From contig NZ_AKIZ01000014.1 in NCBI RefSeq assembly GCF_000282595.1, positions 248,001 to 312,000 of the forward strand: a DNA stretch of 64,000 bases, written 5' to 3'. The translations under genes were made by a program, and so were the position numbers. A model generated the notes under the pieces. That model worked only from the letters and a program-made list of their open reading frames with translations, had not been told where the DNA came from and searched no databases. The DNA is from Phyllobacterium sp. YR531. Lineage in GTDB: Bacteria > Pseudomonadota > Alphaproteobacteria > Rhizobiales > Rhizobiaceae. Positions 1-64,000 of the stretch are shown here, piece after piece (position 1 is the stretch's first letter; every line of letters begins with the position of its first letter).

Positions 1-1
1 G

Positions 2-415
2 TGCCAGACTATCGGACCAGCTGGAAATGGCACCGGCGCATCGGGCTCGGCCAGCGCAAACATCAATAATATACGCACTGGTAATGGTTTGTCCGGATTG
101 GTGAGCGATGCTGCTCTGGAACGGGCGGCAGGACAGCAGGCCGCGTACATGGCGAAAGCCGGGCGAATGGTTCACACTACGGGCTGGGGAAAAAGTTTTG
201 AAGCGCGAGTCAAGGATAACGAAATCCATGGTGCAGCCGCTGAGAATATTGCCATGGGGCGCATGGATATTGATCGGCTTTTTGCCATGTGGATGGCGTC
301 TCCACCGCATCGGCGTAATATGCTGGACGCTCGCTTCAAGCGCTATGGTTTGGCATATGCCGAAGCAAAAGGCGGTGGCGGGGAGCGGTACTGGGCTCTC
401 GTTCTTGCAAGTTGA
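2..415 (+). CDS. CAP/SCP-domain extracytoplasmic protein (5' end missing)
   Basis: The open frame runs off the left edge of the window and ends at the TGA at 413-415. An ATG-like start inside the window is unlikely to be the real one, because the frame stays open upstream from base 2. The visible part begins with a Cys followed by a Gly/Ala/Ser-rich linker, as in a mature lipoprotein, although the signal peptide itself is outside the window. The rest is a CAP (SCP/PR-1) fold: a His in MVHTTGWGKSF, the AAENIA Glu motif, and the W-x-SPPHRRNML helix with its conserved His and Asn. CAP proteins are usually exported and cell-envelope associated; the substrate is unknown. It lies just upstream of an unrelated MATE exporter, with 91 bases between them. 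Confidence 0.75.
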   Translation, partial: CQTIGPAGNGTGASGSASANINNIRTGNGLSGLVSDAALERAAGQQAAYMAKAGRMVHTTGWGKSFEARVKDNEIHGAAAENIAMGRMDIDRLFAMWMASPPHRRNMLDARFKRYGLAYAEAKGGGGERYWALVLAS

Positions 416-506
416 TGAAGATCGCAGCGATTAGTCTGGAAAGCTGCGGATTGTGGTGGCATAGAAGAGGGTAGCAGCTACTTTTGGTTGCATTCCCGGT
501 GCGTGC

Positions 507-1862
507 ATGACGACTGATACAACGCCTATCACAGCCACAAAGACAGTTCGTCCATTTGAAGTAACGAACCGTCTGATGCTGGCGATTACCATTCCGGTCA
601 TGTTGGCGTCACTGACCACACCGCTGCTTGGCCTCGTGGACACTGCAGTAGTTGGCCAGCTTGGGGATCCGCATTTGCTTGGCGGACTTGCAATTGGCGC
701 GCTGGTTTTTGACTTCCTGTTTTCCACCATGAACTTCCTGCGCGCAGGTACAACCGGTTTGGTTGCGCAGGCGATGGGCAGGCACGACAATGTGGAGCAA
801 CAGGCTGTATTCTGGCGTGCTATCGGGATTGCCCTGATTGCAGGATTGATCTTCATAGCTGCAATGCCGCTCATACTTGGCGCTACAATCAGCTTCATGA
901 ACCCGGACAATGCAGTTGCGGAGGCCATGTCGACTTATGTGTCGATACGGCTGCTCTCTTCTCCCATGGCTTTGGGAAACTTCGTGGTGCTTGGATTGCT
1001 GTTGGGACAGGGAAAAGCCATGCAGGGGCTCTATCTGCAATTCCTGCTCAATGGCGTGAATGTGGCGATGACGATCTGGTTTGGATTGATCCTCGGCTGG
1101 GGCGTTGTCGGTATTGCATGGGGAACTGTGCTGGGTGAAAGCGTTGCCTTGCTGGTTGGCCTCGTTGTTATTTACAGGCAGTTTCGTGCAGTCCCCAATC
1201 CCTCACGTGCGCGCATTTTCGATATGCATGAGATACGCCGGATGTTTACGGTCAACCGCGATATCATGCTGCGCTCATTCTTCCTCTTGATTGCTTATGC
1301 CTATTTCACACGGGCAGGCACTGAAGCTGGTGCAATAACGCTGGCGACGAACGCCGTTCTCATGAATTTTCTGCTGATATCTGGCTATCTGATCGACGGC
1401 GTTACAACGGCTGCAGAACAGATTTCCGGTCGCGCGGTGGGTGCTCATTATCGCCCGGCGTTTGATCGCGGAATAAGATTGTCGTTCCTGTGGGGGATGG
1501 TGCTGGCATCAATCATGGCGCTGTTTTTCCTTATCTATGGGGATGCCATTGTTGCGATGCTAATAAAGTCGCCGGAAGTACAGGCAATGGCGGCGCTCTA
1601 CATGCCTTGGGCAGCGCTTGCGCCCGTCGTCGGCCTGCTGGCATTCCACATGGATGGGGTGTTCATAGGCGCAACGTGGTCGCGCGACATGCGCAATATG
1701 ATGATCCTGTCGCTGGTTGGTTACTTCATCGCCTATTTCGTATTGCCGAAATATTTTGGCAATCATGGATTGTGGCTGGCTCTGCACCTGTTTCTAGGGC
1801 TGCGCGGTATTTCGTTGTTGTGTATCCTTCCCAGTAGGGCCCGTCTGCAGTTCGCAAATTAG
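507..1862 (+). CDS. MATE family multidrug/toxin efflux transporter (DinF-like)
   Basis: This 451-residue protein has about twelve hydrophobic segments. It contains the MATE hallmark near the N-terminus, PLLGLVDTAVVGQLGD, where the Asp of LVDTA is conserved, and the FDFLFSTMNFLRAGTTGL segment typical of the DinF/NorM-like branch. The family exports cationic drugs or metabolites in exchange for Na+ or H+ across the inner membrane. Length is normal for the family. The gene ends tail to tail with pyrD: the two stop codons share bases 1859-1862, so no terminator can separate them. The real substrate cannot be told from sequence. Confidence 0.9.
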   Translation: MTTDTTPITATKTVRPFEVTNRLMLAITIPVMLASLTTPLLGLVDTAVVGQLGDPHLLGGLAIGALVFDFLFSTMNFLRAGTTGLVAQAMGRHDNVEQQAVFWRAIGIALIAGLIFIAAMPLILGATISFMNPDNAVAEAMSTYVSIRLLSSPMALGNFVVLGLLLGQGKAMQGLYLQFLLNGVNVAMTIWFGLILGWGVVGIAWGTVLGESVALLVGLVVIYRQFRAVPNPSRARIFDMHEIRRMFTVNRDIMLRSFFLLIAYAYFTRAGTEAGAITLATNAVLMNFLLISGYLIDGVTTAAEQISGRAVGAHYRPAFDRGIRLSFLWGMVLASIMALFFLIYGDAIVAMLIKSPEVQAMAALYMPWAALAPVVGLLAFHMDGVFIGATWSRDMRNMMILSLVGYFIAYFVLPKYFGNHGLWLALHLFLGLRGISLLCILPSRARLQFAN

Positions 1863-2956
1863 TCCGGTGTGTTTCGCGATGCCCAGTCACTGACATCCCG
1901 GTCGCGCAGTTCGGCGATATGCTTGATACCATCACGCCGAAGCGCTGCCGATAAATCTTTGACGATCTGGCCTGGAAGCCCCGGTCCGCGGTAAATCATA
2001 CTGGTATAAAGCTGGACAAGGTCTGCACCTGCCCGGATCTTGGCGATCGCCGTTGCGGCACTATCAACACCGCCCACGCCTATAATCGGAAGATTCACGC
2101 CAACGCGTTGACGCATCTTGGCAAGCACAATTGTCGAACGCTCAAAAACAGGCCGCCCCGAAAGCCCACCTGCTTCTGCAGTATGATTAATGCTCTTCAA
2201 GCCCGAACGTGCCAATGTCGTGTTCGAAATGATAAGGCCATCAAGTGGATGCAGGGCAATTTCGGCGGCGATGTCATCAAGACTGCTGTCCGGCAAATCT
2301 GGCGCGATCTTCAGGAAAACGGGCCGTCTGGTTCCAGCAGTCTCAGCTAGTCCGTCACGGGTTTCCAAAACCTGACCAAGCAGTTCTTTCAAGCTTTCCC
2401 GCGCTTGCAGGTCCCGCAAGCCAGGCGTGTTGGGCGAAGAAATGTTGACGGTGAAGTAGCTGGCAAGTTCATAAAACTTGCGTATCCCTGCAACGTAGTC
2501 TGCAACGCGATCCGTAGAATCTTTGTTCGCGCCGATATTGACTCCGACGATGCCGCCGCGTGCCCGCCGTTCACTCAGGCGCTGAAAAGCAGCGTCATGT
2601 CCGCCATTGTTGAAGCCAAGCCGATTGATGACTGCATCATCTTCCACCAGCCGGAAAATGCGAGGCTTCGGATTTCCCGCTTGGGCCACTGGCGTCAATG
2701 TGCCAACCTCAGCAAACCCGAAACCAAGCTTCAGCAAGGCATCGGGAATCTCGGCATTCTTGTCGTAACCCGCAGCCATGCCGAGTGGATTGGGAAACTC
2801 AATGCCAGCTACATTGATACGCAAAGCCGGATCGTTGGTCGCGGTGCACGCTGGAAGCAATCCCGTTTTGAGCGCTTTGATTGAAAGCCCATGAGCACTC
2901 TCTGGATCGAAGCTGAACAGGAGTTTGCGGCCAATTGCCTGGAATAGATCGCTCAT
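1859..2956 (-). CDS. pyrD: Dihydroorotate dehydrogenase (quinone), class 2
   Basis: This enzyme oxidises dihydroorotate to orotate and passes electrons to membrane quinone, the fourth step of pyrimidine synthesis. The 365-residue frame starts with an amphipathic stretch (MSDLFQAIGRKLLFSFDPE) typical of class 2 enzymes, which sit on the inner membrane. It carries the FMN-binding PNPLGMAAGYDKNAE motif, the NIGANKDS segment, and the active-site loop SPNTPGLRDLQ with the class 2 catalytic Ser. A longer frame upstream exists, but the start at 2956 overlaps the end of the DUF952 gene as ATGA, the usual arrangement of translational coupling. The pair is co-transcribed. Confidence 0.95.
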   Translation of the reverse strand: MSDLFQAIGRKLLFSFDPESAHGLSIKALKTGLLPACTATNDPALRINVAGIEFPNPLGMAAGYDKNAEIPDALLKLGFGFAEVGTLTPVAQAGNPKPRIFRLVEDDAVINRLGFNNGGHDAAFQRLSERRARGGIVGVNIGANKDSTDRVADYVAGIRKFYELASYFTVNISSPNTPGLRDLQARESLKELLGQVLETRDGLAETAGTRRPVFLKIAPDLPDSSLDDIAAEIALHPLDGLIISNTTLARSGLKSINHTAEAGGLSGRPVFERSTIVLAKMRQRVGVNLPIIGVGGVDSAATAIAKIRAGADLVQLYTSMIYRGPGLPGQIVKDLSAALRRDGIKHIAELRDRDVSDWASRNTPD

Positions 2957-3300
2957 CCGTTGAGTTCCGGAAATACATGTTTGCCATCGCCATCGAGTGG
3001 CAGGGGCTTGACCCATTCAACCGCATCAAGCGGCAATGCTGCATATAGATGCGGAAAGAGGGCGCCACCACGAGACACTTCGAACTTGAGAGCCTGACCG
3101 AGTTTGTCGGATCGAACGGCAATCAACAGCAGGTCGGCCTGCCCGGCAAAATGCTTGTCGGCCGTTTCGCGGGCCTGCTCTGCCGTGGAGAAATGAATAT
3201 ATCCATCGGCATGGTCGATAGGTGCGCCATCAAACAAACCGTTACTTTCGGCTGTTTGCCAGAGGGCACGTGGTGCAATTTTATAGATCAATTGGGTCAT
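2953..3300 (-). CDS. DUF952 domain protein
   Basis: This is a compact 115-residue cytoplasmic protein of the DUF952 family, recognised from the opening MTQLIYKIAPRALWQ, the DGYIHFSTAEQ motif and the LFPHLYAALPLDAVEWV segment. The family resembles a small ADP-ribosyltransferase-like or pyrimidine-associated fold, but no reaction is established. It is the first gene of a two-gene unit with pyrD, overlapping it by four bases (ATGA at 2953-2956). This link recurs in many alphaproteobacteria by general knowledge of the group. Function should be considered unknown. Confidence 0.85.
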   Translation of the reverse strand: MTQLIYKIAPRALWQTAESNGLFDGAPIDHADGYIHFSTAEQARETADKHFAGQADLLLIAVRSDKLGQALKFEVSRGGALFPHLYAALPLDAVEWVKPLPLDGDGKHVFPELNG

Positions 3301-3434
3301 GGCAGATTTACTAGACGCAAATCCGCCATGCGCAAAGCATAGACTGTGGTCGATAACAGAAATATCGGCCCGGTTCGGATTTTTGGCGTATTGTTAGCTG
3401 ATCCTGGCCGAACGCCAATTGCTGGAGATTTCTA

Positions 3435-3863
3435 ATGACCAACACACTTGCATCGGTTGTCGTTCTTGTTGCGATGTCATTTATGGCAGGCCCCGCACTG
3501 GCAGAGGAGACGACCAACTACTCACTTGAAAAAACCGTGGATGGCTATGTCCGGATGAACAACAAGACAGGCGAAATGTCCATCTGTCATGAAAAGCTTG
3601 GGCAGTTGGCATGCAAAGTTGCAGCCGAGGAACGCACTCTTTATGAGGAAGATATAGCCGACCTCAAGGCGCGGGTTGCCAAACTCGAAGACACAGTGGC
3701 TGGTATAGGCAAGCTTCCCCCGGTGGTGCGCGATAATCTTCCTTCAGACGAGGACTTCGAAAAAGGCCTAAACTATATGGAAAAATTCATGCGGCGGTTC
3801 ATGGGATTGGCCAAAGAACTTGATGGTGAAGACAAGACTCCCGCAGCCCCGCAGAAAACCTGA
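3435..3863 (+). CDS. Secreted small coiled-coil protein, unknown function
   Basis: This 142-residue protein begins with a clear Sec signal peptide (hydrophobic core VVVLVAMSFMA, likely cleavage after GPALA before EE). The mature part has two Cys residues around MSICHEKLGQLACK, which could form a disulfide. A short heptad-like stretch follows (EDIADLKARVAKLEDTV) that predicts a coiled coil, then a charged C-terminus ending in Pro/Ala/Lys. No catalytic motif is visible and no family name is recognised. It is probably periplasmic. It stands alone, between the divergent DUF952-pyrD unit and a VOC protein. Confidence 0.7.
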   Translation: MTNTLASVVVLVAMSFMAGPALAEETTNYSLEKTVDGYVRMNNKTGEMSICHEKLGQLACKVAAEERTLYEEDIADLKARVAKLEDTVAGIGKLPPVVRDNLPSDEDFEKGLNYMEKFMRRFMGLAKELDGEDKTPAAPQKT

Positions 3864-3985
3864 AGTTCGTGTTCTCTGACAGGAACTTGGCAGTAGGAAC
3901 TGTGCAGTAAAGCGCAATTGTTCTTGATTTGTTCCGTATTTTGAGGCACATTTATCGCTCAGGATTCTTCTCTGGGAGCGATGAA

Positions 3986-4429
3986 ATGTTTGCCGTACCA
4001 ACATTGATTGGAGAGGTTTCGATCAGGCTTTTTGTGCGTCATGGCGACCAGCAGGATGCCCTCGATTTTTATGAGAATGTATTTGGTGCAAAGTTGGCCG
4101 GGCGGCCATATTTGCACGACGGAGTGATGATAGCTGCTGAAATCCGTATGGGTGAATCTGTGATCATGATCGTGGGAGCAAATCCGAAACGCGATGCGGA
4201 TGCATCATTGGGCGGTCCGCGATCTGCCCATGCCATTGGTGCGACGCCTGTTATGCTCGACATCCATGTGGATGATGCGGACCGGGTAATGCATCACGCC
4301 GTCTCGGAAGGCGGAGAAGCCCGTAATGAGGTGGAAACGCTGGAAAGCGGTGATCGAGCAGGTGTGCTTGTCGACCCGTTCGGCCATATATGGGTTATTA
4401 AATCCCGGCGTAAGCACCTCGCCGCCTGA
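3986..4429 (+). CDS. VOC superfamily protein (glyoxalase/PhnB-like fold)
   Basis: The 147-residue product has the paired beta-alpha-beta-beta-beta modules of the vicinal oxygen chelate superfamily. Visible marks are DQQDALDFYENVFGAK near the N-terminus, the AAEIRMGESVIMIV strand, and the closing VDPFGHIWVIKS. This PhnB-like pattern is found in many proteins of unassigned activity, often linked to dioxygenase, epimerase or resistance functions. The start at 3986 is chosen because a GGGAGCG ribosome site lies six bases upstream; an earlier in-frame start would add 19 unconserved residues. The metal ligands cannot be assigned with certainty. Confidence 0.8.
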   Translation: MFAVPTLIGEVSIRLFVRHGDQQDALDFYENVFGAKLAGRPYLHDGVMIAAEIRMGESVIMIVGANPKRDADASLGGPRSAHAIGATPVMLDIHVDDADRVMHHAVSEGGEARNEVETLESGDRAGVLVDPFGHIWVIKSRRKHLAA

Positions 4430-4530
4430 GCAGTCAAGGGAGGGTAATCTATCCTAACCATATTGCGCCGAAGAGAAGTTGTAACTTTGAAAAGAGGTTT
4501 TAGCCGGCAGTCAGCGCCGGCCAAAATACT

Positions 4531-5481
4531 TCAGGCTGCGAAACGTTTGGTGGCAGAAACGAGCTCGTGCACGATTCCCGGTTCACTGACAGCGTGTCCG
4601 GCATCCTCGACAATGCGAAGATCGGCCTCGGGCCAGACTTTCTTCAAGTGCCATGCGTTCAGTACAGGTGTGCACATGTCATAACGCCCGTGGACAATGA
4701 TACCTGGAATATCTCGGATCAGATGTGCATTGCGCAGCAGGTGGTCATCCGTGTCGAAAAAGCCCTTGTTCTGGAAATAGTGGCACTCGATGCGCGCGAA
4801 GGCGATAGCAAAATGATCAGCACCGAATGCATCCGCTCTGGCAGGGTCGGGCAACAGGGAAAGCGCAGAGCCCTCCCATCGTGCCCAAAGCTTGGCTGCA
4901 GCCAGACGTACAGCTTCGTCAGGGTCGGTAAGACGTTTGTAATAGGCGGCTATCATATCGCCGCGCTCGTCCTCAGGAATATGCTCCTGATATGCCTCAA
5001 AGCGGTCCGGATAAATAATGCTCGCCCCGTTTGAGTAGAACCAGTCAATTTCGAAACGGCGAATAAGAAATATACCGCGCAGGATAAGCTCGGTTACTTT
5101 GTCAGGATGAGATTGGGCATAGGCCAGAGAAAGTGTTGATCCCCATGAGCCCCCAAAAACCTGCCACTTTTCTACACCGAGATGGGTGCGAATACGCTCC
5201 ATATCGGCGACCAGATCCCAGGTCGTGTTTTCATTCAACTCGGCATATGGCGTTGATTTTCCGCAACCGCGTTGATCGAACAGAATGATACGGTAAAGCT
5301 CGGGATCATGCAGGCGGCGCATGGTCGGGTTTATACCACCACCCGGCCCGCCGTGAACCATGATGACAGGCTTGCCGTCAGGATTGCCGCACTCCTCCAC
5401 GTGAATTGTGTGAAGCTCCGACACTTCCAACATTTGTTCAGAATAAGGTTGCGTCTCGGGATAGAGAGTATGTGTAATCAT
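4531..5481 (-). CDS. pip: Proline iminopeptidase
   Basis: This cytoplasmic alpha/beta hydrolase removes N-terminal proline from peptides. The 316-residue sequence shows the oxyanion motif MVHGGPGGG, DQRGCGKSTP, the nucleophile elbow VFGGSWGSTLSLAYA, the catalytic Asp in VHGRYDMCTP, and the catalytic His in VEDAGHAVSEPG. These are all features of the prolyl aminopeptidase (S33) family, and the length is normal. It is transcribed alone. A GC-rich inverted repeat (two GCCGGC arms around 4503-4522) follows the gene and could help end transcription, although the T-run after it is poor. Confidence 0.93.
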   Translation of the reverse strand: MITHTLYPETQPYSEQMLEVSELHTIHVEECGNPDGKPVIMVHGGPGGGINPTMRRLHDPELYRIILFDQRGCGKSTPYAELNENTTWDLVADMERIRTHLGVEKWQVFGGSWGSTLSLAYAQSHPDKVTELILRGIFLIRRFEIDWFYSNGASIIYPDRFEAYQEHIPEDERGDMIAAYYKRLTDPDEAVRLAAAKLWARWEGSALSLLPDPARADAFGADHFAIAFARIECHYFQNKGFFDTDDHLLRNAHLIRDIPGIIVHGRYDMCTPVLNAWHLKKVWPEADLRIVEDAGHAVSEPGIVHELVSATKRFAA

Positions 5482-5702
5482 CGAATTCGACTTTCAAACT
5501 ATTCCCACAATGGATAATCGCTTGTGATTAAGATTTTAACAAGGCTTTTCCGCATTTCGCATGTAGCCAATAAAGCTGTGGTGAGTAAAACTTTTTCACG
5601 TGTTAAAATCTGGTTGATATATCAGAAAAATTGGCGTTAGTCGTTAGCATTAGACATTTAGGATTAGAGCTGCTTCATTTTATTATCAAGGGTTGTTAGG
5701 CC

Positions 5703-6374
5703 ATGAAGTATACACTTGTGATTGTAGATGATCACCCCTTGTTCAGAGGTGCATTGAAACTTGCGCTTTCATCTTCCACAGATAACGTCGAGATCATTGA
5801 AATTGGCGATCTCGATGGAGCCAAAGAGCTTATTACATCATCTCTCGATATCGATTTGATTTTGCTGGATCTGTCCTTGAATGGAATTGGCGGAATGACG
5901 GGACTGATTTCTCTGAGGTCTCTCCAACCCCTCGTTCCAATCGCAATCGTTTCGGCGACGGACGATCCGGTAACAATTCGGGCAGCGCTCGGGTTGGGTG
6001 CCTCAGGATTCATATCCAAAGCGTCGACCCCGGAAGTTATCAGCACGGCAGTGCAAACGATCCTTGATGGTGGGATCTGGTCACCATTGATCGATGAGGA
6101 GCAAGGTCAGTTGGATGCGGATCTCGCCGATCTGATCAAATGCATTCGCAAGCTGACGCCCCAACAGGCACGCGTGCTTGATTTGATGGCTGATGGAATG
6201 CTTAACAAGCAGATAGCACACGATCTCAACGTTTCGGAAGCGACGATCAAAGCGCACGTATCAGCGGTACTTTACAAGCTTGGCGTAGAGAGCCGCACGC
6301 AAGCTGTGATAAGAATTGCTCGTTTCAAGGAAGAAGCAGCGCCTGTAGAAATTTCGCATGCCGGGCTGCAGTAG
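5703..6374 (+). CDS. LuxR/NarL-type response regulator (CrbR/ErdR-like)
   Basis: A receiver domain (about residues 1-120) carries the acidic pair in VIVDDHPLF, the phospho-acceptor Asp in LILLDLSLNG, and a Lys in ASGFISKAS. It is followed by a LuxR-type helix-turn-helix (about 150-210) with LTPQQARVLDLMADGMLNKQIA and VSEATIKAHVSAVLYKLGV. It should bind DNA as a phosphorylated dimer. The stop codon touches, without overlap, the stop of the symporter-domain hybrid kinase on the other strand, so the two almost certainly form a pair. The architecture and pairing match CrbR (ErdR), the regulator of acetate use genes in gammaproteobacteria; that functional link is inference. A 220-base upstream region has AT-rich promoter-like sequence but no obvious terminator. 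Confidence 0.88.
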   Translation: MKYTLVIVDDHPLFRGALKLALSSSTDNVEIIEIGDLDGAKELITSSLDIDLILLDLSLNGIGGMTGLISLRSLQPLVPIAIVSATDDPVTIRAALGLGASGFISKASTPEVISTAVQTILDGGIWSPLIDEEQGQLDADLADLIKCIRKLTPQQARVLDLMADGMLNKQIAHDLNVSEATIKAHVSAVLYKLGVESRTQAVIRIARFKEEAAPVEISHAGLQ

Positions 6375-9300
6375 TCATTGCGCCGCAATATCCTGACGGA
6401 AATGCGAAAGTAGAGCTCGCAAGATTGCTGGCCGTACCGGCTTATTGATGAGGGATATTCCGAGCGTATTTGCCTGCTGCTGCACGTCATTGGACCTCTC
6501 TGCGGTGATCAACGCCGCATGGACATCTCTGTCATAGTGGCTTCGGAACAATTGTATCAAGTCGAGGCCATTCTCTTCCGCAAGGTTATAGTCGGCAAGA
6601 ATTGCATCTGGAGCAGATTGTCCCTGCAGACAAAATTCGCGCACGTCGTTGCCATTTTGAAAGGGAAACACTGTACAGCCCCAGGCACTCAGGAGTTGTT
6701 CCAAACCCGCCAGGGACTCCGTATTGTCATCGACGCAAAGTATGCGCATGCCACTTAAAGAACCTGCCGGTTGCATTACCGGGATGGTTGGACTGGAAGA
6801 CAGTGCCAAGGCGTTGGAAAGCGGAATTGTTACTGAAAACACTGAACCCTTGCCAACGACAGAGCTCACCACGATATCCAAATCAAGAATTTTGCCAATT
6901 CGTTCTACAATGGACAAACCCAGTCCAAGACCATCCGATTCTTTCATACCTTCGGCCAGGCGGGCGAATTCGCGGAAAATATAGTCGAGTTTTGATGGAG
7001 CAATACCGATGCCTGTGTCGCAAACCTTTAACTGTACAAATTCGCCTTGCTTTCTCACGCCGACCAGTATCCGTCCACTACGGCTATACTTGATTGCATT
7101 GGAGACAAGGTTTTGGATCAGGCGCCTTAACAGATTGCGGTCTGTGGTAACGATTGCAGAAGTTGCAACAATACGCAGTTCCAACCCTTTTTCATGAGCA
7201 ACAGGGGAGAAATCTCTCCCTATCTGTTGGAGCAACGCATCAAGACGAAATACGGAGATAACAGGTTTGAGTGCACCGGTATCGAGCTGGGAGATATCGA
7301 GAAGCGCGCTGATTATGGACTCGACGGCCTCCAGTGAGGAGTCGATATTTTGTACAAGGTCACTCTCACGCATATCACCCAAGCGCTCGATCAATGCCGA
7401 TGAGTATAGGCGTGCAGCATTCAATGGCTGGAGAATATCGTGACCGGCATCGGCCAGAAAACGGGTCTTTTCAATGTTGGCTTCTTCTGCTCGCTTTTGG
7501 GCCTTGGCCAGTTGCTGGTTTGCCAATGTCAGCTCCGCTGTGCGATCACGAACACGCTGCTCCAGCGATTCATTGGTCTGCCGCAACAACTCATCTGTGT
7601 TAACGATTTCGCTTATATCGGTAAAGGTTGTAACCAATCCGCCATCGGGCATGGGGTTGGAACGGATTTCCATAGTTCTTCCGCTTTTTTTTAGCTTTAG
7701 CCGCAATGGCTCCGAGGCGTTGATGAAGGCTTCCCTGGTTACCGGTTGTTTCAGGGTAAAGATGTCTCCGTGGCGGAATAGAGCGATGAGAATCCGGTCA
7801 AGCGAGGTACCCATGCGCTGCTGCTCTCGCGGCAGTTCCAGAATGATCTGGAATTGCAAATTCCAACAGCTGAGGCGGTATTGGCTGTCGAATACACCAA
7901 TCCCTTGATCCATTTGATCCAACGCTGTTTGCAGCAGTTGCCGGTTCTGTGAAAAAGCATCTGTGGCGTGATCAAGCAGAGTTTGGGCTTGCCGCTGTGC
8001 CATGCTGGCAGGCCCCATCGCGAGAGACAAGATCAATCGCGCGGAAGGTGGCCCGACGATGCCGGACAGGAATTGTTCAGAAAAATGTATGGTGTTGAAA
8101 TCTGCAGGATCATCGTCACCCAACATAATGTTGGACTGTCTATGAAAGTTGCTGAATGCAAGTTCTGTCTGTGTGCTGCCAATATATTTTGCCAGCGTGG
8201 CTTTGAGTTGCCTGACCGATATATTGGACTCCAGGCTTTTAAGCACATTTTTGGAAAGCACCTTATCTGCGATAAATATTGATGCCTGAATTCGCTCGCT
8301 GGGGGTAGCAGTGCGCGAGAATGAGCCTGCTATGAAAAGGGCGATGTTAACGGACAGGGTCCAAAAAAGACCATTCACGAAGTGGGATGCATCAAATCCA
8401 AACAGAGCCTGTGGTCGTAAAGCAATGATTCCCCACGGTCCGTCCGTAATGAAGCTGGAATCTATTGGCACCAGGCTTGGCAGTATCATCGTGTAAAACC
8501 AGACAGCCATACCACCCAGTGTACCAAGATATACGCCGCGGGCATTGGCCCGACTCCACAGCATTCCACCCAAAAAGGCTGGTACTAGCTGTACCATGGC
8601 GGTGGCGGAGATGAGGATGAGCGACGCAAAATTGGTGCTTGCAGAGATGATAAACTGATAGCCAAAGGCTGTAAGAAGAATTGCACAGACGGCAGCACGG
8701 CGAAGCATGAATATGGTTTTCGAGAAGTCTTTGGAAATGCCTGTGCCTGCCGATGTGCGCTTAAGAAAAAGCGGCAAAAGCAGGTCATTTGAAATCATCA
8801 CCGACAATAATATGGATGGAAAGAGCATCATTGTTGTTGCTGCAGCCAGTCCACCGGCAAGCGCGATTATTGTCAGCCAGGGTTGCCCCCCAGCAATGGG
8901 CAGGGCAAGGAAGTAGAAGTCGACGGAAGTATCCTCTGGCAGAACGACAGAGCCGACAATAGCTATCAGAAATATGAAAATTCCCAGAAATAGCATTGTA
9001 ACCGGTACAAACCAGCGTGCTGTGCGCAACTCGCCGTCATTTTTGTTATGAACAACTATGAGATGAAATTGATTGGGTAGCAGAAATGCAGACGAAGCTC
9101 CGAATACAACAAGGCTGATAAAGTTTCCTACGGAGAAGCTCTGCTGAATCGCAGGTATTTGGTTTCGACTAGCCCAAACTATACTGAAAACATCAGTGGG
9201 CGAACCGAACAGCCAAGCAGCAGTTGCCGTCCCTATGCATAGTATTGCGACATACTTCAGAACCGTGTCCAAGGCCAGGCTATGAACAAATCCATTATAG

Positions 9301-9860
9301 CGCTCCGCAGAGGGATTGGACCATCCGCTATAAAAGATAATGCATACTGCGGTAAGCGTTATGAAAAGGAATGGTATTGTCAGATGGCCGCCATGCTCGT
9401 GGTCTGCTTGTGGTTCGTGTGCGCCTGCCAGCACATCTAAAAGATAGTGGATCGACGTCATCTGTAGGGCAAAATAAGGGATCAGTGCGATGGCTGTGAT
9501 CGAAGTAACAATGGCGGCAACGGTAAAGCTCTTGCCATAACGTGCGCCGATCATGTCAGAGATGGAGGTAATGCCTTCAACGCGCGCCAATTGCCGTAAT
9601 TTCAGCAGAAAGGGAAAGCCGATCGTGAAGACGAGCAAAATTCCTACATAAAGCCCAATGAACTCGGCCCCATGCAGCGCAGCGTAGCCCGTTGAGCCGT
9701 AATAGAGCCAGCTGCTGCCACTTGCAGCTATTGCAAGTGAGTATAATAGTGGGCGTGATTTGTTTATCGTGGCTTCACTTTGACGATCCGCAATGTAGAT
9801 TGTCCAGGACTGTATCAAGAAGTAAAGAATCGCGACGATTATCGCGGTCCAACTTGCCAT
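6375..9860 (-). CDS. Hybrid histidine kinase with sodium:solute symporter domain (CrbS/MxtR-like)
   Basis: The 1161-residue protein reads in order: a PutP-type sodium/solute symporter domain with about a dozen membrane segments (residues 1-520); a linker; a PAS domain (about 640-755, DQMDQGIGVFDSQYRLSCWN); a short coiled coil; a HisKA domain with the phospho-acceptor His near 807 (ADAGHDILQPLNAARL); a HATPase domain with N, G1 and G2 boxes (NLVSNAIKYS, CDTGIGIAPS, GLGLGLSIVERI); and a C-terminal receiver (about 1037-1155, ILCVDD and AILADYNL). This is the CrbS/MxtR layout, in which the symporter part is thought to sense or carry acetate-like solutes. It is convergent with its likely partner regulator, with zero bases between stops. 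Confidence 0.92.
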   Translation of the reverse strand: MASWTAIIVAILYFLIQSWTIYIADRQSEATINKSRPLLYSLAIAASGSSWLYYGSTGYAALHGAEFIGLYVGILLVFTIGFPFLLKLRQLARVEGITSISDMIGARYGKSFTVAAIVTSITAIALIPYFALQMTSIHYLLDVLAGAHEPQADHEHGGHLTIPFLFITLTAVCIIFYSGWSNPSAERYNGFVHSLALDTVLKYVAILCIGTATAAWLFGSPTDVFSIVWASRNQIPAIQQSFSVGNFISLVVFGASSAFLLPNQFHLIVVHNKNDGELRTARWFVPVTMLFLGIFIFLIAIVGSVVLPEDTSVDFYFLALPIAGGQPWLTIIALAGGLAAATTMMLFPSILLSVMISNDLLLPLFLKRTSAGTGISKDFSKTIFMLRRAAVCAILLTAFGYQFIISASTNFASLILISATAMVQLVPAFLGGMLWSRANARGVYLGTLGGMAVWFYTMILPSLVPIDSSFITDGPWGIIALRPQALFGFDASHFVNGLFWTLSVNIALFIAGSFSRTATPSERIQASIFIADKVLSKNVLKSLESNISVRQLKATLAKYIGSTQTELAFSNFHRQSNIMLGDDDPADFNTIHFSEQFLSGIVGPPSARLILSLAMGPASMAQRQAQTLLDHATDAFSQNRQLLQTALDQMDQGIGVFDSQYRLSCWNLQFQIILELPREQQRMGTSLDRILIALFRHGDIFTLKQPVTREAFINASEPLRLKLKKSGRTMEIRSNPMPDGGLVTTFTDISEIVNTDELLRQTNESLEQRVRDRTAELTLANQQLAKAQKRAEEANIEKTRFLADAGHDILQPLNAARLYSSALIERLGDMRESDLVQNIDSSLEAVESIISALLDISQLDTGALKPVISVFRLDALLQQIGRDFSPVAHEKGLELRIVATSAIVTTDRNLLRRLIQNLVSNAIKYSRSGRILVGVRKQGEFVQLKVCDTGIGIAPSKLDYIFREFARLAEGMKESDGLGLGLSIVERIGKILDLDIVVSSVVGKGSVFSVTIPLSNALALSSSPTIPVMQPAGSLSGMRILCVDDNTESLAGLEQLLSAWGCTVFPFQNGNDVREFCLQGQSAPDAILADYNLAEENGLDLIQLFRSHYDRDVHAALITAERSNDVQQQANTLGISLINKPVRPAILRALLSHFRQDIAAQ

Positions 9861-10056
9861 TCTTTAATCCCCGTATCTGTCGAAAGCGTTGAGTGGTTAT
9901 ACGCTGGGGAGCAGGCACCGCAGCCGGCCAATCAGCTGTAGAAACATTCAACCGGTCTATTAATTAATACAAAAATTCTGTTAGTGTCGTGCTTGGACTA
10001 AGACCATCTGGGACGGATGGTTCGCATTATCACACAATACTGGAGAGTGGTATATC

Positions 10057-10461
10057 ATGCTAAAGGAATTCAAAGAATTTGCCTTGAAAGGCAACATGGT
10101 TGATCTCGCAATCGGTGTGATCATCGGTGGTGCTTTTGGCAAACTGGTCGAATCCATTGTGGCTGATCTATTAATGCCGATCATTGGTCTGTTGACCGGT
10201 GGTATCGATTTCTCAAATCTTTACATCCAATTGTCAGGAGCTCCGGCACCTACGCTTGCAGCGGCACGTGAAGCCGGTGCAACCATTGCTTACGGCAATT
10301 TCATCACATTGCTCATCAACTTCCTCATCATTGCATGGGTGCTGTTCATGGTTGTCAAAGCCATGAACCGCTTCAAGAAGAAGGAAGTTGCGGCTGACCC
10401 TGCACCAGCAAGGGAAGAAGTTCTACTTACTGAAATACGCGATCTGCTCGCAAAAAAATAA
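10057..10461 (+). CDS. mscL: Large-conductance mechanosensitive channel
   Basis: MscL opens a wide pore when the inner membrane is stretched and so protects cells during sudden drops in osmolarity. The 134-residue product has the conserved N-terminal helix and first membrane segment ([20 protein letters not shown], then the [12 protein letters not shown] pore-lining stretch). A periplasmic loop, a second membrane segment ([20 protein letters not shown]) and a cytoplasmic helix with the charged LLTEIRDLL end follow. A GGAGAG ribosome site precedes the start by nine bases. The gene stands alone and is followed at once by a strong terminator. Confidence 0.96.
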
Positions 10462-10469
10462 GCACTACA

Positions 10470-10500
10470 AACCCCGGCCACCAAGCCGGGGTTTTCTTTT
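10470..10500 (+). terminator. Rho-independent terminator of mscL
   Basis: A perfect nine-base stem (AACCCCGGC / GCCGGGGTT) with a six-base loop is followed by TTTCTTTT. It starts eight bases after the mscL stop codon. Confidence 0.9.
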
Positions 10501-10651
10501 GTCAGATATTGTCAGCAGCACATCATTTCGACTGATGGAAACATCACAAATATCCGCGTGATAAAAGCCAGGCATTGCGTTACGCCTTTTGTTCAATGGG
10601 TCTCTCCGGATTATCCTGAGAATCCTGAATAAAAATGAGTGGGAACGGCGC

Positions 10652-11818
10652 ATGAGTTTGGTTCAGCATCTCCGTCATGAAGCTGCAGTGGCTCCGGAGA
10701 GTGGCATTGTCGCTGTCATGAATCATGGCAGGAGGCAGGAAGGGGTTATTCCTCTATGGGCCGGGGAAGGCGATCTTCCAACGCCGGAGTTCATTCGCAA
10801 TGCGGCGGGCGAAGGCCTCGACAATGGCGAAACATTCTATACCTGGCAGCGCGGCATCCCAGAGTTGCGGCAGGCACTGTCCGATTACTACAGGCGGCAC
10901 TTTGCGGCCGATCTTCCTGTTGAGCATTTCTATGTGACGGGTTCGGGAATGCAATCCATCCAGCTCGCTGTTCAAGCAACAGCCGGAGCAGGGGATGAAG
11001 TTATCTATCTGTCTCCCGCGTGGCCGAATTTTGCGGCCGCTGCCGCGATAGCCGGTGCAACACCCATACCCGTGACGCAGGATTTTACCGGTAATGGCTG
11101 GACCTTTGATCCGCAGAAAATTCGCGGCGCAATCACCCCAAAAACCAAGGCGCTGTTTATCAATACGCCCTCTAATCCTTCCGGATGGACTGCAGACATT
11201 GAGACATTGAAAGAAATTCTTGCAATTGCCCGTCAGCATGGTTTGTGGATAGTTGCAGATGAAATCTATGCACATTTCTATTACGGCGCGCGCAGAGCCC
11301 CATCATTTCTTGATGTCATGGACCCGGAAGATCGCATCATCTTCGTCAATAGTTTTTCAAAGAACTGGGCAATGACGGGATGGCGGGTCGGTTGGCTTGT
11401 TGCGCATCCGTCTCTTGGTCAGACAATAGAGAATCTGATCCAGTATTCAACTTCCGGTGTTGCCCAATTCATGCAGCGTGGAGCGGTTGTTGCGTTGAAC
11501 CAAGGCGACGACTTTATTCGTTCACAGGTCGAACGTGCACATAAAGCGCGGGATATCCTGTGTGCCAGACTTGCCGCCACAGGACGCGTGCACCTTTCAC
11601 CCCCGGCGGGTGCATTCTACCTCATGTTCGGAATCAAGGGCATCACAGACTCATACCGCGCCGCCTTCGATATTGTCGATGAGGGGAAAGTTGGTCTGGC
11701 ACCGGGTACCGCTTTTGGCGATGGGGGAGAAGCATTTCTGAGGCTGTGCTTTGCACGGCGTCTGGACCAGGTAGAAGAGGCAGCAGACAGGCTCGCCGAG
11801 TGGATCAGCAAGCGCTGA
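10652..11818 (+). CDS. PLP-dependent class I/II aminotransferase
   Basis: This 388-residue fold-type I enzyme has the PLP signature SFSKNWAMTGWR, whose Lys forms the Schiff base. The pyridine-contacting Asp is in IVADEIYAHF, the phosphate-binding TGSGMQSIQLAVQA lies earlier, and the closing LRLCFAR carries the substrate carboxylate Arg. It belongs to the aspartate/aromatic aminotransferase group; the amino-acid substrate cannot be fixed from sequence. The start at 10652 follows a GGGAACGG site and gives family length; an upstream in-frame start would add 21 residues. It is convergent with hemA, with 13 bases between the stops. Confidence 0.88.
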   Translation: MSLVQHLRHEAAVAPESGIVAVMNHGRRQEGVIPLWAGEGDLPTPEFIRNAAGEGLDNGETFYTWQRGIPELRQALSDYYRRHFAADLPVEHFYVTGSGMQSIQLAVQATAGAGDEVIYLSPAWPNFAAAAAIAGATPIPVTQDFTGNGWTFDPQKIRGAITPKTKALFINTPSNPSGWTADIETLKEILAIARQHGLWIVADEIYAHFYYGARRAPSFLDVMDPEDRIIFVNSFSKNWAMTGWRVGWLVAHPSLGQTIENLIQYSTSGVAQFMQRGAVVALNQGDDFIRSQVERAHKARDILCARLAATGRVHLSPPAGAFYLMFGIKGITDSYRAAFDIVDEGKVGLAPGTAFGDGGEAFLRLCFARRLDQVEEAADRLAEWISKR

Positions 11819-11831
11819 TCCATCGTCGAAA

Positions 11832-13109
11832 TCAGCCGCCAGCTTTGGATACAGCGAGCGTCACCACGCGATCATTCGACTCGATAGCGGGAGTGCTGTC
11901 CTTCGAAAAGGGGATGCCGAGCGCAGTCCACACTTCAACCAATGCATCCTTCAACTCGACCACCAGTTCGTTTGAATGGAAAGGTGTTGGCGTGATCCGC
12001 AGACGTTCCGTGCCGCGAGGCACAGTCGGATAGTTGATCGGTTGAATATAAAGGCCGTGCTTCTGAAGAAGCCGGTCGCTGGCTTTTTTGCACAGTTCCG
12101 GATCACCAACGTGGATTGGCACAATGTGCGTTTCCGACGGCATTACCGGCAGGTTCGCTTGCGCCAGCACATCCTTGGTCAGTTGAGCCTGACACTGGTG
12201 CATACGGCGCTCTTCCTGAGACACTTTGAGGTGCCGGATTGATTCAGTCGCAGCTGCGGCTATCACCGGCGGCAATGCCGTCGTGAAAATAAAGCCGGGG
12301 GCATAGGAGCGAACAGCATCGATAACGCTTTTGGTCCCGGTGATATAGCCACCTAGTGTGCCAAAGGCCTTGGCCAGTGTGCCTTCAATAATATCGATTC
12401 GGTGTGACAGACCCTCGCGATCCGTAATACCACCACCACGATTACCATACATGCCAACGGCATGAACTTCGTCGATATAGGTCATGGCATTATACTTTTC
12501 AGCAAGATCGGCTATTGCTGCGATCGGCGCGATGTCGCCGTCCATCGAATAAACCGACTCAAACACGATCAATTTGGCGCGTTCTTTGCCCGCAGCTTTG
12601 AGCAGCTCTTCCAAGTGCACAATGTCATTGTGCCGGAATATCTTTTTCTCAGCGCCAGACCGGCTGACGCCTTCAATCATGGAGGCGTGGTTCAATTCGT
12701 CTGATAGAATGAGGCAGTTCGGTAAAAGCTTGGCGATAGTTGAGATCGACGCTTCATTGGATACGAAGCCCGAAGTAAAAACGAGCCCCGCTTCCTTCGC
12801 ATGTAGGTCAGCCAATTCGGCTTCAAGTTCTACAAGCGGATGGTTGTTTCCCGAAATATTGCGTGTACCACCAGCGCCTGAACCCATACGGCTCGATGCG
12901 TCGTGCATTGCAGCAATGACTTTCGGATGCTGACCCATGCCCAGATAATCGTTTGAGCACCAAACAGTGATTTCACGCGTCTCATCCGCCGTGCGCCAAA
13001 GCGCACGCGGAAATTTACCCACGATCCGTTCCAAATTAGCGAAGACCCGGTAGCGCTTTTCAGCATGCAGCTGGTCAATCGCGTCTTCGAAAAACCGACG
13101 ATAGTCCAT
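11832..13109 (-). CDS. hemA: 5-aminolevulinate synthase (C4 pathway)
   Basis: This enzyme condenses glycine and succinyl-CoA to 5-aminolevulinate, the first and usually rate-setting step of haem synthesis in alphaproteobacteria. The 425-residue sequence matches the family length, with [28 protein letters not shown], the [13 protein letters not shown] cofactor-binding stretch and the PLP Lys in [15 protein letters not shown]. An AGGAG site lies eight bases before the ATG at 13109, so the longer open frame reaching 13220 is not used. The 229 bases between this start and galE hold the divergent promoters; no clear FNR-type box was found there. Confidence 0.96.
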
Positions 13110-13338
13110 GAATTGCTCCTGTATCATGAACGTATTAGCTTTTTTGACCGTTGAAATCCATGACGAGAGTATGGGCAATTTGCCACGCTTGGTCACATTG
13201 CCGAGATCGATATTGAACACGCTACTGCGGAACGTACGCCTGCGGGCGGTATATATTTGATTTGTGGGGCTAAATTTTGCATACGGGTGATGTGGCGAAT
13301 GACTGCAGATAAAACGGAATTTGTTGAGGGCTTCGATT

Positions 13339-14331
13339 ATGACAGTGCTTGTGACCGGGGGAGCTGGCTATATTGGTAGTCATATGGTCTGGGATTTGCT
13401 CGACGCAGGCGAATCTGTCGTCGTTATCGACAGACTATCCACGGGTTTTGAGTGGGCGCTTCCCGTTGAAGCAAAACTTGTTGTAGGCGACATTTCCGAT
13501 CAAAGCCTGGTACGCCAGACAATCGAACGTAACTACGTGGATGCCGTCATCCATTTCGCGGGGTCGGTGGTTGTTCCTGACTCGGTCAAGGATCCCCTGA
13601 CGTATTACGAAAACAATACGTCCCGATCGCGTGATCTTATTGATGCGGTGGTCAAATCGGATGTGAAAAATTTCATTTTCTCGTCTACGGCTGCGGTCTA
13701 TGGCGATGGCGGCATGATGCCGGTAACAGAGGATTTTGCGACCAGTCCGCAATCTCCTTACGGAATGTCAAAACTCATGACCGAGCGCATGCTTCTTGAT
13801 ACGGCGGCGGCTCATAATTTTCACTATACCGCACTCCGTTATTTCAACGTTGCCGGCGCTGACCCAAAAGGGCGTACCGGGCAATCTACCCGCGGCGCCA
13901 CGCACTTGATCAAGGTTGCCTGCGAGACGGCGCTGGGCAAGCGCCGCTATATGGAAATCTTCGGTAATGATTACCCGACGCCGGATGGCACATGCGTGCG
14001 CGATTATATCCATGTGACAGATCTTGTAATGGCACACCGGCTCGCGTTGGATCGTCTGAGAGCGGGTGGCAGCAGTCTGGTCGCTAACTGTGGATATGGT
14101 CGCGGCTACTCTGTCAAAGAAGTCATTACGAGTGTCGAACGCGTCCATGGTGCACCCATAGATGCGCGTCCCACCACGGCGCGTCCGGGCGATGCTCCTT
14201 CCATCGTCGCCGACAGCAGCAAGGCGCGCAACGAGCTAGGTTGGGAGCCGAAACTGGATGATCTTGATGCCATCGTGGAGTCGGCCATGAAATGGGAAAT
14301 CTCACTGCAGAAGCGGAACTCTGGCCGATAA
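13339..14331 (+). CDS. galE: UDP-glucose 4-epimerase
   Basis: The 330-residue extended SDR interconverts UDP-glucose and UDP-galactose and feeds surface polysaccharide synthesis. It shows the NAD-binding [11 protein letters not shown] at the start, [13 protein letters not shown], the catalytic Ser in FSSTAAVYG, the YGMSK Tyr-Lys pair and the [12 protein letters not shown] loop. The start at 13339 is chosen over a TTG 18 bases upstream because a TTGAGGG site is well placed. It is divergent from hemA and not in a sugar operon here, although the glycan cluster about 21 kb to the right would use its products. Confidence 0.93.
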
Positions 14332-14344
14332 TACGCCGCCGGAT

Positions 14345-14788
14345 TTATTTCTTCGGTTCCTTCTTCAGCGGCAACATCAGTCGGAGTGTGAGAAACGTAA
14401 AGAGCGAAATGATGAACGCCACATCGTAACTCTCCAGTCCTACAGCAACACCTATGGCGCCGGTTGCCCATATGCTTGCTGCAGTGGCCGTTCCCCGGAC
14501 AGAATCTTTCAACTGCAGGATTGCACCGCCACCGATGAATCCAACGCCGGTTATCAGGCCTTCAACGATGCGTGCCAGAGCTTCAGGATTGTCGGTAACC
14601 AGCCGCTCTGCGCCCTGGATAAATCCGCAGCTCGCCATCGCCACAAGTGGAAAAGTTCGGACACCCGCGCTTCTCTCTTCCGCCTCGCGTTCCATACCTA
14701 TGGGAAGTGCCAGAATATATGCAATGATAAGCGCGATCGCATGGGGCACGACCGGAAGTGAATTGAGATAATGGAATGTCTCGACCAA
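14345..14788 (-). CDS. MgtC/SapB family inner-membrane protein
   Basis: This is a small membrane protein of the MgtC N-terminal domain type. Hydrophobic segments flank the conserved IGMEREAEERSAGVRTF motif and the GLITGVGFIGGGAIL glycine-rich segment. In pathogens MgtC relatives modulate F-ATP synthase and Mg2+ or acid stress; the role of short forms like this one is unsettled. The start is uncertain. A TTG at 14788 has a GGGGGAAAA site, giving 147 residues, and a further TTG at 14836 would add 16 residues. It is convergent with galE, with 13 bases between stops. Confidence 0.85.
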   Translation of the reverse strand: MVETFHYLNSLPVVPHAIALIIAYILALPIGMEREAEERSAGVRTFPLVAMASCGFIQGAERLVTDNPEALARIVEGLITGVGFIGGGAILQLKDSVRGTATAASIWATGAIGVAVGLESYDVAFIISLFTFLTLRLMLPLKKEPKK

Positions 14789-14984
14789 TGTATTTTCCCC
14801 CGGAAATGATTTGGCGGTTAACGTTCTCAAGCTCAAGACGTTCCAATTTTCCGTTGAAAACCTGACGAGACTTTAGACTGCGGCGCAGCGACACATTGCG
14901 TTAAGACCTTGCATTGTAGGAAAAGAGGAACCTTCTTCGTAGAGAACGGGTTTAAAAGGACAAAACAAGTTGGAGTCTAAAACA

Positions 14985-15170
14985 ATGGACGGCAGCAACC
15001 GGACCTACGAAAAACAACTATCCCAGATATTGCGACGACATATATCGCAATCGTGTTACCGGTCGGCCATTAGAGCAGCTGGAATCTACAAAGTGGAAGA
15101 AACCGTTCCCGAAAGCCTACTTGATCAATTGAAACGGCTGGACGACGCGGAACGGAAGCGCCAAGGATAA
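14985..15170 (+). CDS. Small helical protein, NepR-like C-terminal motif (tentative)
   Basis: This 61-residue, strongly charged small protein starts at the ATG at 14985, nine bases after a GGAG site; a TTG 15 bases earlier is less likely. Its C-terminal half (VEETVPESLLDQLKRLDDAE) resembles the E-P-x-P-x-x-F-x-x-L-L-x-x-L helix of NepR anti-sigma factors. The preceding Tyr is two residues closer than in true NepR proteins, and no PhyR or EcfG gene lies nearby. It may be a divergent NepR paralogue or simply an unrelated small helical protein. It is followed by a strong hairpin terminator shared with the convergent azoreductase gene. Confidence 0.55.
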   Translation: MDGSNRTYEKQLSQILRRHISQSCYRSAIRAAGIYKVEETVPESLLDQLKRLDDAERKRQG

Positions 15171-15200
15171 GTCTCAATACTTGTAATAGCAGATCAAACA

Positions 15201-15232
15201 AAAAGCGGGCCGTTGAGCCCGCTTTTGTTTTC
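15201..15232 (+). terminator. Bidirectional terminator between the small NepR-like gene and azoR
   Basis: A perfect ten-base stem (AAAAGCGGGC / GCCCGCTTTT) with a six-base loop has T-rich flanks on both strands. It therefore serves the rightward small gene and the leftward azoreductase gene. Confidence 0.88.
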
Positions 15233-15244
15233 AATTAAGGTAGT

Positions 15245-15862
15245 TCAGGCAGCGAGTGCGAAATCATTGGTTTGTTCGATGGCCGACGAAATCGCTTTTG
15301 CTTCAGCTTCAGGGCCCATTGCAACACCTTCAATGCGGATAAACTCTACATCAGTCATGCCGATGAATCCGAGAGCGGTCTTCAGATATGGCGTGGCATG
15401 ATCGAAAGATGCTCCGGGTCCATCGGAATAAACACCGCCAGATGCAAGAACCACATAAACCTTCTTGCCAGTTACAAGGCCCTTCGGACCTTCAGCGCCG
15501 TAGCTGAATGTTCTGCCGGCACGCATTACGTGATCAAGCCACGACTTCAATGTAGATGAGATGTTGAAGTTGATCATGCCAGTTGCAAGAACGATAGTAT
15601 CTGCGGCGAACAACTCATCAACAACCACGTCCGATGCACCCACTACCTTTGCCTGTGGAGCCGTGCGTGCTTCTTCAGGCGTATAGATTCCGGCTGTATA
15701 GTCAGCATCAATGTGCGGAAGAGGGGATGCTGCAAGATCGCGGGTAACGAGGCTGTTTCCCAGCTTTGCCGATGCCAGCTTCTTCGCAAATTCCGTTGCA
15801 ACACGAGTAGAGTGTGAGGCTTCAGCACGGGGGCTCGAAGTGATGAGCAGAATGGATGACAT
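15245..15862 (-). CDS. azoR: FMN-dependent NADH azoreductase
   Basis: This 205-residue flavodoxin-like enzyme uses NADH to reduce quinones and azo compounds in the cytoplasm. Visible marks are the FMN phosphate-binding LLITSSPRAEASHS at the start, ATGMINFNISSTLKSWLDHV in the middle, and the FMN-contacting LASGGVYSDGP loop. An AAAGGACC site precedes the ATG at 15862, which makes the longer frame to 15898 unlikely. It is divergent from a LysR-type regulator, the common layout for quinone- or oxidant-inducible azoR genes, and a palindrome lies between them. Regulation by that neighbour is an inference. Confidence 0.93.
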   Translation of the reverse strand: MSSILLITSSPRAEASHSTRVATEFAKKLASAKLGNSLVTRDLAASPLPHIDADYTAGIYTPEEARTAPQAKVVGASDVVVDELFAADTIVLATGMINFNISSTLKSWLDHVMRAGRTFSYGAEGPKGLVTGKKVYVVLASGGVYSDGPGASFDHATPYLKTALGFIGMTDVEFIRIEGVAMGPEAEAKAISSAIEQTNDFALAA

Positions 15863-15892
15863 TATATTGGTCCTTTCAGGAACGAAACTGAT

Positions 15893-15907
15893 GACCAATA
15901 TTTGGTC
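15893..15907. promoter_or_regulatory. Palindrome in the azoR/LysR divergent promoter
   Basis: GACCAA-TAT-TTGGTC is a perfect six-base inverted repeat with a three-base centre. A partial copy of the half site (ATTGGTCC) lies at 15866-15873, overlapping the leader of azoR. The position 30 bases upstream of the azoR start suits an operator for the adjacent LysR-type protein. Confidence 0.5.
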
Positions 15908-15973
15908 CTAGACATCTATTAGGAAAACTGGGAAAATATCTATCGAACCTATCGATAAAGTAGATATTAGATC

Positions 15974-16876
15974 ATGTTGCCAAATCCCACCCTCGACCAG
16001 TTGCAGGTCTTTGTAGCAGTGGCTGAAACAGGGAGTTTCTCTGCGGCTGCCAGACGGCTTAATCGGTCACAATCGGTGATCAGCTATACGATTGCCAATC
16101 TGGAAGCTCAACTTGAGTTGCAACTCTTTGAGCGCGGCGGGACGCGTGAGCCTCGCCTGACCGAAGCCGGCACAGCCATGCTGGAAGATGCGAGGCGTAT
16201 GGTGACTGTGCTGCAAAATCTGCGGTCCCGTGCTGAAGGCTTGAAGCAGGGGCTTGAGGCAGAGATCGCTGTGGCCGTGGACGTCACCTTACCATCGCCG
16301 GTGCTTATTGCAGTACTGACTGCGTTTCAGTTGCAATTCCCCACTGTCAGCCTGCGTTTGCATGTGGGTGCCTTGGGCGTTGTGTGGGATCTCGTGCTGA
16401 AGAAACAGGCGGATATCGGGTTTGGCGGGCCACCTCTGGAGGCCTATGACGAGCTGGTCATGTGCCGGTTGGGACGGACTGCTATGATACCCGTGGCCGC
16501 GCCGGATCATCCGCTGGCCCTGTATGAAGGGCCGGTACCTCTGGCGGTAATCCGCGACCATATCCAACTGGTGATAACCGATCTGAGTGAACATACAAAG
16601 GGCAAGGATTTCGGAGTTTTTGCCTATAAAACCTGGCGCTTGACGGATGTCGCGACAAAACATTCTTTAATGCTGGCCGGTCTTGGTTGGGGCGGCTTGC
16701 CGAAATGGCTGGTGAAAGACGACATAGCCGAGGGCAGGCTGGTGCCATTGGATTTGGAGCCTTATCCGGAGCTGCCTTATAATCTTGTCGCGCTTCATCC
16801 CGTCAACGAGGCGATGGGGCCTGCTACCACATGGATGGTTGAACGATTTAAGGAGGAACTGGAAAAGTTCGAGTAG
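15974..16876 (+). CDS. LysR-family transcriptional regulator
   Basis: The 300-residue protein has the N-terminal winged helix-turn-helix of LysR regulators (LDQLQVFVAVAETGSFSAAA, then RRLNRSQSVISYTIANLE and LFERGG). A periplasmic-binding-like effector domain follows from about residue 90. It lies divergent to azoR, with 111 bases and a palindrome between them, so it most likely controls azoR and itself in response to a quinone or electrophile; the ligand is not readable. Its stop is 96 bases from the 3' end of a tRNA gene on the other strand. Confidence 0.92.
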   Translation: MLPNPTLDQLQVFVAVAETGSFSAAARRLNRSQSVISYTIANLEAQLELQLFERGGTREPRLTEAGTAMLEDARRMVTVLQNLRSRAEGLKQGLEAEIAVAVDVTLPSPVLIAVLTAFQLQFPTVSLRLHVGALGVVWDLVLKKQADIGFGGPPLEAYDELVMCRLGRTAMIPVAAPDHPLALYEGPVPLAVIRDHIQLVITDLSEHTKGKDFGVFAYKTWRLTDVATKHSLMLAGLGWGGLPKWLVKDDIAEGRLVPLDLEPYPELPYNLVALHPVNEAMGPATTWMVERFKEELEKFE

Positions 16877-16972
16877 GCGAATGGGTTCAAGTGGCAAGGT
16901 GAGTGTTAGACACCATACTCACGCCACCAGCAAAACGGGCGAGACTCGGGATTATTCCGGATTGTCAGGAAC

Positions 16973-17047
16973 TGGTGCTGCGAGAGAGGATTGAACTCTC
17001 GACCTCTCCATTACCAATGGAGTGCTCTACCACTGAGCTACCGCAGC
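16973..17047 (-). tRNA. tRNA-Thr (anticodon GGT)
   Basis: The reverse strand folds as a 75-base tRNA with the CCA end encoded. The acceptor arms are GCTGCGG and TCGCAGC, the D arm begins TAGCTCAGTGGTAGAGC, and the anticodon loop TTGGTAA sits on a CTCCA/TGGAG stem. The T arm contains the GTTCAATC element. The GGT anticodon reads ACC and ACT threonine codons. Confidence 0.97.
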
Positions 17048-17201
17048 CGATTTGCGAACGCGGCGGACTTCTGGCATATCATTGCTGAAATCGCAAGCAA
17101 GCAATCGTAATCTCTTGGGTAAAATGTCCAATGAGATCAAAAAACACAGGCCAGTCGCCGGGAAATCACTGGTACGCTGGTAAAAATACCGGACAAAACC
17201 A

Positions 17202-17390
17202 ATGCCTTCTTTGCCAAAAAATCCCAGCCGGGAACAGGAAGAGCGTGAAAAGCGCCGCTCCGAACAGCTACGTGCAAATCTCGCGCGGCGTAAACAGCAG
17301 TCGAGATCACGGCGTTCCGGCGATGCTGATGATCGCGAGGAAGGATTGAAGGCTGCGGTCGGCGAGCCGCATTCAGCTGCTGAAGAATAA
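17202..17390 (+). CDS. Small charged protein upstream of murA, unknown function
   Basis: This 62-residue, very basic and acidic low-complexity protein (about half Arg, Lys, Glu or Asp) starts at the first ATG after the tRNA. No domain is visible. A short, highly charged ORF at this place before murA is common in rhizobial relatives, from general knowledge of the group, so I consider it a real gene. The protein is probably soluble and largely unstructured, with a possible RNA- or DNA-binding Arg-rich segment (RRKQQSRSRRS). The 211 bases to murA hold the murA promoter. Confidence 0.6.
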   Translation: MPSLPKNPSREQEEREKRRSEQLRANLARRKQQSRSRRSGDADDREEGLKAAVGEPHSAAEE

Positions 17391-17601
17391 AGTGCATCAA
17401 TCTTGTCTGTAGTTGTTTTGACGCAGAAACGACGCAGTTGCATTTGAGAAGATAGTAAATCGCCAAGGCGAATCGCATTTGGTGTTATGCACAGCAGGCG
17501 AAAGCCTTTCTTGAACCAGAACACGTGATGGTTTACATCAACCCGCTCTGCAAAGGGCCTTAACGACAGGACGGGTATATTCCCCGCGAAAGTGACAGAT
17601 T

Positions 17602-18891
17602 ATGGATCGCATCAAGATTGTTGGCGGTAACAAGCTCAATGGCGTAATTCCTATCTCGGGTGCCAAGAACGCGGCCCTGCCGTTGATGATCGCCTCTCTT
17701 TTGACTGACGATACATTAACGCTTGAGAATGTGCCGCATCTGGCGGATGTCGAGCAGCTTATTCGTATCCTTGGCAATCACGGTGTTGATTACTCAGTCA
17801 ATGGCCGCCGTGAACGTCAGGATGGTGCTTACTCACGCACTATCCATTTCACAGCCCGCAACATTGTCGATACGGTTGCCCCTTACGAGCTGGTCTCCAA
17901 GATGCGCGCCAGTTTCTGGGTCATTGGCCCCCTGCTTGCCCGCATGGGCGTTGCAACAGTGTCTTTGCCGGGCGGATGCGCCATCGGTACGCGCCCTGTG
18001 GATTTGTTCATTGATGGTCTGCGGGCGCTCGGTGCCGATATCGAGATCGAAAATGGCTATGTCAAAGCCAGTGCAAAGGGGGGGCTTGTCGGCGCACGTT
18101 ATGTATTCCCAAAGGTTTCCGTTGGTGCAACACACGTCCTGATGATGGCCGCAACCTTGGCCAAGGGCGAAACAATCATTGAGAACGCCGCTCAGGAACC
18201 AGAAGTCGTCAACTTGGCCGATTGCCTTAATGCCATGGGCGCGAAGGTCAGCGGTGCGGGCACTGCGACGATAACAATTGAAGGCGTAACCAGCCTCTCC
18301 GGTGCGCGCGTGCGTGTTATTCCGGATCGTATCGAGACCGGCACTTACGCCATGGCAGTTGCCATGACAGGCGGCGACGTCATTCTGGAAGGCGCTGATG
18401 CCAGCCTGTTGACCGCTGCTCTAGCAACGCTTGGTCAGGCCGGTGCGGAAATCTCGGAAACCAATTCCGGTCTGCGTATCGTGCGCAACGGTCATGGCAT
18501 CATGCCGGTCGATGTTACAACGCAGCCATTCCCCGGCTTCCCGACAGATCTTCAAGCCCAGTTCATGGGCTTGATGACCAAAGCCAAGGGTACATCGCAT
18601 ATCACAGAGACTATTTTCGAAAACCGCTTCATGCATGTGCAGGAACTGGCGCGTCTTGGCGCAAAGATTTCCCTGTCTGGCCAGACCGCAAAGATCGAAG
18701 GTGTTGAGCGCCTGCGCGGTGCGCCGGTCATGGCAACTGACCTGCGCGCTTCGGTCTCCCTCGTCATTGCCGGTCTCGCGGCAGAAGGCGAAACGACGGT
18801 AAACCGCGTTTATCATCTGGACCGTGGTTTCGAGCGGCTCGAAGAAAAGCTGACCCGTTGCGGTGCGGTGGTCGAACGCATCAGCGATTGA
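17602..18891 (+). CDS. murA: UDP-N-acetylglucosamine 1-carboxyvinyltransferase
   Basis: MurA transfers enolpyruvate from PEP to UDP-GlcNAc, the first committed step of peptidoglycan synthesis. The 429-residue sequence has the N-terminal [10 protein letters not shown] with the catalytic Lys-Asn pair, and the active loop [13 protein letters not shown] with Cys in the position attacked by fosfomycin. The FPTDLQAQ segment and the closing [10 protein letters not shown] follow. Because Cys rather than Asp is present, the enzyme is of the fosfomycin-sensitive type. It heads a run of housekeeping genes on the same strand. Confidence 0.97.
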
Positions 18892-18912
18892 GAGTTCTGA
18901 ATTTCCCGGTCG

Positions 18913-18931
18913 ATTATGCGTGATGCATAAT
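18913..18931. promoter_or_regulatory. Inverted repeat between murA and the DUF2948 gene
   Basis: ATTATGC-GTGAT-GCATAAT is a perfect seven-base inverted repeat with a five-base centre. It lacks a T-run, so it is more like an operator or mRNA hairpin than a terminator. No protein can be assigned to it. Confidence 0.35.
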
Positions 18932-19020
18932 TCCATTTGCCCTCGCTTTCCTCTAACAGGGAGGAGAGCGGGGTCTTCGAATGGAAACCCTGATCCTACA
19001 ATGTGAGGAAAAGGGTCGAC

Positions 19021-19458
19021 ATGGATACTCTCAAACTCATCGCCCTTGATGAGGAAGATCTGCAAATTCTATCTGCACACCTGCAGGATTCCGTGTTGAA
19101 GGTCGGTGATATCGACTATCTGGCAGCGGAAAAGAAGCTGGTGCTTGGTGTCAACCGGTTTGTCTGGGAACAGGCTGACGATGGCAAGCGACATCGCAGT
19201 TTCGAGCGCCGCCGTACGGCACTGCATTTTGGCCAGGTATCAAGTGCTAAAGCTACGGGTATCGATCGCCATTACAAGGACGATATTCTTTCCATTCTGG
19301 CAATCCGTTTTATCGTTTCCGATGCCCCATCCGGCACTATTGAGCTGGTGTTTGCAGCCAATAAAGCCCTGCGTCTGGAAGTCGAAGCCATTGAGGCGCA
19401 GATGGCTGATCTGGGTCCTGCCTGGGAAACACAATCACGTCCGGAACATGAAGATTAA
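19021..19458 (+). CDS. DUF2948 family protein
   Basis: This 145-residue soluble protein of the DUF2948 family has an opening LKLIALDEEDLQILSAHLQDS and a FVWEQ strand close to an FERRR motif, which recur in this family. No enzymatic role is known. The ATG at 19021 has a GAGG/AAGGG stretch upstream; an ATG 18 bases earlier is in frame but less well placed. It always sits between murA and hisD in many Rhizobiales by general knowledge, and here hisD starts 11 bases after its stop, so the two are probably one transcript. Confidence 0.85.
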   Translation: MDTLKLIALDEEDLQILSAHLQDSVLKVGDIDYLAAEKKLVLGVNRFVWEQADDGKRHRSFERRRTALHFGQVSSAKATGIDRHYKDDILSILAIRFIVSDAPSGTIELVFAANKALRLEVEAIEAQMADLGPAWETQSRPEHED

Positions 19459-19469
19459 GGAATTTAAGT

Positions 19470-20762
19470 ATGACATCGGTGCTTAAACAGGCCGACCCTG
19501 ATTTTGAGAATAAGTTTTCAGCATTTCTTTCTACCAAGCGTGAAGTGTCGGAAGATGTGGATCGCGTGGTCGAAGCCATCATTAAAAATGTGCGTGCAAA
19601 CGGTGACGCGGCGCTTATCGACTATTCAAAGCAGTTTGACCGTATCGATCTTTCACACCATGGCATTGCTGTCACAGCGGCTGAAATTGATATGGCCATG
19701 GCCTCCGCTAATCCGAAAACGGTTGAAGCGCTGACGCTGGCGAGGGATCGCATCCATTCGCACCATGCGCGGCAGATGCCGAAAGATGATCGCTATACCG
19801 ATGCACTCGGCGTTGAATTGGGTTCGCGCTGGACCGCGATCGATTCCGTCGGGCTCTATGTACCTGGCGGCACGGCGAGCTATCCAAGTTCTGTGCTGAT
19901 GAATGCAGTCCCGGCGAAGGTAGCTGGTGTCGAGCGTATCGTCATGGTGGTTCCATCGCCGGAGGGCAATCTCAATCCTCTGGTTCTGGTAGCTGCACGG
20001 TTGGCTGGTGTCTCTGAGATTTATCGTGTTGGCGGTGCACAGGCTATCGCGGCACTGGCCTATGGAACTGAAACCATCGCGCCAGTCGCCAAGATCGTCG
20101 GTCCCGGCAATGCATATGTGGCCGCTGCAAAGCGCCGTGTATTCGGCACCGTAGGCATCGATATGATTGCCGGTCCATCAGAAGTACTGATTTTGGCCGA
20201 TGCTGACAATAATCCTGATTGGATTGCTGCTGATCTTCTGGCGCAGGCCGAGCACGATAGTGCTGCCCAATCCATTCTCATCACGGATGACGAAGCGTTC
20301 GGAACGGCTGTCACGGCCGCCGTGGAGCATCAACTCAAGACATTGCCGCGTGGCAAGACTGCAAGCGAAAGCTGGCGGGACTACGGCGCCGTCATTCTTG
20401 TCAATGATTTGCAGTCGGCTTTGCCACTGGTTAATCGCATTGCACCGGAACATCTTGAAATTGCATCTGCCGATGCGGAGGTGCTGCTGGACGGTGTCCG
20501 CAATGCAGGCGCGATCTTCATTGGCCGTTATACGCCGGAAGTTATTGGCGATTATGTCGGCGGTTCTAACCATGTTTTGCCGACCGCACGATCGGCACGA
20601 TTCTCTTCAGGACTTTCGGTGCTTGACTATGTCAAACGAACCTCCATTCTGAGACTGGGTGTCGAGCAACTCCGTGCTTTGGGACCCGCTGCGATTGAAC
20701 TGGCTCGCGCAGAGGGACTTGATGCGCATGGCAATTCGGTCGCAATCCGCTTGAACCTTTAG
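19470..20762 (+). CDS. hisD: Histidinol dehydrogenase
   Basis: This zinc enzyme carries out the last two oxidations of histidine synthesis, from histidinol to histidine, using NAD+. The 430-residue protein contains the [19 protein letters not shown] segment and [24 protein letters not shown] follows, with the catalytic and Zn-binding residues in [15 protein letters not shown] and RIAPEHLEI. Length is normal. It is in line with the murA group, away from the rest of the his genes, as usual in alphaproteobacteria. Confidence 0.97.
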
Positions 20763-20769
20763 GATTCTG

Positions 20770-21243
20770 ATGACGGCAAGCTCTAGATTGATAGATGTGG
20801 AACTGGACGACACGATCGGCCGTTCGACACCTGACGTCGAGCATGAGCGCGCAGTCGCGATTTTCGATCTGATTGAAGAAAATAGTTTCCGTCCGGTCAG
20901 CGATGAGGGGGCCGGACCTTACAAACTCAAGATTTCTCTTGTTGAATCGCGCCTGATTTTTGCGATTTCGCGGGAAAGTGGCGATGATGTTGTCACCCAC
21001 ATTCTCTCGCTTACGCCTCTGCGCAAGGTCATCAAGGACTACTTCCTCATCTGCGAAAGCTATTATGATGCCATTCGCGCCTCTAGTCCGAGCAAAATCG
21101 AGGCCATCGATATGGGCCGGAGGGGTTTGCATAATGAGGGCTCACAAGCCCTGATGGATCGGCTCGGCGGCAAGATAGAGGTCGATTTCGATACTGCCCG
21201 GCGGCTTTTTACATTGGTATGTGTGCTGCATTGGCGGGGGTAG
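20770..21243 (+). CDS. UPF0262 family protein
   Basis: This 157-residue protein of the uncharacterised UPF0262 family is recognised by [20 protein letters not shown] at the start and the conserved [15 protein letters not shown] motif. It is cytoplasmic by composition and has no membrane segment. It starts seven bases after the hisD stop and overlaps the following phosphatase gene by 25 bases, so the three are co-translated. The family is nearly confined to alphaproteobacteria, where it keeps this hisD linkage; its function is unknown. Confidence 0.88.
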
Positions 21244-21728
21244 GCGCACCAGTACCCGGTTTGCCTGATCACCTGCCCGACGAAACGGTAGGGGACAAAC
21301 CGAGGATTCCGGGCGCAGTTCTGTTCATATGCGGAATGAATTCCATTCGCTCGCCCATGGCAGAGGCACTGGCACGAAATATATTGCCGTCAAAGGTTTA
21401 TGTTGCGTCTGCTGGTGTCGAAAAAGGTGAACTCGATCCATTTGTTGACGCTGTTCTTGATGAGATCGGGCTGAAAAGGCTTTCGGCAAGCCCGCGTACC
21501 TTCAAGGAACTTGAGGATGATTATTTCGACCTTATTATTACGTTATCGCCCAAGGCTCACCACATGGCGTTAGAACTGACGCGAACGACGTCAGTTCATG
21601 TAGAATATTGGCCTACGCCCGACCCGACACTGGTGCGCGGTCGCAGGGACCAGATTCTGGGTGCCTATCGCGACGTTCGCGATCATCTGAAACAACATAT
21701 TGAGGATCGTTTCGGTCCATTGACTTGA
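21219..21728 (+). CDS. Low-molecular-weight protein tyrosine phosphatase-like protein
   Basis: The 169-residue product has the P-loop of low-molecular-weight phosphatases and arsenate reductases ([19 protein letters not shown]: Cys, five residues, Arg-Ser). It also has the general-acid Asp region in TPDPT followed by a [14 protein letters not shown] helix. An N-terminal extension of about 30 residues precedes the domain. Activity may be dephosphorylation of protein tyrosine or another phosphoester. The start ATG lies inside the end of the UPF0262 gene in another frame, which couples their translation. A TTGTGCG/CGCACAA palindrome at 21734-21749 follows the stop. Confidence 0.88.
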
Positions 21729-21733
21729 TACTC

Positions 21734-21749
21734 TTGTGCGTCCGCACAA
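21734..21749. promoter_or_regulatory. Palindrome upstream of infA
   Basis: TTGTGCG-TC-CGCACAA is a perfect 16-base palindrome located about 110 bases before infA. The loop would be too short for a good terminator, so a protein-binding site is possible. Confidence 0.3.
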
Positions 21750-21764
21750 TTGGATCGAACTCCC

Positions 21765-21795
21765 TTGTTCACAAATGCTGCGCAATACTATAGGT
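21765..21795 (+). promoter_or_regulatory. Possible infA promoter
   Basis: A TTGTTC box at 21765-21770 is followed, 15 to 17 bases later, by TACTATAGG. This lies about 60-90 bases before the infA start and suits a housekeeping sigma factor. The match is moderate and rests on spacing only. Confidence 0.35.
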
Positions 21796-21855
21796 TCCGC
21801 GCAAAATTGCGGTCGAACACGGCCGCAAATTCAATTTCTGGAGATAGAACTACGC

Positions 21856-22074
21856 ATGGCGAAAGAAGAAGTACTGGAGTTTCCTGGCCTCGTGACGGAG
21901 CTGTTGCCCAACGCGATGTTTCGGGTAAAGCTCGAAAACGATCATGAAATCATTGCTCACACGGCTGGACGTATGCGCAAGAACCGCATTCGCGTTCTTG
22001 CCGGCGACAAGGTTCTTGTCGAAATGACCCCATATGACCTGACCAAGGGTCGTATCACCTATCGTTTCAAGTAA
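21856..22074 (+). CDS. infA: Translation initiation factor IF-1
   Basis: IF-1 binds the A site of the small ribosomal subunit during initiation. The 72-residue sequence is a single OB fold with the hallmarks [37 protein letters not shown] and the closing GRITYRFK. The ATG at 21856 has a GGAGA site about ten bases upstream; the longer in-frame frame (to 21736) has no conserved residues and is not used. It precedes maf and yacG in the usual rhizobial order. Confidence 0.98.
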
Positions 22075-22107
22075 ACGACCCTCAGCCTGTCCGCAGGAAT
22101 TCTCTTT

Positions 22108-22734
22108 ATGAGCGATCAGCCCAAATTCGTTCTAGCTTCCGGTTCACCGCGCCGCCTGTCGCTGCTCGGGCAGATCGGCATTGAACCGGATAGTCTGCTG
22201 CCTGCCGATGTGGATGAAACGCCGCTGCGTGCGGAACATCCGCGTTCTCTGGCGCGCCGGCTTTCACGCCTGAAGGCAGAGAAGGTTGCTGCGGAATTGA
22301 ATGGAAACGCTGAACTTGGCAAAGCCTATATTCTCAGCGCCGACACGGTTGTCGCCGTTGGGAGGCGTATTCTTCCGAAAGCAGAAATACTTGACGATGC
22401 AACGTCCTGTTTGCGACTGCTCTCTGGACGTTCACACAGGGTGTATACCGGACTTTGCTTGGTAACGCCGGGCGGAAAGCTGCGTCAGGACCTGATCGAG
22501 ACGCGCGTTCGCTTCAAGCGTCTTTCGCGCGAAGAGATTGAGAGCTATCTTGCTTCCGGCGAATGGCGCGGCAAGGCTGGTGGCTATGCGATCCAGGGGC
22601 TTGCCGATAGCTTTGTGGTCAAGCTGGTTGGCTCCTATAGCAATGTTGTTGGTCTGCCCCTTTACGAGACCTTGAACCTTTTGCAGGGCGAAGGGTTTCC
22701 GGTCTATGCCAATTGGCAGGCTTCTGCCCACTAA
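22108..22734 (+). CDS. maf: Maf family nucleoside triphosphate pyrophosphatase
   Basis: Maf proteins hydrolyse dTTP/UTP or modified pyrimidine nucleotides and so clean the nucleotide pool. The 208-residue protein starts with [15 protein letters not shown] and includes the SADTVVAVG motif with its catalytic Asp, RRILPKAE, and [13 protein letters not shown]. Length and motifs are typical. It lies 33 bases after infA and 34 bases before yacG and is probably in the same transcript. Confidence 0.95.
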
Positions 22735-22768
22735 ACGGACTGCGATATTGACTGACGACAAAAACAGT

Positions 22769-22957
22769 ATGGCGAATGTTACGCCCCTGCGGCCGACACG
22801 CCCTTGCCCGGAATGCAAACGACCATCCCAGCGTGAGCATTACCCGTTCTGCTCGTCGCGTTGCCGCAATGTTGATCTTAACCGCTGGTTGACCGGTGCC
22901 TATGTCCTGCCTGCCGTGGAAAGCGCGGAAGACAGCGACGGCGAAGAAGACATGTAG
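22769..22957 (+). CDS. yacG: DNA gyrase inhibitor / zinc-binding protein YacG
   Basis: This 62-residue protein has the paired Cys motifs of YacG (RPCPECKRPSQRE, then YPFCSSRCRNVDLNRWL), which bind one zinc ion. In E. coli YacG binds GyrB and blocks DNA binding. The C-terminus is acidic. The start is uncertain: the ATG at 22769 has a weak ribosome site, and a TTG at 22748 would add seven residues. It follows maf closely and ends seven bases before the stop of the convergent oxidoreductase gene. Confidence 0.9.
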   Translation: MANVTPLRPTRPCPECKRPSQREHYPFCSSRCRNVDLNRWLTGAYVLPAVESAEDSDGEEDM

Positions 22958-22964
22958 CCACCAA

Positions 22965-24050
22965 TTATAATTTGATGATGCGCTGACTGGCTGGCTGTGC
23001 CAGCACAATATTGATAGCGCGCAGAACACTGATGCTGTCTGCAATCGGCATGACGGTTGACCCTGTTTTGCCCTGACGCATCGCCTCCATCACTGCAATG
23101 GCCTCGAATTGCAGGCCATTGCCTTCAAAATCGTGTTCTTCAACTGTGCGCCCGGGGACGGGCAGCCGATCAAGTAACCTGCCCAAAATCCCGCGTGGGC
23201 CGGTGAGGGGGCTGAAAAGGGATTGCTGTGCAAAGCCCTTGTAGAGTGTCAGTTCGTTTGCCTTAAAGAAAGGAGCAGATAGACGAATCGAGCCGGTCGT
23301 GCCCTCAATGATGAAGTGGTTGATCCCATCGCGGTCGAAACCGCAGGAAAGTTCAGCCTGAGCATGATCATAATGCAGGATGATCTCGGAGCTCATGTCG
23401 ACACCGTTGGGAGCCGCATGCCATAGTCCCGAGACCTTCTGTGGCTGGCCGAGAAAAAACATTGCCAGGGAAACGCAATAGACGCCGAGGTCCAGGCTGG
23501 CACCACCGCCCAAGGATCGGCTGAACAGGCGGCTTTTGGGATCATAAGTGCGCTGATGGGCCAGTTCGGCGGTGATTTTACGAATTGCCCCGATCTCTCC
23601 GGCATCCACCTTGGCTTTTGCGGCCGTAATTGCCGGGAGGAATCTCGACCACATTGCTTCCATGGCAAATACATCCGCACGGGTTGCCTCCCGCTCGATG
23701 ACAGACGCTTCGGTGTGAGAGGGCGCAAGTGGCTTCTCGGTGAGAATTGCCTTGCCGGACCGGATGGCCTTGAGCGTCTGTGCCAGATGTATGGAGTTGG
23801 GTGTTGCAATATACACTGCATCGATTTCAGGATCGGCTATGAAAGTATCCAAATCAGAATAGGCGCGCTTGCTGCCGAAATTTTCCTGAAATCGCTTGGC
23901 GTTGTCTGCTGTTCGTGAATAGTTGGCAACAAGTACCGCCCCGGCCGCCAACGCCAGATCAGCGGCAAATTGTCCGGCTATTTGTCCACTGCCAATGATT
24001 CCCCAGCCAAAAGACTTTGCTTTGGCGGCTTTATCCCCCGTATCAATCAT
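22965..24050 (-). CDS. Gfo/Idh/MocA family NAD(P)-dependent oxidoreductase
   Basis: The 361-residue protein begins with a Rossmann fold (GWGIIGSGQIAGQFAADL), followed by the substrate-binding domain. The characteristic TEKPLAP motif (active-site Lys) lies near residue 100, and GGGASLDLGVYCVSLAMFFLG near 190. Family members oxidise sugars, inositols or related polyols or act as trans-dihydrodiol dehydrogenases. The substrate is not known here, and the gene has no sugar transporter neighbours. It is transcribed alone, convergent with yacG. Confidence 0.88.
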   Translation of the reverse strand: MIDTGDKAAKAKSFGWGIIGSGQIAGQFAADLALAAGAVLVANYSRTADNAKRFQENFGSKRAYSDLDTFIADPEIDAVYIATPNSIHLAQTLKAIRSGKAILTEKPLAPSHTEASVIEREATRADVFAMEAMWSRFLPAITAAKAKVDAGEIGAIRKITAELAHQRTYDPKSRLFSRSLGGGASLDLGVYCVSLAMFFLGQPQKVSGLWHAAPNGVDMSSEIILHYDHAQAELSCGFDRDGINHFIIEGTTGSIRLSAPFFKANELTLYKGFAQQSLFSPLTGPRGILGRLLDRLPVPGRTVEEHDFEGNGLQFEAIAVMEAMRQGKTGSTVMPIADSISVLRAINIVLAQPASQRIIKL

Positions 24051-24234
24051 ATAAAACGAATCCTGTCTGTATCCCCATCAAGAAGGCATCTATCTTTGCC
24101 CTTTGCAAGCGGCAGAAAAACGGCGAAAAATTCGTTAGTTGATGCTGGACAGCAGGATTTTTAGTGTTATAACCCACCCGCTTCCAACGAAAACCAACAC
24201 GTCGGAATGGACTGCCGCTCTGGCAGCCAAAAGT

Positions 24235-24310
24235 GCCCAGATAGCTCAGTTGGTAGAGCAGCGGATTGAAAATCCGCGTGTCCGTGGTTCGAATCCGCGT
24301 CTGGGCACCA
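24235..24310 (+). tRNA. tRNA-Phe (anticodon GAA)
   Basis: This is a 76-base cloverleaf with CCA encoded. The acceptor arms are GCCCAGA and TCTGGGC, the D arm contains AGCTCAGTTGGTAGAGC, and the anticodon loop is TTGAAAA on a CGGAT/ATCCG stem. The T arm has GGTTCGAATCC. The GAA anticodon reads both phenylalanine codons. Confidence 0.98.
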
Positions 24311-24490
24311 CTTCTTTCCCACAAGAACATAGTTCAAGAGAACAGCCGGCTAATTTGCTCATGCAATCTTTTGTTGTTTGGCCGCCGGCAACCATCAGTA
24401 TAATCCCGTTCAAACATATATCGGAGAAGGATATTCACAGCCTTGCAAATGGCCTATGAACATCTCGTGTCATTGCATCGGGATTAAGAA

Positions 24491-25195
24491 TTGAAAGCTT
24501 ACAAATCACTGCTGCGCCGTGTCGGCTATTATACGCTCCGGCCCAAGCCGCCGCATTACCCTTCGCCATTTCAGAATCCTGTCCTGGTCGTCGGCTCAGC
24601 GCCGGTTTCCCATCTGCCTGAAGGCTATCAAGCGAACTATCATGTCCTCACAATCAACGGGTCGCAGTCTGTGACATCTGCCTGGGGAATTGATGCACCC
24701 GATGTGACTTTTCTGCAGTACCGGCAGGTCTATGGCACCAACGACAACGCTATTGCCGTGAGGAAAGCCCTGAAAGGTCAATCGACAGGGCATCTTTATG
24801 TGATGCGCTGGACTCAGAGCCGCAAGGAACTCGAAGACGGGTTAGCCGCGTTCAATTACACCTATAGTCACCTGCATATCGTAAACAGGCTGCAACGCAT
24901 GGCGCTGTTCAAGCGCATCATGGGTTATCTCAATACTGAGGATGATCTGGAAACCAGATTCTCAAATGGTGTGACAGCCGTGCTTTATGCACTCGCCAGC
25001 GGTGCGCGGGCCGTCATCATCACCGGTATCAATCCGGCTTCCCAGGGACATATCTATAACGATCTCAATCTGGGACGGCAGCATAGCCAGACAGACCATG
25101 ATGTACTGGTGGCACTTCTGCGCGATGGCCAGCCCGTTTACACGGCAGACCCCGAAGTAGCGAAATCGACAGGTCTGCCTCTCTGGAAAGGGTAA
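24491..25195 (+). CDS. Putative glycan-modifying protein with MptE/sialyltransferase-like features
   Basis: The 234-residue protein has an N-terminal VLVVGSAPVSHLPEGY stretch followed by LTINGS, like the nucleotide-binding start of MptE-like (DUF115) and GT42-type enzymes. A later NGVTAVLYALASGARAVIITGINP segment resembles their second conserved block. No membrane segment is clear. The only plausible start is a TTG at 24491, because the first internal Met is far inside. Its neighbours on the other strand are a polysaccharide deacetylase and a GT25 glycosyltransferase, so a surface-glycan role fits, but the family is not certain. Confidence 0.55.
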   Translation: MKAYKSLLRRVGYYTLRPKPPHYPSPFQNPVLVVGSAPVSHLPEGYQANYHVLTINGSQSVTSAWGIDAPDVTFLQYRQVYGTNDNAIAVRKALKGQSTGHLYVMRWTQSRKELEDGLAAFNYTYSHLHIVNRLQRMALFKRIMGYLNTEDDLETRFSNGVTAVLYALASGARAVIITGINPASQGHIYNDLNLGRQHSQTDHDVLVALLRDGQPVYTADPEVAKSTGLPLWKG

Positions 25196-25210
25196 CCGTA
25201 TCAGTCAGGT

Positions 25211-25912
25211 TCAGCGCAGCAAACACTTCGCGATAAAATGAAGCGAGGTATCGTCGCGGCGGACTGTCAGCCGTGGAAGATTCATCAAATCATCACTTCC
25301 CGCCGCGCGCCGCCGGTCGGTGCCGCCGGCCACTCCATAGCCGGCCTTCCGCACCAGTTCCCGAACCTTGTCGTTTTGATCGCCATAGGGATAGGCAAAT
25401 GAATCAACCACTTCTCCGGTGATTGCCTCCAGTTTTTCTTTGCAAGACAGAAGCTGTTCAAACGCCTGCTCCTCAGGAAGTTCACTCAAATGGACATGGT
25501 CCATTGTATGGGCGCCAACTTCGTGCCCAGCGGAAAGCCATTGCCTGATTTGATCAGCATCCATGCAGGCGGCTGGTAATACCCCGAGAGGCCGATCCCA
25601 TTCATTCGATCCGCCGATCTGGTTGCTGACGAAGAAATTCGTTGCGGTGAAGCCGAATTCACGTAGGACTGGCATGGCATTCTGATAGACATTTACAAAT
25701 CCATCATCGAAGGTGATTGCCGCGACTTTCCCGGCTTTTTGGCCGGTAATATAAGGCATGCATTCGCGCAGGGAGAGCCCCTGATAGCCAAGCCGCTTGA
25801 GCCAGCCCATCTGACGCCTGAACGATTCAGGGCTGACGATCATGCTTCGAAATGGCGTCTTGTAGGCCGGAGGCGTAGAGATCTGATGGTAGAGAAAAAT
25901 CGGTACAGGCAA
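25211..25912 (-). CDS. Polysaccharide deacetylase (NodB-homology, CE4)
   Basis: This 233-residue enzyme has the NodB-domain motifs. AAITFDDGF carries the metal-binding Asp, HEVGAHTMDHVHLSEL contains the two metal His residues, SFAYPYGDQND supplies the third motif and LPRLTVRRDD the C-terminal one. It should remove N- or O-acetyl groups from a glycan, perhaps lipopolysaccharide or exopolysaccharide. No signal peptide is visible, so it may be cytoplasmic or membrane-associated. A TTG start at 25912 with a GGGGAG site, lying inside the end of the GT25 gene, suggests coupled translation with it; the intergenic gap is two bases. Confidence 0.85.
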   Translation of the reverse strand: MPVPIFLYHQISTPPAYKTPFRSMIVSPESFRRQMGWLKRLGYQGLSLRECMPYITGQKAGKVAAITFDDGFVNVYQNAMPVLREFGFTATNFFVSNQIGGSNEWDRPLGVLPAACMDADQIRQWLSAGHEVGAHTMDHVHLSELPEEQAFEQLLSCKEKLEAITGEVVDSFAYPYGDQNDKVRELVRKAGYGVAGGTDRRRAAGSDDLMNLPRLTVRRDDTSLHFIAKCLLR

Positions 25913-25914
25913 GA

Positions 25915-26640
25915 TCAGCTCCCCTTGCGCCGGGAATAGGCCGCAACCTGCATACGATAAACCGGCCGCAATATTTCGCGCTTCAGTTTTTCAAGCAAAG
26001 GCTTTGGTTGCTGGATCGTACTCCCGCCAAGTTGCGATGAAACTTCCTTTACACCCCCAGGCACGACAGCAAGTGGTGAAAGCCCGGTTATCCAGTTCAT
26101 TTGCAGGGTGGTGTCCACCGGGCGGTCAAATGTTTCGGTAGCGGTCAGCAATTTCTTTGCCGCATCATGGCTGACAAGTTGCATGACCATGCCCAATCCG
26201 ACCGGTTCGGCTTTCAGGATGCGGGCATTGTCGGCTGTGAAAACCTCTGGCCCCTGCTCCCGGTGCGGGCGGAATGGAAAACGGATAAAATCACCTGGCC
26301 GGACGAACTCAGCCGCTGCCGCGTAAGCTTTGGCAAAGTCAGGCGTCAGGGCGACATCATCCTCCAGCACCAGCCCCGCGTCGAGTTTCTGATCAACAAT
26401 GGCCTGCCATGCCTTTCGGTGTGAGAGAAAACAGGCCACTTCACGTATATTGAGGTCAAAAGGATATCGCGGAACATGCAGTGCACGTTTATAGACGCGA
26501 CGAATGTCATCCTCAGTCAGGTTGCGGGCATCGACAGCATCGATCACATCTGTCGGGACTGGCAGGGTTTGCCTGAGCAGATCAACCTGCAATTGCCTGT
26601 CTTGTGATCTGGATAGATGAATGATGAACGCTTTGATCAC
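25915..26640 (-). CDS. Glycosyltransferase family 25 protein
   Basis: This 241-residue enzyme of the LPS-type GT25 family shows an N-terminal MIKAFIIHLSRSQDRQ, then VACFLSHRKAWQAIV and LVLEDDVALTPDF with the metal-binding Asp pair. GT25 members add galactose or glucose to lipooligosaccharide or core oligosaccharide at the inner face of the inner membrane. With the polysaccharide deacetylase located two bases downstream it forms an operon, suggesting a small pathway that adds and trims an acetylated sugar. Brucella core enzymes of the Wad type include GT25 members, but identity to any of them is not shown here. Confidence 0.85.
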   Translation of the reverse strand: MIKAFIIHLSRSQDRQLQVDLLRQTLPVPTDVIDAVDARNLTEDDIRRVYKRALHVPRYPFDLNIREVACFLSHRKAWQAIVDQKLDAGLVLEDDVALTPDFAKAYAAAAEFVRPGDFIRFPFRPHREQGPEVFTADNARILKAEPVGLGMVMQLVSHDAAKKLLTATETFDRPVDTTLQMNWITGLSPLAVVPGGVKEVSSQLGGSTIQQPKPLLEKLKREILRPVYRMQVAAYSRRKGS

Positions 26641-26823
26641 TGATTCACTCGAAGCTGGGTTCTGAGACTACGATGGAGCCAAGCTGTTAGTACCGTTTTG
26701 GGAAGCCGCGTGCAATGCGATGGTATGGGCGCGTCGCTCATGTATGGCAATTGTCTGCAATGCGGCTATATAGACGGGCTTCATATGGTACATCGACCAC
26801 TGCCAATGCTTCGAGGGATTTTG

Positions 26824-27138
26824 TTGAATAACCCGGTATCTTCATCTGCGACAGAGAGCAGGAAGGCAGCGCCCGGCTTGGCAATAGCGTCGCTTCTGTC
26901 TCCAGTTGCCGGTGCCTTGGCGGCTTTGCTGTTTGCCGGCACAGCTGATGGTCTCGCTCTCATTGGGGGGATCGTTATTGCCCTTGTCGGGTCAGGCATC
27001 GCCGGTACGGCGCTCGCCATAGGATCGTTTGTCAGGAAAGAGCGCTGGCGTTTGCTGGCAGTTCTGGGTTTATTTATAAACACTGTCCCATCAATAGCGC
27101 TTTTCATCGCTATTGTGGTGCAGCGTACCCAAATGTAA
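26824..27138 (+). CDS. Small membrane protein (two to three transmembrane helices)
   Basis: After a short polar N-terminus, this protein of about 104 residues has three hydrophobic segments (APGLAIASLLSPVAGALAALLFA, GLALIGGIVIALVGSGIAGTALAIG and LLAVLGLFINTVPSIALFIAIVV). The pattern is like DUF4190-type or small sugar-enzyme membrane proteins, but I cannot name a family. A TTG start at 26824 has a good GAGGGA site, while an ATG at 26785 would add 13 residues. The hydrophilic peptide encoded by a longer frame from 26698 has no support. Confidence 0.6.
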   Translation: MNNPVSSSATESRKAAPGLAIASLLSPVAGALAALLFAGTADGLALIGGIVIALVGSGIAGTALAIGSFVRKERWRLLAVLGLFINTVPSIALFIAIVVQRTQM

Positions 27139-27209
27139 GGCGATTAACCGTTCATGTGCACGAAAAAACGCCGGAGCGAAACTCATGGCGTTTTGTTGAA
27201 ACTGACTGA

Positions 27210-27353
27210 TCAGTTGCAGGCCGACCAGGCGATCTGGCGGATATCTGCGCGAGAAATTCCAAGGTCAGCAAGGTTGCGATCGCTGCAAAGACGCAGCTCG
27301 TGGAGGTTCTGGCGATATTGGCGGTATTTCTGAATGCGATTGCGAAGGCTCAT
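27210..27353 (-). CDS. DUF1127 domain small protein
   Basis: This 47-residue basic protein has the DUF1127 core (SDRNLADLGISRADIRQIAW), which in alphaproteobacteria often binds RNA or affects phosphate, carbon and stress metabolism. Arg and Lys are enriched and there is a single Cys near the end. An AAGGGG site precedes the ATG at 27353. A longer frame upstream exists but has poor start context. A perfect TGCAATG-CAC-CATTGCA palindrome lies in the upstream region, between this gene and the divergent amidase. Confidence 0.85.
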   Translation of the reverse strand: MSLRNRIQKYRQYRQNLHELRLCSDRNLADLGISRADIRQIAWSACN

Positions 27354-27431
27354 GGCTCTTACCCCTTTTATTGTTGGCCCTCCCTGCAACAAAGCTTGCT
27401 TGAAATAATATCGATTTAAAACTGCGAATGT

Positions 27432-27448
27432 TGCAATGCACCATTGCA
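27432..27448. promoter_or_regulatory. Palindromic operator candidate between DUF1127 and amidase genes
   Basis: TGCAATG-CAC-CATTGCA is a perfect seven-base inverted repeat with a three-base centre. It is 79 bases from the DUF1127 start and 56 bases from the amidase start, so it may control either or both. Confidence 0.45.
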
Positions 27449-27503
27449 CTGTCTGCATGGCAAGCATCGGGCTTTAATCGCAAATGTCTTCGCGCTATAG
27501 AAG

Positions 27504-28832
27504 GTGCAACTGCAACACCAGCGGGATATTCTCTTGTCAAAACCCAACCCGTCAGCCCGGCAAAGGCTTGAGCACATTCTTGCGCGTCTGGCGGAGCGCG
27601 AAGATGACGAGCGGGTCTTTACACAGGTGTATGACCACACTGCACGCCGGGAAGGCGAGGCTTCCGATGTGCGTCTGCAAAAGAACCAAAGCCTTGGGCC
27701 GCTCGATGGGCGAATTGTCTCTATCAAGGACCTGTTTGATGTCGCCGGCGAGACCACATTGGCGGGCTCAATCATCCGCAAAACAGCGGAAGCCGCTAGC
27801 GAGGATGCCCTTATGGTTCAACGTCTGCGTGCAGCAGGCGCGGTCATTATTGGCAAAACGCTGATGACAGAGTTTGCTTTCACGGCCGTTGGTTTGAACC
27901 CGCATCATCCGGTTGCGGGCAACGCCGTTGATTCTCTACGCATTGCTGGTGGTTCGTCCATAGGGGCTGGAATATCGGTTGCCGAAGGAACGAGCGAAAT
28001 TTCGATAGGATCGGATACGGGCGGGTCCATCCGTATCCCCGCAGCGTTGAATGGTGTTGTTGGCTTCAAGCCGACCGCCAAGCGCGTTCCCTTGCAGGGC
28101 GCGCTTCCGCTCTCACCCAGTCTGGATTCGGTTGGGCCTTTGGCACGCAATGTCTCAGATTGTGCCTTCACCGATTCGGTTCTGGCTGGCGAACATCCGC
28201 GTCCTCTCGACGCGATTTCCCTGTCGGGTCTGCGTATAGGTGTTCCGCGTGGAGTGTTGTTCAAGAATACGGAGCCAGAGGTCGAAAAGGCCTTTAGTTC
28301 GAGTTTGCAGGCTTTTGAGAAAGCAGGGGCAATCCTTGCAGACTGCTCAATAGATGATTTGATTGCAGCTCTGGCGCGGGCAACATCCGTGGGTTCGATT
28401 GCAGGGATTGAAGCAAGCAGAATCCACGCCGCATGGCTGCGGGATGATACGTTGGATGTTGACCAGCGTGTGCAACGGCCACTTCTGCGAAGACTTGAAG
28501 TATCGGAAAGTGACTACATAGACCTGATGATAAAGCGCCAGTCGCTGGTGCGAGAAATGGATAAGCGTATCAAGGCCTATGATTTTCTGGTGCTGCCAAC
28601 CGTTCCGATCGTCGCACCTTCCATTGTCGCTGTCGAAGATGAAAACTTTTACCGGGACACAGAATCTCTGCTTCTTCGCAATACGCAGGTCGCCAACCAG
28701 TTTGATCTGACGGCTATAAGCCTGCCTATGCCAAATCTCGTATTGCCAGCCGGGTTAATGCTCATGGCACAGCATGGAACCGACAGGCGTCTTCTTGCCA
28801 TGGCGCTATCTGTAGAACGTATTTTAAAGTGA
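27504..28832 (+). CDS. Amidase signature family enzyme
   Basis: The 442-residue protein has the amidase catalytic triad: Lys in GRIVSIKDLFDV, the cis-Ser in the GGSSIGAG loop and the nucleophilic Ser in GSDTGGSIRIPA. It hydrolyses an amide or acts on an acyl group; it resembles GatA-like and allophanate- or malonamidase-like enzymes, and the substrate cannot be told. The GTG at 27504 is the upstream end of the frame; a TTG at 27534 has a CGGGATA site and may be the true start. It is divergent from DUF1127 and shares the palindromic upstream region. Confidence 0.85.
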   Translation: MQLQHQRDILLSKPNPSARQRLEHILARLAEREDDERVFTQVYDHTARREGEASDVRLQKNQSLGPLDGRIVSIKDLFDVAGETTLAGSIIRKTAEAASEDALMVQRLRAAGAVIIGKTLMTEFAFTAVGLNPHHPVAGNAVDSLRIAGGSSIGAGISVAEGTSEISIGSDTGGSIRIPAALNGVVGFKPTAKRVPLQGALPLSPSLDSVGPLARNVSDCAFTDSVLAGEHPRPLDAISLSGLRIGVPRGVLFKNTEPEVEKAFSSSLQAFEKAGAILADCSIDDLIAALARATSVGSIAGIEASRIHAAWLRDDTLDVDQRVQRPLLRRLEVSESDYIDLMIKRQSLVREMDKRIKAYDFLVLPTVPIVAPSIVAVEDENFYRDTESLLLRNTQVANQFDLTAISLPMPNLVLPAGLMLMAQHGTDRRLLAMALSVERILK

Positions 28833-28935
28833 TGGTTTTACTGCGCGGCAATATCGAAACTGACGGAAATATCGCTCGCAATTTTCGGCAATCTCGTCAG
28901 GATGCGCATCCAATGTCTTTAGGGAAGGCCTCTCC

Positions 28936-29247
28936 ATGATCCGCCACTGTGTATTCATCCGTTTTCGTGCCGACGTTCCCGCGTCGGAGCGGCAAGCTTG
29001 TTACGATGATCTTGCCAAACTCTGTAAACGGTTGCCCGGCGCACTCGCCTTCACATCCGGGGTCAATGTCAGCCCCGAGGCGGGTATGGACAAAGGCTAT
29101 ACAGAAGGTTTCATTCTTGATTTCACCGATGCCGCAGCCCGCGATGCCTATCTCATTGATCCTGAGCATCAGGCAATTGGCGGACGCATTGTATCTTCAG
29201 CCGTTGGTGGTCCGGACGGTGTTTTTGTATTTGATCTGGAAGTTTGA
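28936..29247 (+). CDS. Dabb (stress-responsive A/B barrel) domain protein
   Basis: This 103-residue protein has the dimeric alpha+beta barrel pattern of the Dabb family: a beta strand opening MIRHCVFIRFRADVP, the central TEGFILDFTDAAARDAYLID and the final FVFDLEV. Such proteins act as small-molecule binding or cleaving enzymes; here none of their catalytic residues is certain. A good AGGGAAGG site precedes the ATG. The glycerate kinase gene begins five bases after the stop, so the two form one transcript. Confidence 0.8.
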   Translation: MIRHCVFIRFRADVPASERQACYDDLAKLCKRLPGALAFTSGVNVSPEAGMDKGYTEGFILDFTDAAARDAYLIDPEHQAIGGRIVSSAVGGPDGVFVFDLEV

Positions 29248-29252
29248 CACCC

Positions 29253-30524
29253 ATGAACGACAAGGAATTTTTCACGCAACTGTTTCGCGCAGCTGTTGAT
29301 GCTGCAGACCCTGAGCGGACAATTGCCTCCCATCTACCGCCAAAGCCGAAAGGCCGGACAATCATTATCGGCGCTGGCAAAGGTTCAGCACAAATGGCGA
29401 GTGCATTTGAAAAGGCATGGGCGAGCAAATATCCGGGCAGTCCCATCGAAGGACTTGTCGTGACCCGTTACGGGTTTGGCGCTCCTTGTAAACATATAGA
29501 GATTATTGAAGCGTCTCACCCCGTGCCCGATGCAGCGGGCCTCGTTGCTTCGAAACGCCTTTTGGAAACCGTGTCGAATTTGACAGCGGATGATCTCGTC
29601 ATTGCCCTCATATCAGGGGGCGGGTCTGCCTTGCTGCCATCGCCGCCGGAAGGCATGACCATTGAGGATGAAATCGCCGTCAACAAGACTTTGCTCGCTT
29701 CGGGAGCGCCGATCTCCGCCATGAATGCCGTGCGCAAGCACCTCTCCACCATTAAAGGCGGGCGTCTTGCTACTGCGGCACACCCCGCTCGTGTTTACTC
29801 GTTAATTGTATCGGATATCCCGGGCGACAATCCGGCCTTTGTAGCGTCCGGTCCCACAGTTCCCGACGAGACAATGCGTGAGGAAGCCTTGGCTATTGTT
29901 GACCGCTATGGATTTGATCTGCCGCAAAGTGCGCTGGCGCATCTCCGGTCTGCTGCGGCAGATGCCCCGAAGCCCCGCGATGCTGTATTCAACGATCATG
30001 AGTATCACGTGATTGCATCGGCAGGCGTTTCGCTGGAGGCTGCTGCCAGAACGGCGCGGGCCAACGGGATCGAGGCTGTCATCCTGTCTGATGCAATAGA
30101 GGGCGAAGCACGTGAGGTTGCCCATGTTCATGCTGCATTGGCGAAGCACGTACTTGCAAAGAATCAACCATTCGCAAAGCCCGTTGTCATTCTTTCCGGT
30201 GGTGAAACCACGGTTACCGTACGGGGAAAGGGCAAGGGCGGGCGCAATACCGAATTTCTGCTCTCCCTCGCAATGGATATCGATGGTGCGAACGGCATCA
30301 GTGCGTTTGCCGCCGATACGGATGGTATAGACGGGTCCGAGGATAATGCAGGTGCTTTCGCTGATAGCACCAGTGTGGCACGTCTGTTGGCAAAGGGGCA
30401 CGATGCATCGACCTATCTGAATGGCAATAATGCCTGGACGGCATTCAATGCGATAGACGATTTATTTGTGCCGGGGCCAACTGGAACAAACGTCAATGAT
30501 TTGCGGGCAATTCTCGTGCGTTGA
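29253..30524 (+). CDS. ttuD: Glycerate 2-kinase / hydroxypyruvate reductase (MOFRL domain)
   Basis: This 423-residue enzyme phosphorylates glycerate to 2-phosphoglycerate, allowing glycerate, tartronate semialdehyde or serine-derived carbon to enter glycolysis. The DUF4147 N-terminal part has IIIGAGKGSAQMASAFE and the ALISGGGSALLPSPP loop, and the C-terminal MOFRL domain has VILSGGETTVTVRGKGKGG followed by DTDGIDGSEDNAGAF. The ATG at 29253, nine bases after a GGAAG site, is better than the TTG overlapping the previous stop. The Dabb gene before it is likely co-transcribed. Confidence 0.9.
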   Translation: MNDKEFFTQLFRAAVDAADPERTIASHLPPKPKGRTIIIGAGKGSAQMASAFEKAWASKYPGSPIEGLVVTRYGFGAPCKHIEIIEASHPVPDAAGLVASKRLLETVSNLTADDLVIALISGGGSALLPSPPEGMTIEDEIAVNKTLLASGAPISAMNAVRKHLSTIKGGRLATAAHPARVYSLIVSDIPGDNPAFVASGPTVPDETMREEALAIVDRYGFDLPQSALAHLRSAAADAPKPRDAVFNDHEYHVIASAGVSLEAAARTARANGIEAVILSDAIEGEAREVAHVHAALAKHVLAKNQPFAKPVVILSGGETTVTVRGKGKGGRNTEFLLSLAMDIDGANGISAFAADTDGIDGSEDNAGAFADSTSVARLLAKGHDASTYLNGNNAWTAFNAIDDLFVPGPTGTNVNDLRAILVR

Positions 30525-30625
30525 CGCGCTATCGCCATTATTGGATGGTCAACCGCTAGCATTATGCGTCGTGTTTGATTTGAAGTCGGCGCTATGAAAT
30601 GGCGTTTCATGCAAAGGAAAGTTGA

Positions 30626-30838
30626 ATGCGAGCTGCACCTACCTTGATTATCCTGTCGGCGATCCTTGTTGCCGGTTGCACGACCAGCCCGACAAGCAAT
30701 GTTCCCGCTAACTCGCCGGTCAAGGATTTTTCCTTCGTACCGCCGCCCAAATCTCTTACCGAGCGCGCAAAGCCGGAGAAAAAGTTGACGCTTGAGGAAA
30801 GCGTTGCACGCCGCAAAGTGGAAACCGGGAAACAGTAG
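30626..30838 (+). CDS. Small lipoprotein, unknown function
   Basis: The 70-residue precursor has a typical lipoprotein signal: basic N-terminus, hydrophobic IILSAILV and a lipobox (LVAGC), giving a mature peptide of about 53 residues. That peptide carries a Pro/Ser/Thr-rich linker and a charged C-terminal helix. It will be acylated on Cys and held in the inner or outer membrane. It lies 101 bases after the glycerate kinase gene and has an AAGGAAAG ribosome site. No specific family is recognised. Confidence 0.75.
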   Translation: MRAAPTLIILSAILVAGCTTSPTSNVPANSPVKDFSFVPPPKSLTERAKPEKKLTLEESVARRKVETGKQ

Positions 30839-30935
30839 TCGGTTTATTCGGCCTTTGCCGTTTACCTTATTTAATGCCGTTTCATTCCGGAAGGATTGAA
30901 GCGGTATTTTCTTTTCTGCGCAAAAAAGGGGGGCT

Positions 30936-31062
30936 GAAACAACAAAACCCACCGCGGGAGGAGGTGCGGTGGGTTTCGTTGGTTATGGAGGGTCTTCTGG
31001 GAGGAGAAGAGACCGTCCGTTTCGACAGGGTCGGGAGGAGGTGACGCTGTCGAAAATTCCTG
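30936..31062 (-). ncRNA. Three-hairpin anti-Shine-Dalgarno small RNA (alpha-r14/NfeR1-like)
   Basis: Read on the minus strand, about 125 bases fold into three consecutive hairpins. Hairpin 1 (31020-31055) has stem TTTCGACAG/CTGTCGAAA; hairpin 2 (30991-31014) has GGTCTCTTCT/AGAAGACC, where two bases bulge; hairpin 3 (30945-30976) has AAACCCACCGC/GCGGTGGGTTT and is followed by TTTGTTGTTTC, a Rho-independent terminator. The loop of every hairpin exposes CCTCC (CCTCCTCCC in hairpins 1 and 3), the anti-Shine-Dalgarno sequence of 16S rRNA. This is the architecture of the rhizobial alpha-r14 family (NfeR1 in Sinorhizobium). A TATCTT box at 31068-31073 could be the -10 element, placing the 5' end near 31060. 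The exact ends are estimates. Confidence 0.82.
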
Positions 31063-31103
31063 ATTTGAAGATAACTCAATTGCCGTGATTTAATACAGAC
31101 AAT

Positions 31104-31148
31104 ATTGCATAGCAGCATTGCATTTGGTGCATTGCAGCATTTTGCTGC
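31104..31148. promoter_or_regulatory. ATTGCA repeat array upstream of the sRNA
   Basis: Three ATTGCA copies at 31104-31109, 31117-31122 and 31131-31136 are spaced by 13 and 14 bases. They are followed by a GCAGCA-TTTT-GCTGC inverted repeat to 31148. The array lies 40 to 80 bases upstream of the likely sRNA start on the minus strand and about 150 bases upstream of the secreted protein gene on the plus strand. An activator-type site is possible. Confidence 0.4.
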
Positions 31149-31293
31149 TGACTTTTATGCCTACTCAGCCAATCACAGCCAGTTGAACAGTCTTACGGAA
31201 CACAAACAGGTTCACATCGTTTATAATGCATTAACAAAGCTAACAACGGCGAAGCCGCCGCGCTTTAAATGTATGGACTGGAAAGGGCGTATC

Positions 31294-31653
31294 ATGCACT
31301 TTTTGAGATCATCAGTGGTTATGGCAACAGTAGCCTTTCTCGCATTCACCCCGATGACGGCCAGCCATGCGTTCAGCATAAAAGGGCAGGTTGAAACCGA
31401 AAGTGAAGGCGGCGATATCAACAATAAGAAGTTCCAGAAGGCTGCGGTATTGGAAGCCAAAGCCTATATTTGTGGTACTGGTACAGAAGCCAGTGAAGCA
31501 GCAATGAGGGCAGGAATGGCTGAAACCGGCTTGCCTGAGGACATTGCTATCGAGGTCGTTTCTGACCTTGCTTCGGGCATTATCGATCAGGCAACACGGA
31601 CCGGTTCAAAAAAGATGTGTGGTAAACCTGAAATCCAGATGTCGAGCTTTTAG
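31294..31653 (+). CDS. Secreted protein, unknown function
   Basis: This 119-residue precursor has a clear Sec signal peptide (MATVAFLAFTPMTASHAFS, likely cleaved after SHA). The mature part is acidic, with two Cys residues well apart (YICGTG and KKMCGKP) that could form a disulfide and a helical centre. No domain is recognised. The ATG at 31294 has an AAAGGG site and opens the hydrophobic core; an earlier in-frame ATG would add 63 residues without a signal. It sits next to the anti-SD small RNA on the other strand. Confidence 0.65.
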   Translation: MHFLRSSVVMATVAFLAFTPMTASHAFSIKGQVETESEGGDINNKKFQKAAVLEAKAYICGTGTEASEAAMRAGMAETGLPEDIAIEVVSDLASGIIDQATRTGSKKMCGKPEIQMSSF

Positions 31654-31969
31654 ATGTGAAAAGTAAGTTATTTAACAAAGTCGCGGGGTTACAGTTTATA
31701 ATATAAAATTTTAAATTAATTTTAGTCTAAACTGACACCATTTAAAGGTCAGGCCGAATAAATTTGATCTTTTCAAAATGTTATTTTTCGTATTAGTGTC
31801 CCGCTGGAAAACACCATCTGATTCAATTTGTAAGAATTACAATGAATGACAGGTCCACGACAGTATCGCCGGATCAATTGTCGTGCTGACAGCTTGAAGC
31901 GTGCCTACGCTGCAGCTGGGAGTTGAATGGAGCGTTGTAACGTTCTTTGGGGTTGTGGGAGAGGAATGG
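31654..31969. other. AT-rich intergenic stretch
   Basis: Here 316 bases have no gene. The first 150 bases are AT-rich with no visible promoter signature. The only structured element is a CACGACA/TGTCGTG inverted repeat at 31856-31885 with a 16-base loop, shortly before the next ORF. No RNA gene, repeat copy or broken gene was recognised. Confidence 0.5.
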
Positions 31970-32173
31970 ATGAACAAGAGGACCAAGACGCTGGAAGTTC
32001 TGAAAGCGGAGCTTTCCAGATTGTGCGCTCTTGCAGACGATGAAGGCTTTGAGATGATCGCCTATTTCATCGAAACAGCCATCCGCGAATCCGACGAACA
32101 GCTATCACAGGAAATGCGCCCTGTTGTTGGAATGGAGCTGCGCTTGGCTTCTCCCCGCACCGGTACGATCTAA
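31970..32173 (+). CDS. Small acidic protein, unknown function
   Basis: This 67-residue protein is predicted to be mostly alpha-helical (LEVLKAELSRLCALADDEGF, then IAYFIETAIRESDE). A GAGAGGA ribosome site lies a few bases upstream of the ATG at 31970, supporting translation; a frame from 31901 would add 23 residues without a good start. It has no signal sequence. The helix pattern is like short conserved cytoplasmic proteins of unknown function in Brucellaceae, but I do not recognise a family. Confidence 0.5.
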   Translation: MNKRTKTLEVLKAELSRLCALADDEGFEMIAYFIETAIRESDEQLSQEMRPVVGMELRLASPRTGTI

Positions 32174-32281
32174 TAGTGTCCGGCGCAGGCCGATAAGATA
32201 GAATTCTTATTCAACCAACGTTCAATTTTTGTGAATCATGAAATTGCTTGGCCGCATTGTGCAGCGTCAGCCGCCGCCTAT

Positions 32282-33310
32282 ATGAAGGTCATGATCCCAT
32301 TATCCGTCCTCGACCTCTCACCGATTGCAGAAGGCAGCAATGCCTCGCAATCACTCTGTAATTCGCTGGATCTCGCGCAGAATGCCGAGCGTCTTGGTTA
32401 TAATCGTTTGTGGCTTGCGGAACATCACAGCATGCGCGGCATTGCCAGTGCGGCAACGGCTGTTGTGATCGCTCAAGTGGCGGCAGGAACCTCAAAAATT
32501 CGCCTCGGTGCGGGTGGCATTATGCTGCCCAACCACTCGCCGCTGATGGTGGCCGAGGCTTTCGGCACTTTGGCAGCCCTGCATCCCGGCCGCATTGATC
32601 TTGGTGTTGGCCGTGCTCCGGGGACTGACCAGATCACTGCTCAGGCGCTGCGCCGCAATCTCAATCAGGACATTAACGGCTTTCCGCAGGATGTAGTCGA
32701 GTTGCTGGGTTACTTCAGCCCACCGCAACCTGGCCAGCACGTTATTGCAGTTCCGGGTGCAGGACTTGAGGTGCCGGTCTGGATACTTGGTTCCAGTCTT
32801 TTCGGTGCTCAGCTCGCTGCGGCTCTCGGTCTTCCCTATGCTTTTGCATCGCATTTTGCTCCGGCAGAAATGGAGCGCGCCATCGAGATCTATCGTGCCC
32901 GGTTTGAACCTTCACGATATCTGGACAAGCCCTATGTGATGCTTGGCCTCAATGTATTCGCTGCCGAAAGCGATGATGAGGCGCGGCTACTGCAAACTTC
33001 CCAGCAGCAGGCATTCGTAAACTTGCGTACCGGAAATCCAGGACCGCTTCCTGCTCCGGTCGAAGGCTATGAAGAAACGCTTGATCTTCATGCCAAGGCG
33101 ATCTTGCGCCAATCCTTGTCTTGTTCAGTTGTAGGTGCGGCTCCTGCAATAAAGGCCGGGGTCGAAGAATTCATACAACGTACCGGCGCTGATGAAATCA
33201 TGGTTACGGGTCACATATTCGATCATAAGGCGCGCGTGCGCTCATATGAAATTCTGGCTGATACAATGATTGGGAAGACAGCTTCTGCTTCAGTAAGCTT
33301 ATTCGCATAG
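32282..33310 (+). CDS. LLM-class flavin-dependent oxidoreductase
   Basis: The 342-residue protein has the luciferase-like TIM barrel. It opens with [19 protein letters not shown], continues with [19 protein letters not shown] and [18 protein letters not shown], and ends with a conserved VTGHIFDH segment. These are features of the MsnO8-like LLM subfamily, which uses FMNH2 and oxygen to oxidise unknown substrates. The start was set at 32282 because the family begins MKVMIPLS; a GTG at 32231 would extend it by 17 residues. The true substrate is unknown. Confidence 0.88.
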
Positions 33311-33446
33311 GGCGGCAGGCCATATTTTGGCCATTATATTGCCCCGAAAAAACCCGATCATCGACCGGTTGAGATCGAATTTCGCAGGTGAAGTGGCGCG
33401 CATCATCAATAGATGATCGTTCGCCAATCATCTGAAAGGAAAAACG

Positions 33447-33830
33447 ATGCGAAAGATGATAGTGCTCGCGCTTTGCGCGGCATTCCCCTTGGCCACTTCG
33501 GCTGCTTATGCACAGACTGCACCGCAGACGCCACCAAGCGCGGCAGAAACCGCTCCATCTGGTCAGGCACCGGCTCAGACCGGCGCGCCGCAGATCACGA
33601 CGATCAATATCGTCGATATCAACGAATTGCCTGACGCCACCAAGACGCAGGTCAATGACGCAGTCGCTCAGCGCAGCGATGGCGATGTAAAGAAGCTGCG
33701 TTCTTCCATCGACAAGTCACCGGAAGTAACCGCCGCCTTGAAGGAAAAAGGCCTGACATCAGAGGCAGTCGTTATCGCCAGCCTTGATTCAAAAGGGCTT
33801 TTGACGCTCGTCACCAAAAAGCCGAGCTAA
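33447..33830 (+). CDS. Secreted small protein with low-complexity N-terminal linker
   Basis: The 127-residue precursor has a signal peptide (LALCAAFPLATSAAYA, likely cleaved after AYA). A Pro/Thr/Ala/Gln linker of about 30 residues follows, then a small soluble domain of about 75 residues with ITTINIVDINELPD and a helical IDKSPEVTAALKEKG region. No family is recognised. A good AAAGGA site precedes the ATG. The gene is followed by a terminator hairpin that runs into the stop codon of proC. Confidence 0.7.
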   Translation: MRKMIVLALCAAFPLATSAAYAQTAPQTPPSAAETAPSGQAPAQTGAPQITTINIVDINELPDATKTQVNDAVAQRSDGDVKKLRSSIDKSPEVTAALKEKGLTSEAVVIASLDSKGLLTLVTKKPS

Positions 33831-33861
33831 AACACTCTTTGCCTCCAGCAAAGCCAATAAG

Positions 33862-33890
33862 TGCGGCCGGAAATCTCCGGTCGCATTTTT
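33862..33890 (+). terminator. Terminator of the secreted protein gene, touching proC
   Basis: A ten-base stem (TGCGGCCGGA / TCCGGTCGCA, one G-T pair) with a four-base loop is followed by ATTTTTA. It ends transcription of the plus-strand gene and overlaps the last base of the proC stop region at 33889. Confidence 0.8.
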
Positions 33891-34707
33891 ATGCCTGACT
33901 GCCCAGCTCGACGGCACGCTTGTGTGCGGCAGAGACGGCTTCCGTCACGAGCTTCTTCAGTCTGTCATCACCCATCAAAACATCAAGCGCAGCGGCCGTG
34001 GTTCCCTTGGGGCTTGTCACCTGTTCGCGCAGCTTTGTAGGCGTATCCTCGCTGGAGGCAGCCAAAGCACCGGCACCAAATACCGTCTGCATAGCCAATA
34101 TCTCCGCCGTCTTCCGCTCTAGTCCCGCATCGACCGCAGCCTCGGTCAAAGCTTCGATGAAATGGAACACGTAGGCCGGTCCGGAACCTGAAACCGCTGT
34201 CGCCACATCGATCAGGCTCTCATCATCCACTGCTGCTACAGCGCCGCTTGTCTCAAGCAGGCGATCAACGAGGGCCGCATCGCTGTCTTTGACATGCCCA
34301 TTGCGGAAGGTGACAATCATTCCCTTGCCGATTGCCGCCGGTGTATTGGGTATTGTGCGAATGATCGCGGCATTGGAACCCAGATGCTCTTCAAAAAAGG
34401 CAACTTTTATTCCTGCAGCCACACTGACAAAGGTCGAGATGCCGGCAAATCGCACATAGGCGGGAAGCACATCGCGCATAACCTGTGGTTTGACTGCGAC
34501 GAGAATAATGCGCGGTGCAAGCTCGTCCTTGATCTTCGACGCGTCGGCCAACGCATTCACCCCTAAAGTTGCCGCGCGTTCAAGCAGAGCAGGGGTTGGC
34601 TCAACAACGGTCACTTGGCCTGGCTGCAATATACCGGCGTCAAGCCAGCCCTTGAGCATGGCAAAACCCATATTGCCGCAACCAACCAGAACCACATTGT
34701 CAACCAT
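33889..34707 (-). CDS. proC: Pyrroline-5-carboxylate reductase
   Basis: The 272-residue enzyme makes proline by reducing pyrroline-5-carboxylate with NAD(P)H. A Rossmann start (VVLVGCGNMGFAMLKG) is followed by AVKPQVM, TIPNTPAAIGKGM, VSGSGPAYVFHFIEAL and the closing LREQVTSPKGTTAAAL. This is a complete set of ProC motifs. The ATG at 34707 has a GGAGAGAGA site; a frame from 34755 would add 16 residues. It stands alone on the minus strand, between the polymerase-like gene and the secreted protein terminator. Confidence 0.95.
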   Translation of the reverse strand: MVDNVVLVGCGNMGFAMLKGWLDAGILQPGQVTVVEPTPALLERAATLGVNALADASKIKDELAPRIILVAVKPQVMRDVLPAYVRFAGISTFVSVAAGIKVAFFEEHLGSNAAIIRTIPNTPAAIGKGMIVTFRNGHVKDSDAALVDRLLETSGAVAAVDDESLIDVATAVSGSGPAYVFHFIEALTEAAVDAGLERKTAEILAMQTVFGAGALAASSEDTPTKLREQVTSPKGTTAAALDVLMGDDRLKKLVTEAVSAAHKRAVELGSQA

Positions 34708-34779
34708 CGTCTCTCTCCATTTGAACAGGCGGCACTTTGATCCGGTCGCAAGCATCCGGTCAACAGGCTTTGGTCAAAA

Positions 34780-36084
34780 TCAGGTGCGTGATGGCAATGG
34801 GATGCGTGCAGTCATGCGCAATCCGAAACATGCCATGACCACAAGCAACCAGACAGGATCGGCACGTCGAAAGAAGAAGCTTTCGAGGAAGGCATTCATC
34901 AACGAGAATGTCAGACACATCATGAAGAAGTCGGACAGGTAGATATTCTCGCGTTTTCTCAATGTTCGCACATAGTCGATGAGCGGCAACAGCACGAGAA
35001 CAAATATTGCGCAGATCAGCGCCGGAACACCCATTGCGATTGCTATGTCCAGATAGCCATTATGTGCATGGACGATGCCCCGCACATCCCAGTCCAGATA
35101 ATAAGGCGTTTCGGCTTGCCGCACGACAGGTGCTTCCCAGAAGCTTTCCAAACCATAGCCACGCCATGGAGTCTCACTGAGTTTTTCAAGGCCGAACTGC
35201 CAGATCGACGTGCGCCCGGTAAATGTCGCATCGGCACCCAGCTGCTGCAAAAGGTCGTGAGTTGGTGGAAAGAACAACGTACCTATTGTGAAAAAGAAAA
35301 AGCCGGTGAGCGCAGCGGCTATGAGCAACGCTGTCAGTATTCTCAAGCCGAAAAGACCGGGCACCATGACGAGAAGAATGACCATGGGAACAAGCGCTGT
35401 AGACGTTTTCGATCCCGTATGCGCCACAAACAGCAGTGCGAATACAAGTATGCCGATGCCGCTGGTCCGCCAGCCGCGGCGGATGAGATAAATACCCCCG
35501 AATGAAAATGCAGCCATTACTGGTCCGGCAACGTTCTTGTGGGCGAATATACCGCGCCAGAGTCCGGCATGTTCGGACTCGATTTCGCTCGCAGTGTGCT
35601 TGGCGAGGTCTGGGAAAATAACCAGACCTACATAGGAGAGCACCAGAACCGCCGTGGCGGCAATGACCAGCGCAAGCGAAAACCCGTCCATGTCAGGTGG
35701 CAAAGAAAGGACTGCAACGACACACAGGACGCCGATTATTGTGAAGATTACCGCACGCTGCGCGGCGCCGGGATCTACGGCAACCATGGTCGAAAGAAAC
35801 AGGAAGCCGAACATGACGATCCACATCGGGCTCAGGAGTGCCCAAAGACGTTGCGGGTTGGCCAGCACGATCATGGCCAGGATTGACACGCCGCCCAATG
35901 CCCCGAATCCAAGCTGGTTGACGACATCACCGCCGCTGCCTGCAATAGCAGTGCTGGCTGGCTGAAATGGCCGAAACGAAACGAGCAAGACACACAGGAT
36001 CAGCGCAGCCAGAAGGCTTGCCACCAGCCGCGCCGGGATCGCTATGAAGGAGTCAGTTCTTTTCAGGTTGCCTATATTGCTCAT
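34780..36084 (-). CDS. O-antigen ligase / polymerase-like membrane protein (Wzy/WaaL type)
   Basis: The 434-residue polytopic protein has ten or more membrane segments and, near the C-terminal third, a periplasmic loop with the H-A-H-N motif (RGIVHAHNGYLDIAI) typical of the O-antigen ligase (Wzy_C) domain. In that family the protein either polymerises repeat units or joins them to a lipid core. The start at 36084 (MSNIGNLKR) lies inside the preceding GT2 gene, giving a 32-base overlap; an in-frame start at 36141 is possible. It is the downstream gene of a two-gene minus-strand unit with the GT2 gene. Confidence 0.88.
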   Translation of the reverse strand: MSNIGNLKRTDSFIAIPARLVASLLAALILCVLLVSFRPFQPASTAIAGSGGDVVNQLGFGALGGVSILAMIVLANPQRLWALLSPMWIVMFGFLFLSTMVAVDPGAAQRAVIFTIIGVLCVVAVLSLPPDMDGFSLALVIAATAVLVLSYVGLVIFPDLAKHTASEIESEHAGLWRGIFAHKNVAGPVMAAFSFGGIYLIRRGWRTSGIGILVFALLFVAHTGSKTSTALVPMVILLVMVPGLFGLRILTALLIAAALTGFFFFTIGTLFFPPTHDLLQQLGADATFTGRTSIWQFGLEKLSETPWRGYGLESFWEAPVVRQAETPYYLDWDVRGIVHAHNGYLDIAIAMGVPALICAIFVLVLLPLIDYVRTLRKRENIYLSDFFMMCLTFSLMNAFLESFFFRRADPVWLLVVMACFGLRMTARIPLPSRT

Positions 36085-37048
36085 TCGAATATCCGAATTC
36101 TGCCAAAACACGGCCAAGCCCAATATAGATCTGATAGACACCTATGGACAGAGAGCCGGTCTGCGCTGTCTTTATCACGGCACGAACAGGTGAAACGGCT
36201 AGAAGCGCCAGACTTTTCAGGATTGTCTTCAACTTGCCGAAAGGCTCATTGGAGCGTTTGCGTTTTTCAATCAGGCTCGAAATGACGCCGTTGCGCAAAG
36301 CGCGCGCTCTGATCCAGTCCGCCTCGACTCGTCGTGCAGGCACGGTTTCGTAAACCGCCGCTTCAGCACACCAGGCGATGGTGAATCCCTTGACGACACT
36401 CCGGCTTATGAAGTCGGAATCGCCACCACCCATGAAATTGAAAGTGAGATCAAGGAAAGGAAAAGGCATCGCTTCAAGCACATTACGCCCGACTAGCAGA
36501 TTACCTGACGAGTAAATGATCGGCACGCGTCCGGTTGTGTCGTAATGCGGGCTGAAAACAGGATGGCTAGCCCATACCTGATGTTCCGGTTTTGCAAACA
36601 TAGGTATCTGCGGGCCACCGACGAAATCGACACCATACAGTTCGCGCGTCTTGCAAAGATTTTCCAGCCAATGCGGGTCGGCAACTTCGTCATCGTCGAT
36701 AACCACCAATGATTTGAAGTTCGGAAATATTGCGAGTGCTGTCAGCCATCCGGCATTGTATGCGTTACAATTGCCGCGATTATGCGCAATGATTACTAGG
36801 CCGCGATATTCTCCAGCCTCAAACAATGGCGCAGCGACAGTAGCGCCCTCGCGTTTTTCCGCTTCGTTTTCCATGACGATAATTGCAAATGAACGGGACG
36901 TAACCTGCGCCTTCAGCGAAGCGAGGGTTTTCAATAGATGATCCGGCCGTTTGAATGTGGGCAGTGTGACGACAACATCAATCGCTTCCGGCGAAAGGTC
37001 GGGCGACTGTGTTACGATGGTTATATTGTCGTGGCCGTTCAATTTCAT
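36053..37048 (-). CDS. Glycosyltransferase family 2 protein
   Basis: This 331-residue GT-A enzyme has an N-terminal VVVTLPTFKRPDHLLKTLASL, the sugar-nucleotide and metal-binding VVIDDDEVADPHWL, and a GGGDSDFISR acceptor-side motif. It should transfer one sugar to a growing glycan on the inner membrane; the donor is not readable. Just after its stop region it overlaps the polymerase-like gene by 32 bases, so the two act together. The start is an ATG at 37048 next to an unused GTG. It diverges from the GT4 gene to the right, with 80 bases between. Confidence 0.88.
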   Translation of the reverse strand: MKLNGHDNITIVTQSPDLSPEAIDVVVTLPTFKRPDHLLKTLASLKAQVTSRSFAIIVMENEAEKREGATVAAPLFEAGEYRGLVIIAHNRGNCNAYNAGWLTALAIFPNFKSLVVIDDDEVADPHWLENLCKTRELYGVDFVGGPQIPMFAKPEHQVWASHPVFSPHYDTTGRVPIIYSSGNLLVGRNVLEAMPFPFLDLTFNFMGGGDSDFISRSVVKGFTIAWCAEAAVYETVPARRVEADWIRARALRNGVISSLIEKRKRSNEPFGKLKTILKSLALLAVSPVRAVIKTAQTGSLSIGVYQIYIGLGRVLAEFGYSNEQYRQPEKN

Positions 37049-37128
37049 CACGGGACTATTTATCCGTTATTTATCTATATGAAGATATAGAAGACACTTG
37101 TTCAACATTTCATTACGTTCGAGCCACA

Positions 37129-38298
37129 ATGCACGTACTTTTTGTCACCTCCATCGTCCCGGACGGTAAACCGGCCACAGGCTACGAAATCGCCAACAAG
37201 GCGATTATCGATGGGTTAAGGCGCGCTGGTGTAAAAGTCACTGTCATCGGCTTTGTCTGGCCTGGCAGTGCGCCGCTGGACCCCGGCAGCACAATATTGT
37301 TGGGGGAGGTCGATGTTCGCAACGATACCGCTAGCCTTGGCCAAAAATTGCGTTGGTTGGGAAAAGCCGTGCTCACGGGCCTCACCGTATCTTCGGTAAA
37401 ACTACGCATCATCACCAAGGAGAAGTTCCGGGCAGCTATCGCCTCAGCAGAACCGTTTGACGCCTATGTGCTAAATGGCGTTGCCCTTGCCGGAGCCTTT
37501 GAGGACTGTTTTGCCGACAAGCCGAAAGTATTCATCGCGCACAATGTCGAGCATCGCTCTGCCCGCGAAAATGCCGATGCTGCAACAAGCCTTGTGCAAA
37601 AATATCTGTTCAGTCGTGAGTCCCGGCTTTTGGCAGGATTGGAAAAACGCCTGTGCGACAGCGCATCATTTGTCTTCACCTTGGCCGATGAAGACATCAC
37701 AGCATTGCAACTTGAAACAACCGGGCGCGCAGCCGCCTTGCCGTTGGTGACCGAAGCGGACACCACGAAAATGTCTGATCGCGTGATTGAGCATGATTTG
37801 GGCCTGATCGGCACGTGGACATGGCAACCAAATCGCATCGGCCTTGAGTGGTTTTTGCGCGAAGTCGCGCCGCACCTTGATAAGAATATCCGCATTACTG
37901 TTGCGGGCAGTACGCCAGCCGACCTCAAGGCTGCATGGCCGAAGGTAAATTTTGCAGGGCGCGTGCCGGACGCCACGGATTTCGTTCGCAGCTGTGCAGT
38001 AATCCCGCTCATCAGCCGCGCCGGGACCGGGGTTCAATTGAAAACAATCGAAACTTTCGAGCTTGGCTTGCCAAGTGTCGCCACTGCTCTTTCCGTGCGC
38101 GGTATTGCCGATGTGCCGGATAATTGTGTTGTGGCGGATGATCCGGCTGCCTTTGCCAAAGCCGTCAACCAGATGGTTGCGCGCGTTCGGGAGGGTGAAG
38201 ACATGATACGATCAGGCAAAGCTTTTCGGATGGCGCAGCAGGAGCGGTTTGACCGGCAGATCAAACTTGGCCTCGACCGGCTTCAGGCGATAAAATGA
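37129..38298 (+). CDS. Glycosyltransferase family 4 protein
   Basis: The 389-residue protein is a GT-B enzyme that starts with HVLFVTSIVPDGKPATGYEI. Its C-terminal half has AGTGVQLKTIETFELGLPSV, the GT4 E-x7-E motif that holds the donor sugar nucleotide. It retains configuration and likely adds a sugar to the repeat unit. A frame from 37009 would add 40 residues with no homology-like pattern, so the ATG at 37129 is preferred although its ribosome site is weak. Its stop overlaps the start of the WecB-like gene as ATGA. Confidence 0.85.
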   Translation: MHVLFVTSIVPDGKPATGYEIANKAIIDGLRRAGVKVTVIGFVWPGSAPLDPGSTILLGEVDVRNDTASLGQKLRWLGKAVLTGLTVSSVKLRIITKEKFRAAIASAEPFDAYVLNGVALAGAFEDCFADKPKVFIAHNVEHRSARENADAATSLVQKYLFSRESRLLAGLEKRLCDSASFVFTLADEDITALQLETTGRAAALPLVTEADTTKMSDRVIEHDLGLIGTWTWQPNRIGLEWFLREVAPHLDKNIRITVAGSTPADLKAAWPKVNFAGRVPDATDFVRSCAVIPLISRAGTGVQLKTIETFELGLPSVATALSVRGIADVPDNCVVADDPAAFAKAVNQMVARVREGEDMIRSGKAFRMAQQERFDRQIKLGLDRLQAIK

Positions 38299-39047
38299 GC
38301 GAGACTGCCCCGCCCATTCGCTCCGTCCTCGGCGTACCGGTTGTCGCCCTGCCATGGCAGGATGCCATTGATCTGATACGCGAGCGCATCGCCAACAGGC
38401 AGTTCACACTTATCACCTGGCTGAATGCTCATAATGCAAATGTAGCGCAGACTGATGCCGGGTTTCGTGAAGCGTTGGAACATTTTCTCGTCCTGCCCGA
38501 TGGCATCGGCGTCGATATCGCTTCAAAAATTCTGCACGGAGCATCTTTTCCCGCAAATTTGAATGGCACGGATTTTACGCCCGCTATCCTGAAGGCTGAA
38601 ACCAACCCTATCCGCATCGGACTGATCGGTGCCAAACCGGAAGTCGTAGCAGGAGCTGCGGCTAAATTTCGTCAGATTGCCCCGCAACATGATATCCGCA
38701 TTGTGAGTGACGGGTTTTTCACCATGGCGGAGGAACCCGGTATTCTGGCATCGTTGAAAGAGTTTTCTCCACACATATTGCTGGTCGCGATGGGCGTTCC
38801 CCGCCAGGAATTGTTCATGGCGCAAAAGCTCACGCCAGATCATTGCGTGGTGGCAATGGGTGTAGGCGCTCTGTTCGATTTCATGGCTGGTGCCGTGCCA
38901 CGTGCTCCTGCGCTGGTGCAAAAACTACGTTTTGAATGGCTGTATCGTCTGGTACAGGAACCGGCGCGTTTATGGCGACGCTATATTGTCGGTAACCCGC
39001 TTTTTCTGTTACGCGTTATGCGAGCAAAACTGAGAGGTCGCAATTGA
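38295..39047 (+). CDS. WecB/TagA/CpsF family glycosyltransferase
   Basis: The 250-residue enzyme shows the family motif set: LNAHNANVAQTDAGFREAL, LPDGIGVDIASKIL (containing the catalytic Asp), NGTDFTPAIL, and VAMGVPRQELFM near residue 170. It transfers N-acetylmannosamine(uronic acid), N-acetylglucosamine or glucuronic acid to a lipid-linked sugar; GumM and WecG belong here. The start ATG overlaps the GT4 gene by four bases and its stop overlaps the next gene's TTG by four bases. Thus three genes form one operon. Confidence 0.92.
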   Translation: MSETAPPIRSVLGVPVVALPWQDAIDLIRERIANRQFTLITWLNAHNANVAQTDAGFREALEHFLVLPDGIGVDIASKILHGASFPANLNGTDFTPAILKAETNPIRIGLIGAKPEVVAGAAAKFRQIAPQHDIRIVSDGFFTMAEEPGILASLKEFSPHILLVAMGVPRQELFMAQKLTPDHCVVAMGVGALFDFMAGAVPRAPALVQKLRFEWLYRLVQEPARLWRRYIVGNPLFLLRVMRAKLRGRN

Positions 39048-39904
39048 AGAACGCATTGGTCACGGCAAGTTATGCGCCGGATTTCCGGCGTTGCCAATTG
39101 CTGTGCGAAACCATTGATCGTTTTGTGACGGGTTATACCAAGCACTATATCTTGGTCGAACATCGCGATGTTGCCCTGTTCAAGCAGCTTGAAACGCCCA
39201 ATCGCATCGTGATCGACGAAAACGATCTGATGCCCGGCTGGATAAGGCCGTTTCCGGATCCGACAAATTTTGGCCGCCGCCGGATCTGGCTGTCGCCCAG
39301 AACCATGCCTCTGCGCGGTTGGCATATGCAGCAATTCCGTCGTATCGCGATTGCTCAACATACGGATGATGACGCGTTCATCTATATTGATTCAGATGTC
39401 ACCTTCCTGAAGCCATTTGATTGCTCGCTGTTCTGGCAAGGTAACGACACGCGGCTGTTCCGGCGCGATGGTGATCTGTTGCGTCCCGTCCCGGGTGATC
39501 AACTCATCTGGTCTGAAAATGCCGGTAATCTGCTTGGGATTACACCTGTCAGCGTCGCCGGGCATGACTACATCGGGACACTCATTGCGTGGCGCCGCGA
39601 TGCCATTATTGGCATGTGCAATCATATCGAGAAGCGCAGCGGCAGGCACTGGGTTGCGACCATTGGCCGGACACGCAAGTTTTCAGAGTGCATGATTTAT
39701 GGCCGTTATGTCGATGAAGTTCTGATGGCAAAGGACCATTATCACGATGGCAGGGAGTTCTGCCGGATTCACTGGTCTGCACCGGCTCCGACGGATGACG
39801 AACTCGTGAAGTTCGTCGAGGAAATGGCGCCCTATCAAGTAGCGATAGGTATCCAGTCATTCCTTGGCGACGGCACGGATCGTATACGGAAGCTGTTTTT
39901 CTAG
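39044..39904 (+). CDS. DUF6492 family glycosyltransferase-like protein
   Basis: The 286-residue product has a GT-A-like layout: an opening KNALVTASYAPDFRRCQLLC, the acidic DDDAFIYIDSDVTFLKPFD (a D-x-D metal motif), and the closing YQVAIGIQSFLGDG. DUF6492 proteins occur in glycan clusters of alphaproteobacteria but have no proven activity. The TTG start at 39044 has a GAGAGG site and overlaps the WecB-like stop. Its own stop (39902-39904) overlaps that of the convergent flippase gene. I consider a sugar transfer role likely. Confidence 0.75.
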   Translation: MKNALVTASYAPDFRRCQLLCETIDRFVTGYTKHYILVEHRDVALFKQLETPNRIVIDENDLMPGWIRPFPDPTNFGRRRIWLSPRTMPLRGWHMQQFRRIAIAQHTDDDAFIYIDSDVTFLKPFDCSLFWQGNDTRLFRRDGDLLRPVPGDQLIWSENAGNLLGITPVSVAGHDYIGTLIAWRRDAIIGMCNHIEKRSGRHWVATIGRTRKFSECMIYGRYVDEVLMAKDHYHDGREFCRIHWSAPAPTDDELVKFVEEMAPYQVAIGIQSFLGDGTDRIRKLFF

Positions 39905-41160
39905 ACCCGCCGTGCCGGTCTCTTGATGGCTCGATAGGTCAGGATGGTAGAAACAAGATAGATGACCGCGAACATGGCATTGAGCCAGATCAGCCAATCA
40001 TTTACTTCCAGAAAGGTCACCAGCAGCCAGGACAGCAAACCTGCTTTGATAATCCCAAGTACCGCAAGGTTGATCGCCCGTAGACCGGATTGCCCGCGCG
40101 CATAGAGAATTTCTGCCTGATATTCGACGAGATTACGCAAACCGGGCACCAGAATGACCAACGGCAGCAATGCAACAACCGACGCTACATTATCGCCCAG
40201 CGCCCGCGGGAAAATGTGCAGAAATAGCGCGAGCGCTGCCAACCCAAGTGTTGACACCAGAAACACACCGAATTCCAGTCCTCCGCGTATCTTCATGGAT
40301 TTGAGCATGTCTGGCGTGCGCATCAACTTTTGCACCAGCATCATGTTAAAGGAACGTACGGGCAGAGCCGTCAGATCGACAAGGCGCATGATGATTGCGT
40401 AAACACCCGCCGTCTGTGGGCCGCCGACCGCCAATACCAGCAGCTTGTCCATCTCCGACTGAATGTAGAACAGGACTTCCGCGCCTGTAACCGCAAAAGA
40501 GTCGCTTAGCCGCCGGCGATAGAGTTTTGGCACCAGCCGCAGCCGCACCTTGGGATAGAACCAGATAATGGCAATGATCAATGCTATCCCGTTTGCCCCG
40601 GCATACCACCAGCTCCAGATAGCGAGGTTGGTAGCGCTGGAAAAAGCAAAAAGAACTGCCGCAATGGCCCTAAGCGCTGTGCCGATGATGACCAGCAATG
40701 CGGCGCGGCCAAATCGGTTGAGGCCATTATTGACGACGACGACAACTTCCAGCGAACGCCACAACAGCGCTTCGGCGGCGACGATTACGGCAAACGTGCC
40801 AATTGCAAGGTCGGCACCGAAGAAGACGAGATGAGCAAGATAGGCTGCCAGCACGAAAATAGGCAGGGAAATGACAACCGCCGCGAGAAACCCTCCCGTA
40901 TAGGCACCCAGAAGCTGAGGTTTGACGGTTGAAATCCGGTATAATGGGGAGACAAAACCGAACGATACAAGCCGCGAAAGCACGACACCTGTTGCTGATG
41001 CGGTTGCAAACAATCCAAACTCGGCAATCGTCAATGTATTGGCAAGGGCGACGAAATAGGCCAGCGAGATGACCAGCCGTCCCGCTGATCCACTGATCAC
41101 CGAGAAATAGTCGCGGATCAGCCCCGCATTGGCTTTGACATGCCGAACAATCAATTTCAT
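39901..41160 (-). CDS. Wzx-like polysaccharide flippase
   Basis: The 419-residue protein has about twelve membrane segments throughout. Basic residues fall in cytoplasmic loops, consistent with an MVF/PST family exporter that flips lipid-linked repeat units across the inner membrane. One clear conserved segment is VTGAEVLFYIQSEMDKLLVLAVGG, with a membrane-embedded charged cluster. No other family is suggested. It is convergent with the WecB-DUF6492 operon. An antitoxin-type pair follows to the right on the other strand, before the Wzz-like gene. Confidence 0.85.
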   Translation of the reverse strand: MKLIVRHVKANAGLIRDYFSVISGSAGRLVISLAYFVALANTLTIAEFGLFATASATGVVLSRLVSFGFVSPLYRISTVKPQLLGAYTGGFLAAVVISLPIFVLAAYLAHLVFFGADLAIGTFAVIVAAEALLWRSLEVVVVVNNGLNRFGRAALLVIIGTALRAIAAVLFAFSSATNLAIWSWWYAGANGIALIIAIIWFYPKVRLRLVPKLYRRRLSDSFAVTGAEVLFYIQSEMDKLLVLAVGGPQTAGVYAIIMRLVDLTALPVRSFNMMLVQKLMRTPDMLKSMKIRGGLEFGVFLVSTLGLAALALFLHIFPRALGDNVASVVALLPLVILVPGLRNLVEYQAEILYARGQSGLRAINLAVLGIIKAGLLSWLLVTFLEVNDWLIWLNAMFAVIYLVSTILTYRAIKRPARRV

Positions 41161-41303
41161 ATCCTGCGCAAGAACATTTGATTGTATGTAGCGTAAAAGG
41201 TTTAACGGCTCGTATGGGCTGGTTGTAAATGCCTTCCACCCATTCTAGCTTCTTATTTTCTTCGCTGCATATTTTCAAATTATATCATATAGGCTATATT
41301 TAA

Positions 41304-41627
41304 ATGGATTGGACTGTCGAAATATCCATCCCTGCGGAAGCGGAGATGGATGCACTACCTCCCGGTTTGCAAGCGCGGTTAATCCGTCTGATGGAGCTAG
41401 TGGAAAGTATCGGACTGGAAAATATGCGCGAGCCGCATGTGAAGCATATCGATGGCAAGTTATGGGAGCTTCGAGCCAAAGCGGCTGAGGGAATAGCTCG
41501 GGGGATGTACATAGCTGTAACGGGAAAGCGAATTGTGATCTTACATGTCTTTGTAAAAAAATCGCAGCGAACGCCTCGAGGTGCCTTGGCTTTGGCCTAC
41601 CAACGAATGAAACAGGTGGAAGTATGA
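41304..41627 (+). CDS. RelE-superfamily toxin (Gp49/HigB-like)
   Basis: This 107-residue protein has the phage-derived Gp49-like/HigB core. KLWELRAKAAEGIARGMYIA contains the RNase-fold Arg residues and the Tyr of the ARxxY box, and VILHVFVKKSQRTPRGA is the signature near the C-terminus. It should cleave mRNA on the ribosome when free. The antitoxin gene follows with an ATGA overlap, toxin first, the typical HigB-HigA order. This module is more AT-rich than the flanking glycan genes and interrupts them, suggesting recent arrival. Confidence 0.88.
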   Translation: MDWTVEISIPAEAEMDALPPGLQARLIRLMELVESIGLENMREPHVKHIDGKLWELRAKAAEGIARGMYIAVTGKRIVILHVFVKKSQRTPRGALALAYQRMKQVEV

Positions 41628-41902
41628 AAACTCTCGGGGAATTGAAGAAAAAGTACGTAAAAGATCCTGCATTCCGCGAGCATTACAAACAGGCTGATGT
41701 GGAATATACAGTTATCGAGCTTCTTATTCGTACACGAACCCAAGCAAAATTATCCCAAGCTGAGCTTGCCAAGCGAATGGCGACTACCCAATCTGCAATT
41801 GCAAGATTGGAGGGAGGTCGAGTTTCACCCTCAATTGCAACATTGAGGCGATACGCCGAAGCCACTGGATATAAGTTGCATGTCGATATGACTCCTCTGT
41901 AA
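41624..41902 (+). CDS. HigA-like antitoxin (XRE helix-turn-helix)
   Basis: The 92-residue protein has an N-terminal toxin-binding helix (MKTLGELKKKYVKDPAFREH) and a C-terminal Cro/XRE helix-turn-helix (LSQAELAKRMATTQSAIARLEGG, then PSIATLRRYAEATG). It neutralises the preceding toxin and normally represses the operon by binding the promoter ahead of 41304. The operator is not evident; only loosely repeated TATAT sequences lie at 41280-41300. Its start overlaps the toxin stop (ATGA). Confidence 0.9.
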   Translation: MKTLGELKKKYVKDPAFREHYKQADVEYTVIELLIRTRTQAKLSQAELAKRMATTQSAIARLEGGRVSPSIATLRRYAEATGYKLHVDMTPL

Positions 41903-42020
41903 GCGAGAAGTTGTGATAATTAACGATTTATTTTCCATAGAACTTTAGTGTGGATTAACCGTGGATCGCAGTATCCGCGATTGATCGCAGTTGGGTCAGG
42001 ATGTTGGAGTTCAGTTGCGG

Positions 42021-44204
42021 ATGACTAATCGTGAAAACGAGACGGTAAAGCGGCGCTCGCTTCTCTCGTTTGCCAGCGAGCAGAGCCCGGAGGCGCAGAC
42101 ACCGCGTGCTGAGGCTGCGGCGCCTGTTCGCAACGAAACCAGTCTCGACCATTATCATAGAATGCGCAATTTGCGCCTTGCTGCAGAATCCGAGCCTACT
42201 CAATCACCGCCGAATGATATTCCCGAAGAGTTGGGTAATGAAGCGGTCGAACAGGATGCGATAAATCGTATGCGCGCGGATATGGCTGCGATCAAGGCCG
42301 AGCTTAATCGCCGCGTTGATGCCGCCGAGAATGAAGTCCGCATGCCCGCAGCGACCTATAACGAGCTGCTGCGGGAGAAAGAACCAGCAGCACCCCCGGT
42401 CTTTATCCCCGCAACTGCCGAACCGGCAACTCCAGAGCCAGAGATGTTTAAAAAGCCAGTGTCTGCTCCATCGCAGCGGCCGCAACAGGTCCGGGCAAAG
42501 CCTCAAAAAGATGACTATCAGGATGATGAGTGGAAGCCTCTTGTCGATCCCCGTATTGTCATAAACAGGGTCGGCCGATCCAAATCGTTGATCGTAGCCA
42601 CCACGATTATCGGAGCATTGCTGGGTGTTGGTTATGCCATGACACTGCCCAAGCTCTATTCCTCGACTGTGGAAGTGCTGGTTGACCCGCGAGATCTCAA
42701 GATCGTCGACAAGGAAATTTCATCGACCCAGCTTCCTCTGGATGCTTCGCTCGCCGTCGCTGAAAGCCAACTGCGGATTATCCAGTCCAGCAGTGTCTTG
42801 ACCAAAGTCATTGAAAGAGCCGGACTCGCCAAAGATCCGGAATTCAACGGTGACCTGAGAGAGCGTGGATTGTTTGCGACGATACGCGAACTGTTTTCCA
42901 CCGACAGCACGCCGGACGCCACAACGCGCGAGACATTGCTGCTACGCAATCTTTACGAACACCTGAATGTCGAGCGCAGCACGAAGAACTACATTTTTAA
43001 CATTACTGTTGATTCGCGCGATCCGGAGAAGTCGGCGCTCATCGCCAATACGGTGTCGGATGTGTTCCGCGAAGAGCAGGGCAATATTCAGTCTGATACC
43101 GCAAGACAGGCCACGGAGGTGCTGACCGCCCGGTTGAACGATTTGCGTGCAGGCGTTGAGGTGGCTGAAAATGCCGTCCAGAAATTCAAGGCCGAGAATG
43201 ATCTTGTGGACGTTCAGGGCCGGCTTATCAGCGATGACGAAATTACGCGCACCAATGATGAATTGACTGCAGCCCGCAACCAGACAATCCGCCTGAATGC
43301 ACAGGCAGCATCAATCCGCAGCACTTCCGTCGAGGGTGTTCTTGGCAATACTTTGCCGGAAGAATTCCGCTCGGGCGTCATCGTCGCTCTGCGATCGCAA
43401 TATGGTGCCTTGAAACAGCAGGCAGATGGCCTTGCAACAAAGCTTGGACCTCGCCACCCGCAGCTCATTCAGGCGCAATCGCAAGTCAGCGGCATTCGTA
43501 CTGAAATCCGCAACGAACTGCAGCGCATCGCCTCATCTGTACAAACGGAACTTAAACGGTCTCAGCAGCAGGAACAGGAGTTGATGGCGCGCCTGAACCA
43601 GTTGAAGGCACGCACGGCTACCAACAATGAAGACATGGTCAAGTTGCGGGAGCTTGATCGCGAGGTCGCCGCCAAGCGTGCGGTCTATGAAGCATTTCTC
43701 CTGCGCGCCAAGGAAACCGGTGAGCTTGAAAGTGTAAACACCACCAATATAAGGGTCATTTCCCCGGCTCGTCCGGCGCTGGAAAGCACTGGCGGATCGC
43801 GCAAACTTGTCGCTATAGCTGGCTTGCTCGGTGGGCTTTTTGCCGGGCTTGGCATCGCCATCCTGCTGGGAATGCTTGAAAGTTTTCGCGCGGGTAATCG
43901 TGCTGGAGATTCTCCCTCAGATCCGGCACCTCTCGGCAATGGCAGGCGCACGAAACCCGTTACTCAGGAAGCCTCCGTGCCGGCTGCCTCACGCCTTGGT
44001 GCCGCCATCAAGCGGGCGCGCAGTGGCAGTGTTTCCGCTGAGTTCGCAGAGGATGAGACGGCTGTGGCTGAGTTTCTCTATGCCTATGCCGACGCGCATG
44101 TTGCGCCACGCCAGCACGACAATTCCAATATTGACGACATGCTGGATGACATTGCAGAACTACGAGAAATACTCCGCGAAGAAGCAGAACGGCAGACCGG
44201 TTGA
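42021..44204 (+). CDS. Wzz/GumC-like polysaccharide co-polymerase with long cytoplasmic N-terminus
   Basis: The 727-residue protein has a soluble N-terminal region of about 180 residues (Glu/Pro/Gln/Lys-rich). It is followed by a first membrane segment (SLIVATTIIGALLGVGYAMTL), a Wzz domain (LYSSTVEVLVDPRDLKIVDKE), long coiled coils with GNVR-type spacing (RHPQLIQAQSQVSGI), a second membrane segment (LVAIAGLLGGLFAGLGIAILLG), and a disordered acidic tail. No Walker-type tyrosine kinase domain is present. Such proteins set chain length and form an export channel with outer-membrane proteins. The start at 42021 is an ATG with a GTTGGAG site upstream. It follows the HigBA pair. Confidence 0.85.
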   Translation: MTNRENETVKRRSLLSFASEQSPEAQTPRAEAAAPVRNETSLDHYHRMRNLRLAAESEPTQSPPNDIPEELGNEAVEQDAINRMRADMAAIKAELNRRVDAAENEVRMPAATYNELLREKEPAAPPVFIPATAEPATPEPEMFKKPVSAPSQRPQQVRAKPQKDDYQDDEWKPLVDPRIVINRVGRSKSLIVATTIIGALLGVGYAMTLPKLYSSTVEVLVDPRDLKIVDKEISSTQLPLDASLAVAESQLRIIQSSSVLTKVIERAGLAKDPEFNGDLRERGLFATIRELFSTDSTPDATTRETLLLRNLYEHLNVERSTKNYIFNITVDSRDPEKSALIANTVSDVFREEQGNIQSDTARQATEVLTARLNDLRAGVEVAENAVQKFKAENDLVDVQGRLISDDEITRTNDELTAARNQTIRLNAQAASIRSTSVEGVLGNTLPEEFRSGVIVALRSQYGALKQQADGLATKLGPRHPQLIQAQSQVSGIRTEIRNELQRIASSVQTELKRSQQQEQELMARLNQLKARTATNNEDMVKLRELDREVAAKRAVYEAFLLRAKETGELESVNTTNIRVISPARPALESTGGSRKLVAIAGLLGGLFAGLGIAILLGMLESFRAGNRAGDSPSDPAPLGNGRRTKPVTQEASVPAASRLGAAIKRARSGSVSAEFAEDETAVAEFLYAYADAHVAPRQHDNSNIDDMLDDIAELREILREEAERQTG

Positions 44205-44213
44205 AATGCCGCT

Positions 44214-45467
44214 CTAATGCAGTCTCGGCGTGGGGCCTTGCCCCTTATCGTCAATGACATATCCGCGGTAGAAACGATCAAGCGTAAACGGCGCGGATAG
44301 CGGGTGCGGTTCATTTTTTGCAATTGTCCAAGCAAAGCATTTGCCGGAAATTGGCGTTGCCTTGAACCCGCCATAGCACCAGCCGGTATTCAGATACATT
44401 CCCGGTAGCGGTCCTGTCGTGATGATAGGTGAGCCGTCCATGCTCATATCCATGATACCACCCCATGAACGCAGAAGCTTAACCCGTGCCAGTGCCGGAA
44501 TAAGCGCTACAAACTCGCTCATCACGTCTTCAACAACCGGAAGGTTGCCACGCTGTGCGTAGGAGTTATAGCCATCAATATCACCACCAAACACCAGACC
44601 ACCCTTATCGGATTGGCTGAAATAGAGATGACCGCCACCAAAGGTTGCGACCGTATCGACAACCGGCTTCAGCGCCTCGGAAACGAATGCCTGCAACACA
44701 TGCGATTCCAGTGGCAAACGGTCGATACCGGCCCTGCGCATCAACTCGCTGGTGTTTCCAGCCACGGCACAGGCTACCTTTTTGGCATTGATTGGCCCGC
44801 GCGTTGTCATAACGCCGGTAACGGTATCGCCATCTTTCAGAAAACTCGTCACTTCGCAGTTCTCGATGATATCCACGCCCAGCTGATCGGCGGCGCGGGC
44901 ATATCCCCACACGACAGCATCGTGCCTCGCCGTGCCGGCACTACGTTGCATAAGTCCGCCGATAATCGGAAAACGTGCTGAACTGCTGATATCAAGGCCG
45001 GGTATGAGTTTCTTGATCTGGGCCGGGTTCATCAATTCGGCATCAATGCCATTCAGCCGCATCTGGTTGCCGCGTCTTGCATAGATATCGAGCTGCGGGA
45101 GTGAATGGGCGAGATTGACAACGCCGCGCTGCGAAAACATCACATTGTAATTGAGATCGTGAGACATGGTTTCCCATAGCTTCATCGACGCTTCGTAAAA
45201 ATGCTGATTCTCGGAAAGCAGGTAGTTGGAGCGTATCGCGGTGGTGTTGCGACCGATATTGCCTGAACCGAGCCAGCCCTTTTCCACTACGGCAATATTA
45301 CGGATGCCGTGTTCCTTGGCGAGATAATAGGCTGTTGCGAGGCCATGGCCGCCACCGATTATAACCACGTCATAGGCTGACTTGGGATCGGGTTTACGCC
45401 ATGCCGGCTTCCAGTCCTTGTTGCCGTTGAGGGCATTTTTTAGAAGGCTGAAAGCTGAATAGCGCAT
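44214..45467 (-). CDS. soxB: Sarcosine oxidase beta-subunit-like flavoprotein (solitary)
   Basis: The 417-residue protein has an FAD-binding start (YDVVIIGGGHGLATAYYLA). A conserved AGTARHDAVVWGYARAAD contains the His that binds FMN covalently in heterotetrameric sarcosine oxidase, and TGWCYGGFKATPISG closes the sequence. It should oxidise N-methylglycine or a related methylated amine, releasing formaldehyde or methylene-THF. No soxD, soxA or soxG gene lies in the window; the subunits would have to come from elsewhere or the protein acts alone. It is divergent from folD with 201 bases between, suggesting shared one-carbon control. Confidence 0.88.
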   Translation of the reverse strand: MRYSAFSLLKNALNGNKDWKPAWRKPDPKSAYDVVIIGGGHGLATAYYLAKEHGIRNIAVVEKGWLGSGNIGRNTTAIRSNYLLSENQHFYEASMKLWETMSHDLNYNVMFSQRGVVNLAHSLPQLDIYARRGNQMRLNGIDAELMNPAQIKKLIPGLDISSSARFPIIGGLMQRSAGTARHDAVVWGYARAADQLGVDIIENCEVTSFLKDGDTVTGVMTTRGPINAKKVACAVAGNTSELMRRAGIDRLPLESHVLQAFVSEALKPVVDTVATFGGGHLYFSQSDKGGLVFGGDIDGYNSYAQRGNLPVVEDVMSEFVALIPALARVKLLRSWGGIMDMSMDGSPIITTGPLPGMYLNTGWCYGGFKATPISGKCFAWTIAKNEPHPLSAPFTLDRFYRGYVIDDKGQGPTPRLH

Positions 45468-45668
45468 TTGAATTCCCGGAATCGGTAACGTGTCACACAA
45501 TCATGCTTGGATTTTCTGAGTTAGCCAAGCCCTGCAACGTATCATCGCATTGCGGTTCTTCAACGCTTTCGCTATTGCGTCAGGGAACGCCGTTCTGACG
45601 GTATTGTTTGGGCGCAAAATCAAGAGAATGACGCTCAATCCGCGAAGTACGATTTCCAGGAGCAGCAC

Positions 45669-46568
45669 ATGGCAGTGACGATCAATGGCAAGGAAATTGC
45701 CGAGGATGTGGTATCGAAGGTCAAGACATTTGCTGCCGAACTGATCAAGGACAGCGGGATTACACCGGGTATCGCCGTCGTGATCGTAGGGGAGGACCCG
45801 GCAAGCCAGGTCTATGTTGCATCGAAAGGTAGAAAAGCGCGCGAATGCGGATTTCATTCCGAGCAGCATACCCTGTCGGCCGAAACTTCAGAGGAAGATC
45901 TTGTTGTGCTGGTGGAGAAGCTGAATGCGGACCCAAAAATCCACGGCATTCTTGTACAGCTGCCATTGCCAAAACATATCGATTCCGGGCGGATCATCCA
46001 GACAATTTCGCCAGACAAGGATGTGGATGGTTTTCACTTCATCAATGTCGGCAAATTGGGAACAGGCGAAATTGAAACCGCTTTTGTGCCGTGCACACCT
46101 GCTGGCTCCATGCTGTTGATTGATCGTATTCTCGGGCGCGATCTGTCCGGCCTGAATGCTGTCGTTGTTGGTCGCTCGAATATTGTTGGCAAGCCCATGT
46201 TCAATTTGCTGCTGGCGCACAATGCGACAGTAACCATTGCTCACAGCAAGACCAAAGATCTTGCCGCTCTTTGCCGCACTGCCGATATTCTTGTGGCAGC
46301 AGTCGGCAGATCGCAAATGATCAAGGCCGATTGGGTCAAACCCGGAGCGACCATTATAGATGTCGGCATCAATCGTATTCCGGCACCCGAACGAGGCGAG
46401 GGCAAGACCCGGCTCGTCGGCGATGTCGATTTTGCCGATGCCGCAACGGTTGCAGGAGCAATTACACCCGTTCCGGGCGGGGTTGGCCCAATGACGATTG
46501 CCATGCTGATGGCCAATACACTTGTAGCGGCCTATCGCTCGGCCGGTAAAAACCCGCCGCGTTTCTGA
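45669..46568 (+). CDS. folD: Methylenetetrahydrofolate dehydrogenase / methenyltetrahydrofolate cyclohydrolase
   Basis: FolD interconverts 5,10-methylene-THF and 10-formyl-THF with NADP+. The 299-residue protein has [14 protein letters not shown] (catalytic Lys), [17 protein letters not shown], the [17 protein letters not shown]-binding motif and [18 protein letters not shown] near the end. An AGGAGCAG site precedes the ATG. It stands next to a solitary sarcosine oxidase beta-like gene on the other strand and 38 bases before a GbdR/GlxA-like regulator gene, so the three genes may form a one-carbon locus. Confidence 0.97.
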
Positions 46569-46606
46569 TCAGTTTGCTCAAATAGGGAATCCCGTTACAA
46601 CAGCGC

Positions 46607-47569
46607 ATGGCCGAAGCACTCAAGGTCGGCAGAACCTTTGCCTTTCTGCTCGTTGACAAATTCCCGATGTTCAGCCTTGCCGCTGCCATCGATACGATGC
46701 GCACGGCCAATCGCATGTCGGAAGAGCCGTTCTATTCGTGGATAACGGTTTCGGCGACCGGGGCTCCGGTGACGGCATCCAATGGCCTCCAGATCAATGT
46801 CGAATATGCGCTCGCGGAACTTCCGGCAGCGGATATCTTTTTCATCTGTGCCGGATTGACCACGGAATTCGAAGATAAGCCGAAGGTGATTGCAACCCTG
46901 CGCAACCTTGGGCGGCGCGGCGCAGCGCTCGGCGGGCTGAACATCGGCAGCTATATTCTCGCCGAAGCGGGCCAGTTGGAAGGACATCGCTGCACGATCC
47001 ATTGGGAAAACCGGGCAGGATTTCAGGAGCGGTTCCCGCAGATCGAGTGTACGGGAAATGTCTTCGAGATAGACCGCAAACGCTATACATGCGCTGGCGG
47101 TACGACGTCCATCGATCTCATGCTGGAGATTATCAAACAGGATTTCAGTCCGGCGCTCGCCAACGAAGTTGCAAACCAGTTTCATCATGAGCGTATACGC
47201 TCACAGACGGACCGTCAGCGTATCGGGCCGGAACGTGACCTCACGGGCAAATCGGAAAAATTGCGCAAGATCGTCGAGCTTATGGCCGACAATCTGGAGC
47301 AACCCAAGTCTGCCGTACGTCTGGCCAAGGCCGTAGGACTATCGGTGCGTCAGGTGGAGCGGTTATTCCTGCGCCATCTCAATATGACACCCGGTCGATA
47401 CTATATGAGCCTGCGTCTCGAACGTGCTCGCGAGCTTTTGCGGCAGACCCATTCGCCAATTTTGGACGTGGCACTGGCGACGGGTTTCACTTCGCATTCT
47501 TATTTTGCGCAGAGCTATCGCGCTCAATTCGGGCGCTCACCTTCCGACGAGCGCCGCACGAACTACTGA
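46607..47569 (+). CDS. GlxA/GbdR-family AraC transcriptional regulator
   Basis: The 320-residue protein has an N-terminal glutamine amidotransferase-like (DJ-1/PfpI) domain without a catalytic triad, with FLLVDKFPMFSLAAAIDTMR and a HRCTIHWENRAGFQE block. A C-terminal AraC helix-turn-helix pair follows (SKSAVRLAKAVGLSVRQVERLF region, then DVALATGFTSHSYFAQSYRAQFG). This matches the GbdR/SouR/CdhR group, whose members sense glycine betaine, dimethylglycine or sarcosine. Its position after folD and near a SoxB-like gene supports such a role; the ligand is inferred. Its stop lies 55 bases before that of an orphan antitoxin gene on the other strand. Confidence 0.88.
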   Translation: MAEALKVGRTFAFLLVDKFPMFSLAAAIDTMRTANRMSEEPFYSWITVSATGAPVTASNGLQINVEYALAELPAADIFFICAGLTTEFEDKPKVIATLRNLGRRGAALGGLNIGSYILAEAGQLEGHRCTIHWENRAGFQERFPQIECTGNVFEIDRKRYTCAGGTTSIDLMLEIIKQDFSPALANEVANQFHHERIRSQTDRQRIGPERDLTGKSEKLRKIVELMADNLEQPKSAVRLAKAVGLSVRQVERLFLRHLNMTPGRYYMSLRLERARELLRQTHSPILDVALATGFTSHSYFAQSYRAQFGRSPSDERRTNY

Positions 47570-47624
47570 TTTTTCGTCACACCAATGGCTTCAGGCTCTA
47601 TGAGCACAGGTGTACTTATGATCC

Positions 47625-47921
47625 TCAATAATCACCGCTAAGGTCATCAAAGAATGCCTTATCTGCTTTAAATCCAGTATCAGGATAAGAGGCGATCTTG
47701 TCCTGTATTGGCCGTATACGCTCCTCTAGCGAAACTTCCTTATCCGTCAGCTGTAATTCCTTCATCAAAGCGAGTTTCACAGCCTCGGTCTTGCTTATAT
47801 TTTTGCGAGCCGCCAGTTTTGCTGCAAGCTGGTTGACTTCCTCGTTACGAATATTCAGTGGCTGGCACCCCTCAACTCTCAGAACAGACAGGAGCTTAGG
47901 TACGTCTACACACTGATGCAA
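47625..47921 (-). CDS. Orphan VapB-like antitoxin, likely decaying
   Basis: The C-terminal 77 residues (from LNIRNEEVNQLAAKLA, through KNISKTEAVKLALMKEL, to the KADKAFFDDLSGDY tail) clearly match the VapB/PSK antitoxin family, which usually begins M-[AP]-LNIRN. Here the codon at that start is CAG, not ATG, and the only upstream in-frame start is a TTG at 47921, next to the edd stop. No VapC toxin follows, since only 55 bases remain before the regulator gene. I read this as a decaying toxin-antitoxin remnant, though a protein from a TTG could still be made. Confidence 0.6.
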   Translation of the reverse strand: MHQCVDVPKLLSVLRVEGCQPLNIRNEEVNQLAAKLAARKNISKTEAVKLALMKELQLTDKEVSLEERIRPIQDKIASYPDTGFKADKAFFDDLSGDY

Positions 47922-47926
47922 TGCTA

Positions 47927-49753
47927 CTAAAGTCCAAACACCGAAGCGCCTGCGTCTGCACGCCCGACAACATTACGGAACGATGCGAACAATTCGCGTC
48001 CCATGCCGTATCCATTATGGCTCATATCGCCCACCGCAGCGGGGCGTGCTGCCAGAACTGCCGGGTCTTCAAGCACATCGAGCGTGCCGATCTCGGCGTC
48101 CAGCCTTACAATGTCGCCATCACGTATTTTGCCAATGATGCCGCCATCCAGTGCTTCCGGTGTCACGTGAATTGCTGCCGGAACCTTGCCTGATGCGCCC
48201 GACATACGACCGTCGGTTACAAGCGCAACCATATGGCCGCGGTCCTGCAAAACGCCCAGCGCAGGCGTCAGCTTGTGCAATTCGGGCATGCCGTTGGCAC
48301 GCGGTCCCTGAAAGCGGACGACTGCCACGAAATCGCGGTTGAGCTGGCCAGCCTTGAAGGCATCCTGCAATGCCGCCTGACTGTCAAAGACGAGGGCAGG
48401 TGCTTCGATGATATGGCGCTCTGCCTTGACCGCGGAAGTCTTGATAACAGCAGTGCCAAGATTGCCCTTGAGCATCTTCAGGCCACCAGTAACCTGAAAG
48501 GGCGCTGCGCAGGTGGAAAGCACTTTCTTGTCGGCGCTTTCGGCTGCAATGGGATCGCGGACAACAGTGCCATTTTCACCAAGCTTTGGCTCTATTGTAT
48601 AGGCACGCAAGCCGTCGGTGCCGCCCCAGACGGTCTTGACATCCTCATGCAATAATCCGCCGTCCAGCAATTCGCGGATGATATAGCCCATGCCGCCAGC
48701 CGCGTGAAAATGGTTCACGTCTGCCAAGCCGTTTGGATAGACGCGGGCCAGAAGCGGCACCACGTCAGACAGATCGGAAATATCCTGCCATGTCAGTTTG
48801 ATGCCTGCTGCTGCCGCCATTGCGACCAGATGCATGGTGTGGTTGGTCGAGCCGCCCGTTGCATGCAGTCCCACAACACCGTTGACTATGGAGCGCTCGT
48901 CGATCATTTCGCCGACGGGAGTGAATTCATTGCCGAGCGCAGTGATGGCCAGTGCACGCTTTGCAGCTTCCCGGGTCAAGGCATCACGCAGTGGAGTGCC
49001 GGGATTGATGAATGAGGAGCCCGGCATATGCAGGCCCATAATCTCCATTAGCATCTGATTGGAATTTGCCGTACCATAAAAGGTGCAGGTGCCCGGACCG
49101 TGATAGGATTTTGACTCCGATTCCAGCAATTCCTCGCGTCCGACCTTGCCCTCCGCATAAAGCTGGCGTGTCTTTGCCTTTTCGTCGTTCGGCAGGCCGG
49201 TCGTCATCGGGCCTGCAGGAATGAACACGGCTGGCAGATGACCGAAAGTCAGCGCGCCGATGACGAGACCCGGAACGATCTTGTCGCAAACGCCCAGATA
49301 AACGGCAGAATCGAACATGTCATGCGATAAGCCAATTGCAGTTGCCATGGCAATCACATCGCGTGAAAACAGCGACAGTTCCATACCGGGCTGACCCTGT
49401 GTCACGCCATCGCACATGGCTGGCACGCCGCCTGCAACCTGCGCAACACCACCCGCTTCTTTCACCGCCTGTTTGATCAGGTTCGGATAGGTTTCAAAGG
49501 GTTGGTGTGCCGAAAGCATGTCATTATAAGAGGTTATGATGCCAACGTTTGGCACCACATCTCCGGCCAGCGCTTCCTTGTCTGACGGACTGCAGGCTGC
49601 AAAACCATGCGCGAGATTTGCGCAGGCAAGTGCCGACCGCTTGGGTTTCCGGGAAGCGGCCTCGCGCAAATGATCCAGATATACATCCCGCGTTGGCTTT
49701 GACTGTTCGCGGATGCGATTGGTAATGCTTTTCACCCGTTGCATGACGGTCAT
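47927..49753 (-). CDS. edd: Phosphogluconate dehydratase (Entner-Doudoroff)
   Basis: This 608-residue iron-sulfur enzyme dehydrates 6-phosphogluconate to KDPG. Its [4Fe-4S]-ligand Cys residues are in [19 protein letters not shown] and [27 protein letters not shown] and [13 protein letters not shown] are further signatures. The start at 49753 has an AAGGAGAG site; an upstream frame to 49807 would add 18 residues. It is the last gene of the zwf-pgl-edd unit on the minus strand; the aldolase gene eda is not in this window. Confidence 0.96.
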
Positions 49754-49819
49754 GTGTTCTCTCCTTGTAGCGCTTGCCAAGGAGTTTGGGAGCCTCCTGG
49801 CGATCACGCATCCGGGCGC

Positions 49820-50524
49820 TTAAGGAGCCCAGAAAATCTCAAGTTCGATCGGCTCGTGTCGAAGCACGGCGCGGATGGGCATGTCTCTGACGTCGCCTTC
49901 GCCAAGCGCTGCTTCCAGTGCAGTCATCTTGCCCGCGCCTTCAATATGTAAAGCAACGAAGCGTGCATTCACGATGACCGGCAGCGTCAGTGTCAAACGC
50001 GGCTCACCTGCATTTTCTGCCGTCATAGGCAAAACCAATGATGTCTGGTCTGTGGAAATGGCCTTGTTCAAATTGTCGCCGCCCGGGAAGAACGACGCGG
50101 TGTGACCATCGCCCCCCATGCCGAGCACGACCACATCGAATGGCTGCCCCAGCTTGGCAATTTCCGTCGCGGCAATCTCCGCCCCTTCATTGGCGTCGTC
50201 AGCTTCATGATAGAGACCGACAAAATTAGCTCCCGCCGCCGCATTCTGCAAAAGCGCGTCGCGCACCAGACGTTCATTGGAGCGGTCGCTGGAGGGCGGC
50301 ACAAAGCGTTCGTCCACCAGCGTTATGGTAATTTTGTTCCAAGGCAGATCCTTGACCGATAAGGCTTTGAAAAAGCGGGCAGGGGTCGTGCCGCCTGAAA
50401 CTGCCAGCACGGCTTTCCCATTGTCGTTGCAACCCGCCGCAAGACGGTTTGCAACGGCCGTCGCCAATGCTTCTGCAAGTGTAGCGCCATTATCAAAACT
50501 ATTCAGCCTAGGATCAGTCACCAT
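49820..50524 (-). CDS. pgl: 6-phosphogluconolactonase
   Basis: This 234-residue enzyme hydrolyses the lactone from the glucose 6-phosphate dehydrogenase step. It shows the DevB-type motifs SGGTTPARFFKAL, LVDERFVPPSSDRSNERL and LGMGGDGHTASFFPG, with family length. Its start lies nine bases from the zwf stop, and edd follows 66 bases later, so the genes are one operon. The ATG at 50524 is the only reasonable start. Confidence 0.95.
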   Translation of the reverse strand: MVTDPRLNSFDNGATLAEALATAVANRLAAGCNDNGKAVLAVSGGTTPARFFKALSVKDLPWNKITITLVDERFVPPSSDRSNERLVRDALLQNAAAGANFVGLYHEADDANEGAEIAATEIAKLGQPFDVVVLGMGGDGHTASFFPGGDNLNKAISTDQTSLVLPMTAENAGEPRLTLTLPVIVNARFVALHIEGAGKMTALEAALGEGDVRDMPIRAVLRHEPIELEIFWAP

Positions 50525-50533
50525 GATAAAAGC

Positions 50534-52006
50534 CTATTCCGGCTCGTGCCATGTGCGGCCGTCACGCTCAATAAGTGCGATGGCGGATGATGGGCCCCAT
50601 GTTCCGGCAGTATAGCCGGAAGGTGCCTGTTCGGTCTCGGCCCAGGCCTTGAGGATAGGATCGACCCAGCGCCATGCCGCGACCACTTCGTCACGCCGCA
50701 TGAACAATGTCTGGTTGCCGCGCACCACGTCCATCAGAAGGCGCTCATAAGCATCTGGGCTGCGAACTTTGAATGACTCTGCAAAGCTCATATCCAGTGG
50801 AACGTGACGCAACCGCATGCCGCCCGGACCCGGGTCCTTGATCATCATCCACTGCTTGACGCCCTCATCCGGCTGCAGGCGAATAACAAGCTGGTTGGCA
50901 ACAACCCGCCCGGCTGTCTCACCGAAAATTGAATGAGGAATCGGCTTGAATGAAACGACGATTTCCGAAGCGCGTGCACCAAGGCGTTTGCCCGTGCGTA
51001 GATAGAATGGGACGCCAGCCCAGCGCCAGTTAGCAATCTCGGCCTTTATGGCAACGAATGTTTCTGTATTGCTCGGCGTGCCGAGTTCATCCAGATAGCC
51101 TTTTACGGCACCGCCGGACGACGCGCCCGCGCGATATTGGCCGCGTACGGTAAGCTCATCGGCATTCTGTGATGTGATAGGGCTGAGCGAGCGCAGGACC
51201 TTCAGTTTTTCATCGCGAACCGCATCGGCATCCATGGAAGCCGGCGGCTCCATCGCTACAAGACACAATAGCTGCATGATATGGTTCTGCACCATATCGC
51301 GCAACGCTCCGGCCTTATCATAGTAACCGGCACGGCCTTCCAGCCCTACCTGTTCGGCGACAGTAATTTGAACATGATCGATATGCGCGGAATTCCACAG
51401 AGGCTCATAAAATGCGTTGGCAAAGCGCAGCGCCATGAGGTTCTGGACTGTTTCTTTGCCGAGATAGTGATCAATGCGGAAAATCTGCTGTTCGCTGAAC
51501 ACGTGACCAATCGTATCGTTGAGCGCAATCGCGCTGTCCAGATCGCGGCCAATCGGCTTTTCAACGATGATGCGTGTGTGGTCGGTAACGAGCTTGTAGC
51601 TTTTCAGGCGGCTGGCAATATCGCCGAAAAGGGAAGGGCTGACCGCAAGATAGAATGCGCGGATACGCTTGTGGTCTGTGCCGATTTCTGTCTTGAGTTC
51701 TTCCCATCCAGATTCAGATGTCGCATCGACGGCCACATAGGAAAGGCGCTCCAGAAACTGGTCGACCTGTTTTTTGTCATACTCGTCGGCCTTGACGAAT
51801 TCCTTGATCGCAGCCTGCGCGAATTTGCGATAATCCTCAGTCGACATGGCCGAACGCGATGCACCGATGATGCGTGTCGGTTCCGAAAGCTGGCCGTCAC
51901 GCTGGCGCTGATAAAGCGCCGGAATAAGTTTGCGTTCGGCAAGATCGCCGGTTCCGCCGAAAACGATACAATCAAATGGTTCAACCGGGATAATCTGACT
52001 TGTCAT
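50534..52006 (-). CDS. zwf: Glucose-6-phosphate dehydrogenase
   Basis: The 490-residue enzyme oxidises glucose 6-phosphate to the lactone with NADP+. It carries a Rossmann start (VFGGTGDLAERKLIPALY), the active-site RIDHYLGKETVQNLMALRFAN, and the GLEGRAGYYDKAGALRDMVQNH segment. The ATG at 52006 gives the usual length; the frame to 52063 would add 19 residues. It heads the operon with pgl and edd and diverges from an aldehyde dehydrogenase gene, with 170 bases of shared regulatory space that hold no obvious operator. Confidence 0.97.
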   Translation of the reverse strand: MTSQIIPVEPFDCIVFGGTGDLAERKLIPALYQRQRDGQLSEPTRIIGASRSAMSTEDYRKFAQAAIKEFVKADEYDKKQVDQFLERLSYVAVDATSESGWEELKTEIGTDHKRIRAFYLAVSPSLFGDIASRLKSYKLVTDHTRIIVEKPIGRDLDSAIALNDTIGHVFSEQQIFRIDHYLGKETVQNLMALRFANAFYEPLWNSAHIDHVQITVAEQVGLEGRAGYYDKAGALRDMVQNHIMQLLCLVAMEPPASMDADAVRDEKLKVLRSLSPITSQNADELTVRGQYRAGASSGGAVKGYLDELGTPSNTETFVAIKAEIANWRWAGVPFYLRTGKRLGARASEIVVSFKPIPHSIFGETAGRVVANQLVIRLQPDEGVKQWMMIKDPGPGGMRLRHVPLDMSFAESFKVRSPDAYERLLMDVVRGNQTLFMRRDEVVAAWRWVDPILKAWAETEQAPSGYTAGTWGPSSAIALIERDGRTWHEPE

Positions 52007-52176
52007 GAATAGAGTCTCGCTATGCCTGAATTGCGCGATGCAAAGTCGAACTTTGAGGCGCATGGTTTCTATAATCTAATCGATTTAAAATGACCAGTCC
52101 TTAAGCGCAAACTGCGTCAAATTGCATTTCCAATCCGCTGAAGTTCCGGTACGACTACAACGAACGGGAAACAGCC

Positions 52177-53652
52177 ATGTTACAGAATCTCTCGCGAATT
52201 GTCGCACAGGATAAGAATTTCCTCGGCATCATCAATGGCAGGCGCGTTGCAGCAACGAATGGAAAAACGATCCCTGTCGTCTGCCCGTCCGACGGGTTGG
52301 AATTTGCCACCGTACCTTCCTACGATGCTATTGATGTTGATCGTGCTGTCGATGCGGCCCGTCAGGCTTTTGAAGAAGGGCCATGGTCCCGCATGCCTGC
52401 CTTTGAACGCGGGCGCCTCCTGACACGCCTTGGGCTGCTCATAGAAAAACATGGCGATGAACTGGCGGCACTCGAAGCACGCGATACGGGTAAGCCGATA
52501 AGACAGGGTAAGGCCGATGTTGCGGCCACGATCCGCTATTATGAATTCTATGGTGGCGCTGCCGATAAGATTCATGGCGATACAATCCCGTTTCTGGATG
52601 GTTATACGGCCCTGACATTGCGGGAGCCCCATGGTGTTGTGGCTGGCATCACGCCGTGGAATTATCCCATGCAAATCATGGCGCGCGTGGTCGGTGCTGC
52701 TCTTGCCATGGGCAATACTCTGGTCATCAAGCCCGCCGAAGATGCATCATTATCAACAATTCGCATTGGCGAACTGGCCATCGAAGCGGGATTCCCCGAT
52801 GGTGTGCTCAACATCATCACCGGTTATGGCAGCGAGGCTGGAGCTGCATTATCAGCGCATCCCGGCGTGGATTATGTGACGTTCACCGGCTCACCAGCCA
52901 CCGGCACGGCGATTCAGCAGGCAGCCGCGGCGCATAATCGCGGTGTGACAATGGAGTTGGGTGGAAAATCCCCGCAAATTGTTTTTGCCGATGCGGATAT
53001 CGAAAAGGCATTTCCGGTTCTCGTCAATGCAATCATACAGAACGGCGGCCAAACCTGTTCTGCAGGCAGCCGCATTCTGATTGAACGTCCGATTTATGAT
53101 AAGGTTGCCGATGCCTTGGGATCGCGGTTCCGCGAGCTTGTTGCAGGGCCGCATGATGCCGATCTTGATCTTGGACCCATGATCAATGCAGCGCAAAAGC
53201 GCCGGGTGGAAAACTATGTAACAGCGGCTGCCGAAGCCGGCATTGAGGTCATCGCGCGGGGCTCGATCCATATCGATGCGCCCCTTACGGGTTTTTATGT
53301 TGCACCGGTTCTTTTTGGCGCCGTCGATCCGTCTGCGACTTTGGCACAGGAAGAGGTCTTCGGCCCCGTGCTTTCGCTCTTTGCATTCGAGGATGAAGCG
53401 GACGCAATCCGGATGGCAAATGGCACTGAGTATGGTCTGGTAGCGGGTGTCTGGACCAAAGACGGAGCAAGACAGCATCGTGTTGCAAAGCGTGTGCGGG
53501 CGGGACAGGTCTATGTCAACGCTTATGGCGCTGGCGGAGGTGTGGAACTGCCTTTTGGCGGCTTCAAGCGTTCAGGTCATGGCCGCGAAAAGGGCTTTGA
53601 GGCGCTTTATGATATGTCTGCAACCAAGACGATCGTTTTCCGCCACGATTAA
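52177..53652 (+). CDS. NAD(P)+-dependent aldehyde dehydrogenase
   Basis: This 491-residue enzyme is of the ALDH superfamily: GITPWNYPMQIMARVVGAAL, IKPAEDASLS, the catalytic Glu in MELGGKSPQIV, the catalytic Cys in NGGQTCSAGSR and EEVFGPVLSL. Its closest resemblance is to amine-derived aldehyde dehydrogenases (betaine aldehyde or PuuC-like), which take the aldehyde from polyamine or choline oxidation. The gene heads a plus-strand group with two SDR genes, a PuuA-like and a PuuB-like enzyme. The substrate is inferred from this company. Confidence 0.9.
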   Translation: MLQNLSRIVAQDKNFLGIINGRRVAATNGKTIPVVCPSDGLEFATVPSYDAIDVDRAVDAARQAFEEGPWSRMPAFERGRLLTRLGLLIEKHGDELAALEARDTGKPIRQGKADVAATIRYYEFYGGAADKIHGDTIPFLDGYTALTLREPHGVVAGITPWNYPMQIMARVVGAALAMGNTLVIKPAEDASLSTIRIGELAIEAGFPDGVLNIITGYGSEAGAALSAHPGVDYVTFTGSPATGTAIQQAAAAHNRGVTMELGGKSPQIVFADADIEKAFPVLVNAIIQNGGQTCSAGSRILIERPIYDKVADALGSRFRELVAGPHDADLDLGPMINAAQKRRVENYVTAAAEAGIEVIARGSIHIDAPLTGFYVAPVLFGAVDPSATLAQEEVFGPVLSLFAFEDEADAIRMANGTEYGLVAGVWTKDGARQHRVAKRVRAGQVYVNAYGAGGGVELPFGGFKRSGHGREKGFEALYDMSATKTIVFRHD

Positions 53653-53689
53653 AGCTCACAGATAAATCAGAATAGATGGAGGATGGAGT

Positions 53690-54439
53690 ATGGCCCGTTT
53701 GGCAGGCAAAACAGCGATCATTACTGGTGCAGCATCAGGTTTCGGCGAGGCAATGGCGCGCCGCTTTGCAGAAGAAGGTGCAAATGTTGTCGTTGCCGAT
53801 CTCAATCTCGTGGGGGCGGAAGCCGTAGCCGGGTCCATTGGTAAAACTGCCCTTGCCGTTCATACGGATGTGACGCGCAAGGAAGAGATTGACGCGATGG
53901 TTCAAGCTACGATGGATAAGTTTGGCCGCATCGACATCATGGTTAATAATGCGGGTTACTCCCATCGTAACGGCTCAATGCTGGGCGTGGACGAAGATAC
54001 ATATGATCTGATTGCCGCCATCAATATGAAGGCGATTTACTATACAGCGCTCGCCGTTGTTCCGATCATGGAGCGGCAGGGCAGCGGCTCAATTATCACA
54101 ACCGCATCAACCGCCGGTTTACGCCCGCGCCCGGGTCTGACCTGGTACAATGCTTCAAAGGGTTGGGCGATCAGCGTTACCAAGTCCATGGCAGTCGAGC
54201 TTGGCCCAAAGAATATCCGCGTCAATTGCCTTTGCCCTGCGGCAGGTGAAACACCCATGCTTGGACTGTTTCTGGGCGAGGATACGCCGGAGCGCCGTGC
54301 ACAATTCAAGGCCACAATTCCTCTCGGCCGTCTTTCAGTACCGCTGGATGTTGCCAATGCCGCGCTCTATCTGGCCTCTGACGAGGCTCAGTTCATCACC
54401 GGCGTCGCGCTGGAGGTCGATGGCGGACGCTGCATTTAA
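53690..54439 (+). CDS. Short-chain dehydrogenase/reductase
   Basis: The 249-residue classical SDR has TGAASGFGEAMA at the cofactor site, NNAGYSHRNG, the catalytic Ser in TASTAGLRP, the YNASKGW Tyr-Lys pair, and a PAAGETPM loop. It is likely NAD(P)-dependent, acting on a secondary alcohol or ketone. It starts 37 bases after the aldehyde dehydrogenase stop, so the two are one transcript, a pairing that would oxidise or reduce related alcohol/aldehyde intermediates. The substrate is unknown. Confidence 0.9.
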   Translation: MARLAGKTAIITGAASGFGEAMARRFAEEGANVVVADLNLVGAEAVAGSIGKTALAVHTDVTRKEEIDAMVQATMDKFGRIDIMVNNAGYSHRNGSMLGVDEDTYDLIAAINMKAIYYTALAVVPIMERQGSGSIITTASTAGLRPRPGLTWYNASKGWAISVTKSMAVELGPKNIRVNCLCPAAGETPMLGLFLGEDTPERRAQFKATIPLGRLSVPLDVANAALYLASDEAQFITGVALEVDGGRCI

Positions 54440-54559
54440 AAGCGCCTTTAGCCTTGAAAGATCGGCTAGGGGGCCTACATTTTCCTTGTATTCCCCTTCT
54501 GATAAGCGCTGCCCGGTCTAGCTGCCGCTCTGGCGTTATGCTTTTTCAAGGAAATCATC

Positions 54560-55402
54560 ATGACATCCAAACCTGTCTGGTTCATCACTGGCTGCTCAAC
54601 CGGCTTTGGCCGCGAACTTGCCCAACACACTCTTGCGCTTGGCTATCCCACTGTGGTTACGGCTCGCAATCCAGCTCAACTTGACGATATCGTCAAAGGC
54701 CATGAAGACAATGCGCTTGTCCTCAAACTCGACGTCACCAAGCTCGATGAAGTAGCTGCTGCGGTCAAGGCGGCGGAAGAGCGCTTCGGGCGGATAGACG
54801 TGTTGGTCAATAATGCCGGCATTGGCTATTTCGGCTCTCTTGAGGAGAGTGATCTCAGCGAAGCCCGCAAGATGTTCGATATCAATATCTGGGGTCTTAT
54901 GGATATGACCCGCGCTGTCCTGCCGATCTTGCGCAGGCAGCGTTCCGGTACGGTCGTCAACATCTCGTCAATTGGCGGGTTGCGAGGCTTCCCGGCGGTG
55001 GGCTTCTACAATGGTACAAAGTTTGCTGTGGAAGGGCTTTCTGAGTCCCTTTCCAAGGAAGTCGCTCATCTCGGCATCAAGGTACTGATCGTTGAGCCAA
55101 GCGGGTTCCGTACGGATTGGGCAGGTCGTTCTGCCAATGAAGCTCCGGAAACGATTGAAGACTATCGTGCTTCAGCAGGCGAGCGTATGCGCCAGATCCG
55201 TGCCGCGAGCGGCAATCAGCCGGGCGATCCGGTGAAGGCTGTGCAGGCCATCGTCAAAGCCGTGGAGGCAAAAGACCCGCCGCTGCGTCTTTTGCTTGGC
55301 AAGATTGCACTTGATGGCGGCCGCGAGAAAATCAGGGAAATGCAGCGTGATTTTGATGCATGGGCAGAAGTAAGCGCAGGCGCAGATTCTCCCAAGCAAT
55401 AA
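54560..55402 (+). CDS. Short-chain dehydrogenase/reductase (second)
   Basis: The 280-residue SDR starts with VWFITGCSTGFGRELA and has NNAGIGYFG, the Ser in VNISSIGGLRG, YNGTKFAVEGLSESL and EPSGFRTDW. This is the oxidoreductase-like SDR subgroup often annotated as general stress or retinol-dehydrogenase-like, with NADP preference by its short acidic-poor motif. An AAGGAA site precedes the ATG. It lies 120 bases after the first SDR and may be separately transcribed. Function within the neighbouring amine cluster is not established. Confidence 0.9.
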   Translation: MTSKPVWFITGCSTGFGRELAQHTLALGYPTVVTARNPAQLDDIVKGHEDNALVLKLDVTKLDEVAAAVKAAEERFGRIDVLVNNAGIGYFGSLEESDLSEARKMFDINIWGLMDMTRAVLPILRRQRSGTVVNISSIGGLRGFPAVGFYNGTKFAVEGLSESLSKEVAHLGIKVLIVEPSGFRTDWAGRSANEAPETIEDYRASAGERMRQIRAASGNQPGDPVKAVQAIVKAVEAKDPPLRLLLGKIALDGGREKIREMQRDFDAWAEVSAGADSPKQ

Positions 55403-55548
55403 CAAAAATGGTGTGCGGGTACCGGAACTCCTTATCCGCACACCGAAAATCGCCGCATCGATAAGTTGAAATAATTTTCTCCGTCCAGCCTCCCATCGGC
55501 TTGTTTTATGCGCTATCATCTTGTCACCGCAATAAAAACTGGTGATTG

Positions 55549-56985
55549 ATGCCCTCCGAAACTCCTGAAAAAAAACCCGCGCGGACCACAGCGACACGGC
55601 GGCGTACGCCCGCTTACGTCAAGGCCACCCGGGGAGTGAAAAACTGGCGTGAAGCTGCTGAATGGCTGGCCTGGCGGGACATCGAAGACATAGAATGCAT
55701 TACCCCGGACCAGGCAGGCGTGGCGCGCGGCAAGATGATGCCGTCGAAAAAATTTACTTCCAACACATCGCTTGCCTTGCCTTCCGCTGTGTTCATGGCA
55801 ACGATTTCCGGTTCCTATCCGGAAGATGGTCATGGCTTTTCTTATCCGGAAGACGATGGCGACCTGAAGCTTATGCCCGATCTTTCGACCTTGTCGGAAG
55901 TGCCTTGGGAAAGCGACCGCACCGCGCAGGTCATATGCGATCTCGTCAATAAGGACGGGCAAGCTGTAGAGTTTACACCGCGCAATGTATTGAAGCGTGT
56001 CGTAGCCGCCTATAGCAAAAAGGGCCTCAAGCCGGTCGTCGCGCCCGAAATCGAATTCTACCTCGTCAAGAAGAATCCTGATCCGGACTATCCGCTGACA
56101 CCTCCGGTTGGCAGGTCGGGCCGCGCCATTGGCGGCGGGCAGGGTTATTCCATTGCCGGCGTCAACGAATTCGACGAGCTTATCGATGATATCTATCACT
56201 TCTCTGAAAGCCAGGGTCTTGAGATCGATACGCTGATCCACGAAGAAGGCGCAGCGCAGCTGGAGATCAACCTGCGTCACGGTGATCCCGTTGAGCTTGC
56301 AGATCAGGTGTTCCTGTTCAAGCGCACAATCAGGGAAGCTGCACTCAAGCACGATATGTATGCAACCTTCATGGCAAAGCCCATCCAGGGTCAGCCCGGA
56401 TCGGCGATGCATATTCATCAGTCCATTGTCGATAAAAAGACGGGGCGGAATGTGTTTTCCAACCCCGATGGTACGGAAAGCGAAGCATTCCGGCACTTTA
56501 TCGGCGGTATGCAGAAACATGTTCCGGCTTCGCTGGTCATGTTCGCCCCCTATGTGAATTCCTATCGCCGCCTGACGCCTGCGGCCTCGGCTCCGGTCAA
56601 TGTCAAATGGGGTTACGACAACCGCACCACGGCATTCCGTGTGCCGCGTTCGGACCCGGCAGCACGGCGTGTCGAAAACCGCATTCCTTCCTCCGACGCC
56701 AATCCATATCTGGCACTTGCGGCTTCACTTGCGTGCGGCTTGCTGGGCATGAACAACAAGGTCGAACCTGATGCGCCGGCTTCGACCACTGTCAACGATA
56801 ATCTGATTGAACTGCCGCGAGGATTGATTGAGGCCACTTTGCTGTTTGAGCAGGACAGGGACTTGATTGCCATGCTGGGCGAGTCCTTCGCCATCACCTA
56901 TGCCGCGATCAAGCGCGCCGAGTTTGAAACCTTCATGGAGGTTATCAGCCCTTGGGAGCGCGAATATCTGCTGCTGAACGTTTGA
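55549..56985 (+). CDS. puuA: Glutamine-synthetase family protein (gamma-glutamylpolyamine synthetase-like)
   Basis: The 478-residue enzyme has GS-fold motifs: APEIEFYLV, HEEGAAQLEINLRHG with Mg-binding Glu, AKPIQGQPGSAMHIHQS, the Arg of NSYRRL, and RRVENRIPSSDANPYLALAAS. A 30-residue basic N-terminal extension and missing adenylylation Tyr context fit the GlnIII/PuuA-like branch. That branch attaches glutamate to putrescine or other amines. The PuuB-like oxidase gene lies 220 bases downstream, separated by an unusual repeat-rich stretch. The symbol is inferred from the pairing. Confidence 0.8.
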   Translation: MPSETPEKKPARTTATRRRTPAYVKATRGVKNWREAAEWLAWRDIEDIECITPDQAGVARGKMMPSKKFTSNTSLALPSAVFMATISGSYPEDGHGFSYPEDDGDLKLMPDLSTLSEVPWESDRTAQVICDLVNKDGQAVEFTPRNVLKRVVAAYSKKGLKPVVAPEIEFYLVKKNPDPDYPLTPPVGRSGRAIGGGQGYSIAGVNEFDELIDDIYHFSESQGLEIDTLIHEEGAAQLEINLRHGDPVELADQVFLFKRTIREAALKHDMYATFMAKPIQGQPGSAMHIHQSIVDKKTGRNVFSNPDGTESEAFRHFIGGMQKHVPASLVMFAPYVNSYRRLTPAASAPVNVKWGYDNRTTAFRVPRSDPAARRVENRIPSSDANPYLALAASLACGLLGMNNKVEPDAPASTTVNDNLIELPRGLIEATLLFEQDRDLIAMLGESFAITYAAIKRAEFETFMEVISPWEREYLLLNV

Positions 56986-56993
56986 GTTAACGC

Positions 56994-57167
56994 CTTTCTC
57001 CCCCCTTGTGGGGGAGAAAGTGATTTCAGCATCTTAGCATTTGCTAAGTGCTAGAAATCACAAGAGAGGGGATTGCCTGCTGAACTACCCCCTCACTTGG
57101 ATTTTCCAAGGATTTAGCAAAGGGTCTAAACCCAGGAAAATCCTATCTCTCCCGCAAGGGGAGAGAT
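56994..57167. repeat. Mosaic of nested inverted repeats between puuA- and puuB-like genes
   Basis: Four perfect or near-perfect hairpin units lie in tandem: CTTTCTCCCC/GGGGAGAAAG at 56994-57020; a 40-base palindrome with TGATTTC/GAAATCA ends at 57021-57060; GGATTTTCC/GGAAAATCC at 57099-57143; and ATCTCTCCC/GGGAGAGAT at 57145-57167. This is the structure of an intergenic repeat element of the kind scattered through rhizobial genomes. None of the units has a terminator T-run. Confidence 0.75.
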
Positions 57168-57205
57168 AAGCGGAGCCAAGTTTTTCCAAACGGATTGTAT
57201 TCAAA

Positions 57206-58492
57206 ATGGCATATCAGTCTCCCATCTCGCCCGGCATATCATGGTACGAATCCACGATTGCCGATCGCACGCAATATCCTGCTTTGGATGGCTCGCGCAG
57301 CGCTGATGTCGTTATCGTTGGCGGCGGATTCACGGGTCTATCGGCCGCTGTGCATCTGGCATCAGCTGGTGTCGATGTTGTCTTGCTCGAAGCTTTCAGG
57401 TTTGGCGATGGTGCATCGGGGCGCAATGGCGGCCAGCTTGGCACAGGGCAACGGTCGTGGGCGGAAGAGCTTGAAGCGCAATATGGTTTCGAGCGGGCCA
57501 AAGCACTGTTTGATCTTGCCGAGGAGGCGAAAAGCCACCTGCTGGAATTTGCGGAAACGCACAAGATCGATATTGAATATGTGCCCGGGCAGATGTCCGT
57601 TGTGCACAAGAAGCGTTATCTGAAAAGCTATCGCGAGCATGCGGAACTGATGACGACTCGGTTCAATTACCCCCACATTCACTACATGGAAGCGGATGAA
57701 ACTGCCGAGCGGCTTGGTTCAACCCGGTATCTTGGCGGGCTCTACGACAAGGGCACGGGGCATATTCAACCGATGAAACTTGTTGTCGGCACTGCGCGTG
57801 CCGCGGCAAAGGCCGGTGCGCATCTTTATGAAAACACCAAAGTTACCGGCATCAAATCAGAGAACGGCAAGGTTACGGCCACCACTGCCACCGGCACCAT
57901 AACAGCGGCAAAGGCGCTGATCGCGGTCAACGCCTATGGTGGAAATCTGGAGCCTGTCAGCGCATCGCATGTCATGCCGATACGCTCCTTCATTGGCGCA
58001 ACTGTGCCTTTGGGTGACGACAGTCCGGTCCTGCCCGGTGGTGAGAGTGTCGATGACTCCCGCTTTGTGGTGCGTTATTTCCGCCGCTCGCAGGATGGCC
58101 GCCTCCTGTTCGGAGGGCGAGAAGCCTATACGGCTGATAATCCGCTGGACATCAGCACCCATATCCGCCGCCAGATTGCAGAGATTTATCCGGCACTCGC
58201 AAATGTGGAAATGACGCAGGCCTGGGGTGGTTCTGTCGGTATCACCATGCCGCGCCAGCCATTCGTGCGCGAAGTCATGCCAAATGTCATTTCTGCCGGA
58301 GGCTATTCCGGGCATGGCGTGATGCTGTCGAACTTCGTCGGCAAGCTCTATGCGGAGACTGTAGCGGGTAATCGGGACCGGTTAAAGCTGCTGGAAGATC
58401 TGAAAGTTCCATCATTCCCGGGTGGGCGCACATTCCGCGCGCCCATGCTGTTTCTCGCGCTGAGCTGGTATGCGCTGATGGACCGGATTTAA
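57206..58492 (+). CDS. puuB: FAD-dependent amine oxidase (PuuB/OrdL-like)
   Basis: The 428-residue protein of the DAO superfamily has VVIVGGGFTGLSAAVHLA at the FAD site, GASGRNGGQLGTGQR, and a conserved GGYSGHGVMLSNFVGKLYAE end. In the gamma-glutamylated pathway it oxidises gamma-glutamylputrescine to the aldehyde, hydrogen peroxide and ammonia. It follows the PuuA-like gene and has an aldehyde dehydrogenase gene nearby; PuuD, the final hydrolase, is not in the window. The symbol is inferred from this pairing. Confidence 0.85.
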   Translation: MAYQSPISPGISWYESTIADRTQYPALDGSRSADVVIVGGGFTGLSAAVHLASAGVDVVLLEAFRFGDGASGRNGGQLGTGQRSWAEELEAQYGFERAKALFDLAEEAKSHLLEFAETHKIDIEYVPGQMSVVHKKRYLKSYREHAELMTTRFNYPHIHYMEADETAERLGSTRYLGGLYDKGTGHIQPMKLVVGTARAAAKAGAHLYENTKVTGIKSENGKVTATTATGTITAAKALIAVNAYGGNLEPVSASHVMPIRSFIGATVPLGDDSPVLPGGESVDDSRFVVRYFRRSQDGRLLFGGREAYTADNPLDISTHIRRQIAEIYPALANVEMTQAWGGSVGITMPRQPFVREVMPNVISAGGYSGHGVMLSNFVGKLYAETVAGNRDRLKLLEDLKVPSFPGGRTFRAPMLFLALSWYALMDRI

Positions 58493-58501
58493 GCAACAGG
58501 A

Positions 58502-58816
58502 TCAGTGTTCGTTGACCGGACTATATCGTTGCACGTTGATCTGGTCGGCATGCTGACGCATGGTCACCGTGTCATACCAAGCTTGAATTTTCAGCAATAT
58601 ATCCATGTTCACGCCAAATGCTTTTTCTATCCGCAGAGCCATTTCAGGGGTGAGGGACGTTTTCTCGTTCACGAGATCGGACAGGGTAGCGCGGCGCACA
58701 TTTAACGCTGTTGCGGCCTTGGTAATCGACAACCCGAGTTCATTCAAAATTTCGTCGCGTATAAAACCTCCGACATGGGGCGGCTTCATCCCGATCTTTT
58801 CAATTGTGTCACTCAT
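58502..58816 (-). CDS. HigA-type antitoxin (XRE, addiction module antidote)
   Basis: This 104-residue protein of the VapI/HigA family starts MSDTIEKIGMKPPHVGGFIR and has a Cro-like helix-turn-helix (LGLSITKAATALNVRRATLSDLVNEK, then LTPEMALRIEKAFG). Its start shares one base with the toxin stop (TGATG), so the two are translationally coupled. It should bind and neutralise the upstream toxin and repress the operon through a GTACGG/CCGTAC palindrome 11 bases before the toxin start. Confidence 0.93.
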   Translation of the reverse strand: MSDTIEKIGMKPPHVGGFIRDEILNELGLSITKAATALNVRRATLSDLVNEKTSLTPEMALRIEKAFGVNMDILLKIQAWYDTVTMRQHADQINVQRYSPVNEH

Positions 58817-59100
58817 CAGTGATAATCCTCCAAATCCAGATCAGAGATTTCGCCGCCGATAATCTCGAAGGTGATCCGCCAGTTTCCGGACGCCGAGATG
58901 CTCCAAATATTGGCTCGATCACCAGTCAGCAAATGAATTCGCCAACCGGGCGGGCCGCGTAGATTATCGATGCCGTCCGCAACAATCAGTGCGGCGAGAA
59001 TATTTCTGATCCTGTTTGTTAAATCGGGCCTTATCCCTTTAGCATCATCATCTTCAACAAAACGCTTAAGTCCTTTGTGCCGGACACTACGAATTTTCAT
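58816..59100 (-). CDS. HigB-type ribosome-dependent mRNase toxin
   Basis: The 94-residue basic protein has the HigB pattern: KIRSVRHKGLKRFVEDDD at the start, then GWRIHLLTGDRANIWSIS and NWRITFEIIGGE, with the Arg and His residues that catalyse mRNA cleavage at the ribosome. Its length is normal. The stop overlaps the antitoxin start by one base. This second HigBA pair, in different order of relatives from the one at 41.3 kb, is bordered by the PuuB-like gene and KAS III-like gene. Confidence 0.93.
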   Translation of the reverse strand: MKIRSVRHKGLKRFVEDDDAKGIRPDLTNRIRNILAALIVADGIDNLRGPPGWRIHLLTGDRANIWSISASGNWRITFEIIGGEISDLDLEDYH

Positions 59101-59111
59101 ATATCACCTAT

Positions 59112-59128
59112 GTACGGTCATGCCGTAC
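59112..59128. promoter_or_regulatory. HigBA operator candidate
   Basis: GTACGG-TCATG-CCGTAC is a perfect six-base inverted repeat centred 20 bases upstream of the toxin start. It is well placed for autorepression by the HigA protein. Confidence 0.65.
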
Positions 59129-59171
59129 GAAATACAAGCGGTCAATAATTCTTAAATGAACAATTATAGAC

Positions 59172-60296
59172 TTAAACCTTACGCACAATCACGCTGCCGA
59201 CTGAATATCCTGCCCCAAACGAGCAGATGACGCCGAGGCTGCCGGGGGCAAGATCATCGGAATATTTCGAGAATGCGATGATCGAACCCGCCGAGGAGGT
59301 ATTGGCATAATCCTGCAGGATGTTGGGCTGCTCGCCGGGCTCAGGCTCGCGGCCAAGCACTTTGACGCCAATCAGATCATTCATGCCTTTGTTTGCCTGA
59401 TGCAACCATAGCCGCGATAAATGTGCCGGTGCGATATTCTCATCTGCAAGATGCGTCAGGATCAGGTCGGAAACAATCGGCACGACCTGCTTGAACACCT
59501 TGCGGCCTTCCTGCTTGAAAAGCATGTCGCGGCGGTCCGTCATGTGGCCTTCGCGTGTCCGTCGCAAGAAGCCATTATTGTTGCGAATATTATTGGAAAA
59601 CTGGGTCAGGCATCGCGTCGAGACGATCTCGAACCGGTCTTCCGCCGTCGCGAGGTCGTCGCGTTCGAGCAGTACCGCCGTGCAAACATCGCCAAAGATG
59701 AAATGGCAGTCGCGATCACGCCATTCGAGATGTGCCGAGCAGATTTCCGGATTGACCATAAGGATGGCGCGTGCCGACCCTGAACGGATCATGTCTGCCG
59801 CCGCCTGAATGCCGAACGTAGCAGATGAACAGGCAACGTTCATGTCGAAGCCGAAGCCCTCAATACCAAGTGCCTGCTGTACTTCGATAGCGATGGCAGG
59901 ATAAGCGCGCTCATGATTTGACGCCGCGCAGATAACCGCATCAATCTCCGATGCATCGCGGCCAGCTTTTTTCAACGCCAATGTTGCCGCGTGCACCGCC
60001 ATTTGTGCCATGACAGAGATGTCTTCGTCGCCGCGCTCCGGTAAAACCGGGTGCATGATTTCCGGATCGAGAATACTGGATTTGTTGAGGACATAGCGGT
60101 TTTCAATACCCGAGGCGCGAACAATGAAATCCTCATTGGACATGGTCATCGCCTCACGCGTGCCCGCGGCAATTTCTTCCGCGTGCAACTCATTTTGCTT
60201 TGTCGCGTAGGTATTGAAAGCTGCCACCAGTTCGGCATTGCTGATGGACTGATCAGGCGTAAACACGCCAGTGCCGCTGATGACTACCTTATGCAT
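59172..60296 (-). CDS. Beta-ketoacyl-ACP synthase III-like enzyme (long form)
   Basis: The 374-residue protein has the KAS III triad: Cys in DMNVACSSATFGIQAAADMI, His in WLHQANKGMNDLIG and Asn in YANTSSAGSIIAFS. It is about 50 residues longer than FabH, with an insertion in the N-terminal third (KQNELHAEEIAAGTREAMTM). Such long KAS III-like proteins start or extend special fatty acids or make other acyl products. Substrate is not known; no acyl-carrier gene is adjacent. It is divergent from the phosphate transporter gene. Confidence 0.88.
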   Translation of the reverse strand: MHKVVISGTGVFTPDQSISNAELVAAFNTYATKQNELHAEEIAAGTREAMTMSNEDFIVRASGIENRYVLNKSSILDPEIMHPVLPERGDEDISVMAQMAVHAATLALKKAGRDASEIDAVICAASNHERAYPAIAIEVQQALGIEGFGFDMNVACSSATFGIQAAADMIRSGSARAILMVNPEICSAHLEWRDRDCHFIFGDVCTAVLLERDDLATAEDRFEIVSTRCLTQFSNNIRNNNGFLRRTREGHMTDRRDMLFKQEGRKVFKQVVPIVSDLILTHLADENIAPAHLSRLWLHQANKGMNDLIGVKVLGREPEPGEQPNILQDYANTSSAGSIIAFSKYSDDLAPGSLGVICSFGAGYSVGSVIVRKV

Positions 60297-60424
60297 GAAC
60301 GTTTCCAGAGTTTATTTTTCTTCACCAAGCGATAGAGCAAAGAAGAATCAAATGGAACCCATACTGTCATCAGAGGTTCACGCAGCAGTCCTAGCTTTTC
60401 CTTCTTTGATGAGGGGATTTTGCT

Positions 60425-62029
60425 ATGACGATCACCAGTACAAAAGATACAGGCCCGATTGGTGCCGATCATCCGCTGGGTAAACCCGGCAAGTTGGGCA
60501 ATCTGCCGAATTATGCCGTGGTGGCAATTCTGATTGGCGGTCTGTTCTATGTGGCTTGGTCACTCACACAGGATTTGACCAGCTCGGTTGCAGTGCCGTG
60601 GATACTGTTGGGTCTGGCACTGGTCACGGCTCTCGGTTTTGAGTTTGTGAACGGCTTCCATGACACGGCCAATGCTGTAGCGACCGTCATCTATACCAAT
60701 TCCTTGCCTGCTGAGATCGCTGTCATATGGTCAGGCTTTTTCAACTTCCTCGGCGTTCTTACCGCAAGCGGCGCGGTTGCCTTTGGCATCATATCGCTTC
60801 TTCCAGTGGAACTTATCATGCAGGTCGGTTCCAGCGCCGGTCTTGCAATGGTGTTTTCGCTGCTGACAGCGGCAATCCTTTGGAATCTTGGCACGTGGTA
60901 TCTCGGCCTGCCATCTTCAAGTTCGCACACGCTCATCGGTTCGATCGTCGGGGTTGGCCTTGCCAATCAGTTTCTGGCGCCTGCCGGGACCGCGACAAGT
61001 GGTGTCGACTGGTCCAAGGCGACGGAAGTTGGCATGTCCCTGCTTGTTTCGCCGCTTGTCGGTTTCGGTGCCGCTGCCTTGCTGTTGCTGGCGATGAAGC
61101 TTTTCATCCGCAACAAGGCGCTCTACGAAGCGCCAAAGGGCAGCACACCTCCACCATTCTGGATCAGGGCATTGCTTATTTTCACATGCACCGGCGTTTC
61201 CTTTGCCCACGGTTCGAATGATGGCCAAAAAGGCATGGGCTTGATCATGCTGATCTTGATCGGCGTCGTTCCGACCGCCTTTGCTCTGAACCGCACACCG
61301 GATGTCAATTATCTGGAGGCCTACAAGTCCGCATCTGTTGCTGCTGCCGATACTTTGCAGAAATATGAAAAGCCCGGCATTACCGTGTCCGACTCCAGAA
61401 AAGTGGTTGGCGATGCGGTGCGTAACAAAACATGGAGCGACGAAACGACAGTCGGTCTGCGCCAGCTCATCACTGATACACATACGAATGTTTCGCCCTA
61501 TGGTTCTGTTGCCAACGTACCTGATGGCATGGTCAGCAATACCCGTAACGATATGTATCTTACTGGTGAGGCGCTGAAACTGATCGAAAAAAACAAGCTG
61601 CTTCCCGTCGAGCCAGCTGATTTGGCGGCCATCAAAACCTATCACAAGGCAATCGACGACGCGACGAAGTTCATTCCGACTTGGGTAAAGGTTGCCGTCG
61701 CGCTGGCGCTTGGGCTGGGCACCATGGTCGGCTGGAAGCGCATCGTTGTCACGGTAGGCGAAAAGATTGGCAAGACGCATTTGACCTACGGGCAGGGTGC
61801 CTCAGCCGAACTGGTGGCCATGGGCACGATCTTTACAGCGGACACACTGGGTTTGCCGGTTTCCACGACGCATATTCTGTCGTCCGGCGTGGCAGGAACA
61901 ATGACCGCCAACGGGTCCGGGCTGCAAATGTCGACAGTCCGCAATCTGTTAATGGCATGGGTTCTCACGCTGCCCGTGTCGATCGGGCTATCGTTCACAC
62001 TGTTTATTATCCTACGGCAGTTGATCTAA
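60425..62029 (+). CDS. pit: Pit-family inorganic phosphate transporter
   Basis: This 534-residue inner-membrane transporter takes up phosphate (as metal-phosphate) with protons. It shows the PiT signatures GFHDTANAVATVIYTN near residue 80, LPSSSSHTLIGSIVG near 165, FAHGSNDGQKGMGL near 265, and the C-terminal LPVSTTHILSSGVAG. A hydrophilic loop of about 110 residues separates the two halves, and a 30-residue N-terminal extension precedes the first helix. A GAGGGGA site lies just upstream. No phoU-like DUF47 gene accompanies it. Confidence 0.95.
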   Translation: MTITSTKDTGPIGADHPLGKPGKLGNLPNYAVVAILIGGLFYVAWSLTQDLTSSVAVPWILLGLALVTALGFEFVNGFHDTANAVATVIYTNSLPAEIAVIWSGFFNFLGVLTASGAVAFGIISLLPVELIMQVGSSAGLAMVFSLLTAAILWNLGTWYLGLPSSSSHTLIGSIVGVGLANQFLAPAGTATSGVDWSKATEVGMSLLVSPLVGFGAAALLLLAMKLFIRNKALYEAPKGSTPPPFWIRALLIFTCTGVSFAHGSNDGQKGMGLIMLILIGVVPTAFALNRTPDVNYLEAYKSASVAAADTLQKYEKPGITVSDSRKVVGDAVRNKTWSDETTVGLRQLITDTHTNVSPYGSVANVPDGMVSNTRNDMYLTGEALKLIEKNKLLPVEPADLAAIKTYHKAIDDATKFIPTWVKVAVALALGLGTMVGWKRIVVTVGEKIGKTHLTYGQGASAELVAMGTIFTADTLGLPVSTTHILSSGVAGTMTANGSGLQMSTVRNLLMAWVLTLPVSIGLSFTLFIILRQLI

Positions 62030-62056
62030 GACGGCGTCGGTTATTTCCCCTTATAC

Positions 62057-62159
62057 CACCTCTCCGTCATCCTCGGGCCCTTGACCCGAGGATCTAATTT
62101 GATCGCGCCAGCGCTGTTCTTTGGGTTCTCGGGTCAAGCCCGAGAATGATGTAGAGGTG
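62057..62159. repeat. Nested inverted repeat (REP-like unit)
   Basis: Two palindromic units (CTCGGG...CCCGAG at 62072-62090 and CTCGGGTCAAGCCCGAG at 62128-62144) are in opposite orientation. They are enclosed by a seven-base outer repeat CACCTCT/AGAGGTG at 62057-62063 and 62153-62159. The TCATCCTCGGG-CTTGACCCGAGGAT sequence type is common between alphaproteobacterial genes. Confidence 0.7.
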
Positions 62160-62179
62160 AGGCACTATCCGAAATCCTG

Positions 62180-62214
62180 AAAACAAAACCGCCCGCAATT
62201 GCTTGCGGGCGGTT
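62180..62214 (-). terminator. Terminator after the small protein downstream of aceA
   Basis: A perfect 12-base stem (AACCGCCCGCAA / TTGCGGGCGGTT) with a four-base loop is followed, on the minus strand, by TTTTGTTTTC. It ends the aceA-small protein transcript and may also stop the pit transcript. Confidence 0.88.
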
Positions 62215-62264
62215 CCGTGTGCCGTGCTGGTCCCAGACCGAACCAGAGAAGGCCACAGCAAATA

Positions 62265-62498
62265 CTACTGCCGGGTAACAACGACCGGGATCAGAAGATC
62301 GCCCCAGTTGCCATCACCACCGTGGTGACGGGCGGAGCGGACCAGTTCCACGGAAACCCCGGCATCAACTGCTTTCATGACAGACTGGTTGAGGCGGTGC
62401 AGATCATTGGCGACCATACGAATGACAGCCTGCTGGTCCGCATTCATGGAGGAAGCCTGTTCCTCAGCCCGTTCTTTTACGCGTGAAATGGAAGCCAT
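62265..62498 (-). CDS. Small conserved protein downstream of aceA
   Basis: The 77-residue product is helical in its first half (VKERAEEQASSMNADQQAVIRMVANDLHRLN) and carries a conserved-looking C-terminal HHGGDGNWGDLLIPVVV. A strong AGGAGA site precedes the ATG, and only 22 bases separate it from the aceA stop, so it is co-transcribed with isocitrate lyase. No domain or function is known to me. A strong terminator follows. It may be a small partner of the glyoxylate shunt. Confidence 0.65.
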   Translation of the reverse strand: MASISRVKERAEEQASSMNADQQAVIRMVANDLHRLNQSVMKAVDAGVSVELVRSARHHGGDGNWGDLLIPVVVTRQ

Positions 62499-62520
62499 GA
62501 TTGTTCTCCTCTCGTTATCT

Positions 62521-63810
<1,290 letters not shown>

Positions 63811-63960
63811 TGTCGTCTCCAGAATAAAGTTTTGCTTTTGCGGCGGTCAGATCGGGAGGTGTATATCGCCGTTTCTGTATGACTAAATTTACATTGCACT
63901 GCGATGAAAGCGAGCAATATCGCCAATTAACGCTGATTTATCGAGTTATCTTGTCGAGCG

Positions 63961-63983
63961 ATTTACAATATCCGATTGTAAAT
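63961..63983. promoter_or_regulatory. Palindrome upstream of aceA
   Basis: ATTTACAAT-ATCCG-ATTGTAAAT is a perfect nine-base inverted repeat with a five-base centre. A partial half-site ATTTACATTG occurs at about 63886-63895. It lies about 150 bases upstream of the aceA start and continues to the window edge, so it may also serve a divergent gene outside the window. Confidence 0.55.
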
Positions 63984-64000
63984 CTGTAAAAATTGTAATA

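Follow-up and report, generated by a model that had tools for sequence, protein, structure and literature searches.

Small RNAs of the alpha-r14/NfeR1 ('cuckoo') kind have been in print since 2011, and the sequence CCTCC is the same as that of the 3' end of 16S rRNA. Members are described as Hfq-independent, stress-induced transcripts of about 123 nt whose last hairpin is a Rho-independent terminator. Description of the family already includes its loops and its occurrence in Rhizobiaceae, Brucellaceae, and Phyllobacteriaceae (PMC3927594). NfeR1 of S. meliloti acts at the translation start of ntrB and of two ABC-transporter mRNAs, which it silences using three redundant anti-Shine-Dalgarno (aSD) loops, and is itself activated by LsrB through a TGCA-N6-GCAT box at -72 to -57 (PMC10746234). 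The lsrB gene lies beside AbcR in both A. tumefaciens and S. meliloti (PMC7486931), and VtlR, whose Brucella motif is CAATGCAGCCATGCA, controls DUF1127 genes and AbcR2 (PMC12595884). A neighbourhood of DUF1127 and a CcsR-like RNA ('CIN1') is attributed in PMC10253847 to a 2015 paper.

The locus described here lies on the minus strand of the window, that is, the whole 64-kb stretch of Phyllobacterium sp. YR531 DNA that was analysed, whose positions are used throughout unless another contig is named. An initial annotation, made from the letters of the sequence, had assigned it to the alpha-r14/NfeR1 family and had placed it in a Brucellaceae-type background. To assess the assignment by the covariance-model search that this annotation had itself proposed, we searched the whole 64-kb window with the Rfam ar14 model (RF02344). 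This revealed a match on the minus strand at 30940-31059 with a score of 81.6 bits (E 3.8e-13), against a gathering cut-off of 58.8 bits, in which positions 1-123 of the 123 model positions are covered. The family assignment was thus correct, and the background was not, the genus being Phyllobacterium. The RNA is a clear additional Phyllobacterium member of the already described ar14 family, and a literature search found no paper combining 'anti-Shine-Dalgarno', 'small RNA', and 'Phyllobacterium'. The features of the locus are collected in Table 1.

Table 1. Coordinates of the RNA gene, its hairpins, its promoter region, and genes of the window discussed in the text.
Feature	Position	Strand	Remarks
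ar14-type sRNA gene	30936..31061	minus	Rfam match 30940-31059; 5' end probably near 31059-31061
Hairpin 1	31020..31055	minus	loop motif CCUCCUCCC at 31033-31041, nine bases all unpaired
Hairpin 2	30987..31018	minus	loop motif UCUCCUCCC at 30999-31007, CCUCCC unpaired
Hairpin 3	30940..30981	minus	16 pairs; CCUCCUCCC at 30956-30964; likely terminator, U-rich 3' side
-10-like TATCTT	31068..31073	minus	by position and alignment; TATTCT in most orthologues
Conserved promoter element, proposed LsrB/VtlR operator	31093..31142	minus	by identity and likeness to published motifs
CAATGCTGCTATGCA in promoter element	31106-31120	minus	second similar copy at 31128-31142
TGCA-N6-GCA in promoter element	31119-31131	minus	about -71 to -59
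Divergent neighbour, short protein with signal-like start (by eye)	31294..31653	plus	without Pfam or NCBIfam match
Neighbour, small lipoprotein-like ORF (by eye)	30626..30838	plus	tblastn match in 19/19 genus relatives
DUF1127 small-protein gene	27210..27353	minus	start codon 27353 by eye; weak promoter-element match at 27427-27462

The 127-nt stretch 30936-31062 folds into three hairpins with a minimum free energy of -54 kcal/mol and a z-score of -8.69, and none of 200 shuffles was equally stable, in agreement with the three successive minus-strand hairpins that had been proposed. The accompanying claim that each loop exposes a CCTCC-type sequence also stands. In loops 1 and 3, which carry the full motif, every motif base is unpaired at probability 1.0. 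As the first three bases of loop 2 (TCTCCTCCC, 31007-30999) are only 19-26% unpaired and the last six 99-100%, this loop, which has eight of the nine letters of the family motif and about six of nine unpaired, exposes a shortened CCTCCC. The exact motif CCTCCTCCC occurs twice in the 64-kb window, in loop 1 (31041-31033) and loop 3 (30964-30956), where 0.33 occurrences are expected and 6 of 100 shuffles reach two. For comparison we used 33 other ar14 sequences, comprising four paralogues from the same genome and 29 loci from other genera, the latter being those given for the best-scoring of 60 other family genomes and therefore leaning to strong members. All 33 fold into three hairpins and 27 hold three exact copies of CCTCCTCCC; as the other six do not, departures from three exact loop motifs occur within the family. 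A pattern for the 16S 3' end was found in none of six genomes, probably because rRNA is missing from or masked in those sequences. At the 3' end, the T-run claimed for the last hairpin is present, with TTTTGTTGTTT following the GC-rich part of stem 3, but most of this run pairs with CAACGAAA in the predicted fold. Hairpin 3, whose loop of 10 exceeds the limit of 8 set in the terminator scan, is absent from the minus-strand results of that scan and is listed on the plus strand.

A DNA search of 20 genomes of the genus, our own included, located the RNA in every one. Across the 19 orthologues, mean identity to the window is 95.3% (91.3-100) for the RNA, 90.5% for the promoter element at 31093-31140, and 76.5% for the core promoter; it falls to 47.4% farther upstream, beyond the promoter element, and to 38.9% past the 3' side of the RNA. 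The initial annotation had held that stems broken in close relatives would speak against its reading; in the 20-row orthologue alignment, which has 17 distinct rows, the stems are instead kept, with 98.9% of 662 pair cells paired. Three pairs, one per hairpin, carry both-side changes, which are seen in 1, 4, and 1 rows. Neither the paired-cell value nor the value for both-side changes was reached in any of 500 shuffles, and structures slid along the alignment pair 40-54% with at most one both-side-changed pair. In 5 of the 17 rows pair 47-74 of hairpin 2 is broken, each of two basal pairs of hairpin 3 is broken in a single row, and further pair types are not above shuffles (364/500). The nine letters of loop 2 are invariant in all 20 orthologues.

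The same genome holds five ar14 copies over the cut-off, and one further match, weak at 29.4 bits, corresponds to an AbcR/ar15 gene. With E limited to 0.001, each of the 20 genomes of the genus has between four and seven ar14 matches. Among 61 genomes drawn from the family, our own included, 60 have a match and 56 one over the cut-off. None of 14 control genomes has a match at the same limit; at a loose E of 10, nine of the 14 do, none of them over the cut-off. Two of the five copies lie directly behind same-strand DUF1127 genes (on C18 and C37), and of the nine DUF1127 genes in this genome the other seven adjoin no ar14 match. Judged from their upstream sequence, the RNA at 30940-31059 and the copy at C16:462795 appear to stand alone. 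The copy at C14:326680 (L005 1029-1619) directly follows a phasin gene and precedes a tRNA gene, an arrangement that suggests a 3'-UTR-derived member. A plasmid search in distant mode (E up to 1e-5) returned one record, the large plasmid of Mesorhizobium sp. AR10, in which a segment without an annotated feature (L121 2001-2106) is 73% identical to the RNA.

The adjoining secreted-protein gene that had been pointed out is indeed kept in 19 of 19 relatives. In tblastn searches the same was found for glycerate kinase, the small lipoprotein, and a 90-aa protein, with an LLM oxidoreductase nearby in 18 of the 19, this conserved neighbourhood lying within stretches of 3.2-3.5 kb. A contig scan of genomes placed the protein encoded at 31294-31653 at 19 loci, 17 from Phyllobacterium and two from 'Rhizobiales bacterium', and its cysteines C60 and C109 are invariant in 13 aligned sequences. 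Second copies of this gene are present on smaller contigs in Phyllobacterium bourgognense and Ca. P. onerii (L086, L088), with no ar14 match beside them at E up to 0.05. As the other neighbours are equally kept and the second copies lack an ar14, a functional tie between the RNA and its secreted neighbour is unsupported.

Upstream of the RNA, the -10-like TATCTT box noted earlier is in its place (Table 1), and a promoter scan found no consensus sigma-70 promoter for the RNA. The initial annotation had also described an upstream repeat array. The repeat is real, with two 14-nt copies that are 93% alike and 22 nt apart, but the region is best read as a putative, conserved LsrB/VtlR-type operator like that of NfeR1. 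The window box, TGCA-N6-GCAA, has seven of the eight letters of the LsrB box TGCA-N6-GCAT and fits T-N11-A, and TGCA-N6-GCA occurs at the equivalent place in all 20 orthologues, followed by T in 10 and by A in 10 (window included). The published VtlR motif and 31120-31106 agree in 13 of 15 letters, which is the independent figure for this motif; as the pattern CAATGCWGCYATGCA and its 13-letter core blend the published motif with letters from the window, the exact match of CAATGCWGCYATGCA at the locus is not independent. With up to one mismatch allowed, the 13-letter core has 47 matches versus 7 for a reversed control, and single core matches therefore mean little. The genome encodes an LsrB-type LysR protein of 298 aa with LysR HTH and substrate domains, whose gene adjoins an ar15/AbcR gene; the protein scores 484 bits against 9HH1, an entry deposited as LsrB of A. 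tumefaciens. By its letters and position, the promoter resembles a known LsrB/VtlR control site.

To examine where else this element occurs, we used R1, a sequence-only model of the promoter element built from the 20 orthologues; the RNA's own site is in the training set and the other matched promoters are absent from it. R1 gave nine matches in the genome at E up to 10, namely the RNA site (E 2.6e-16), six at four other promoters, and two elsewhere. The four other promoters are those of two DUF1127 genes and two AbcR RNAs. The DUF1127-ar14 pair on C18 is preceded by two matches (E 0.0015 and 4.4), and the AbcR gene on C13 by a single site that is matched on both strands (E 0.2 and 7.3); the C16 AbcR gene (E 0.81) and the DUF1127 gene in the window (27462-27427; E 0.87) each have one match upstream. 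The two matches away from such genes have E values of 0.46 and 0.78. One of these lies inside a long ORF (window 42934-42951); the other, at C16:133206-133233 (L104 1501-1528), is about 0.4 kb upstream of an ORF that by eye resembles an ABC binding protein, and may be due to chance. R1 is strong at the RNA site and the C18 site only, and the remaining matches, at E 0.2-7.3, are individually weak; the identity of the genes that they precede speaks for the weak sites. Of the nine DUF1127 genes in the genome, seven have no R1 match, the one on C37 with an ar14 behind it among them.

A 76-nt promoter profile scored above 15 bits at 11 of the 29 ar14 loci from other genera. Using a simple regular expression, a DUF1127-like motif was found in the 260 nt preceding the RNA at 10 of these 11 loci, and at 14 of the 29 overall; at the eleventh profile-positive locus (L010) the element lies directly before the RNA. 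In the genus, 10 of 10 paralogue loci (L056-L065) combine the element (9.8-19.6 bits) with a DUF1127-like ORF, and the ar14 loci L003, L004, and L005 of our own genome have no match to the 76-nt profile. At the DUF1127 gene in the window (L095) the profile scores 21.2 bits, and PF06568 scores 42.8 bits on the longer ORF at 27210-27467. This gene lies 3.6 kb from the sRNA, and its leader contains GGGAGGG, to which the loops are complementary.

We tentatively propose, as a possibility that we would not yet call probable, that one LsrB/VtlR-type operator drives stand-alone anti-SD RNAs, DUF1127-anti-SD operons, and certain lone DUF1127 and AbcR genes. The same circuit would cover Phyllobacterium and its relatives, and the RNA and the DUF1127 gene of the window, each preceded by such an element, may represent a DUF1127-ar14 operon that has been split, with protein and RNA co-induced to act together. 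A literature search found no paper naming both 'NfeR1' and 'DUF1127', and an operator common to ar14 RNAs and DUF1127 genes would go modestly beyond the published work surveyed. The weakness of most R1 scores, the DUF1127 genes without an R1 match, and the ar14 loci of our own genome without a profile match speak against a shared operator. One report gives no evidence of RNA binding by Salmonella YjiS, a DUF1127 protein, and describes Agrobacterium DUF1127 proteins as acting on PhoR (PMC12501420); DUF1127 proteins therefore need not bind RNA. If shared control is true, DUF1127 proteins as partners of anti-SD RNAs in Rhizobiales becomes a testable idea.

Taken together, we consider it very probable that the locus encodes a stand-alone, trans-acting alpha-r14 RNA that is activated by LsrB and masks ribosome-binding sites. 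The observations behind this proposal are the match to the family, the conserved three-hairpin fold, a promoter element that is conserved and resembles published operators, and the LsrB-type gene beside AbcR. Transcription, LsrB binding, target pairing, and repression are the steps that we infer. The LysR-type LsrB/VtlR orthologue would most likely bind the TGC-rich element about 35-80 nt upstream and switch the RNA on; the three hairpins would then present their aSD loops, two full and one shortened, and these would pair with the purine-rich ribosome-binding sites of several mRNAs, blocking translation. As the anatomy is that of NfeR1, the same action is likely, and by this analogy the Phyllobacterium RNA would probably silence mRNAs. 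Duplex energies were calculated for eight hand-picked starts without a background distribution, with ntrB placed by eye behind a dusB match; among these, the duplex at the ntrB start is weak (-4.0 to -7.9 kcal/mol), and stronger pairing is predicted for the DUF1127 leader of the window (-13.5 to -14.4 kcal/mol) and the proC start (-10.0 to -12.6 kcal/mol). We propose none of these starts as a target. With this RNA, a known riboregulator family gains a well-conserved member from Phyllobacterium, and the repeat array is explained as its likely operator.

Other readings of the locus were weighed against this proposal. The AbcR (ar15) and CcsR1 families likewise carry CU-rich aSD loops, and the CcsR1 model (RF02791) does score 21.5 bits here, yet this is far under its cut-off of 65.3; a search of 30400-31700 with the ar15 model (RF02345) gave nothing at E up to 1, and the two ar15 genes of the genome, scoring 77.6 and 68.9, lie elsewhere. 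Membership in either family was rejected on these model scores and has a negligible probability. Nor do we give any appreciable weight to a small protein or a mere intergenic terminator, despite the 78-aa minus-strand ORF at 30882-31118 and the score of hairpin 3 as a plus-strand terminator. Single-base deletions inside the RNA in orthologues L052 and L055 would shift any frame, on which ground the coding reading was rejected, and conservation extends over the promoter element and each of the three hairpins, ending where the RNA has its 3' end.

Two further readings accept the RNA gene and differ on what becomes of it. As only one of six NfeR1-type loci in S. meliloti was reliably detected by Northern blot under the conditions tested (PMC7143759), the Phyllobacterium copy, one of five and lacking a consensus promoter in the scan, could be a silent or nearly silent paralogue. 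We consider this very unlikely, as the RNA and its promoter element are far better conserved than their flanks in 19 relatives and the stems are compensated among orthologues. Alternatively, the RNA could be made but act by titration, either by mimicking the 16S tail and so tying up a ribosomal factor or an RNA-binding one, for example a DUF1127 protein, or as a sponge for SD-bearing fragments. This would suit the repetition of one motif in the loops and the variation of the stems among paralogues of the genome (also PMC3927594), the position of two of the five copies directly behind DUF1127 genes, and the involvement of the Rhodobacter DUF1127 protein CcaF1 in maturation of the CcsR RNAs (PMC10253847). 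However, a triple loop mutant in S. meliloti no longer silences ntrB (PMC10746234), and other DUF1127 proteins act via protein partners, with no evidence of RNA binding given for YjiS (PMC12501420), making titration unlikely. Masking of ribosome-binding sites by a trans-acting RNA is thus the reading that we retain.

Compared with S. meliloti NfeR1, the Phyllobacterium RNA has the same three hairpins, CCUCCUCCC loops, and full-length model match, and an LsrB-type element at about the published position. It differs in loop 2, which is UCUCCUCCC and partly paired, in the lack of strong pairing with the known target ntrB, and in its core promoter, where CTTAGAC-N17-CTATAT was not seen and a TATCTT-like -10 alone is present. 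Searched as written in the 100-nt upstream stretch, CTTAGAC-N17-CTATAT was matched at none of the 33 other ar14 loci; it is a feature of NfeR1 promoters and not of the RNA. SmelA075/SmelA099 and the 'cuckoo' RNAs, compared here in general anatomy, share three or four hairpins, CCUCCUCCC loops, and several copies per genome (PMC3927594). CcsR1 of Rhodobacter (RF02791) likewise has CCUCCUCCC loops and an association with DUF1127 genes (PMC10253847), but its model has two hairpins and the RNA is processed from the ccaF1 operon transcript. AbcR/ar15 is a separate Rfam family, present at two other loci of this Phyllobacterium genome, that shares the aSD motifs and, upstream of both ar15 genes here, a weak match to the promoter element.
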